This document shows, one piece after another, positions 1 through 41,761 of a stretch of DNA of 41,761 nucleotides (the stretch's first letter is position 1; each line of letters opens with the position of its first letter). Below the pieces are notes generated by a model. It made no database searches and had not been told where the DNA came from. It saw only the letters and a program-made list of their open reading frames with translations. The stretch is taken from positions 1 to 41,761 of the forward strand of contig JADFJW010000003.1 of the NCBI GenBank assembly GCA_022565235.1, given 5' to 3'. Position numbers and translations under genes: made by a program. Source of the stretch: Nanobdellota archaeon. GTDB lineage: Archaea > Nanobdellota > Nanobdellia > Woesearchaeales > GW2011-AR4.

Positions 1-2
1 AA

Positions 3-2762
3 CCAAGAATCATCGCTTCAATCTTTAATGTCACTTCTCCCAGAAAAGGTGATGTGATTAACTTTACTGCAAACGCTACTGATGATACTGCTTTAGATAC
101 TTGCATATTCTACATGAATGGCACGACTGGTGGCATATTCAAGGTTGAGAATGAAAGCTTCCCCACACAACCAACTTCTGGACAATGCTCTCAAAACTGG
201 ACTATTGATTTAATCAGGGGAAATGTAATTAACTTTACAACTGTAGTTAATGATACCTCAACAAATGTTGCTGGCGGTAATTTAAATCAATCAGAGCAGA
301 TAATAACGGTAGCCGATTTCATAGCAACTGTAAGCATAGGAATAAATAATTCTGCGCCAAAGATAAATGAGGTTATTAATGTAAGTTCCAATACAACAGA
401 TCTGGATAATCTTGCCTGGTGTTTAATTAAGCATAACGGGACTGCAGATGGCAGCTTTACAAACAATACTTTTGAACTTTCCGGAACAGATGGCTTTTGC
501 TCTGACCCTATAAGCATTACTTTAGTCAGGGGCAATGTGATTAACTTTACCATAGAAATAAATGACAGCCTAGGTGGGATTATCTATGAGAATTCCACTA
601 AGGTTACAGTTACAAATACACCGGCACCGCAAGCTAGTATCATATTTCCGCCAGATGACTTTAAGACTAATAAACTACCTTTGGACTTGAATGTAACGTT
701 TGCTGCTGATCCTGATAATGATGTTATCAATATAACTTATTATATTGATGGTAAGATAAATCAGACACAAATAGAATTAAACACAACATTTAATGCTTCT
801 GATGGAGTTTATATTTTGAATGTTAGCTTGCATGATAATGTTATACCTGTTGAATATAGTATTAATGTGACTATTAACTTTACTATCGATACTGTTGTTC
901 CGGTTGTTAATACAAGTTTGAATCAAACAACAAATATTGGGTTTGGTGATGTCATAAATTTAACAGCTAATGTTACTGATGGTGTTGATCTAAGCTTCTG
1001 CCAGATTATTATTAATCAATCCGGTCCAAACGACTTAGAATTCATTAATATATCACTTTCAGGAACAACTGGACAATGTTCTAAGTCATCTACTGTAACT
1101 TTAGTCGGTGGAAACGTAATTAATTATACCATTAGGGTTAATGACACTGCTGGCAACTTTAGGACTAATGATACTATAATTACTGTTGTAGATAAAATAG
1201 CTCCAGTTATAAACGGCACCTTGAATAAGTCCTTATCAAATATCTTGCAAAATGATGTAATTAATGTGAGCTTTAATGCAACCGATGAAATTGAATTAAG
1301 CGATGGGACTATAATTATTAATGAGACTGGATTTAATAGGTACTTTAACTTTAGTCTTGAAGGAAAAACAGCGGCAGGATTCAGCCAGAACTTTACCATT
1401 AACTGCACAGCAGGCTGCGTTATAAACGTTACAGGAAGGGTAAATGATACATCAGGGAACATAAAACAGAATGAAACAATATTTACAGTCACAGAAGAAG
1501 AAATACCACCTGGAACTACGACAACCACTACAACAACCGGGGGCGGAGGAGGCGGAGGCGCTCGAGGAGGCGGCATCGTACTTCCGAAAAAAGATTTCTC
1601 AGTAGATCTAAACACGATAAAATCCAGCATATTGCAGGGAGAAACAAAAACAACGACATTGAGAGTAAAAAATACTGGAGGTACAAAGCTTCAATTCTCC
1701 GTTGAGATACAAAACCTTGGTAAATTTATTGAGGTTAGCGATGATTCTTTCGAGCTTGGACCGGATGAGTCTAAAACTATTACTTTCTCCTTTACAGCAT
1801 CAGAAAATGAGCTGCCCGATGTTTATAGTGGAAAAATAGTAATTAAAGCTGATGGGATTGAGAAGAGCATAATAACAATAATAGAGGTAACGGAAAGAAA
1901 AGCATTATTTGATGTCAGTATAGCTGTGGATAAGAATTATAAAAAAGTTCTAAAGGACCAGGAAGTTAAGATAGATATCGATCTGACAAATCTTGGTACT
2001 CTTGCACCTGTAGACGTTGAATTATTTTATGCAATAAAAGATCTGGATGAAAATATTATTGTCTTTAAAACAGAAAGCCTGGCAGTAAATGATAGGCTGA
2101 CTGTAAGCAGAAGCTTACAAATTCCGAATGATCTTGAGGTAGGCAAGTATATAGTCTATGTCAGGGTTTTATACAATGACCAGATTGCAGCGAGCAGTGA
2201 TTTGTTTGAGGTTGTGGACATTCTTCCGGGGCTCGGTGGATTAGGTGCCATAAAGACAATAGGCACAATAGTTCTTGCACTAGTCTTACTGTTACTGGTT
2301 ATTAATGGACTCTACTATTCAGATATATTAAGAGAACAACAAAGAGAACAATTACAAAGAAAAGTACAGGAATTCCTAGCCAAGAGAAAAGAAAAAATCA
2401 TAACACGACCAAAAGAAAGAGTTCTAGAGACCAAGGAAGGGTTGCAAATTCTTTTAGAAAAACCAAAACAAAAGATTAGCAAGGTCATGGAGACAATTAA
2501 GGTAGTGCCGAGAAAGACACCTGAACAGAGGATAATAAGTGAAAAAGAACTTGAAATAAGGAAAATTTCGTCACAAATTGAGGAGTGGGAGAAGAAAGGC
2601 TATGACTCCACAATGCTGGAGCTTGAAATAAAAGCATTGGAAGATAAAGAACTAGGAAAACAAATTGAAAAATTAAAAGAGTGGAAGAGTAAAGGTTACA
2701 ACACTTTTATACTGGAAGAGAAGATCAAAAACAACTATAAAAAAGATTTAATGAGGAAATAA
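3..2762 (+). CDS. Large secreted/surface repeat protein (5'-truncated by window edge): Cys-pair, N-x-S/T-rich extracellular modules, Thr/Gly linker, COG1361-like beta domain, one TM helix, cytoplasmic charged coiled coil
   Basis: Frame is open from nt 3 (PRIIASIFNVTSPRKGDVINFT...). Repeated modules (DVINFTANATDD..C..GQCS; NEVINVSSNTTD..C..GFCS; DVINLTANVTDG..C..GQCS), TTTTTTTGGGGGGGARGGG linker, hydrophobic TIGTIVLALVLLLLVINGLYY, then K/E-rich C-terminus. Confidence 0.75.
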   Translation, partial: PRIIASIFNVTSPRKGDVINFTANATDDTALDTCIFYMNGTTGGIFKVENESFPTQPTSGQCSQNWTIDLIRGNVINFTTVVNDTSTNVAGGNLNQSEQIITVADFIATVSIGINNSAPKINEVINVSSNTTDLDNLAWCLIKHNGTADGSFTNNTFELSGTDGFCSDPISITLVRGNVINFTIEINDSLGGIIYENSTKVTVTNTPAPQASIIFPPDDFKTNKLPLDLNVTFAADPDNDVINITYYIDGKINQTQIELNTTFNASDGVYILNVSLHDNVIPVEYSINVTINFTIDTVVPVVNTSLNQTTNIGFGDVINLTANVTDGVDLSFCQIIINQSGPNDLEFINISLSGTTGQCSKSSTVTLVGGNVINYTIRVNDTAGNFRTNDTIITVVDKIAPVINGTLNKSLSNILQNDVINVSFNATDEIELSDGTIIINETGFNRYFNFSLEGKTAAGFSQNFTINCTAGCVINVTGRVNDTSGNIKQNETIFTVTEEEIPPGTTTTTTTTGGGGGGGARGGGIVLPKKDFSVDLNTIKSSILQGETKTTTLRVKNTGGTKLQFSVEIQNLGKFIEVSDDSFELGPDESKTITFSFTASENELPDVYSGKIVIKADGIEKSIITIIEVTERKALFDVSIAVDKNYKKVLKDQEVKIDIDLTNLGTLAPVDVELFYAIKDLDENIIVFKTESLAVNDRLTVSRSLQIPNDLEVGKYIVYVRVLYNDQIAASSDLFEVVDILPGLGGLGAIKTIGTIVLALVLLLLVINGLYYSDILREQQREQLQRKVQEFLAKRKEKIITRPKERVLETKEGLQILLEKPKQKISKVMETIKVVPRKTPEQRIISEKELEIRKISSQIEEWEKKGYDSTMLELEIKALEDKELGKQIEKLKEWKSKGYNTFILEEKIKNNYKKDLMRK

Positions 2763-2763
2763 A

Positions 2764-3507
2764 TTGGACATTAACGAACTCAAGAAAGATGTTGAAGCCT
2801 TTGGCAAGGGAGTAGAAAGACTTGAGCAGCTTAAAGCGCAGTTTGATAAGATTAATACTTCCGGCCATAAAGATGAAGCTAAGGAAATAGAGAGCATGCT
2901 GAAGAACGTTTCAGCTATACCTGAGCTTGAAGTTAAGATTGTTAAATTGAAAAATGCTGTTCAAAGGAAAAATAGTAAATATACTAAAAAAACTGAATTT
3001 AAGGTAAAACTGCAGCAAAGAGAAGAAAATATTCTAAAAGAAAAATATGAATCTGAACTAAAAGCTAAAATGGTGGAACTGGAGAGGAAAAATTCTCTAT
3101 ATTTAGCAGAAAAAGAAAAAGGAATAACGGATAAAGTAAAGGAGAATAATCTTAAATATCTAAAAGATAAAGAAACCCTTATCAGAAATGAAGCCTTGAC
3201 CAATTTGGAGAAAGAAAAAGAACTTTTGAAAGACAAAAACGAATTGGAAATTCAAGGTAAAATTAGAGACATGGAAATTAAAAATGCAGATTATTTAAGA
3301 AATAAGGAGAATGAGTTAAGGGCTGAGAACGAAACATCCGGAAATGATTTCTATGAAAAATTACAGGATAAGGAGAAACAGTTAAAAAAAGTTCCGGAAA
3401 TCGAATTCACTAAATCGAAAGTGCCGCAAATTGAACAAACAAAAGATCCTCAGGAAAATAAGCATGAACAGGATGATTCAGTAAAGCATGAACCAGATAA
3501 CAAATAA
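2764..3507 (+). CDS. Highly charged coiled-coil protein, likely co-transcribed with the upstream surface protein
   Basis: Starts (TTG) 1 nt after the previous stop; K/E/L-rich heptad-like sequence throughout. Confidence 0.6.
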   Translation: MDINELKKDVEAFGKGVERLEQLKAQFDKINTSGHKDEAKEIESMLKNVSAIPELEVKIVKLKNAVQRKNSKYTKKTEFKVKLQQREENILKEKYESELKAKMVELERKNSLYLAEKEKGITDKVKENNLKYLKDKETLIRNEALTNLEKEKELLKDKNELEIQGKIRDMEIKNADYLRNKENELRAENETSGNDFYEKLQDKEKQLKKVPEIEFTKSKVPQIEQTKDPQENKHEQDDSVKHEPDNK

Positions 3508-4293
3508 TTATTCAATTTTAAAATTTCCAGCAGGCAAAGCCCTTATTATCTCGTCCAAACTTAAACCCTTGCCTAATTTATAATTTATTTTCTTTGCAAC
3601 GCTGCTTACCTTTTCATTTCCTTGTTTTAAGGTAATATATTTTTCACAATTTTTCTTGATTGCCTCTAAAGGACCTGACATTATCGCTCTGTCTTTTGTA
3701 ATTCCTACAGCTAAATTAATTTTGTTTTCTGTATAATCAGTCTTGCCGTAAATCATAAATGCTCCTTTCCCCATATATTCTCCGGCTTTTGTTTTTTTGC
3801 TTACTTGGTCTGGCTTGACATAGAAGACATCTGATGTCTGCAAGCCCAATTTCCATGTTCTTGAAAATGTGCAGACAGCATCAGCAGCTTCTTTGATAGT
3901 AGAAGTAGGAATTTCCTTGTCCTCTGCCTTGATAACAAAGAAAGGGCTCCCTGACATATCTGTATGCAGGACTAAATCATTTTTATCAGTATGTTTTTTG
4001 ATTACAATTTCATTGGAGGTAGCATCTCTTCCGCCGATGACAAGAAATCCATCAGAAGAAATAAACCAGCGAAACTTCTCATACCATTCTTTATCCCTCT
4101 CAACTATTCTATTTTCTTTTTCTTCTGCTGCTAATTTCTCATTTTTTTCCTCAAGATTTTTCAGTTTCTTGATGCCCCGCTTCAAAGCTTCCTCTGCACC
4201 CTTGATCTTCTTTTTCATCTTTTTGGCCTTTTCATAGTAATCAGATGCATTTTCCTCTATAGATTTCTTCAAATCCAGGACTAATCTTGTCAT
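3508..4293 (-). CDS. NFACT-R (DUF814) RNA-binding domain protein, Rqc2/RqcH/NEMF-related, without the NFACT-N domain
   Basis: KEWYEKFRWFISSDGFLVIGGRDATSNEIVIKKH...DLVLHTDMSGSPFFVIK...SRTWK...QVSKKTKAGEYMGKGAFMIYGK is characteristic NFACT-R; only a short coiled coil precedes it. Confidence 0.8.
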   Translation of the reverse strand: MTRLVLDLKKSIEENASDYYEKAKKMKKKIKGAEEALKRGIKKLKNLEEKNEKLAAEEKENRIVERDKEWYEKFRWFISSDGFLVIGGRDATSNEIVIKKHTDKNDLVLHTDMSGSPFFVIKAEDKEIPTSTIKEAADAVCTFSRTWKLGLQTSDVFYVKPDQVSKKTKAGEYMGKGAFMIYGKTDYTENKINLAVGITKDRAIMSGPLEAIKKNCEKYITLKQGNEKVSSVAKKINYKLGKGLSLDEIIRALPAGNFKIE

Positions 4294-4379
4294 GAAATAA
4301 ATAGTTATGAAAAGTTTTTATAAGCTTTTCTTAATTATTAATACAAATATTTATAAAACCTAAATCCAAGAAAAGCAAT

Positions 4380-5114
4380 ATGCCAGAACAACCGCAACAA
4401 CAAGCGCCTCAACAGCAGATGAGTGAAGAGCAAGTTAAGGTCCTGCAGGAAAAGCTCAAGAATATGTCTCCTGAGGAATTAAAAGAATTTCAGAAAAAAC
4501 AATGCATTTTTTGCCAGATCATAGCCGGGAAAGTGCAGTCAAAAAAGGTCTATGATGATGAAGAGGTAATTGCGATCCTTGATGTCAATCCTGCTAATCC
4601 GGGGCATCTTCTGATCATGCCCAAGGAACATTACTCAATAATGCCTCAAATCCCTGAAGATGAAGTAGGGCATATTTTCATGGTCGCTAAGGCTCTTTCT
4701 AATGTTTCATTGAGGGCATTGGAAGTGCAAGGCTCTAACATCATTGTAGCAAACGGTGTCGCTGCCGGGCAGCGCGCCCAGCATTTCATGGTGCATTTAA
4801 TACCAAGAAAAGATAATGACAATATAAATTTCCAGATTCCGCAAAAAAATATTCCAGAGCAGGAATTGAAGAAAATAAGGGATTTATTGTCAAAAAATTT
4901 GGGTACAAAGGCAAAAGAGCAGGGAATGCCGCCTGTGCCGGTAATTCCCACAGGAAAAAGGGTTGTAGAGGCTGAGTTCAAAGAAAAGAAGCCCGGTAAA
5001 AAAAGGGAAGTGGAAAAAGAGACTAAAAATAAAGAAACAAAAAAAGAAGTAAAAAAATCAAGTGAAAGTGGAATCAATCTTGATGATATAGCAAAAGTCC
5101 TGGGTGCGAGATAA
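4380..5114 (+). CDS. HIT-fold protein with Q-rich N-terminal and Lys-rich C-terminal extensions; HxHxH motif degenerate (HFMVH)
   Basis: CIFCQIIAGKVQSKKVYDDEEVIAILDVNPANPGHLLIMPKEHY...QHFMVHLIPRKDND matches the HIT family. Confidence 0.85.
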   Translation: MPEQPQQQAPQQQMSEEQVKVLQEKLKNMSPEELKEFQKKQCIFCQIIAGKVQSKKVYDDEEVIAILDVNPANPGHLLIMPKEHYSIMPQIPEDEVGHIFMVAKALSNVSLRALEVQGSNIIVANGVAAGQRAQHFMVHLIPRKDNDNINFQIPQKNIPEQELKKIRDLLSKNLGTKAKEQGMPPVPVIPTGKRVVEAEFKEKKPGKKREVEKETKNKETKKEVKKSSESGINLDDIAKVLGAR

Positions 5115-5115
5115 A

Positions 5116-5679
5116 ATGGCTGATAAAACTAGAGAAAGCTGCTTGATATGCCAGATCGTCGCAAACAAAGTTCCATCACATAAGGTTTATGAGGATGATT
5201 TAACACTGGCTGTTTTGGATGTAAACGGAGCTAATCCTGGGCATTGTTTTGTTATTCCAAAAAACCATTATCCTATTATTGAGCAAGTGCCTGACCAGGA
5301 ACTCGCGAATCTTTTTGGTGTGGCAAATAAGATTTCCAGCTCAATATTCGAGAATTTAAAAGCCCAGGGAACAAACATATTTGTTGCAAATGGAATCCCG
5401 GCCGGCCAGACCGTAGCTCATTTTGTGATTAATGTCATACCAAGAAAGGAAAATGATGGCATTAACTTACAATGGAAGCCTAAACAATTAACTCAGGAAG
5501 AGATGTCAACTGTTGAGCTTAAGCTTAAAGAGCAAATAGAGAATATTGGTGTGGGAAAGATCGAACCCATAGAGGGGTCAAAAACTTTATCGGGGCCAGT
5601 ACAAGCAGGCACACAACCTATATCGGAGGATGATGAAGATGAAGATTATATCTCCAGGCAGATGAATAGGATACCTTAA
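5116..5679 (+). CDS. Second tandem HIT-fold protein; motif degenerate (HFVIN)
   Basis: CLICQIVANKVPSHKVYEDDLTLAVLDVNGANPGHCFVIPKNHYP...AHFVINVIPRKEND. ATG at 5116 preferred over the track's upstream GTG at 5104. Confidence 0.85.
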   Translation: MADKTRESCLICQIVANKVPSHKVYEDDLTLAVLDVNGANPGHCFVIPKNHYPIIEQVPDQELANLFGVANKISSSIFENLKAQGTNIFVANGIPAGQTVAHFVINVIPRKENDGINLQWKPKQLTQEEMSTVELKLKEQIENIGVGKIEPIEGSKTLSGPVQAGTQPISEDDEDEDYISRQMNRIP

Positions 5680-5702
5680 ACAATGAAAAATGAATTTTTC
5701 AA

Positions 5703-5731
5703 GTATAAAAATATGAGAAATATTTTTATAC
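5703..5731. terminator. Bidirectional terminator-like perfect hairpin between convergent genes
   Basis: GTATAAAAATAT-gagaa-ATATTTTTATAC, 12-bp perfect arms, 5-nt loop, overlapping the 3' end of the minus-strand prepilin peptidase gene. Confidence 0.5.
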
Positions 5732-6631
5732 AATCAAAAACACCAAATTACCATAAATCAAAGTAATAACATAGGCAGCAAAAAAACTAGGGACAAAAGG
5801 AATCCCTTCTTTGATTAATATCCTCTTTACCTTGCCTCTTTTATAGAACTCTATCAATTTCTTAATTTTCTTTTTCTCTATTCCCAGGTCTTTTGGTCCG
5901 GTTATGTATTTTCCATCCACTTTAACATCTTTGGCGATCCAGTCTCCCTCAGTAAGCTGCTGCGGCTTAACATACTTCAGCATGCATATATTTTCAACAG
6001 CTTTAATGGAAATCCAAAGGTAAAATGTCAATACTGAAACAATCGCAACATAAAACATCATCAGCTTAACTAAATTATCCTGGATAAATAGACCGACTAA
6101 AATTAAAATTATGAATAAGATAAATACTGCCCTTTTTGATAATATAACTTTCTTATTTTTTATGGATTTCTTAAATTCCTCAACAAATTTCTTTCTATTC
6201 CTAAAAATAGAAAAAACAGCCCATAAAATCCCATACAAGGCCCCTAAAAGCAAAGCATTGATTAAAAACCCAAAAAGGAAAAATTGTCCGGAAAAGAAGT
6301 CTATTCCAATTATAGCTCCCAAGCCCATCAATATCTTGCTGTCGCCGCCACCCCATTGGCCTGTATAAAACATCATCCATGCTATTACAAAGAATATTGC
6401 AAATCCTACAATACTAGCCAGAATAAAATTAATATTCCAGAAAATAATGGAGAAAATCAGATTTATCCCGAAACCGGTTCCTATCAACCCAAAATTAACC
6501 CAGTCAGGAACTTCTCTTGTCTTAATATCTGTGTAAGAGCCTATTAACAAAACAAGGAATCCAAGAGTATAGGGAATAAGGACCGTTAAAGGCGTATTTT
6601 GGATGCTATTAATGATTGTCTCAATGGGCAT
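5726..6631 (-). CDS. Type IV prepilin peptidase (A24 family, archaeal PibD/EppA-like)
   Basis: SYTDIKTREVPDWVN and GGGDSKILMGLGAIIG (GxGD aspartic peptidase motifs) with multiple TM helices. Confidence 0.85.
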   Translation of the reverse strand: MPIETIINSIQNTPLTVLIPYTLGFLVLLIGSYTDIKTREVPDWVNFGLIGTGFGINLIFSIIFWNINFILASIVGFAIFFVIAWMMFYTGQWGGGDSKILMGLGAIIGIDFFSGQFFLFGFLINALLLGALYGILWAVFSIFRNRKKFVEEFKKSIKNKKVILSKRAVFILFIILILVGLFIQDNLVKLMMFYVAIVSVLTFYLWISIKAVENICMLKYVKPQQLTEGDWIAKDVKVDGKYITGPKDLGIEKKKIKKLIEFYKRGKVKRILIKEGIPFVPSFFAAYVITLIYGNLVFLIV

Positions 6632-6789
6632 TTTGCGTTTAAAAACAACAATGTTTATAAATATTATCGCATTATAACTTGCTATGGATAATGTTCGTAA
6701 GTCCGGCGCGTAAAGAGTTCTTACATTTTTATTAGTTTATAGTTTATTTTTTATTGTTTTGTCGATATAATGTTTTTAGGGTGTTAAAA

Positions 6790-7821
6790 ATGTCAATATA
6801 CCAGAAAAATCCAAAGTGGAAAGGGCATTTGAAGAATTATATGTCCATGGACAGGTTTCCAAAGATAGAAGGCTATAATTTCGATGATAAGTTTGATTTT
6901 AAAAGATTCATTGAGAGCTATCAAAATATCGGCTTCCAGGGCTCTAATTTAGGCATGGCATTCAATATATTTGCAAAAATGCTGGAAGAAAAGAAAAATA
7001 AGAAACTAAGCATATGGATGTCTTTTACCGGCAATATGATAAGCTCTGGAAACAGGGAAATCATAGCTTATCTGGTAAAAAACAAGCTTATTGATGGCAT
7101 TACAACAACCGCAGCTTCTTTAGAGGAAGATGTCATTAAATGCATTAAGCCATTCCACTTAGGCAGTTTTGACATAAAAGGAGAATTTTTGTTAGACGAA
7201 TCCATAGGGAGAATAGGAAATATTTTAGCGCCAATGGACCGTTACTTGTACTTTGAAAGGTTCTTTAATGATTTTTTCAAGAAATTAATGAAAGAATTTA
7301 AGGGAATTCCAGGAACTTATGAAGTTGCAAGAGAGATGGGAAAGCACATTAAAAATAATCCATTAACAAAAAAAAATTATAATAAATCATTCTTATACTG
7401 GGCATGGAAAAATAAAGTTCCTGTTTTCTGTCCGGGCATAACAGATGGCGCCATGGGAGACTTAACGACTTTCTTTAAAAGAAAGCATCCGGAGTTTGCA
7501 ATAGATGTGACTAAAGACAATTTTACATTAACAAACTTATTGCAAAATACCAATAAAGCAGGATGCATAGTTTTAGGTGGTGGAATTGCAAAACACTTTT
7601 TATTGAATTCAGCAATCTTTAGGGAGGGCTTTGAATACTCTATTTATATAACTACGGCTAATGAGTATGACGGTTCAGATTCTGGTGGAAACCAGGAAGA
7701 AGCGATAAGCTGGGCAAAGATAAAGCCAAATGCTTCCAGAGTAAAAATAGTTGCAGATGCTACGTTGATATTTCCGTTGTTGGTTGCTGGGACTTTAGGT
7801 AAAATCAGAACTTTTTCTTAA
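6790..7821 (+). CDS. dys: Deoxyhypusine synthase
   Basis: CPGITDGAMGDL, GGGIAKHFLLNSAIF, TTANEYDGSDSGGNQEEAISWAKI (catalytic Lys context), ADATLIFPLLVAGT. ATG at 6790 gives a better N-terminus than the track start. Confidence 0.9.
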   Translation: MSIYQKNPKWKGHLKNYMSMDRFPKIEGYNFDDKFDFKRFIESYQNIGFQGSNLGMAFNIFAKMLEEKKNKKLSIWMSFTGNMISSGNREIIAYLVKNKLIDGITTTAASLEEDVIKCIKPFHLGSFDIKGEFLLDESIGRIGNILAPMDRYLYFERFFNDFFKKLMKEFKGIPGTYEVAREMGKHIKNNPLTKKNYNKSFLYWAWKNKVPVFCPGITDGAMGDLTTFFKRKHPEFAIDVTKDNFTLTNLLQNTNKAGCIVLGGGIAKHFLLNSAIFREGFEYSIYITTANEYDGSDSGGNQEEAISWAKIKPNASRVKIVADATLIFPLLVAGTLGKIRTFS

Positions 7822-9199
7822 TAGGTTTTTTCTTTTTGTCAATCAGCCCATTGTTTTTGATCACATCTTTGTAGAAGTATGCGCTGTCTTTCCATGTTCT
7901 CTCAAGAGTCTCAAAATTAACGTGTATTAATCCGAATCTTTTAGAGTATCCCCACTCCCACTCAAAATTGTCCATTTGAGACCATACTAAATAACCTTTC
8001 AAATTTACTCCGTCTCGAATGGCTTCCCATGCTTCTTTAAAATGTTCTTTTAAATAATTAATTCTCTTGATGTCATGTACTTTCTTATCTTTGGTCAGAA
8101 AATCTTCAAATGCGGCTCCGTTTTCAGTAATGTATACTGGTATATCCCTATAATATCTTTTCAGCATTAACAACATATTGTGTATTCCATGAGGATATTT
8201 TTCCCAACCCATATCCGTATATTCGGATCCTTTAACTTTTACTTGTTCAATGCATAATTCATTTCTACACATCTTTTCTGCACGGTCATCCGACTTATAG
8301 ACAGTCCTAAAATAGTAATTGATACCCAAAAAATCGATTGGACTTCTAATAATATCCATATCCCCACTTTTAATCACTGGTGTCTTTCCTCTTTCTTTGA
8401 AAAAGTTAAACAACATTCGTGGATAAGATCCTCTAAATAATGGGTCTAGGAACCAAGAATTCTTAAGTTCATGCTGCTTTTGTGCAGCAAGTTGATCTTC
8501 GTTGGAATTGCTATTTGCAAATACTTCATGATTGCTCAATGCAATTCCTATTTTTCCTTTAAATCCAAGTTTTCTATATATTTGAATTGCTTTTCCATGT
8601 GAGAGAAGAAGATTATGTGCTACTTGAAGGGCTATTTTCATATCCTTGATACCTGGAGCTTTTTTTCCAAAAGCATATCCTTCATAAGCAACAACAGCAG
8701 GTTCGTTAATAGTAATCCACAAAGAAATTTTATTGCCTAATTCTTTAAAAATGAAAGTTGCATACGATACAAATGCATCCACGGTTTTTCCATTTAACCA
8801 GCCGCCTTTTTCCTGCAACTTTTGTGGCAAGTCCCAATGGTAAAGAGTAACAACAGGCTGAATATTGGCAGCCAGCAATTCATTTACCAAACTTCTGTAA
8901 AACTTTAAGCCTTTATTGTTTGGTTTTCCAACTCCATTTGGAAAAATCCTGGGCCACGAGATAGAAAATCTGTAGCTCTTAACACCCAGTTTCCTCATTA
9001 TTTTGATGTCTTCTTTATACCTATGATAATGATCGCACGCTACGTCTCCAGTTTCGTGATTTTGAATTTTTCCAGATTTATGAGTAAAATTATCCCAAAT
9101 AGACTCTCCTTTGCCATCCTCATTCCACGCACCCTCTACTTGGTATGCGGATGTCGCCGTTCCCCATACAAATCCCTTTGGAAATATATAATTTGCCAT
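7805..9199 (-). CDS. GH1 family beta-glucosidase/beta-glycosidase
   Basis: FPKGFVWGTATSAYQVEGAWNEDGKGESIWDNF; acid/base TINEP; nucleophile VYITENGAAFED. Confidence 0.93.
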   Translation of the reverse strand: MANYIFPKGFVWGTATSAYQVEGAWNEDGKGESIWDNFTHKSGKIQNHETGDVACDHYHRYKEDIKIMRKLGVKSYRFSISWPRIFPNGVGKPNNKGLKFYRSLVNELLAANIQPVVTLYHWDLPQKLQEKGGWLNGKTVDAFVSYATFIFKELGNKISLWITINEPAVVAYEGYAFGKKAPGIKDMKIALQVAHNLLLSHGKAIQIYRKLGFKGKIGIALSNHEVFANSNSNEDQLAAQKQHELKNSWFLDPLFRGSYPRMLFNFFKERGKTPVIKSGDMDIIRSPIDFLGINYYFRTVYKSDDRAEKMCRNELCIEQVKVKGSEYTDMGWEKYPHGIHNMLLMLKRYYRDIPVYITENGAAFEDFLTKDKKVHDIKRINYLKEHFKEAWEAIRDGVNLKGYLVWSQMDNFEWEWGYSKRFGLIHVNFETLERTWKDSAYFYKDVIKNNGLIDKKKKPIKKKF

Positions 9200-9214
9200 A
9201 ATATGATCTAGTAA

Positions 9215-10369
9215 TCAACAAACATTATATTTGTGTTTTTTATATTTTTTAGCTGCTTCTATCTCTACTAATCTTGTTAAATAGGGGACGATATGGATAT
9301 AATTCACCCATACTTTTGCTCCAAGAGATTCAAGGAAATTAGCAGCATTTACTCCTATTTTATCCTGACTGCAAATTATAAATTTGTAGCCTTTCTTAAG
9401 ATAATTTTTTATGGTTTCTCTCTTTATTGGTTTAATACCACAATAGTAGCCATTACTGATAATACCTTCAACATCTATTTTGCGATTGGCTACCCACTCA
9501 AGAAAATGTGGAACAAAAATCGCTTCCCTTTCACCTTTAAATAGGATAACTTGTTTACAATTTAGAAAGTTTTCTAATTTGTTGTTAATCCATTTGTATT
9601 GGACGTCATAAATTTCATTTATTGGGACATCAAAGAATAATGAAGATACTTTAGCGTCCCAAGCAGATCCTAAATTTAATGGATTTTTCCAAGGTGTAGG
9701 GGGTACATTATGCGTTATAGATTCAGAATGCACCCTGTAATGAACTAAAACTTTTGGAACAGCTCTCAGTTCCATACCAAGTTTAAGTGCTTTTACATGC
9801 AAGTCATAATCCTCTGCTACTTTTAATTTTTCATCATACCCCCCAAGGAGATGAAAGGTTTTTGCACGTATGAAATTGGAAGGTCCGCTTAAACTGTTGC
9901 GAAAATGCAATTCATTTTCTATGTCTTTAGGATGCCATGATCGATACTGAATATCTCCGTCGTGAGCAGTTCCAGGGTATTTGGTTTTAGTAAACCAACT
10001 ACCACAGATTTCACATCCCGTATATTTTTCCATGAACTTAAGTTGTGTTTCCAGCCTAGAGGGGATGGAATAATCATCTGCATCAGCTGTGGCATAAAAT
10101 TCACCCTTAGAGTTCTTAATTGCTAAATTTCTTGCTGCAGCAATGGAAGAAGTTCTTTTCTTAAGAAAGATAGGTTTTATTCGCTTATCAATTTTTGTAT
10201 ATTTCTTTATAATTTTAGCAGTTTTATCCGGAGAATTACTCTCTACAATAATTAATTCAAAATTTCTATATGTTTGGTTGAGTATACTTTTAATAGCTGT
10301 CTCTATAAACTTTTCTTCATTCCAAGCACACATAATTACGCTTATTAAAGGTTTATTTTTAAATATCAT
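9215..10369 (-). CDS. GT2-family glycosyltransferase with extra C-terminal domain
   Basis: PLISVIMCAWNEEKFIETAIKSILNQTYRNFELIIVESNSPDKT...ATADADDYSIPSRLE. Confidence 0.88.
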   Translation of the reverse strand: MIFKNKPLISVIMCAWNEEKFIETAIKSILNQTYRNFELIIVESNSPDKTAKIIKKYTKIDKRIKPIFLKKRTSSIAAARNLAIKNSKGEFYATADADDYSIPSRLETQLKFMEKYTGCEICGSWFTKTKYPGTAHDGDIQYRSWHPKDIENELHFRNSLSGPSNFIRAKTFHLLGGYDEKLKVAEDYDLHVKALKLGMELRAVPKVLVHYRVHSESITHNVPPTPWKNPLNLGSAWDAKVSSLFFDVPINEIYDVQYKWINNKLENFLNCKQVILFKGEREAIFVPHFLEWVANRKIDVEGIISNGYYCGIKPIKRETIKNYLKKGYKFIICSQDKIGVNAANFLESLGAKVWVNYIHIVPYLTRLVEIEAAKKYKKHKYNVC

Positions 10370-10454
10370 AGTTATTAATTCCTTAACTACTAAACTTATT
10401 AAATTATTTTTTATCTTTTGTGATTCTATCTATCAATTCTATTTAAAGTTTATG

Positions 10455-11690
10455 CTATCTTTTTAAAGAATTAATTAATGGTTCTATTTCTGTTTCAAAA
10501 ATACTTTCCCACCTATAATTCCTTACAACTTTCTTAAACATATTTACAGTTAAATGTGAATCAAAATATTTGATGATATCTTTAGCTATCTTCTTGTAAT
10601 CTTTTTTCATAATGTCTATATAAAATACATCTTTTCCGCATAATTCCTTGAATGGCTCTATATTTGAGCATATAATCAGCAGATTAAAAATACCCGCTTC
10701 AAGAAGGGGGATTCCAAAACCTTCCTCAGAACTTGGAAAAAGTAACAGATCACATAAGATATACAAGTCTCTTATTATACCTTGGTCAATATGACCCCTC
10801 TTTCCACCAAGTTTATATTCATGCAGGAAAATAACCTTGTCTTTTGCTAATTTTTTAAGTTCAGCATAATATTCCCGGTCACTAAGGATATGCGGGTTTG
10901 GAGGTCCGGTTACAATCAATTTGCTTTTTTTGCCTAATTTATTCAGCATAAGGGTTATCTTTATTGCGTCTTTTAGATTTTTTCTTTTGACTATACGTGT
11001 AGGCGCAAACATGACTAAATCTTCTCTGAATAGATTAAAATCTTCGAATATCTTTAAAGAATGTTTATTTAAATTGAGAAGCTTGACCAAATTTATTCCA
11101 TTTGGTATAACTTTGATATTTTTTTTATTTACTTTGAATAGATTACTCAACTTATTTTGCCTATAGTTAGAGACTGTTACATAAGTAACTTTTTTTATTT
11201 GTTGTGATATAAAATTATAAGGGAATGTTGTTCTTTTTTTGATATTATAAAGAGGGTCATTAAAGGTCGCATCGTGGCTCCACGAAATAAATTTGATGTT
11301 AGTGTCTTTTATTATTTTTACTAATGCGGCAGTTAAAGGCATATTAAGATGCATGGTTAGAATGTTATGGATAATGCATACATCTGTTTTACTCAATTTC
11401 TTTTTTAATTTTTTATACAGGGTTTCCACTCTTTTATTAAATAAATCACTTACTATATTTTTATCTAATTCACCATTAATCTTATTGTTTATATTTTCAA
11501 GAGAATACATTTCAGGGATGATAGCAACAGGTACATTTTTATCAAACTTTTCACCTTTGCCAACAATCAAGTTTATTTTATATCCGCGTGATGAAAATAA
11601 TTCAGCATGCTCTTCTATCACTGTCTCTACTCCACCAACAATTGGCGGGCATGAATAGTGTATTATAGTTATATTTGGTTTTTTTATCAT
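10455..11690 (-). CDS. GT4-family glycosyltransferase
   Basis: Starts ITIIHYSCPPIVGGVETVIEEHAELFSSRGYKINLIVG; C-terminal LLLFPSSEEGFGIPLLEAGIF. Confidence 0.88.
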   Translation of the reverse strand: MIKKPNITIIHYSCPPIVGGVETVIEEHAELFSSRGYKINLIVGKGEKFDKNVPVAIIPEMYSLENINNKINGELDKNIVSDLFNKRVETLYKKLKKKLSKTDVCIIHNILTMHLNMPLTAALVKIIKDTNIKFISWSHDATFNDPLYNIKKRTTFPYNFISQQIKKVTYVTVSNYRQNKLSNLFKVNKKNIKVIPNGINLVKLLNLNKHSLKIFEDFNLFREDLVMFAPTRIVKRKNLKDAIKITLMLNKLGKKSKLIVTGPPNPHILSDREYYAELKKLAKDKVIFLHEYKLGGKRGHIDQGIIRDLYILCDLLLFPSSEEGFGIPLLEAGIFNLLIICSNIEPFKELCGKDVFYIDIMKKDYKKIAKDIIKYFDSHLTVNMFKKVVRNYRWESIFETEIEPLINSLKR

Positions 11691-11729
11691 ATTTGGGTTT
11701 AAGAAACACTCTTTTATTAAATTTTCCCT

Positions 11730-12518
11730 TCAACCCTTCCTAGCAACACCAACAACAAACTCAGAAACCGTATCATCAAAGAATTCTTTTTCCGTATTTA
11801 ATACTTCCACTTCAAATCCTGCATTATTCAGCACTTCACTTATGCTTTCTTCATCGTAAAACTTCCTTCTCTGGCCATCCTCAAAGACCCAGACATCCTT
11901 GTCAATTTCTTCCCCCTTGCCAAAGAGGTGGTCTCCTTTGCCCTTTACCCCAAATACAAAATGACCTCCTGTTCTTAGCAATCCATAAATCTCAGAAAAT
12001 AATACCCCAGTCATAATTGGCTTTGTATAATGCAAAAAAGAATGAGCATGAACCACATCAACAAAACCTTTCTTTAGATTATTCTGCCTCTTTAAAATAC
12101 TCCAAACATCATCGTTTAAAATTTCTACATTTTTTATTCCTTTCCTCTCAAGCTGTTTCTTAATATCATTAGCTGCAGTCTTGGTTATTTCAATGCTCGT
12201 CACATTATTACAATACTTTGATAAGAATATAGAATCTCTTCCGGTTCCTGCTCCCAATTCCCACAGTACACCATCCCTTATCTTTTTAAGTATGGGCATG
12301 GTGTAATTTACTGCCAAATCACTGGGCTCTACTCCAAACCTTAATTTATCTTTTGACCATATCTTTTCCCAGCAATCTTTGAAGCTTGCAACCTCGTTTA
12401 AATAACTTATAATAGCCTTGTATTGGCTTTGAGAATAACCATTGGGCCCATGTCCAATTACATCCCTCAGTACTTCAAGGGCCATTCCATTTCCATGAAC
12501 ATTTATCGTTGTAAGCAT
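11730..12518 (-). CDS. Class I SAM-dependent methyltransferase
   Basis: VLWELGAGTGRDSIFLSKYCNNVTSIEITKTA; HAHSFLHYTKP. Confidence 0.8.
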   Translation of the reverse strand: MLTTINVHGNGMALEVLRDVIGHGPNGYSQSQYKAIISYLNEVASFKDCWEKIWSKDKLRFGVEPSDLAVNYTMPILKKIRDGVLWELGAGTGRDSIFLSKYCNNVTSIEITKTAANDIKKQLERKGIKNVEILNDDVWSILKRQNNLKKGFVDVVHAHSFLHYTKPIMTGVLFSEIYGLLRTGGHFVFGVKGKGDHLFGKGEEIDKDVWVFEDGQRRKFYDEESISEVLNNAGFEVEVLNTEKEFFDDTVSEFVVGVARKG

Positions 12519-12643
12519 ATTTACCCCTAAAAACTATGAATTCTAAGTCTTTAATAACCTATGGTTTCATTTTGAAAGAAAATAGAACAAATTAGTTAAA
12601 AAACAAAAAATTTAAATACTACAAAAATAATAGCTGTTTCATA

Positions 12644-13189
12644 ATGAAACTTACTAAGAATGAACAAAAGACCTTGGAGCTAATACTTGGCAATGCTAAA
12701 ATAAAGAATCAGGAAATTGCAGGCCAATTAGGGCTTACGAGCCAGGCTATAGGGAAAATAAGAGGAAATCTACGCAAAAAAGAGGTACTAAGAGGCTACG
12801 AGGCGGTACTGGATTACGAGAATATGGGCATAAGACTATTTGCATTGTCTTTGGTCAAGATAATGCCCAAGGCGTTTAGAAAATACAACAAAGATGAAAT
12901 AAATGAGATTTTACAACCGCCTAATGTAATAGCGTTGTTTACTGTACCTCAGACGACAATAACACATATAATACTTTATGCCTTCCGCAACATTGCGGAA
13001 TATGATCATTACTTCAGAACATTACAAGAAAAACTAGCGGGGCTGATGGAAGTCAAAGAATCTTATGTTTTTTCAAATAACAGCTATATAAAGAATTCTC
13101 CAAGAGACCTTTTCTTTAAAATATTGACAGAAATGAGGACAGAGAAAAAGATGCCCGTACCATTAAAGCCAAAAATCAGGGAGAAATAA
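12644..13189 (+). CDS. Lrp/AsnC-like winged-helix transcriptional regulator
   Basis: LTKNEQKTLELILGNAKIKNQEIAGQLGLTSQAIGKIRGNLRKKEVLRGYEAVLDYENMG is an Lrp/AsnC-type HTH plus linker. Confidence 0.7.
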   Translation: MKLTKNEQKTLELILGNAKIKNQEIAGQLGLTSQAIGKIRGNLRKKEVLRGYEAVLDYENMGIRLFALSLVKIMPKAFRKYNKDEINEILQPPNVIALFTVPQTTITHIILYAFRNIAEYDHYFRTLQEKLAGLMEVKESYVFSNNSYIKNSPRDLFFKILTEMRTEKKMPVPLKPKIREK

Positions 13190-13202
13190 ACACTTACCAA
13201 AA

Positions 13203-13775
13203 ATGATATATAAATTTTCAATAATCATATACTTAAATCCTGTCCTAGCAAAAAAAGTCAGAAAACTGCAAAAAAATCTTTTTGAGGTGACAGATTCCGA
13301 AGCTGCCATTAAATTATGGAAACCTCATTTTACAATCGGTTCTGGGATAAAAGTTTCGGAAAAAGAACTTGAAGGATTATATGGAGACATTAAAGCAGCA
13401 ATTTCTTATATTAAACCTTTTAAAATTAGGATAAGGGATTATGATTTCATGGATGACTGGACTGGTGGTGAATTACGCGGATATACTCAATATGTGATAT
13501 ATTTAAAGGTCCTTTCAAACAAAAAACTTTCAAGGTTAGCAAAGATCATAAAAGAAAAAGTTACTGATAAGGGAAAGATTTGGTATAGGCAGCCTTGGCC
13601 ATTTAAGCCACATGTCGCTCTTGCATATAAGGATTTGAGCAAAAAAGGCTTCATTAAAGGAAAAAAAATTTCTAAACACGAAAAATTCTCCGGAAAAGAT
13701 ATAACTGACCACATATCTTTAGCTAAGGAAAATAAAGATGGTAAGTGGATAGAATATAAGAAATTTAAATTTTAA
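13203..13775 (+). CDS. 2H phosphoesterase superfamily (2'-5' RNA ligase/cyclic phosphodiesterase-like)
   Basis: Two H-x-motifs about 100 aa apart: KPHFTIGSG and KPHVALAYKD. Confidence 0.65.
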   Translation: MIYKFSIIIYLNPVLAKKVRKLQKNLFEVTDSEAAIKLWKPHFTIGSGIKVSEKELEGLYGDIKAAISYIKPFKIRIRDYDFMDDWTGGELRGYTQYVIYLKVLSNKKLSRLAKIIKEKVTDKGKIWYRQPWPFKPHVALAYKDLSKKGFIKGKKISKHEKFSGKDITDHISLAKENKDGKWIEYKKFKF

Positions 13776-13807
13776 ATTAATCAAAAAATATTTAAGGGAA
13801 GTTTAAT

Positions 13808-14040
13808 GCGCTAAAATTCCACCAATTTCATGAAAATCGTAGATTTTCAGGATCCTCGGAAACAAAGTTTCCGGGAAACAGGAAATTCTTTCGGAATTTC
13901 CAAGTTCACCAAAAATCTTCGATTTTTGCGTGCTATGATTGACAGTAAGATAGTGGCGGAATTCGCTGAGTCAAGAACCACACTAACTGCCAATGCTAAT
14001 AATTTCATGCCATCCGTCTTTGACAGATGGTTCTTGACTA
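13808..14040 (+). ncRNA. Candidate structured non-coding RNA: closing stem, four consecutive small perfect hairpins, then a 12-bp stem
   Basis: Perfect hairpins at 13831-13849, 13857-13873, 13881-13901, 13910-13928; closing stem 13808-13824/13954-13966; stem AGTCAAGAACCA/TGGTTCTTGACT 13969-13980/14028-14039. Lies between a CDS end and a separate TATA-like box for panB. Confidence 0.5.
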
Positions 14041-14066
14041 TTATGGCCTAGTCCGTTCTAAGAAAA

Positions 14067-14077
14067 ACTTTTATAAA
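14067..14077 (+). promoter_or_regulatory. TATA-like box for panB
   Basis: aaaaaCTTTTATAAAC about 25-30 nt upstream of the panB ATG at 14100. Confidence 0.45.
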
Positions 14078-14099
14078 CAGGCCCTCTAACCTGGCTTTT

Positions 14100-14870
14100 A
14101 TGAAAACAACAATCTCCAAAATAAAGTCCATGAAAGGCAGGGAAAAGATATCTATGCTTACTGCTTATGATTGCAGCACGGCAAAGTATATGGATGAAGC
14201 AGGAATTGATATAATATTGATAGGAGACAGCATGGGGATGGTAGTTTTAGGGTACAAAAATACATTAAGTGTTACAGTAGAGGATATTATGAGGCATACT
14301 GGAGCCGTGGCTCGTGGTGCAGGTAATGCCTTAATTGTTGCAGATCTTCCGGCGAATAGTTACGATAGCAATGAGACTGCTGCATTAAATGCAGAATCAT
14401 TGATTAAATCCGGAGCCGATAATGTAAAAATTGAGAATGAACCGGAAATAGCAAAATTCTTGGTAGAGAATAAGATTGATGTGATGGGCCATGTGGGTAT
14501 TACACCGCAAACAGTTACTGATTTTAAGGTACAGGGAAAAGAAAAAGAAACTGCAAATAAAATAATTAAGATGGCTAAGGATTTAGAAGAAGCCGGATGT
14601 TATTGCATAGTTCTTGAAGGAATTCCCCTGGATCTTGGAAAGAGAATAACAGAGGCTCTAAAAGTCCCGACCATAGGCATCGGAGCTGGACCTTATTGTG
14701 ATGGCCAGGTTTTGGTGGTAAATGATATGTTAGGTCTATATGATGCCTTTACTCCAAAGTTTGTAAAAAAATATGCTCATCTGGCAGAAGATATGAAAAA
14801 AGCATTTAAGGATTATGTTAAAGATGTGAAAGAAGAAAAGTTTCCGGAAGACAAGCATTGTTTTCATTAG
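14100..14870 (+). CDS. panB: 3-methyl-2-oxobutanoate hydroxymethyltransferase (ketopantoate hydroxymethyltransferase)
   Basis: MLTAYDCSTAKYMDEAGIDIILIGDSMGMVVLGY, VADLPANSY, GIGAGPYCDGQVLVVNDMLG. Confidence 0.95.
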   Translation: MKTTISKIKSMKGREKISMLTAYDCSTAKYMDEAGIDIILIGDSMGMVVLGYKNTLSVTVEDIMRHTGAVARGAGNALIVADLPANSYDSNETAALNAESLIKSGADNVKIENEPEIAKFLVENKIDVMGHVGITPQTVTDFKVQGKEKETANKIIKMAKDLEEAGCYCIVLEGIPLDLGKRITEALKVPTIGIGAGPYCDGQVLVVNDMLGLYDAFTPKFVKKYAHLAEDMKKAFKDYVKDVKEEKFPEDKHCFH

Positions 14871-14927
14871 AATAATATGCATCAATAAATGCAATAATTT
14901 ATAAATTAAATTTTATTTCTAGGATAT

Positions 14928-16154
14928 ATGGATAATTCCCTAAAAAACAAAAACATCGTAATAGGAATTACAGGCGGAATAGCATGCTACAAGACTCTTG
15001 ATCTGATCAAAAAACTCAAAAAAATAGGTTCCAATGTTCATGTAATTATGACTGAAAGTGCAACAAAGCTTGTCGATATAAAAGATTTTGAAAAAGCAAG
15101 CGAAAATCCAGTCCAGACGGATTTATTTGATCCAAACATCAATTATAAGGATTATATCAAGAAAAACAGGCCGATTAAGCATATTTCTTTGGCGGATATA
15201 GCTGATTTGTTTCTTATTTGTCCTGCTACTGCCAATATTATTGGGAAAGTGGCTAATGGTGTTGCCGACGATCTGCTAAGTACGAGCATAATGGCCACTA
15301 ATGCTGCCGTTCTTATATGCCCAGCAATGAATGTGAAGATGTGGAAAAATCCCATAACCCAGGAAAATGTAAATAAATTGAGAAAATTTAATTATGAATT
15401 TACAGAACCGGAATATGGAATATTAGCATGCGGTTATGAAGGTATCGGCAGATTAGCGAATTTGAATAAAATTGTAGAAAGGATAAAAATAATAATAGGA
15501 AGAAGGAATGACTTAAAAGGGAAAAAAATACTTGTAACGGCAGGCGCAACTTCTGAGGAAATAGACCCGGTGCGTGTAATCACGAATAAAAGCTCCGGAA
15601 AGATGGGTGTTTATATCGCTGAAAATGCATTTCTAAGAGGCGCGGATGTAACCTTGATAAGGGGCATGAATGCAGTAGAACCGCAATACCCTTTCAAAGA
15701 TATTAAAATACATAGTGTTAAAGACTTATTCAATGAGATCAAAAAAAATATCAGGGACAAAGATATAATGATCCATGCTGCCGCTGTTTCTGATTTTACA
15801 ATCAACAATAGGGCAAAAGGCAAGATAAAAAGCAATGAAAATTTGCATTTGGAGTTAACACCAACAACAAAAATATTTGAAAACATCAAGAAAATTAAAA
15901 AAAGCATATTCTTAATAGGATTTAAGGCAGAATACCGAGTGAGCAATAAAGAATTGATTGATAGGGCTTATGATTTGCTAAAAAGCGCAAAAGCAGATTT
16001 TGTCGTAGCAAATGATGTCGGAAAGAAAAACAGGGGCTTTGACACAGAGACGAATGAAGTTTACGTTGTTGATAAACATAAGAAAATAAAGCATTTGAAA
16101 TTAGCAGATAAACGGGTCATTGGGAATAAGATATTGGATGAGATAAAGAATTAA
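14928..16154 (+). CDS. coaBC: Bifunctional phosphopantothenoylcysteine decarboxylase/phosphopantothenate-cysteine ligase
   Basis: ITGGIACYKTLDLIKKLKK, ICPAMNVKMWKNP, GKKILVTAGATSEEIDPVRVITNKSSGKMG, IHAAAVSDF. Confidence 0.94.
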   Translation: MDNSLKNKNIVIGITGGIACYKTLDLIKKLKKIGSNVHVIMTESATKLVDIKDFEKASENPVQTDLFDPNINYKDYIKKNRPIKHISLADIADLFLICPATANIIGKVANGVADDLLSTSIMATNAAVLICPAMNVKMWKNPITQENVNKLRKFNYEFTEPEYGILACGYEGIGRLANLNKIVERIKIIIGRRNDLKGKKILVTAGATSEEIDPVRVITNKSSGKMGVYIAENAFLRGADVTLIRGMNAVEPQYPFKDIKIHSVKDLFNEIKKNIRDKDIMIHAAAVSDFTINNRAKGKIKSNENLHLELTPTTKIFENIKKIKKSIFLIGFKAEYRVSNKELIDRAYDLLKSAKADFVVANDVGKKNRGFDTETNEVYVVDKHKKIKHLKLADKRVIGNKILDEIKN

Positions 16155-16166
16155 TTATGTCATTCA

Positions 16167-16430
16167 TCACTTCTTACCCTTTTTTTGCTCAAGTAACTCA
16201 ACCATTTTTTCCGTTTCAATAAGATGTTTCTTTGAAATATCCACGGCAAGGCTTAATGATACGAACAAAACCATAAGCATAAGCCAGTTAAATATTGCTA
16301 TTATCATCAACCAGCTGATCTTGGCCTCTGCACTATAAACCTGGTTTATGAGATTAAAACCCAGAACAGCAACACCTATACCTACAATCAAAAGAACTAT
16401 TTCAAAAGTACTGATTCTTGTTTTAGCCAT
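16167..16430 (-). CDS. Small two-TM membrane protein of unknown function
   Basis: Two hydrophobic segments (VLLIVGIGVAVLGFNLI; WLMIIAIFNWLMLMVLFVSLSLAV) and a basic tail. Confidence 0.55.
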   Translation of the reverse strand: MAKTRISTFEIVLLIVGIGVAVLGFNLINQVYSAEAKISWLMIIAIFNWLMLMVLFVSLSLAVDISKKHLIETEKMVELLEQKKGKK

Positions 16431-16536
16431 ATTTCCTCTTCAACCATATTCTTAACCATAATATTTAAAAGTTTGCTTTTTTAATCAAACAACCAATACA
16501 TAACATTTAAAAACAAATATAATTTTCGGGTATTTA

Positions 16537-16974
16537 ATGGCAAAGAAAAGTCGAGGAATAAATGCGGGCAAGAAGCTTAAAGCTAGAAGGCATAAAAGCA
16601 GATATGCTGATAAATGGTTTGTAAGGCGTGTAAGGCGTTTAAAGGCAAAATCTGACCCCTTAGAAGGTTCTTCCCAGGCAGAAGGCATCGTTTTGGAGAA
16701 AGTGCAGCTGGAAGCCAAACAGCCAAACTCTGCAATGAGAAAATGTGTAAGGATACAGTTAATCAAGAATAGTAAGCAAGTAACTGCATTCTGTCCTGGA
16801 GATGGCGCAATAAAGCTGATTGACGAGCACGACAAGGTTATGGTGGAGTGCATAGGGGGAGCAATGGGCAAGAGTAAAGGTGACATACCGGGTGTAAGGT
16901 GGCAGGTAATTAAGGTAAATGATCAAAGTTTAAATGCTTTATTAAGGGGCATAATAGAAAAGGCAAGGAAATAA
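16537..16974 (+). CDS. rps12: 30S ribosomal protein S12
   Basis: [21 protein letters not shown]...[48 protein letters not shown]. Confidence 0.96.
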
Positions 16975-16975
16975 G

Positions 16976-17578
16976 ATGGCATTACAAATTCTAGCTTTTA
17001 ACAGATGGTCTGTAGAAGGGATTAATGTAGACGATCCTGGATTAAAGAATTACATTACTTTAGTGCCAAGAATTGTCCCTAAAACCGGAGCTAGATATGC
17101 AAAAAGCCGTTTTCACAGGAGCAAGATTTTCATAGTTGAACGATTAATAAATAAGATCATGATACCCGGGCATAAGGGCAAAAAGCACACCCATTCAAGC
17201 TCAAACACAACCGGAAAAGCGAATAAGGCTTTTTCCATTGTGGAAAATGTTTTTAGCCAAATAGAAAAACAGACAAAGGAGAATCCAATCAAGGTTTTTG
17301 TAAAAGCTTTGGAAAATGCTTCTCAAAGAGAAGAGATAATCACTATCGAGTACGGCGGCGCAAGGTATCCGAAAGCAGTTGAATGCGCGCCTCAAAGGCG
17401 CATTGACATCGCTTTAAGGAATTTTACACAAGGAGCTTACCAAAAATCCTTCAATTCAAAAAAATCAATAGAAGATACGCTTTCAGAGGAAATAATCAAT
17501 GCTTACAGATTAAATGCCGCTTCTAATGCAATTTCCAAGAAATTAGAAGTAGAAAGGCAAGCTGACGCTTCTAGATAA
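16976..17578 (+). CDS. rps7: 30S ribosomal protein S7
   Basis: VERLINKIM...GKKHTHSSSNTTGKANKAFSIVENVF..., GGARYPKAVECAPQRRIDIALRNFTQGA. Confidence 0.95.
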   Translation: MALQILAFNRWSVEGINVDDPGLKNYITLVPRIVPKTGARYAKSRFHRSKIFIVERLINKIMIPGHKGKKHTHSSSNTTGKANKAFSIVENVFSQIEKQTKENPIKVFVKALENASQREEIITIEYGGARYPKAVECAPQRRIDIALRNFTQGAYQKSFNSKKSIEDTLSEEIINAYRLNAASNAISKKLEVERQADASR

Positions 17579-17627
17579 ATTTTGATTATTTTGATATTGA
17601 TTTTCCATAAGGACACAATAACATTTT

Positions 17628-18695
17628 TTAAGTAATTTTATTCAAATAAATTGTTTGCGTTGGGAATGCAAATACAATTCCTTCTTTTTCAAATCTTTCC
17701 TTAAGAGCAAAGTTTATTTCTTGCTGTGTGTCCATATATGTTAGATAATCGGGTTTGTTAACATAATAAACCACTTCAAAATTCAGGCTAAAGTCACCGA
17801 ATTGTTTGAAATGGACCCTATCAAGGTCTGCAATCTTTATTTTATCTAAAATTTCTTTTACAATGCTCGAAATCTTTTTAAGTTGTTTTAGTTTAGTACC
17901 ATATTCAACGCCAAACGTAAAGGATATTCTTCTGCGTTCCATCTTTTTATAATTGTTTACTCTTGTCTCTGTAAGTTCCTTGTTTGAGATAATGAGTTCC
18001 TGGCCCTGCAGAGTTTGAATTCTTGTTGTCTTAATGCCTATGTGCTTTACTGTACCTAAATCATCTCCAACTATAATAAAATCGCCTATTCTAAAAGGCT
18101 TATCGAAATATATTGAAAAAGATGCAAAAACATCACTTAATATGTTTTGCATAGCAAAGGCAATTGCTAGTCCTCCAATACCTAATCCAGCAGCTAATGC
18201 AGAAACATTATACCCAAAATTTGATAAAATAATTATTACAGCTACAGCCCATAACACACCCTTAATTATTTTATTTAGAATACCAATTATATGGGCATCA
18301 AATTTTCCTTCTTCCTGCCCTTTTTGTTTTATTTTATTTACACCAAAATCAATAATACCCTGAATAAATTTAACAGCATAATAAGTAACAAAAATTATGG
18401 CTATAAAATTAAAAGCCTTCTGTATAAAATCTGGCAACGTTACAAATTTTAAAGAAATAACTAATGAGATAATAACATAAAAAGGCCAACGTATATCATT
18501 TACGGATTTAATCAACAAATCATCAAATTCAGTTTTTGTTTTTTCTGCTAATTTTTTTAGTCTATGGATTATAACACCTTTAAAAATTACCAGCGCAATA
18601 ATAAATATTATAAAACTAGCTGTAGCCATTAAATAATCTATACCACTATTATTCCCCACAGAATAATTTAAAAGATCTGTAAAAGTCAATGCCAT
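17628..18695 (-). CDS. mscS: MscS-family mechanosensitive ion channel
   Basis: LGIGGLAIAFAMQNILSDVFASFSIYFDKPFRIGDFIIVGDDLGTVKHIGIKTTRIQTLQGQELIISN. Confidence 0.93.
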   Translation of the reverse strand: MALTFTDLLNYSVGNNSGIDYLMATASFIIFIIALVIFKGVIIHRLKKLAEKTKTEFDDLLIKSVNDIRWPFYVIISLVISLKFVTLPDFIQKAFNFIAIIFVTYYAVKFIQGIIDFGVNKIKQKGQEEGKFDAHIIGILNKIIKGVLWAVAVIIILSNFGYNVSALAAGLGIGGLAIAFAMQNILSDVFASFSIYFDKPFRIGDFIIVGDDLGTVKHIGIKTTRIQTLQGQELIISNKELTETRVNNYKKMERRRISFTFGVEYGTKLKQLKKISSIVKEILDKIKIADLDRVHFKQFGDFSLNFEVVYYVNKPDYLTYMDTQQEINFALKERFEKEGIVFAFPTQTIYLNKIT

Positions 18696-18745
18696 GAACT
18701 AATTTCCAGTTACTATTAGTTTATAAATTTTATTAAAAATGCAAA

Positions 18746-20725
18746 CTATCTAATCTTACCATTTTTAACCTTCTCAACAGAAACAGCTTCTTTGTCTGTC
18801 TTTAATTCCAAGTCATTGAATAGGACTTTTCCTTCTTTCACCTCAATCTTTATTTTCTGGAAATTGTCAAAACTTAATCCTTTGCTGGAATTTTTTAGAT
18901 TTCCTGCTTTAACCTCATCCCCCGGTTTTGAATCCTTAACAGTCAATACTCCTACGGTTCCATTATCCTCCCCTGCCAATAACATTCCCTGGCTTTCTAT
19001 ACCCCTTAACTTAGCATGCTTTAAGTTCGTTATAACAATTATTTTTTTATTTTTCAATTGATCTTTGGAATAATGTCCCTTAAGGCCAGCAACCAATTGC
19101 CTTTTCTCTTTTCCAAGATTAATCTGCAGTACATATAGCCTATCAGCATCCGGATGATCCTTAACTTCAACTATTTCTGCAACTTTCAGATTTAGCGGAA
19201 AAAATTCTTCCTCGCTTTCCTCAATCTTCTTGACTAGAATCTCCTGTTTTCCGATCTTATGGTTCTTTAGATCAAAACCAAGGTCTTTCCATCTTAAATT
19301 CTTTAAATTTAGTTGTTTTTGCAGGTTTTCGGAGAATTGCGGCAATATGGGTTGTGTTAGAATACCAAGATTTCTTGCGATATTGATGCATAATCCGCAG
19401 ATTTCTTGCACTTTATCTTTATCATTCTTGATCAAAGCCCAAGGCTCATTTTTCTGGAAATATCTATTCCCTATATCTGATATCAATAATATTTCATTAA
19501 CAACTTCATTAAAATTAAAATTTTCATAGCCTTCTTTTATTTTTTTTACTTTCTTATTTATCTCATCTATTATCTTTTTGTCATTATCTATTGTTTTTAT
19601 CTTTCCATTGAAATTCTTATTGACAAAACTTATTATCCTGTAGCAGAAATTCCCAAGATTCCCGACTAATTCGTTGTTTATTCTTTCTATTACCAGATTT
19701 TCAGAATACTCCCCATCACCATCAATGGGCATAGCTCCGACTATATAAAACCTGAATGGATCAACACCATACTTTTCTATCTGCTCAAATGGCTCAACTA
19801 CATTGCCCGTGGATTTGCTCATTTTTGCCCCTTTTGATAATATGAATCCGTGGACAAATAATTGCTTAGGCAGCGCAATTTTCGCAGACAGCAGCATAGC
19901 AGGCCAGAAAGCAGCATGAAACCGTATTATGTCTTTTCCGATAATGTGGATATCTGCTGGCCATATCTGCTTGAATTTTTTTTTATCTTTTCCGTAGCCT
20001 ATGCCAGTTATATAATTTGACAAAGCATCGCACCATACATACATCACCTGCGTGTTATCTCCTGGAACTGGGATGCCCCATGGCAATGATTTTTTAGGCC
20101 TTGAAAAGCTGATGTCTTTGGCATCTTTCAGGAAAGATAAAATTTCATTTTTTCTTATCTCTGGGAAAACTTTATACTCGTCAGATTTTATTCTTTTTGC
20201 GACCTCTTCCTTGTATTTAGAGAGTTTAAAAAAGTAGTTTTCTTCTTCAATTACCTCAATTTCTCTTGTTGGGTGATCAGCACATTTTCCGTTTTCAAGA
20301 TCTTTTCCTGTTTTAAATGACTCACAACCTGTGCAATACAGCCCTTTGTAGTTTTTCTTGTAGATATCCCCTGCTTTAACTAGTTCTTTCCATAGTTTTA
20401 TAGCGCCGGGATAATGAATTTTCTTATCAGAAGTCCTTATGAAATAATCATTAGAGATATTTAATTTTTTGTATAAGTCCTTGAAAATTTTGACGTTTGC
20501 ATCAAGAAAATCCTTAATGTCTTTCCCCTCTTTTTGAGCGGTTTGCCAGTTCTTATTCCCATGCTCATCCGTACCGGTCTGGAAAAATACATCTTTTCCC
20601 AATGATCTATAGAAACGCGCAATAACATCTGCTTGTACGATCTCCAGAGCATGGCCTAGATGAGGCACCGAATTTGGATATGCAATAGCTGTAGTTATGT
20701 AAAATTTCTTAGTTAGTTTAACCAC
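18746..20725 (-). CDS. metG: Methionyl-tRNA synthetase with C-terminal EMAPII/Trbp-like tRNA-binding domain
   Basis: AYPNSVPHLGHALEIVQADV, FFQTGTDEHG, GAKMSKSTGN; C-terminal KVAEIVEVKDHPDADRLYVLQINLG...LRGIESQGMLLA. Confidence 0.95.
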   Translation of the reverse strand: MVKLTKKFYITTAIAYPNSVPHLGHALEIVQADVIARFYRSLGKDVFFQTGTDEHGNKNWQTAQKEGKDIKDFLDANVKIFKDLYKKLNISNDYFIRTSDKKIHYPGAIKLWKELVKAGDIYKKNYKGLYCTGCESFKTGKDLENGKCADHPTREIEVIEEENYFFKLSKYKEEVAKRIKSDEYKVFPEIRKNEILSFLKDAKDISFSRPKKSLPWGIPVPGDNTQVMYVWCDALSNYITGIGYGKDKKKFKQIWPADIHIIGKDIIRFHAAFWPAMLLSAKIALPKQLFVHGFILSKGAKMSKSTGNVVEPFEQIEKYGVDPFRFYIVGAMPIDGDGEYSENLVIERINNELVGNLGNFCYRIISFVNKNFNGKIKTIDNDKKIIDEINKKVKKIKEGYENFNFNEVVNEILLISDIGNRYFQKNEPWALIKNDKDKVQEICGLCINIARNLGILTQPILPQFSENLQKQLNLKNLRWKDLGFDLKNHKIGKQEILVKKIEESEEEFFPLNLKVAEIVEVKDHPDADRLYVLQINLGKEKRQLVAGLKGHYSKDQLKNKKIIVITNLKHAKLRGIESQGMLLAGEDNGTVGVLTVKDSKPGDEVKAGNLKNSSKGLSFDNFQKIKIEVKEGKVLFNDLELKTDKEAVSVEKVKNGKIR

Positions 20726-20788
20726 TTATAGAAATAGAAAAAGTTTAGGTTTAAAAAGATTATTATTAATCCGGTATGTCAATAACCT

Positions 20789-21190
20789 TTATTTCTTCTT
20801 CTTGCTCTTCTTCATCTTCTTAGTAATCCCTATCTTCTTGTTGCATTTGCCGCATTCAAATACATAAGAAGGAACTCCTTCAAAAGTTTTTCTTGCATAT
20901 TCTGTTGTGGCTTCTCCTTCATTCCCGCAATGAGGGCATTTATACTGGATTTCTACTTTTAATTTAGACTCAGTTTCTTCATTTGGCTCTTGATATTTAC
21001 ACTTAGAGCATTCATAAACATCAGCTTTCTTGTCTACTTTACCATTTTTTTTGATTGGTTTTCCTACTGTAGGAGTATTGCACTTTGGACAGGTTCCCCT
21101 GTAGACCCATGCTGTTGCAAAGCCTTCTCCAATAGACCTGTTTGTAAAGTAAAGGCATTCTTCCATGCTGTTTGGTTTCTTTAAAGCCAT
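20789..21190 (-). CDS. Zinc-ribbon protein (archaeal)
   Basis: Four CxxC pairs: CPKC, CSKC, CPHC, CGKC. Confidence 0.7.
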   Translation of the reverse strand: MALKKPNSMEECLYFTNRSIGEGFATAWVYRGTCPKCNTPTVGKPIKKNGKVDKKADVYECSKCKYQEPNEETESKLKVEIQYKCPHCGNEGEATTEYARKTFEGVPSYVFECGKCNKKIGITKKMKKSKKKK

Positions 21191-21191
21191 T

Positions 21192-21782
21192 TTAAATAGT
21201 TATATTGAGCTCTTTTATCTGCTCTTTGCAAAAACCCCTGATAATTTTTGAGTCTCTTACTGCTTTGTCTTCAACTTGTTGATATGCTGCATTAAGGAAA
21301 ATTACATCTATTTGCGTCAGATTTACGCTTTTTGCTTCATTAGGAAATTCGTCTACAAGCAGTTGTAGGGCTTCCAAGGACTCATAGCCTTTATAGGCTG
21401 AACTGTTCCTTATTTTTGACGAATTAAGAATGCGGGCAGAGCCTTTTCTGCACCCAAAGCCCCAGTCAGTTGTGCTTCCCCTGCCCCATTGCCACCCTTC
21501 TATATGCAGCTTTTCTGCTTCCAGGCTTTTTATTCTGAAATCCAGCAAATATTCAAGAGCTTTCGTAGTGTCCTCATTAGCAACTCCAAATCCTACCAGC
21601 TGCACAAGAAGCTCATCTATCTGCTCTTCAGAACCGGGAATAGATTTCATGTTAGTGTCAAATTTATCATCTATTTCATTTATTCTCTTAACTCCTTTTT
21701 TGAAAGAAGCATCTATGAGGCTGGTGCATCCATATAGGATTACCAAAAGGAATAAAATGCCAAAAATTATTGTTTTATTCAA
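21192..21782 (-). CDS. Putative lipoprotein of unknown function
   Basis: Short N-terminal hydrophobic segment ending in a lipobox-like LYGC. Confidence 0.5.
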   Translation of the reverse strand: MNKTIIFGILFLLVILYGCTSLIDASFKKGVKRINEIDDKFDTNMKSIPGSEEQIDELLVQLVGFGVANEDTTKALEYLLDFRIKSLEAEKLHIEGWQWGRGSTTDWGFGCRKGSARILNSSKIRNSSAYKGYESLEALQLLVDEFPNEAKSVNLTQIDVIFLNAAYQQVEDKAVRDSKIIRGFCKEQIKELNITI

Positions 21783-22587
21783 GTCTCTTCACCTCAATAC
21801 TTATTGCATTCTCGTTAACCCTTATAAATCTTGGGCATTCGACAAACTCATATTTATTCTTTTCGCAATAATCAATCATCCTGTTTTTTTCCTCTTCACT
21901 GCCAAACCCTATTATGACGTTGATGCCATTCCTGTTTTTATGTAGGATGTTTAATTTTTTTAGATCACTTTTAATTTTTCCATTTATTTTTTCAAAGAAA
22001 TCATACCTGCTTTTTAAATCTGTCAGTTTTTTATATAAAGCGCTATAATATCCCTTCTCAAATGTTAGATTTTCTAAATATTTTTTATCTTCTGATGTAC
22101 TGCTATTAATTGAAATAAAGCCGCCATACTCCAGATTAACTGGCTTCCATTTACCAAAGCTGCACACAATTATATCTGCATAACCTCCATGATAAAAATC
22201 GGATCCAATGCACCCGGTAACATCTAAGATGACCATAACCCCCTTATCTTTACAAATTTCATAAATCTCTTTTACAGGCTGCTCAGCATAATACCCGGCC
22301 GGATTTGAATAGATTATCGTAGACATATCCTTTGCATCTTCCTTCAAAGACTTCAGGTCTATCACTCCCATATCGGTTTTTAAATTTTTTACCTCAAGTT
22401 TCAGCTTATTCGCGTACTGAGAGTAAGTTATCCATCCGCCTTGGTCGGGAATCAATATTCTTCCATCAGGATATTTTTCCTTTACTATCCTCAAAGCTGT
22501 TAAAATAGCCTTGTTGCCCCTTTCAGCCAGAAAAACATTATCCTGTTTAGTATATCCTTTAAGAATATCAATTATTTTATTTTCCAT
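21775..22587 (-). CDS. Short PLP-dependent aminotransferase-like protein (DegT/fold type I-like)
   Basis: VFLAERGNKAILTALRIVKEKYPDGRILIPDQGGWITY...VMVILDVTGCIGSDFY...IIVCSFGKWKPVNLEYGGFISI (candidate PLP Lys in SFGKWK). Overlaps the next gene by 8 nt. Confidence 0.7.
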   Translation of the reverse strand: MENKIIDILKGYTKQDNVFLAERGNKAILTALRIVKEKYPDGRILIPDQGGWITYSQYANKLKLEVKNLKTDMGVIDLKSLKEDAKDMSTIIYSNPAGYYAEQPVKEIYEICKDKGVMVILDVTGCIGSDFYHGGYADIIVCSFGKWKPVNLEYGGFISINSSTSEDKKYLENLTFEKGYYSALYKKLTDLKSRYDFFEKINGKIKSDLKKLNILHKNRNGINVIIGFGSEEEKNRMIDYCEKNKYEFVECPRFIRVNENAISIEVKRLE

Positions 22588-22673
22588 TACCTGAAGAATT
22601 TTATCTGGATATTTAAATGATTACAATTTATAATAACAAAACTAATATAAATAATGGCCTTTTTCAGATATAT

Positions 22674-23168
22674 ATGCAATTTTACAGTTCAATAGCAAAA
22701 GGCTATGATGAGCTTTATTCAGAAGAGCAGCAAATCAAGCATAGGATAATAAAAGAGAACCTAAAGATCAAGAATTCTGATTTTCTCCTTGATGTAGGAT
22801 GCGGAACCGGATTATTGGATTTTAATTGCAATGTTATCGGGTTAGATCCATCATTGGATCTCCTAATGCAAAATAATCCTTTGGGTCATATCGAAAATAA
22901 AATAGTGGCTCGTGCCGAAAATATGCCGTTTAAGGACAATTCATTCGATAAGGTAATATCGGTGACATCTATGCACAATTTCGACAGTATAGGCAAGGGA
23001 ATCCAGGAGATAAAACGAGTAGGTAAAAATGAGTTCGCCTTCAGCATCTTGAAAAAAACGAAGAATTTTGATTTAATTGAAGAGAAAATAAAAAATAATT
23101 TTAATATCCGAAAAATAATTGATGGTAAAAAGGACTGGATTTTTATTTGTAGTAAGATTTTTAAATAA
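22674..23168 (+). CDS. Class I SAM-dependent methyltransferase
   Basis: MQFYSSIAKGYDELYSEEQ...FLLDVGCGTGLLDFNCNVIGLDPS; ATG at 22674 better than the track start. Confidence 0.78.
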   Translation: MQFYSSIAKGYDELYSEEQQIKHRIIKENLKIKNSDFLLDVGCGTGLLDFNCNVIGLDPSLDLLMQNNPLGHIENKIVARAENMPFKDNSFDKVISVTSMHNFDSIGKGIQEIKRVGKNEFAFSILKKTKNFDLIEEKIKNNFNIRKIIDGKKDWIFICSKIFK

Positions 23169-23188
23169 CTGATTACTTTCTAAATATA

Positions 23189-23393
23189 CCCCACCTAGCT
23201 CAACGGTAGAGTGTTCGGCTGTAGGTAAAATCCACTATTCGACTAAGCTTTATGCTAATGGATGAAGAATAGATAGCTGATCCCGAAAGGTTGCTGGTTC
23301 AAAACAGCTTTTTTGCTTCCGCAAAAAACCTGGGAAAAACAGGGATTTTGCTACGCAAAATCAAAAAAGCTGATGAAAGTCCGGCGGTGGGGA
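23189..23393 (+). tRNA. tRNA-Tyr(GUA) with two introns: 23225-23281 (anticodon loop 37/38) and 23304-23379 (T-loop 59/60)
   Basis: Removing both introns gives CCCCACCTAGCTCAACGGTAGAGTGTTCGGCTGTAGCCCGAAAGGTTGCTGGTTCAAATCCGGCGGTGGGGA, a full cloverleaf with archaeal Tyr C1:G72. TATA-like tttttaaata lies about 25 nt upstream. Confidence 0.92.
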
Positions 23394-23402
23394 TCAATTC
23401 TT

Positions 23403-24431
23403 TTAAGTAATCAGCCCAGAGAAAACAAAACCTAAAACATTCATAAAGATAAAATACATGGTCAAAGAACCGATCAAAAAAATTGGTATATACTTTAAAC
23501 CGCTTTTAATATTGCCTTTTTCTACAGTAGAGACAATAAGCGAAGAGAAGAATGATATTACCACTAAAGACAATATTGAGAACATTTTGAAATTATTAGG
23601 ATCTACAGAGACCTGGGTAATAGTTAAGGGCAAAGTTCCTACAGTGCTCGTTGCAGCCGCAACTCGGGATACAAAACCAAGGATAACTATCAAAAGATGG
23701 AATGATAAAGAGAAAAGCAAAGGCGCAATAACAATTACTATCGCCCCTATAAAGATAGTGTAGCCTACAGCTGAAGCGGATATTTCTTCCTTCAGGACTT
23801 TCACTTCCCTGATATTTTCAACTATCCGGTCTATCAAGTCGGCTATTTGGCCTCCGCCTTCAATCTCGCTTATCATCAGGTCAATCGTCCTTTTCAGCAT
23901 CGGGCTGTCGTATTTCTGTCCAAGTTCGGATAATGCCTTGCCAACTTCATGGCCGGTCATTACTTTTTTTGACACCTCTGCCATCTCATTTGCCAGTACA
24001 TCAAATCTTGGATTGATAGATCCAAGCAAAGCATTCTCAAATGACATGCCCCCTTTTAAATTAGACGATACAACCTGCAAAAATTCCGGCAACATTTCCT
24101 CCATTTTCTTTGTCCTGAAGAATATCTGCAAATCCACATAAAAATAAATCACCAGAATGATAAAAGTTGCCAGCAGGGTCTGAATTACAAACCAGGATAG
24201 TGCAGATGCAGCTAACACAATCAACTGGGAGTATTGCAGAAGAAAGGGGTATACAAAGAGCAGATAGATAATTGCAGTTATGAGCGTTGTAAGGTAAAAT
24301 AATGCCCCAAAGAATTTGTAAGGGACGCGCGGAATGCCTGCTTTTAGCAGAAACATCCTTAAATGAGGTATAGCCCTTTTTGGCACGAATGCTTTGCCGA
24401 ATTCTTCCAAAAATATGATTCTAAATGCCAT
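23403..24431 (-). CDS. T2SF/TadC-like membrane protein (type IV pilus/secretion platform)
   Basis: Multiple TM; EEMLPEFLQVVSSNLKGGMSFENALLGS, GHEVGKALSELGQKYDSPMLKRTIDLMISEIEGGGQIADLIDRIVENIRE. Confidence 0.85.
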   Translation of the reverse strand: MAFRIIFLEEFGKAFVPKRAIPHLRMFLLKAGIPRVPYKFFGALFYLTTLITAIIYLLFVYPFLLQYSQLIVLAASALSWFVIQTLLATFIILVIYFYVDLQIFFRTKKMEEMLPEFLQVVSSNLKGGMSFENALLGSINPRFDVLANEMAEVSKKVMTGHEVGKALSELGQKYDSPMLKRTIDLMISEIEGGGQIADLIDRIVENIREVKVLKEEISASAVGYTIFIGAIVIVIAPLLFSLSFHLLIVILGFVSRVAAATSTVGTLPLTITQVSVDPNNFKMFSILSLVVISFFSSLIVSTVEKGNIKSGLKYIPIFLIGSLTMYFIFMNVLGFVFSGLIT

Positions 24432-24435
24432 TTTC

Positions 24436-25260
24436 TTACAAATTTACGGTTGGTTTCACTGTATTAAACACAGACAAAAATAATAATTGCACTATAATCA
24501 TAAACACAACTGCAATTAGAAAGTGAGTCATGGTTATGCTAAAGTTAATGAAGCTTGATAGTACAATAAATAAGGTCATGCCTATAGAGGGTATTACCAC
24601 TGCAATCAGCATGTAAAAAATAACAATAGTGTTCAGTTTTTTCCCATATCTCTTAATCTCGATGTTTTGTTCGTCCCTTATCTCATCCAAAACAGCCCTT
24701 AATGGTTTTGTAACGTCAATTCCAAGCTTCAATGCATTGTTTACATGGAATAATATTTTCCTGAATTTTTCTGATGGGGAATATACCATAGCACTTTCCA
24801 GTGCCTTCTCCAGAGAACTCCCGGTGCTTATATCATCGACTATCTCCTTCATGTATTTTGCCGCAACCCCATAACTCTTGCTTGTATAAATCAAGGCGTT
24901 AAGTATGGGCCTGCCCGAATAAAGCTGGATAAGCAGGTATTGACCTACAAATAAAACTTCTCTGTCTATCTCCTTCTGCCTTTGGACTATTTTTGCTTTA
25001 AGCTTCAAAAATGCAAACCTGAATACTGATATGAAGATGACGATGAATGCGACTGGAATTAAGATCAGGGGAAGTCCTGCTTTATCCACTATGAAAAAAA
25101 AAAGAATTGTAAGCCCTAATGAGAATGGCAAAGAAAATTTCAGGCTTTTATAAACAAATTCCTGCGGAGTTGTTTTTATATGGGCAATCCTAAGCTCCTT
25201 TTTTAGGTCTGGAAAAGATGAACTTATCCTTTGCACCAGCTTGTTTATAGCTATTCCCAT
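24436..25260 (-). CDS. Second T2SF/TadC-like membrane protein
   Basis: REVLFVGQYLLIQLYSGRPILNALIYTSKSYGVAAKYMKEIVDDISTGSSLEKALESAMVYSPSEKFRKILFHVNNALKLGIDVTKPLRAVLDEI. Confidence 0.83.
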   Translation of the reverse strand: MGIAINKLVQRISSSFPDLKKELRIAHIKTTPQEFVYKSLKFSLPFSLGLTILFFFIVDKAGLPLILIPVAFIVIFISVFRFAFLKLKAKIVQRQKEIDREVLFVGQYLLIQLYSGRPILNALIYTSKSYGVAAKYMKEIVDDISTGSSLEKALESAMVYSPSEKFRKILFHVNNALKLGIDVTKPLRAVLDEIRDEQNIEIKRYGKKLNTIVIFYMLIAVVIPSIGMTLFIVLSSFINFSITMTHFLIAVVFMIIVQLLFLSVFNTVKPTVNL

Positions 25261-25262
25261 CT

Positions 25263-26717
25263 TTATACAACTTGCTTAAAAGGTTTTTTCGCATAGTATT
25301 TAGACATGATAATCCCTATTTTGTTAATATCGGTTATATTATTCTTCATCATCCATTTTAAAATATCAATCTTTTCATCGATATCTTCCATAATTTTTTC
25401 CTTTGAAAGCCCCATGTAGAGATTTAACGTTTCAAACATAGTAGTTGGTTCGTCGACCTTCATGAGAGTGTCTTTCATCACATCGAGTTGCATAATTGGC
25501 TTTGCATCGCCATTATGCATCACCTCCCCTATTTGCAATGTTCTTCTTCTTCCATTTCTCCTGTCTATATGCTGCACCACTATTAATGACAAAGCTGAGA
25601 GCATCTGTTTGGGAAGGCCTATGGGCGGCTGTGTCAGCCTGTTTATGGTTTCCCTTACATTGTTTGCATGCAAAGTTCCATAAACGCTATGGCCGGTGTG
25701 CATCGCCTCAAAAAGAACCTCTGCTTCTGCTTTTCTTCTTATTTCTCCTATAAGAATCCTGTCAGGCCTCATTCTCAATGAATTTATAATCAAATCAAGC
25801 ATACTAATGCCTCCCTTCCCTTCTGGATTTGGAAGCCTGGTTTCTAACGGTACCCAATGGAGGCTATCTGGGAGCATTAACTCGCGGGTATCCTCCAAAG
25901 ATATTATTCTCTGGTTAGGCGGGAAAAAATTCGAGATAACATTTAGCATAGATGTCTTACCGCTGGCCGTACCTCCTGAAATGATGATGGAAAGCTCATT
26001 TTGTACAGCCATCCACAAAATAGCAGCTGCTTCGTATGATATGCTTTTTTCTTTAATGAAATCTATTATTGTCCATGGCTTTACCGCGAACTTCCTTATT
26101 GTTATTGTATTGCCCTTTGATGATATCGGGCTTAGGGTTGCATTTACTCTGTCTCCTGTCTTTAGATGCGCATCCATCAAAGGATTTAAGACTGTTATCT
26201 CTTTACCGACATCCCTCCCTATAATCGTTGAGTAATACCTTATTCTTTCTTCATTGGTGATTCTTATATTTGTCTTGAGCCAGCCGTGTTTCCTGTGATA
26301 AACCCAGACTAACTCATGTGCATTATTGACCACAATCTCCTCGAGATTTTCGTCTTTAAGCAGTATTTCAATATCACCTAGCCCTATATTCTGCTGCAGG
26401 ATATAATTTATAAGCATGTCCATGGTTTTTTTATTTGCTGTAGGAAAGTACTTGCGCAGCAAAACCGCTATACCCTTTTTAAACCGGTTCTGTATATTTG
26501 ATGCTTCAAACGACTCCTCTTCAGGTGTTTTTGTCTGCTGCACAACAAACTCTTCCCTTATTTTTTCAAGAATAATCTTTGTAGTTTCGCTTATATTGGT
26601 TATAGAAATATTATAAATCGGAACAGGTTCACTTTCATCAGAATAAATGGAAATTCCTATTATTATGTCATTTACAGTTAACTCATAAGAATCCATTAGT
26701 TGTTTAGCAAGTGCCAA
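25263..26717 (-). CDS. TadA/GspE-like type II/IV secretion system ATPase
   Basis: Walker A GGTASGKTS; IISLEDTRELMLP; RPDRILIGEIRRKAEAEVLFEAMHTGHSVYGTLHANN. TTG start preceded by GAGGTGG SD-like site. Confidence 0.93.
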   Translation of the reverse strand: MALAKQLMDSYELTVNDIIIGISIYSDESEPVPIYNISITNISETTKIILEKIREEFVVQQTKTPEEESFEASNIQNRFKKGIAVLLRKYFPTANKKTMDMLINYILQQNIGLGDIEILLKDENLEEIVVNNAHELVWVYHRKHGWLKTNIRITNEERIRYYSTIIGRDVGKEITVLNPLMDAHLKTGDRVNATLSPISSKGNTITIRKFAVKPWTIIDFIKEKSISYEAAAILWMAVQNELSIIISGGTASGKTSMLNVISNFFPPNQRIISLEDTRELMLPDSLHWVPLETRLPNPEGKGGISMLDLIINSLRMRPDRILIGEIRRKAEAEVLFEAMHTGHSVYGTLHANNVRETINRLTQPPIGLPKQMLSALSLIVVQHIDRRNGRRRTLQIGEVMHNGDAKPIMQLDVMKDTLMKVDEPTTMFETLNLYMGLSKEKIMEDIDEKIDILKWMMKNNITDINKIGIIMSKYYAKKPFKQVV

Positions 26718-26741
26718 TTTCCACCTCTTTTTTATTCTATG

Positions 26742-26887
26742 GTGGCGGAACTAAATAATCTAGCAATAATTTCAATCTCTGATTGAAATCTACGAACAAC
26801 ATTGAGTATGTTATTCCGCCACTGTGTTAGAGAACACAAGCTATTTTACTTAATTATTTGTGTTCTCCGCTATAATATCTGATATTA
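26742..26887. repeat. Multi-hairpin intergenic element upstream of the secretion ATPase gene
   Basis: GTGGCGGAA/TTCCGCCAC (26742-26750/26814-26822) enclosing ATTTCAATC-tct-GATTGAAAT (26769-26789); then GAGAACACAA/TTGTGTTCTC (26830-26839/26858-26867); then palindrome TAATATCtGATATTA. Confidence 0.6.
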
Positions 26888-27059
26888 TCAATTATTTTAT
26901 TGATTGTTTTTAAATTTTGTTAATTATGTCAAAGAATAAACTTAATTATGGGCTAAAATTATGATGTACATGGGTGGGCACCGAACCGCACGAGCGAAGT
27001 GTGACGCGTGCTCTGTCGTAAAGAACTGGTGGGAGGTTGAAAATTTCTCGAAGTGAAAT

Positions 27060-29270
27060 TTACTCCATAGGAACTGCTGACCATAGCGTCCAGTCATTGC
27101 TTGGCGCATACGCCCCAAAAACAAAGTATGGCGGCTTATTCTGGCCAAAATATGAGTATTGTATATCTGTCCATTTTTGAGGTATTTGCGGGCTCCCCAT
27201 ACCCATTCCATAAACATTGCTTCCAAACAATCTCCAGGTTTTCATCAAGCCATGAAAATCACTTAAATCAGTTGTTGCATCTGCCCCCGGTTCCACTGTT
27301 ATAGCTTTATCGTACCCATATTTTTTTAATATTGAAACTGTTTCTTTAATTGGAGCATTTCCCTGGCCAGGGCTTAGATGCTCATCCTGATAGCCATAAT
27401 TATCTGCAAGATGCACATTGCCGACCATTCCTTCTTTTGCCAAACTCTCCACTTGCTTTAGATACCAATCTTTGAATTTTGCATCATTATGCTCACGATT
27501 AAGTTTAGGATCCTCCTGCCAGAACTTTCTCCACATATTCAGATGTCCAGTATCCAGTGTAGCTTTAATGTGTGTTGCAGCAATTTTTTCCGCTTCTGCT
27601 CTGCTTATTCCGGCATAAAATGGATTTTCCTGCAGCATCCCTTTCAGTCCGGGCACTACTGCTTCAATTAACTTTTTTTCATCCATTTCAGTCGGCTTTC
27701 TGCTTACTCCCATCTGTATTCTAGGCTCTGTAAGCAGCTCAACCATCCTTTCTCTCGATTTTTTAATGACCCATTTTAATTCCTCTATATGGCCGCCGAA
27801 CCTTTCTGGAAACAGATTCTCAATATTAACTACAACCGGATTGTTGGGCTCTTTTGTCCTGCGCATAGCATGAATTCCTGCTTCAGCATACATCCTTGCA
27901 CCATGCTGCTCCAGCCTTTTTATCGGCGTTATCAGGTTTTTTGCAGTTTCTCGTGTATCCTCTGCTTGCTGTTCTTGGGAAGCTGAGGCTTGTCTTGAAT
28001 GTTCTAAGCTCCTTTGTGTGTCAATAATCTCTCTATCAATAATTTCTAAGGGATGTTGAGTATCAGTAGGTAGAAGCCCCAGGTTTGCAGAAATTGAATT
28101 AAAAGCTGGCTCTTGTTTCATTATTTTCCATTTTTCTTCATCTGGGATACTCTCATCAAGTTTTTGGTAAAATTCCCTTGCATTTCTTAATTTCTCTAAA
28201 GTTTCAATTTCTCTATCCACTCTTTGAGCGAATTGCAGTGCCCACCCACGCGCATGGCCTTCCTGTGTAAATAATGTTGCTCTTAAGAACTGCTCTTCAG
28301 GGTATATCTTATCATAAAAATTCGGCGCCTTTCCCTCCTTTTCCGTCATATATTTATTGTAATCATCTGCTTCCTTCTTGAAATAGTCAAAATGCCTCAG
28401 CACCGTATCAAATCTTCCTGTTTCTTTATTATATCTTGGAACTCTCCCCTTGGTAGGACTCCAGGAATCTATTATCTTTTCTCCTTCATAACCTATGTAG
28501 TCACCCTTTTTTATCAATGCCTTGTTTCCGTCTTGGTCAATCCCTTCGTAATCTTTTTCAGAAACTAACCAAACAGGATAAGCGACTAACCTGTCTTTTT
28601 CCACTGTCTCCATTTTCTGGCTGGTTCTTGCATCCAATAAGTCAAACTTTGCATCAAATTCTTGCGTATGAGACATTCTGAACATTAATCTTCCTGATTC
28701 ATCTCTGGCAAGGTTTAAATTATGGGTTTCATCATCCAGATGCATGTCTGTCATCGGCCTTTCAAATTCTCCGGAGTGCATTACTACACTGCCGCCCCCC
28801 ATATCCGCCTGAAAATCAATCGCCCTCTTTAATTCAAATAAATCCTGGTAAGCGCCTGGAACTGAGAAATTACCCCTCTCATCTCTACCCATCATCCCCA
28901 TAAGGCCAAAGCTGGCATGTGTATTGAATCTTACTTCATTAGCCATCTGCATTTCCCTTAAAGCCTGCCTTTGGTCTTCTCCATACATTTCCGGAGTTTG
29001 TTGATTTCTATTTCCTATTCTGTAGCCGGGGAATTGTATTTCCAGCTTGCCTGCACCCATTCTTATTTTCGAATATATTCCGGCTACATTAGATGCAGAG
29101 ATCCCCATAGGAACTGACATTCCGATATCCTGGATGCCTAAATTTACATCAGGCTCATTAGCCGGTTGCGCGCCATATGTTTCCGGTTCCATGGCATTAA
29201 AATAATCAACCATGGGATGGTGTCCATAATTAAGGTCTCCAAAGTTCATTTTTTGTACAATCCCGTACAA
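27060..29270 (-). CDS. Large TIM-barrel protein, xylose isomerase-like/AP-endonuclease-2-like superfamily, with a large insertion
   Basis: VVNIENLFPERFGGHIEELKWV, ATLDTGHLNMW, VGNVHLADNYGYQDEHLSPGQGNAPIKETVSILKKYGYDKAITVEPG; likely start MNFGDLNYGHHP. Confidence 0.7.
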   Translation of the reverse strand: MYGIVQKMNFGDLNYGHHPMVDYFNAMEPETYGAQPANEPDVNLGIQDIGMSVPMGISASNVAGIYSKIRMGAGKLEIQFPGYRIGNRNQQTPEMYGEDQRQALREMQMANEVRFNTHASFGLMGMMGRDERGNFSVPGAYQDLFELKRAIDFQADMGGGSVVMHSGEFERPMTDMHLDDETHNLNLARDESGRLMFRMSHTQEFDAKFDLLDARTSQKMETVEKDRLVAYPVWLVSEKDYEGIDQDGNKALIKKGDYIGYEGEKIIDSWSPTKGRVPRYNKETGRFDTVLRHFDYFKKEADDYNKYMTEKEGKAPNFYDKIYPEEQFLRATLFTQEGHARGWALQFAQRVDREIETLEKLRNAREFYQKLDESIPDEEKWKIMKQEPAFNSISANLGLLPTDTQHPLEIIDREIIDTQRSLEHSRQASASQEQQAEDTRETAKNLITPIKRLEQHGARMYAEAGIHAMRRTKEPNNPVVVNIENLFPERFGGHIEELKWVIKKSRERMVELLTEPRIQMGVSRKPTEMDEKKLIEAVVPGLKGMLQENPFYAGISRAEAEKIAATHIKATLDTGHLNMWRKFWQEDPKLNREHNDAKFKDWYLKQVESLAKEGMVGNVHLADNYGYQDEHLSPGQGNAPIKETVSILKKYGYDKAITVEPGADATTDLSDFHGLMKTWRLFGSNVYGMGMGSPQIPQKWTDIQYSYFGQNKPPYFVFGAYAPSNDWTLWSAVPME

Positions 29271-29357
29271 CAGTGTATTGGGGCATCTGCGATGCCCATA
29301 GACGGTACACTATTATGGGATTTTGTATGTTTGTTTTTAATTTTAGCTTACAAAACT

Positions 29358-30818
29358 TTACCAATTCAGCATATCATGATGTTTTTTAAAATGATGATAA
29401 ATTGTCCATGCTGTACTTTTTGCCGATGTTTCTGCGTTCCCTCTTGCCAATGTATCTCTCATCGCTTGTGTACTGCTCTTTTTTTTCGGCCTCGCTTCTT
29501 TTTTTGCTTTTTTTGCAGCGCCAAACAATTCTGAAAAACCCTTAAAAATTGAAGTGTAAGGGCTCATAAATGAAGAAGTCTTCTCAGCTTTTTTCTCAGT
29601 TTTTGCTCCGATTTCTTCCCCAGCTTCTTTTAGGTACCTCATCAATTCATCCCCTAAAGATTCCATTGCAGCCTTGACAGAAGCATCTATCACTCCCAAA
29701 AGCTGAAAATCTTCCAACTCTCGCATCTTTTTGTAATTTTCAACTTCCTGGTCAGACCATGCGTATACCCTAAAATCTATTTCAACTCTGCCGAGATGCA
29801 ATGGTCCTTTTTGATACTCCTGCTGGTAATTCATCTCCGGCCTGGTCCTAAATAAATAATGTATTAACAAGCATTGATTAAATGCCCCCGGTTTTCTTGC
29901 TAACAGCTCAACTTCCATCATAGAGCTTTCAAATGCAACCAGTAAATCAGGTGTTTCTGTCTTTGTTAAGTCTAGTTGCAAGCGCTGTATATTCCTTAAG
30001 TAAGGTTTTACCCAATGCATATACATCCTTATAACTTCATAATGCTGTCTTAGAAACTTTAATGTAAACACTCTCCTGTTTTTCATCTCCTCAAAAGTAT
30101 GCTCTTTCCATGCCAAAAATGTCCTTAATTTTCTTTTGAGCACTTCCCTTACCTTCCTGTTAAAAGCGCCTCTTTCTCTATCTACAACATCATCAGTATC
30201 CTCCTGTTTTTTTGGGTGTGTTGAGAAAAATAAATCAGGTAAGGTTGTAAACTGAACTTCCCGTGCCATACCATAAACAGATGCTGGATTTTTTGCGCCT
30301 TGCTCGACTAGGTCTACCCATATGCCTTTTAATGTTATTTCAGCGCTTTCAGAGCTTCTGCTTTTTGTAAAGCTGTCATTGTAATAGCTTAACCTCTCAT
30401 CCAGAATTCTTAGCTCCCTTACTAACTGGAACAACTCGCGAACCATTTTCCCTATAGTCGCCAGAAATTGAGATACCTTATCTTGCTGCAATCCTAATCT
30501 TTGCTGGGATGCTCCAAAAAAAGAGGAATTTTCAGCAGCCGCAAAAACATCTGTTATCTTATCAATAGTTGGAAAACCGGAAAAATACCTCAAATAATGC
30601 AGAATCCAGAAATATGGCTCCTCAATAGAAATATTATAGCCCTCATAATGTAACCTATATCTTCTTGCCGGATTGGGAAATCCTGTTTTAATATAAATGC
30701 CTCTTGTTTGCTCTGCAACTTCCTCATTTGTAAAACCAAATTTCTTCAGGTCAACAACTGTTACCATAACCATACTCACCCACAAAATTATATTTAATTT
30801 GTTGTAGATTCGTAGCAT
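29358..30818 (-). CDS. Conserved-looking large soluble protein of unknown function
   Basis: 486-aa ORF, non-repetitive sequence, Lys-rich C-terminal linker; no recognisable family. Confidence 0.6.
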   Translation of the reverse strand: MLRIYNKLNIILWVSMVMVTVVDLKKFGFTNEEVAEQTRGIYIKTGFPNPARRYRLHYEGYNISIEEPYFWILHYLRYFSGFPTIDKITDVFAAAENSSFFGASQQRLGLQQDKVSQFLATIGKMVRELFQLVRELRILDERLSYYNDSFTKSRSSESAEITLKGIWVDLVEQGAKNPASVYGMAREVQFTTLPDLFFSTHPKKQEDTDDVVDRERGAFNRKVREVLKRKLRTFLAWKEHTFEEMKNRRVFTLKFLRQHYEVIRMYMHWVKPYLRNIQRLQLDLTKTETPDLLVAFESSMMEVELLARKPGAFNQCLLIHYLFRTRPEMNYQQEYQKGPLHLGRVEIDFRVYAWSDQEVENYKKMRELEDFQLLGVIDASVKAAMESLGDELMRYLKEAGEEIGAKTEKKAEKTSSFMSPYTSIFKGFSELFGAAKKAKKEARPKKKSSTQAMRDTLARGNAETSAKSTAWTIYHHFKKHHDMLNW

Positions 30819-30925
30819 TGAACTGTAAATAATTATTATCTAATTCTAGTTACAATTCAATATACATCAAACCTCTCTTTCCCTATATACAGTATACTAA
30901 TTTGTATATTAATATAGTAATAGTA

Positions 30926-31034
30926 TTTAAAGGTTTTGGAAAATTTAATTTTCCAAGTATCGAAAAATTAAAAAATATTTTTCGGACCTTTAAACTAGAA
31001 AATACCTTTAGAATTTTTCGCTGTTTAAAGGTAT
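30926..31034. repeat. Three-way-junction-like palindromic intergenic element plus downstream hairpin
   Basis: TTTAAAGGT/ACCTTTAAA (30926-30934/30986-30994) enclosing TTGGAAAATTtAATTTTCCAA and CGAAAAAT/ATTTTTCG; followed by ATACCTTTA/TAAAGGTAT (31002-31010/31026-31034). Confidence 0.55.
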
Positions 31035-31054
31035 CTATGAAGATTAGGATGTTG

Positions 31055-31453
31055 TTAGAGCGGCATAATATCATTAGTATAATCACGCCTAAAAGTTTCA
31101 GCTGCTTCATAACCTATTTGTTCTGGTGAAGAATATTCCCTGTATTCATCTGGACGCACCATTTTGTTCCCTCTTATCTTAGCAAAATAAACATTCTGTT
31201 CTGGATTTGCACTTCCTATAGGAATCTCTACAGTAGTTTTAGTCCCAGAATATCGATCCTGGATAAGGAAGGTTAAAATCGGGCAATAACCATCCTCTCT
31301 TGCATTAACTTTTACCAATGTTTTTTCAGGAATTTTGCCATTTAGTCTACTTGCTACAGCTTCTTGGAAAGCTATCTCAACTCTTTGGCTTAAAGTTTCA
31401 CCACTTGCTCCATCAGCACCTTGTCCAGCAATAGATGTCATTTCTCCACTCAT
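31055..31453 (-). CDS. Small protein of unknown function
   Basis: 132-aa ORF, soluble composition, ATG start; no family recognised. Confidence 0.5.
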   Translation of the reverse strand: MSGEMTSIAGQGADGASGETLSQRVEIAFQEAVASRLNGKIPEKTLVKVNAREDGYCPILTFLIQDRYSGTKTTVEIPIGSANPEQNVYFAKIRGNKMVRPDEYREYSSPEQIGYEAAETFRRDYTNDIMPL

Positions 31454-31678
31454 TTTTCATAACCTCATAAATTTTTATTTCTTAGTATATCCTAGAATTT
31501 AGTTTTCAATTGAAAAGGCCCTTTGAGAATATACTAAATTTTTGGGCCTATAACAGCAGTAGAAGCAAAAGCAATAGATTCAAAGCTAACAATAACTTTG
31601 CAGAATTTAATTTTTTATTTATGTTAGCCATTTTTATAATTTTATACAAATGGGGTTTTGTATTTAAACTTTACGATT

Positions 31679-32890
31679 TCATAAGAACTTTACTAACTTA
31701 GATTGATTTTTAATTTCTTTTAATAACAATGATTTTTCTAGAATTCTGCTTAAATCCAGATCAAATTTCTTTTTAACTAGTTTCTTTGCGTATTCCAGCA
31801 TCAATTCTTTAGACGAGAATTCAATAGATCTAGATGCCATTGATTTTCTTGCAGCTTCTCTTGTTACCCATACCCCAAGCGGCAAAGTATAATCTCCAGT
31901 AACAAACCTCAATGCCAAGACGCTGCCTTGTCTTTTCATCTCATTTAATTTTTCCAGAATAGCTAATCTTACAGTATAATAACCGCCTGCTGTCTGCTCT
32001 GCATAGTATTTTCTTCCTTCATAAGGCTCATAATCTGTCATAGAATTATTTGGATTTGAAACTAAAGTCTCAAACAATTCATAGCTCCATACTTCCGGAA
32101 AGCATAGCATCAAATAATGATTTCCTAAATAGTTGCCAAAGAAAGCAGAATAATTGATCTGATTATACTCTTTTATTTTTTTAATCAAATGTTTTCCCAA
32201 TGTATCATCAGTAGCTGTAATAGACCATCTTGTTGGAACTAATTTTCTGTTTTTACCAAGACCCAATATACCAACACTCAAAATCTTAGATAAAAAATTC
32301 TCATCAAATTTATTCTCATACAAATAAATCAATGCCTCATTAGCCTTTAGATCAGTATCATAATGAACTTTCTGCACTTTTGTATGTATATTTGGATTTT
32401 CAGTTAACTTAGCTTTTTTCAGCTCTGCATACGGCCCGGTAGGAGCCATCAGATTATCATAGTTCATCCTGAAATGGGGTTTATCTTTTAGATTAATATC
32501 CATATCTACCGGTTTAGAAGCCATGCTCACTTCCTGATTTAACTCAAGAAATTTATTTCTCTGCTTTACGCTTATTTTTTCCCTTGAATTTATTAAAGAA
32601 GATCTTAAATCAACTATTTTCGGAATCTGGAAATTATTGACGGACCAGTATTTCGGAGCGTCATATAGCCATGTATCCTCAGTTTCTTCCGGCGGAGCTA
32701 AAATCCCGATGTTTATGGAAGGATAACCATACCTTCCGATGAACGGGGCAACACCCTCTGTCGAGAAGTTTTCTTTCACAATCCTGTTTTTTATCCTTAT
32801 CTGAGAATAAGCCTTTGCGCATATAGGGCAGTTATAATTACCACAATTAAACAAAGGATGGTTTTTAATATTGTATTTTGGAAGGTGCAT
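31679..32890 (-). CDS. nreA: Nre family archaeal DNA repair protein with C-terminal PIP-like motif
   Basis: N-terminal CGNYNCPICAKAYSQ; TEGVAPFIGRYGYPSINIGILAPPEETEDTWLYDAPKYW; ends QSKLVKFL (PIP-like). Confidence 0.88.
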   Translation of the reverse strand: MHLPKYNIKNHPLFNCGNYNCPICAKAYSQIRIKNRIVKENFSTEGVAPFIGRYGYPSINIGILAPPEETEDTWLYDAPKYWSVNNFQIPKIVDLRSSLINSREKISVKQRNKFLELNQEVSMASKPVDMDINLKDKPHFRMNYDNLMAPTGPYAELKKAKLTENPNIHTKVQKVHYDTDLKANEALIYLYENKFDENFLSKILSVGILGLGKNRKLVPTRWSITATDDTLGKHLIKKIKEYNQINYSAFFGNYLGNHYLMLCFPEVWSYELFETLVSNPNNSMTDYEPYEGRKYYAEQTAGGYYTVRLAILEKLNEMKRQGSVLALRFVTGDYTLPLGVWVTREAARKSMASRSIEFSSKELMLEYAKKLVKKKFDLDLSRILEKSLLLKEIKNQSKLVKFL

Positions 32891-32900
32891 AATTAATGCA

Positions 32901-32925
32901 AAGAATTTAGTTAATTTAAAGGTTT
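32901..32925 (-). promoter_or_regulatory. Promoter of nreA; 25-nt motif identical to 33856-33880
   Basis: AAGAATTTAGTTAATTTAAAGGTTT (plus strand); minus-strand AAACCTTTAAATTAACTAAATTCTT places a TATA-like box about 25-30 nt from the nreA ATG. Confidence 0.5.
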
Positions 32926-32943
32926 GGCTTTATCATAAAAATT

Positions 32944-33789
32944 TTACAAATATTTCTTATGCGCTCTGAGATATCTTCTGAAGAAATAATTGATGAAATC
33001 ATTTTCATCTTTGCTCAATGCATGATAGTAAGATTTCCTTTTTTTAGATTCTATGATCAACAATGGATAGTTGCTCTTTCTCAATATATGAGCGATAATC
33101 AGCCTTCCAATCCTGCCATTTCCGTCCCCAAAAGGGTGTATCATTTCAAATTTGTAATGTGCTCTCGCTGCTAGTTCAACGGGATTTAGAATTTTTTTAT
33201 TCTTATTGTACCATTTGAAAAATTCTTTTAAGAGCTGGTCTAAATCCTGCCAATCTGGCGCCCTATAACTGCCAACTCTGACTAAATAATCTCTTATTTT
33301 TCCAGAAATGTCCGGTTTTGTTTCAAAAAATACTTCTTTATGCCATTGCAGGATTTTTTTAAGAGACATTTCATTTTTTTCATTTAGCACTCTAAAAAAT
33401 ACTTTTGAATGATTTATTGTTTCTTGTATATCTCTTAATGGCTTATTTGGAGCTATCTTTCTTTTGATTATGTCTTTTGTTTCCTCCAAGGTTATTGTAG
33501 AACCCTCTATTGCATTTGTGTTATAAGTAAACTCAATTGAAAAATCCAATAAAATCTCTTTTTTTACTGATTCCGGATAATGTTTCCATTCTTTCCGGAA
33601 GTTCTTTTTTATGGTTTTTAGCTTTTTTATTAAGTCTTCCTGCATGCATCTATGTAAAAACGACTCTTTGATATCGTCAATATTGGCAGGTATTTTTTTG
33701 CCGAGATATTTCTCGCGGTGCACTACTTTACCTTCCACTCTGAAAGAATGGGCTAGATAATAGTAATTTTTATGTTTTACAATATTCAT
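32944..33789 (-). CDS. Fic-domain protein with N-terminal inhibitory motif (class II-like)
   Basis: Fic motif HPFGDGNGRIGR; inhibitory-helix motif TNAIEG matches (S/T)xxxE(G/N). Confidence 0.92.
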   Translation of the reverse strand: MNIVKHKNYYYLAHSFRVEGKVVHREKYLGKKIPANIDDIKESFLHRCMQEDLIKKLKTIKKNFRKEWKHYPESVKKEILLDFSIEFTYNTNAIEGSTITLEETKDIIKRKIAPNKPLRDIQETINHSKVFFRVLNEKNEMSLKKILQWHKEVFFETKPDISGKIRDYLVRVGSYRAPDWQDLDQLLKEFFKWYNKNKKILNPVELAARAHYKFEMIHPFGDGNGRIGRLIIAHILRKSNYPLLIIESKKRKSYYHALSKDENDFINYFFRRYLRAHKKYL

Positions 33790-33800
33790 GTCGGTAGTAG

Positions 33801-33851
33801 TACAATTACTTTTATTTAAATTTTGTGGTTTTTTGATAGAATGTAATTGTA
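33801..33851. promoter_or_regulatory. Inverted repeat flanking the TATA-like region of fic
   Basis: TACAATTAC (33801-33809) and GTAATTGTA (33843-33851), 9-bp perfect arms, bracketing ATTTAAAT. Confidence 0.4.
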
Positions 33852-33932
33852 TGGTAAGAATTTAGTTAATTTAAAGGTTTTGAAATAATATTAATAATCA
33901 CATTTATATATGAGGTTGGAATACAATTCAAA

Positions 33933-34958
33933 ATGCTAACACCAAAACAATATGAACAAATGAAAGATGAATTAGATAATTGCCAAAATCCTATTTTCTT
34001 CTTTGATGATGATCCGGATGGGTTGTGTGCTTTCCTGCTGTTTTATCGCTATAAAAAAGAAGGCCATGGCTTTGTTGTAAAAACACATCCTAAATTAGAT
34101 GCAAGATCTGCACCGAAAATAGAGGAATATGATGCAGACAAGGTTTTTGTTCTTGATGTAGCTAACTTAGAGCAGGATTTTATTGACGCTTCTAAAGTTC
34201 CGGTGATATGGATAGACCACCATGGACCGACTGAAAGAGACAATGTGAAATACTTTAACCCCCGGCTTAATGATAAAACCGCCAATATTCCGACAACATA
34301 CCTATGTTATAAAGTTGTTCAGCAGGATTTATGGATTGCGATGACCGGATGCATAGCAGATTATTATATGCCTGATTTTTTTGATGAATTTAAGGAAAAA
34401 TACTCTGACTTATTGAATGGCAAAAAAACTGTAGGAGACATCTATTTTGACAGCAGGATTGGAACTTTAATCAAGGTTCTTTCTTTCTGCTTGAAAGGTA
34501 AAACTGGCGATGTTTTGAAATGCATGAAAATCCTGACAAGGATAGAAAGCCCTTATGAAATACTAAACCAGGAAAGCGCAAAAGGAAAATTTATATTCCA
34601 AAGATATGAAAAGATAAATAAGATGTATGACAGTCTGCTGGATGATGCAGTTAAGGCAGAAGGAAAAGAAAAACTCATGGTATTTACTTATGAACATGAC
34701 AAGATGAGCTTTACCGGTGACTTATCCAATGAGTTATTGTACAAATTTCCGGATAAGGTAATTATTGTTGGAAGAAAGAAAGACGAGGATGTAAGGATGA
34801 GTATAAGGAGCAGGAACATCTTAATACCGCCAATCTTAGAAAAGTCTCTTGCAGGATTAGAGGGCTATGGCGGCGGTCATGAACATGCCTGCGGGGCAAA
34901 TATCAAGCAGGTAGATTTTAAGGAATTTGTTAAGAGAATGAATGAAAATATAACCTAA
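33933..34958 (+). CDS. DHH-family phosphoesterase (RecJ-like)
   Basis: FFFDDDPDGLCAFLLFYRY, KVFVLDVANLEQDF, VIWIDHHGP, C-terminal GYGGGHEHACGANI (DHHA1). Confidence 0.85.
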   Translation: MLTPKQYEQMKDELDNCQNPIFFFDDDPDGLCAFLLFYRYKKEGHGFVVKTHPKLDARSAPKIEEYDADKVFVLDVANLEQDFIDASKVPVIWIDHHGPTERDNVKYFNPRLNDKTANIPTTYLCYKVVQQDLWIAMTGCIADYYMPDFFDEFKEKYSDLLNGKKTVGDIYFDSRIGTLIKVLSFCLKGKTGDVLKCMKILTRIESPYEILNQESAKGKFIFQRYEKINKMYDSLLDDAVKAEGKEKLMVFTYEHDKMSFTGDLSNELLYKFPDKVIIVGRKKDEDVRMSIRSRNILIPPILEKSLAGLEGYGGGHEHACGANIKQVDFKEFVKRMNENIT

Positions 34959-35467
34959 ACCTTTAATCTCTCATTGATCATATTAACAATAAAATCTTTT
35001 TTATCCTTAAGGCCATGCCTTTTTGCATAAATCTCAAGATTTTCTTTTTTTATTTTGGAATTAAGCCTTGCAACCTTGTCATTTATCTTATTAATCCGGT
35101 TTATCACCATATTAAGCTTGCCTTCCATGCTCCTCGGGACCGAAATAACAAGTATCTTATCAAACGCTTCATTAATATAGAACAATTTACTGCCGCCAAA
35201 TGTTTTTTGCTCTGCCTTAATCATTTCTATCAATGCGGCATTTCTGCTCACCTTGCTTAAAGATATTATTACGGCTTCTTTGTAGGCTTTATTATTGATT
35301 AAGCTCAATTCTATTGCATCATTATTAGAATTAATGTCATTCAAAAATTCCTTAAATACCGGTTCATTATTTATATCCCTAAAATTAATATATTCTATAG
35401 AGTCTATGCTCCTATTTATGTCAATACTAGAAATAAGATTCCTATAAACAGGACCTTCTGCGTACAT
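34955..35467 (-). CDS. Protein of unknown function
   Basis: 170-aa ORF overlapping the DHH gene stop by 4 nt, convergent; helical charged C-terminus. Confidence 0.5.
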   Translation of the reverse strand: MYAEGPVYRNLISSIDINRSIDSIEYINFRDINNEPVFKEFLNDINSNNDAIELSLINNKAYKEAVIISLSKVSRNAALIEMIKAEQKTFGGSKLFYINEAFDKILVISVPRSMEGKLNMVINRINKINDKVARLNSKIKKENLEIYAKRHGLKDKKDFIVNMINERLKV

Positions 35468-35584
35468 CTAACACCCCCAATCAAAGTTTCATGCTTTCTT
35501 AATATATAAGGTTTTTGGGTGTTTTATGATTATTTGCGCAAAATAATTAAATTTATAAAGAAATTACTCATCTATACTTTTAAT

Positions 35585-35760
35585 GCGCTGGTGGTCTAAT
35601 GGTTATGACTCGAGCCTTCCAAGCTCGGTATCTGGGTTCGAAACGATCTTTTCCGTGAATTGCGAGCGAACTCGCTTCGCTCGTCGCGGGTAACCGTAAA
35701 AGCTCGACCAAAATCGGGCTTTTCCTACGGAAAAGAACGATGAAAGTCCCAGCCAGCGCA
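35585..35760 (+). tRNA. tRNA-Gly(UCC) with 104-nt intron 35643-35746 in the T-loop (59/60)
   Basis: Removing the intron gives GCGCTGGTGGTCTAATGGTTATGACTCGAGCCTTCCAAGCTCGGTATCTGGGTTCGAATCCCAGCCAGCGCA, a perfect cloverleaf. TATA-like aaatttataaa about 27 nt upstream. Confidence 0.93.
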
Positions 35761-35779
35761 TTTTAATTAATACTTAAAA

Positions 35780-36220
35780 ATGGGAACTATAATTATATTC
35801 ATCTGGATATGGGCGGCTATGGTAGCAAATGGATTCTGGGAAGCATATGTAGAGGGTAAGCGTGCATGGGATGAAGGAAAGCTTGGATGGAAGATAAAGA
35901 CAAAAAAGCGCGTATGGCTGACAGCATACCATTTCTGGTTGTTTTTTGTTATGTGGCCATTGCTTTTAACATTGCCATTCATAATTTTTGGGTTTGATTT
36001 AAAATTACTGGGTATTTTATTAAGTGCATTTTTTTCGGGATTAATAATCGAAGACCTAACTTGGTTTATTGTAAATCCAGTCTTTAAACTAAAGCATTTT
36101 AATTCGAATTATGTCGAATGGTATCCTTGGTTAAAAATAGGAAAGTTTGAAATGCCTCTTTATTATTTAATTGCTTTAATTCTTAGTATTGTTTCCTGGT
36201 ATTTTTTGTGGAGTCAATAA
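35780..36220 (+). CDS. Small integral membrane protein
   Basis: About four hydrophobic segments; stop abuts the next gene's ATG. Confidence 0.6.
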   Translation: MGTIIIFIWIWAAMVANGFWEAYVEGKRAWDEGKLGWKIKTKKRVWLTAYHFWLFFVMWPLLLTLPFIIFGFDLKLLGILLSAFFSGLIIEDLTWFIVNPVFKLKHFNSNYVEWYPWLKIGKFEMPLYYLIALILSIVSWYFLWSQ

Positions 36221-36922
36221 ATGCTAAGCATAATTATTCCAACGTTAAACGAAGAAAAGTATCTGCCTAAACTATTGAAGAGCATCAAGAGCCAAACGTT
36301 CAAGGATTATGAAATTATAGTTGTAGATAATGGTTCCAAGGATAAAACAAGAACGATTGCTAAAAAATTCGGCTGTAAGGTCGTTAAAGGCGGAAATCAC
36401 CCCAGTATCTCCAGAAATAAAGGTTCAAGGAAAGCAAAGGGAAATTTATTATTGTTCATGGATGCCGATTGCGCAATCCATAAAGATTTCTTAAAAAATG
36501 CGATAAATGAAATCAAAACCAAAAATTTAGACGTTGCTGGGTGCAAGGTGATGCCATTAAGCAGCAGGATTGATGATAACATAGCCTTCTTCATTTTTAA
36601 TTCATGGATTACAGCCACACAGCTTTTCTATGCGAATGCATCCGGGCATGGAATTTTTTGCAATAAAAAATTACACAATAAAATAAAAGGCTTTAATGAA
36701 AATATCAAGCTATCCGAAGATATGGATTACTGCAAAAGGGCAAATAGGATAGGCAAGTTCAGAATTTTAAAATCAACTATTATCCATACATCTACAAGAA
36801 GATTTGATTGCTATGGAAGATTTAATACTTATCTTAAATTACTGCTGTCAGCGTTCTACAGGCCGATCTTTGGGGAAATTAAGTCAAATATTTTCAACTA
36901 CGGATTCAATTATAAGAAATGA
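36221..36922 (+). CDS. GT2-family glycosyltransferase
   Basis: LSIIIPTLNEEKYLPKLLKSIKSQTFKDYEIIVVDNGSKDKT; FMDADCAIHKDFL. Confidence 0.9.
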   Translation: MLSIIIPTLNEEKYLPKLLKSIKSQTFKDYEIIVVDNGSKDKTRTIAKKFGCKVVKGGNHPSISRNKGSRKAKGNLLLFMDADCAIHKDFLKNAINEIKTKNLDVAGCKVMPLSSRIDDNIAFFIFNSWITATQLFYANASGHGIFCNKKLHNKIKGFNENIKLSEDMDYCKRANRIGKFRILKSTIIHTSTRRFDCYGRFNTYLKLLLSAFYRPIFGEIKSNIFNYGFNYKK

Positions 36923-39900
36923 CTAAACCCTCAAGCTGACAACTTGAGAAATTCCATGCTCATTCATGGAAATTCCATACAGGCTGTCGGCTTCAGATAT
37001 CACGGCATCATTGTGGCTCATAATCAGATATTGCGCGTTATCAGAATACTTCCTTATTAATTTTGCAAATTTCTCTGAGTTATGCTTATCGAGAGCAGCG
37101 TCTACCTCGTCCAGTACATAGAAGGAAGCTGGCTCATGCTCCTGTATGGCAAAAATAAAGGCTAAAGCCGTCATGGTTTTTTCTCCTCCGGACAAGCTTC
37201 GGATATCCAGGAATTTGCTTCCGGTGATCTTGACATTTATCCTGACACCAGCCTCAAAAGGATTCTCTTCATTCTCAATTACCAAATTTGCATCCCCTTT
37301 AGTAGTTAGCATGGAAAAGAATTTCTTAAAGTTTTCATTAACAACCTCGAATACTCTCATAAATATGTCCTTTTTTTTGCTCTCTATTTCCTGCATCATC
37401 TTAAGCACATCTTCTTTTTCCCTGCCTAGGCTGTCTTTCTTCCCAAGCAGCTCATTGTATTGTTTCTCCACTTCTTCATAAATTTCCAAAGCCCTCATGT
37501 TTACAGAGCCTATTTGTTCCCTCATATTTTCAAATTTCTTTATTTCATATTTGAACTGATCCTCATTTTTGCTCAAATCTAGCTTAATGCCTTCATATTG
37601 CTGGAATTCCATATTCAGCCCGGAAAGTATCGATTGCAGCTCCGCCATCTTTAACGACAGCGTATTTGCCCTTACTTCAACCCTCCTGCTGTCATCCTGC
37701 CTGTTATTCATCGTAGCCTGGTTTCTCTGAATCTCATGGTCGATCTCTGATCTTTCATGAAATAAGCTCTTAAACTTTGCATAGAACTCCTGGGCCATGC
37801 CTTCTTTCTTCTTCAGCTCTATATCTTTTTCTTTGACCTCATCACTTAAAGCCTTTAGCTCTTCGTTGAAATCCTCATTGTCTTTCTCAAGTTGATTGAT
37901 TATCTTGTCAGTCTTTTCGAGCTCATTTTTGTAGATGTCTTCTGCCTGTACATCTATGTTCTTTATCTCGGAATCAATCCTTATTAAGCCTTCATCCAGT
38001 TCCTTCAGCTTTTCTTCAAAAGCATTCAGTTCTGCTATCAAAGTGGGGTTGCTTAACTGTGCTATGCTGCTCCTTAATTTCTGTTTTTCTGTCTTAATTG
38101 CCGCAAGTCCGCTGTTAAGGGTGTTAATCTTTTCCTGTACAAGCCTTATTTTTTCAACAATCCCCTTTTCATGCTTTTGCAAGATCTCTTTTTTCTCTTT
38201 TGAAGCCTCCAGATCCGAAGCTTCAAGATGCAATGATTTTTCCATCTTTATTATCTCCCCCTCTAAGGTAGCTTTTTTAGTCCTTAAAGAGGCTATTGAT
38301 TCCTCGTTTTGCAGCCTTGTTTCCTCCAAAACATCAATTGTAGTTTTTAGCTCCTTAATTTCTTTCTCGTATTTTTCTATTTCCATTGCAATATCCTGTT
38401 CCTTGAAGCCCATGCTGTGCTTCCTCTTCAGCCTAAAGCCTCCGACCATTGCCCCCTTTCTTTCCGCTAAGTCGCCATCCAGGGTAACATACCTTGCCTT
38501 GCCAATGCCCAATCTTCTTGCAACATCTATGTTGTCTACGACGATAGTATCGGAAAAAACATATTCAAAGATTTTTTTGAATTTGCCGTCGAATGATACA
38601 AGACTTATGGCCGTGCCATGGGCCCCGTTTGACTTAGAAACCTTTTTTATTTCCGCACTGGCTGGATTTGATTTGATTTTATTTAATGGCAGGAAAGTTA
38701 CAACACCTAATCTGTTTTCTTTCAGATATTTGATGCACTCTGATGCTATTTTATCGTCTTCCACAATTATGCTTTTGAGTTTCTGTCCGGCAGATATCTC
38801 CAATGCCAAAGAATATTTTGATGGCACGTTTCCAAGCTCTGCAACTGTCCCGTAAATTCCCGGCTTTTCTTTTTTAAGGTTCAGTATCCTTTTAATCGCT
38901 ACATCAGCATAGCTTAATTCCCTGGTACCTAATTGTTTGGCCTTTAATTTTGCAAGCTCTTCATCTGCACTATACACCTTTTTCCTTGTATTAGACAGCT
39001 GCATAGCCATGGAGGAATCCTCCTCCAGTGTTTTATTAAGCTCCAATGTTGATTTTTTGAACTCATCCCTCTTATTTTTTACTTCTTCGACTTTTTTCTT
39101 GTTTTCTTTCTCTATATCCAGCACCTTGTTTATCTGGGCATCTATTGTGCTTACTTCATGCATTATCCTGTCATTTTCCCTTATCAGGTTATGCTGTTGC
39201 TCTCTTGTTGATTGCACTTCTTTCTCAATTTTTTCAGATCTTTTCTCAATCTCTTCAACTTGCGCCTCTATATCCGCAATGTTGTCAAGCTTGTACTTCC
39301 CCCTAAACTCCTGTATTTTCTTGGTTATTAACCTACGCTCTTTTTGTTTTTCAGAAATATCTTTCTTCATGTTTTCCTTATCTGTTTCCAGCTGCTTTAT
39401 CTTGTCCTCTATCTCTCCGGCGCCTTTCTTTAGGTCATTTTTCCTGTTGTTTAGCTTGACTATCTCATTCTTTATCGTATCTATCCTGGCATTGTCCTTG
39501 GTGACCCCTATTTTCAGCGATTCAACTTCCTTGTTGAGTCTAACTTGTTCTACTTCCCCTTTCTGCTCTATTTCTTCGTTTATCTGCTCAATCTGGCTTC
39601 TTTTTTCCAGGTTAAGCTGGTTTAGATTGCTGATTTTCTGGTTGATTCCGCTTAACTCCTGGTTAGTTTCATCTAAATTTTTTTGCAATTCGTTTTTTTC
39701 TTTTTCCTTCTTGTCAATCTGCAGCTTTAAATAAGAGGCCTTGTTCTGCTTTATCCTGTCATTCATGTCCTTGTATTTTAACGCCTGGTCCCTGTCTTTC
39801 TTAAGCTCTTTAAGGTATGTATGCCTTTCTGCAAGAACTATTTCTGACTCTTTAAGCCTCTCATCAACCTTTTGCAGCTCTAATAAGGCCTTGTGCTTCT

Positions 39901-40462
39901 TTTCCTCATAAACAGAGATTCCGGATATTTCTCCTATTAAATCACGCCTTTGGTCAGGATGCATCTCCACAAATTTTACTATATCTCCCTGCAGGATTAT
40001 GTTGTAGCCATCCGGGTTTATTTTCGCTATAGCCAGCAGATCAAGGATTTCCTGCCTGGTCCTTGTTTCATCATTTATCTTGTAGACTGACTGGCCGCTC
40101 TGCTTTACAATCCTGGTAATTTTTACTTCAGCATCTTCTGTTGGAAATGTTTTTTTGCTGTTGTCAAAGAAAATAGAGACTTCTCCTTGCTTAGCTGGCT
40201 GTTTTGATTTGCCGCCGTTGTAGATTAAGTTAGATGCCTTCTCAGCCCTTAACGATTTTGCAGAACTCTTTCCCAAAACAAAGCATAAAGCATCAAGGAC
40301 ATTACTTTTTCCGGAGCCATTCGGCCCAAGAATGCAATTAAAGTTGTCATTAAATAGAATCTCAGTATGCTTTGCAAAACTCTTGAAGCCGTTCATCACA
40401 ATCTTATTTATTTTTGTGCCTTTTCGCTGTACTACTACCTGTTGCTGCGTTTGCTCTTCCAT
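36923..40462 (-). CDS. smc: Chromosome segregation protein SMC
   Basis: NGFKSFAKHTEILFNDNFNCILGPNGSGKSNVLDALCFVLG; coiled coils and hinge; LSGGEKTMTALAFIFAIQEHEPASFYVLDEVDAALD. Confidence 0.97.
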   Translation of the reverse strand: MEEQTQQQVVVQRKGTKINKIVMNGFKSFAKHTEILFNDNFNCILGPNGSGKSNVLDALCFVLGKSSAKSLRAEKASNLIYNGGKSKQPAKQGEVSIFFDNSKKTFPTEDAEVKITRIVKQSGQSVYKINDETRTRQEILDLLAIAKINPDGYNIILQGDIVKFVEMHPDQRRDLIGEISGISVYEEKKHKALLELQKVDERLKESEIVLAERHTYLKELKKDRDQALKYKDMNDRIKQNKASYLKLQIDKKEKEKNELQKNLDETNQELSGINQKISNLNQLNLEKRSQIEQINEEIEQKGEVEQVRLNKEVESLKIGVTKDNARIDTIKNEIVKLNNRKNDLKKGAGEIEDKIKQLETDKENMKKDISEKQKERRLITKKIQEFRGKYKLDNIADIEAQVEEIEKRSEKIEKEVQSTREQQHNLIRENDRIMHEVSTIDAQINKVLDIEKENKKKVEEVKNKRDEFKKSTLELNKTLEEDSSMAMQLSNTRKKVYSADEELAKLKAKQLGTRELSYADVAIKRILNLKKEKPGIYGTVAELGNVPSKYSLALEISAGQKLKSIIVEDDKIASECIKYLKENRLGVVTFLPLNKIKSNPASAEIKKVSKSNGAHGTAISLVSFDGKFKKIFEYVFSDTIVVDNIDVARRLGIGKARYVTLDGDLAERKGAMVGGFRLKRKHSMGFKEQDIAMEIEKYEKEIKELKTTIDVLEETRLQNEESIASLRTKKATLEGEIIKMEKSLHLEASDLEASKEKKEILQKHEKGIVEKIRLVQEKINTLNSGLAAIKTEKQKLRSSIAQLSNPTLIAELNAFEEKLKELDEGLIRIDSEIKNIDVQAEDIYKNELEKTDKIINQLEKDNEDFNEELKALSDEVKEKDIELKKKEGMAQEFYAKFKSLFHERSEIDHEIQRNQATMNNRQDDSRRVEVRANTLSLKMAELQSILSGLNMEFQQYEGIKLDLSKNEDQFKYEIKKFENMREQIGSVNMRALEIYEEVEKQYNELLGKKDSLGREKEDVLKMMQEIESKKKDIFMRVFEVVNENFKKFFSMLTTKGDANLVIENEENPFEAGVRINVKITGSKFLDIRSLSGGEKTMTALAFIFAIQEHEPASFYVLDEVDAALDKHNSEKFAKLIRKYSDNAQYLIMSHNDAVISEADSLYGISMNEHGISQVVSLRV

Positions 40463-40494
40463 AATAACAAATCCATTGGTTAATTATATTTAAA

Positions 40495-40521
40495 GGTTTT
40501 GAAAATCAAGATTTTCAAACC
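40495..40521. promoter_or_regulatory. Palindrome at the upstream edge of the smc promoter
   Basis: GGTTTTGAAAATC-aa-GATTTTCAAACC (12 bp with one bulged T) adjoining TATA-like CCTTTAAATATAA (minus strand). Confidence 0.45.
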
Positions 40522-40651
40522 CCAAGAAAAATTCCATGTTTCCGCTGTGTTTTTGATTTTTATAAATTTGGCGAGAAAAAACTACACTTTGGTTTGCCTA
40601 ATATTAATTAGTTTCAATCGCTAAGGGACAAAATAAAATTATGTTCAGAAA

Positions 40652-40951
40652 TCAAGAAAGTATATCATCTAATTTCTTTCTAACCATTTCTTCAATTTTT
40701 TTATTAAAACTACTACCCATAGATGGAACTTTTCCTTCCCAATTAACTTGACCTTCTCTTAAAGTAACCTGACCTTCAGTGTTGCCTCCCATAATCTCCA
40801 TACTATAATCCATTCTTGTATGTTCGGGATTCCAACTTTGTAGGGGTTTCCTTATATTATCAGCATGTTGTCTTAGAAAATCTAAAAAACTATTATCTAT
40901 TCTTCTGTACGCTTCCTCTGTTGTCAAGCTATGCTGATATTCTATTATCAT
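40652..40951 (-). CDS. Small protein resembling the polyhydroxyalkanoic-acid system/PHA granule-region family
   Basis: IEYQHSLTTEEAYRRIDN...MDYSMEIMGGNTEGQVTLREGQVNWEGKVPSMGSSFNKKIEEMVRKKLDDIL resembles the PHA_gran_rgn pattern. Confidence 0.5.
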   Translation of the reverse strand: MIIEYQHSLTTEEAYRRIDNSFLDFLRQHADNIRKPLQSWNPEHTRMDYSMEIMGGNTEGQVTLREGQVNWEGKVPSMGSSFNKKIEEMVRKKLDDILS

Positions 40952-41089
40952 AGTTTTGTTGAAAAATATCTATTTTATAAACCTTCCCAATTGCCTCTAC
41001 GAGACTTTGGATTTTTCGGACTTTGTCCCTCAGGTCACCCATAAGGAATTAGTCATAAGTTCTCAAGAAATCAGCTTCTCAAAAGTTTT

Positions 41090-41761
41090 TTATGCAGCTA
41101 ATTTCTTCCCTAATTTTTTATAGGGGGTACTGTCTATAATCCACTTGCCAGCAAATGGCCTGTCCAAATCGGAAATAACCAGGTAAAGAAGATGCATTGA
41201 AATGACCATGGACAAAATCATTATGACGTGCACCCATACATTGGAAATTGACATTAATGCGAAGCCAAGAGTCAGTACAATTGACATAAATATTATTAAT
41301 GCTTTCAATCTAGGTGGTAATTCTTCATTACTCAGATTAATGCGCTTAGTTCTGAAAGTTGTTACATCTGCTATTTTTGCGACTATTGCTCCTAATGCTA
41401 CTTGATCCGATTCATTATTAATTTTTATCTTGTGTGTGGTTTCCATAATCTGGTAAAGCTCTTTTGAAGTATCAGAATCAACAGTCTTGGATAAATCACT
41501 CATAGCAGGAAATTCTTTATTTACGACAGAATCAACATACCCATATAACGATTTTTTCATTCTTGCGACAATGTTTTTATTTCCATCAAGGTATACAAGA
41601 AAATCCCTGATATCCTCAAGTGAATTAATTTCTAGCTCTATGGTTTCTGATAAAGACCCATAACGATTTAACACATCTATTAACAAAAAACCTAGTAATA
41701 TAGCATATAACACTCCAAAAACAGTAAAGAAAACACCCCACGCCGATAAATCATTTTCTAT
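41090..41761 (-). CDS. Membrane protein, possibly DUF4239-like (5'-truncated by window edge)
   Basis: Frame stays open to the window end (IENDLSAWGVFFTVFGVLYAILLGFLLIDV...); two further TM helices near the C-terminus. Confidence 0.55.
   Translation of the reverse strand: MENDLSAWGVFFTVFGVLYAILLGFLLIDVLNRYGSLSETIELEINSLEDIRDFLVYLDGNKNIVARMKKSLYGYVDSVVNKEFPAMSDLSKTVDSDTSKELYQIMETTHKIKINNESDQVALGAIVAKIADVTTFRTKRINLSNEELPPRLKALIIFMSIVLTLGFALMSISNVWVHVIMILSMVISMHLLYLVISDLDRPFAGKWIIDSTPYKKLGKKLAA

What the first reader, a model, noticed from the sequence alone, without database searches (positions are those of the whole stretch)
13808..14040. Candidate new structured ncRNA: chain of four tiny perfect hairpins inside a closing stem, then a 12-bp stem
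Seen: TGAAAATC-gta-GATTTTCA; CGGAAAC-aaa-GTTTCCG; GGAAATTC-tttcg-GAATTTCC; CAAAAATC-ttc-GATTTTTG in tandem, enclosed by GCG(ctaa)AATTCC.CCA / TGG.GGAATTCGC, followed by AGTCAAGAACCA/TGGTTCTTGACT with a 47-nt loop. TATA-like AT-rich sequence lies upstream and panB has its own TATA-like box downstream, so it looks like an independent unit. I see no RNase P, SRP, 5S, C/D or tRNA signature.
Basis: partly seen in the sequence, partly recalled or inferred. Interest (0 to 1): 0.72.

Follow-up and report, generated by a model that had tools for sequence, protein, structure and literature searches.

The report
Nested mobile hairpin repeats, not ncRNA
The row of tiny hairpins upstream of panB is most likely a short transposon-like DNA repeat with a second small hairpin repeat lodged inside it; both recur across the genomes of related archaea, sometimes inside protein genes, so it is mobile DNA rather than a new RNA gene.

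Summary
The hairpins are real: all four perfect stems, the closing stem and the 12-bp stem are at the stated places, and 0 of 200 shuffles fold as well. The reading as an independent ncRNA gene is not supported. The unit is two nested repeats. (1) A base element (about 130 bp uninterrupted; window 13808-14038) follows a conserved TTTAAT, has near-terminal hairpins, no terminal inverted repeat and a sharp TTGAC right end. It recurs at unrelated loci in same-family genomes, and its right end matches that of an intact IS200-type transposase (TnpA) element in the same genus: it looks like a palindrome-associated transposable element (PATE). (2) A 105-nt four-hairpin unit (13828-13932) sits inside its left hairpin without target duplication. 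This unit and a 51-nt two-hairpin form recur across the family in both orientations, mostly between genes, sometimes in frame inside genes (Trm1, transketolase, pantoate kinase). Stems covary; linkers stay constant. A same-genus relative with the same gene order lacks the unit upstream of panB, as do 13 of 15 panB loci. Closest known: PATEs interrupted by SMR-A elements in Haloquadratum. How the inner unit moves is unknown.

The parts
13802..13807 (+). TTTAAT that precedes the base element in nearly all copies; probable target/left cleavage flank
   Evidence: Conserved to position -8 before GCTAAAATTCC, then conservation drops sharply
13808..14038 (+). Base element (PATE-like), interrupted by the inner unit; right end ...GGTTCTTGAC
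   Evidence: Copies of about 130 bp without the insert at unrelated loci in G009 and G011; composite about 81% identical in G011
13819..13827 (+). Left arm CCACCAATT of the base element's left-end hairpin
   Evidence: Uninterrupted copies read CCACCAATTCTATGATTGGTGG
13828..13932 (+). Inner unit: 105-nt four-hairpin small mobile repeat TCATG...GCGTG; hairpins 13831-13849, 13857-13873, 13881-13901, 13910-13928
   Evidence: Removing it restores the uninterrupted hairpin loop; 51-nt and 105- to 113-nt relatives in many genomes with covarying stems
13933..13945 (+). CTATGATTGACAG, rest of the left-end hairpin (right arm decayed from ATTGGTGG)
   Evidence: Comparison with uninterrupted copies
13969..13980 (+). 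AGTCAAGAACCA, 5' arm of the 12-bp stem, internal to the base element
14006..14038 (+). Right end: CATG, hairpin CCATCCGTC-TTT-GACAGATGG, tail TTCTTGAC
   Evidence: Eighteen distinct right ends covary; same layout ends the IS200-type TnpA element of G003
13830..14051 (+). 73-aa ORF across the repeats, most likely chance or repeat-derived
   Evidence: No Pfam family; its peptide resembles the repeat-derived stretch ETGNSKGISKLTGKS in another own-genome gene

Best explanation
Two nested, non-coding mobile DNA repeats. The outer one is a PATE-like, transposase-free relative of an IS200/IS605-type element. Its ends fold into hairpins on single-stranded DNA; a TnpA (Y1 tyrosine/HUH transposase) supplied in trans would recognise them, cut after a TTTAA-like flank on the left and after TTGAC on the right, and move the element without target duplication. 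The inner one is a small mobile hairpin unit (51 nt with two hairpins, 105-113 nt with four) that inserts without target duplication, with a preference for palindromic sites, here the left-end hairpin of the outer element. The composite was probably copied as one piece at least once, since G011 carries the same nesting point upstream of a trpA-like gene. Shown here: dispersal, boundaries, nesting, absence at the orthologous place in a relative, covariation, and a TnpA element with matching ends. Inferred: movement by TnpA and the single-stranded pathway. Not explained: how the inner unit moves.
For: Repeated in own and related genomes. Sharp boundaries TTTAAT| and TTGAC| without inverted termini or duplication. 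Right-end layout and left hairpin shared with an intact IS200-type TnpA element present twice in G003, same genus; that protein passes the NCBIfam IS200 cut-off. Exact nesting: excision of 13828-13932 restores the uninterrupted loop; further nestings in right-end hairpins in G010 and G011. Palindromic flanks enriched, 0 of 2000 shuffles as high; direct repeats not enriched. Same-genus relative G004 with the same gene order lacks the unit. In-frame copies in conserved genes. Covariation in both repeats. PATEs interrupted by SMR-A repeats are documented in Haloquadratum.
Against: No transposition seen. No TnpA (PF01797) found in the window's own genome, which is only 66% complete. No TnpA element with exactly the base element's left end was found. 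The inner unit has no fixed target and no identified mobiliser. Some copies share flanks, so copy counts are not all independent events.
Confidence: 0.82

Rival explanations
1. An independently transcribed structured ncRNA gene upstream of panB.
For: Very stable fold and real covariation among copies; a repeat can be transcribed.
Against: Absent upstream of panB in 13 of 15 relatives' loci including a same-genus one; many copies at unrelated loci, orientation mixed; the opposite strand folds at least as well; no Rfam match.
Confidence: 0.06
2. A cis-acting leader or regulator of panB (riboswitch-like) embedded in repeats.
For: It lies between the upstream gene and panB, and G016 also has repeats upstream of panB.
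Against: The panB TATA-like box lies downstream of the unit, so the panB transcript should not contain it; other relatives have no counterpart; the same composite sits upstream of a trpA-like gene in G011.
Confidence: 0.04
3. Locally generated palindromes (template switching and slippage) without transposition.
For: Stem arms stay perfect while their sequences drift, and units nest in hairpin loops.
Against: Constant linkers and ends (TCATG, CAGGA, AAGTTCACC, GCGTG) at unrelated loci in different genera need copying of a unit, not local slippage alone. Template switching may still keep the stems perfect.
Confidence: 0.08

Closest known systems
PATEs (palindrome-associated transposable elements) of Haloquadratum walsbyi, PMC3119063
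   Same: No inverted termini, near-terminal palindromes, no target duplication, too short for a transposase, ends related to IS605-type transposons, terminal-only forms of about 50 bp.
   Different: Different lineage and different sequences as far as seen; no strain pair to show recent movement.
SMR-A small mobile repeats of Haloquadratum walsbyi, PMC3119063
   Same: About 110 bp, no target duplication, inserted into the near-terminal palindromes of PATEs, mobiliser unknown.
   Different: SMR-A copies have prominent inverted termini and are near-identical; the inner unit has unlike ends (TCATG/GCGTG) and free, covarying stems, and a 51-nt form.
IS200/IS605 transposons with TnpA (PMC6006769)
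   Same: Subterminal hairpins at both ends, flank-defined left junction, no duplication; intact TnpA element with like ends in G003.
   Different: The window element carries no gene.
Rickettsia palindromic elements (PMC10969869)
   Same: Palindromic repeats inserted in frame in unrelated protein genes.
   Different: Here most copies are intergenic, units are shorter (17-35 codons), the host is an archaeon; sequence relation not tested.
REP/BIME repeats with TnpA-REP (PMC6006769, PMC3733652)
   Same: Arrays of short imperfect hairpins, thought to spread by Y1 transposases.
   Different: No GTAG/CGTC-type tag at the hairpin foot; fixed order of hairpins with distinct linkers; the G003 TnpA scores as IS200, below the REP cut-off.

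Membership tests
PATE / IS200-IS605-derived element (outer repeat) | No terminal inverted repeat, no target duplication | tested here: met
   Aligned flanks and ends of about 18 left and 35 right ends
PATE / IS200-IS605-derived element (outer repeat) | Near-terminal palindromes at both ends | tested here: met
   Left and right hairpins; right hairpin covaries
PATE / IS200-IS605-derived element (outer repeat) | Fixed short sequence next to the left end | tested here: met
   TTTAAT in nearly all copies, sharp drop beyond
PATE / IS200-IS605-derived element (outer repeat) | Ends related to those of a transposon that encodes TnpA | tested here: met
   G003 element: right end CATG-hairpin-TTCTTGAC, left hairpin GCCACCG then ATAA; left flank differs (TTATAC)
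PATE / IS200-IS605-derived element (outer repeat) | Mobilised by TnpA through single-stranded DNA, guide sequences pairing with the cleavage sites | not testable with these tools
   Needs biochemistry
SMR-A (inner unit) | Inserts into near-terminal palindromes of PATEs, no duplication | tested here: met
   Window, G010, G011
SMR-A (inner unit) | Prominent terminal inverted repeats | tested here: not met
   Ends TCATG and GCGTG are not inverted copies of each other; only the inner stems AAAATC/GATTTT resemble each other
SMR-A (inner unit) | Copies nearly identical | tested here: not met
   Stems differ widely between copies
Rickettsia palindromic element (inner unit) | In-frame insertion in protein genes | tested here: met
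   Trm1, transketolase, pantoate kinase, 4 of 22 copies in ORFs
Rickettsia palindromic element (inner unit) | Sequence homology to RPE families | not tested
   No RPE sequences were compared
REP/BIME (inner unit) | GTAG- or CGTC-type tag at the hairpin foot | tested here: not met
   Feet read TC(A)TG, CACC
Stand-alone structured ncRNA gene | Conserved at orthologous places | tested here: not met
   13 of 15 panB loci lack it
Stand-alone structured ncRNA gene | Match to a known RNA family | tested here: not met
   Rfam
Stand-alone structured ncRNA gene | Discrete transcript | not testable with these tools
   No RNA data

The most novel reading that the evidence does not exclude
The inner unit is a distinct class of mobile element: a fixed chain of two to four imperfect hairpins in which only linkers and ends are conserved while every stem may change if its partner changes too. 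It inserts cleanly into palindromes, including other mobile elements, and adds readable in-frame peptides to conserved enzymes.
Probability: 0.25. Interest if true: 0.65.

Novelty: new variant of a known kind. Interest (0 to 1): 0.45.

Why it matters
It shows that PATE-plus-small-repeat nesting, described in a haloarchaeon, also occurs in a small-genome archaeal lineage, with a matching TnpA element at hand to test. It adds an archaeal case of palindromic repeats read in frame inside core enzymes (a tRNA-modifying enzyme, transketolase, pantoate kinase). It also warns that stable, covarying intergenic hairpin chains in such genomes can be mobile repeats rather than ncRNA genes, which would mislead covariation-based ncRNA discovery.

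Tried and rejected
ncRNA gene: rejected on absence at the orthologous place, mixed orientation and dispersal. Rfam at gathering and at E up to 1: nothing credible. The 73-aa ORF: no family. TnpB as source: the right-end motif is on the contig of one G011 TnpB, but over 1 kb away and in the wrong orientation, so not its end. Most TnpA loci have other, canonical IS200 ends. Literature searches found nothing on such repeats in DPANN archaea, in a library that lacks most subscription journals.

Full report
OBSERVATION. The 233-nt region folds far better than shuffles on either strand, as RNA or as DNA. The genome is archaeal: S12 and S7 in the window pass the archaeal/eukaryotic models, next to panB and coaBC. 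Pfam gives the gene upstream as 2'-5' RNA ligase-like. Genomes of the family are mostly about 1 Mb; that they are DPANN archaea is my inference, not tested.

REPEATED, NOT UNIQUE. The region matches other places in its own genome and in 15 of 31 genomes of the genus, family and order. The partial matches fall into blocks: left end, right end and middle recur separately. Fetching them shows two repeats.

OUTER REPEAT. In G009 and G011 a compact element of about 130 bp recurs at many unrelated loci: TTTAAT|ACGCTAAAATTCCACCAATTCTATGATTGGTGGATAAATAGTGGTGGAATTCGCTGAGTCAAGAACCACC...CATGCCACCCGTCTTTGACGGGTGGTTCTTGAC|. Conservation stops sharply just before TTTAAT and just after TTGAC; there are no inverted termini and no duplication. 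Very short one-hairpin forms exist (L070, L108). The right-end hairpin is kept through compensatory changes in 18 distinct ends. Two copies of an IS200-type TnpA element in G003 (same genus), 96% identical over 685 bp at different sites, have the same kind of right end, CATG-hairpin-TTCTTGAC (the second copy reads CGTG), and a left hairpin GCCACCG...CGGTGC followed by ATAA. The protein passes the NCBIfam IS200/IS605 cut-off. This is the anatomy of a PATE. Movement by such a TnpA is inferred, not shown; in the window's own, incomplete genome no TnpA was detected.

INNER REPEAT. Taking out window 13828-13932 (TCATG...GCGTG, 105 nt) leaves CCAATT|CTATGATTG, the uninterrupted left hairpin of the outer repeat. 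G011 carries the same composite, about 81% identical over the stretch matching 13783-14023, upstream of a trpA-like gene (named by eye from its sequence), so the composite itself seems to have been copied. A 51-nt two-hairpin form sits in right-end hairpins: CCACCGGTC|TTTGACCGGTGG in G010 and CTGATG|GGTGG in G011. A pattern for the first hairpin and linker finds 24 true copies in 9 genomes and none for the reversed control (one further match, in G025, is not a copy). Four-hairpin units with the same linkers but other stems occur in G003 and G011, and related arrays in G009, G016 and, in another family, G030. In seven full four-hairpin units all 293 pair cells are standard pairs and nine pairs changed on both sides; for eleven 51-nt units it is 99.6% and five pairs. 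Copies are related, so these controls show structure kept by selection or by copying between arms, without telling which. Flanks of 24 insertions are more palindromic than re-paired flanks (0 of 2000 shuffles as high) and show no excess of direct repeats; a few of the 24 share flanks.

WHERE COPIES LIE. Of 22 copies with context, 18 are intergenic and 4 are in ORFs. Orientation to the neighbours is mixed: 5 with both genes on the element's strand, 5 with both on the other, 4 convergent, 1 divergent, 3 with one side unknown, and inside genes two each way. In frame: own-genome Trm1 (17 codons, MKIEDFQDTGNRRFPRE, in a loop that is short or unrelated in most relatives and has a different hairpin-derived stretch in G001), a transketolase N-terminus in G002 and pantoate kinase in G011. 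Another own-genome gene carries a related array.

AT THE LOCUS. In G004, the same-genus relative with 89% identical PanB over the matched part and the same ligase-panB order, the interval is about 70 bp and lacks the unit. Of 15 panB loci only the window and G016 have repeats there, and the G016 cluster is a different arrangement. The panB TATA-like box has counterparts in relatives and lies downstream of the unit, so the insertion apparently left the promoter intact.

VERDICT. The structure is real and covarying, but it is best explained as mobile DNA: a PATE-like element with a small mobile hairpin repeat in its left palindrome. In Haloquadratum the same kind of nesting (SMR-A inside PATEs) is documented. 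The inner unit fails two SMR-A features (inverted termini, near-identity) and adds in-frame coding insertions like Rickettsia palindromic elements, so it is filed as a new variant of a known kind. How it moves is open. Organism names could not be obtained because the collection scans failed.

Noticed in passing
window 35585-35760 (+): A tRNA-Gly(TCC) gene with an intron-like, hairpin-rich insertion of about 100 nt in the T-loop (GGGTTCGAA|ACGATC...GATGAAAG|TCCCAGCC). ARAGORN finds no tRNA with it and calls tRNA-Gly once it is removed.
   Followed up: partly
window 23191-23394 (+): A tRNA-Tyr-like (GTA) gene that seems to carry both an anticodon-loop intron and a T-loop insertion with hairpins ending in the same GATGAAAG|TCC as the Gly gene; neither ARAGORN nor Rfam reports any tRNA in the window.
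   Followed up: partly
window 30930-30995: Another small cluster of two perfect hairpins (TTGGAAAAT/ATTTTCCAA and CGAAAAAT/ATTTTTCG) between AAAGGT and ACCTTT.
   Followed up: no
L158 (G011:C34): A TnpB in G011 ends in a repeat-like peptide (FRDTGNQRFPRV), so a palindromic unit seems fused to the 3' end of a transposon gene.
   Followed up: no
L063 (G009:C1): A copy of the base element holds a third kind of insert, a longer GC-richer palindrome (GTGAATTGTGAGCGAG.../...CTCACTCGCATCTCAC), at another place.
   Followed up: no
L009 (own genome C4:21760-22010): A longer nested palindrome cluster with several hairpins and closing stems (CGGACAA/TTGTCCG, GCAAATGAC/GTCATTTGC), related to the inner unit.
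   Followed up: no
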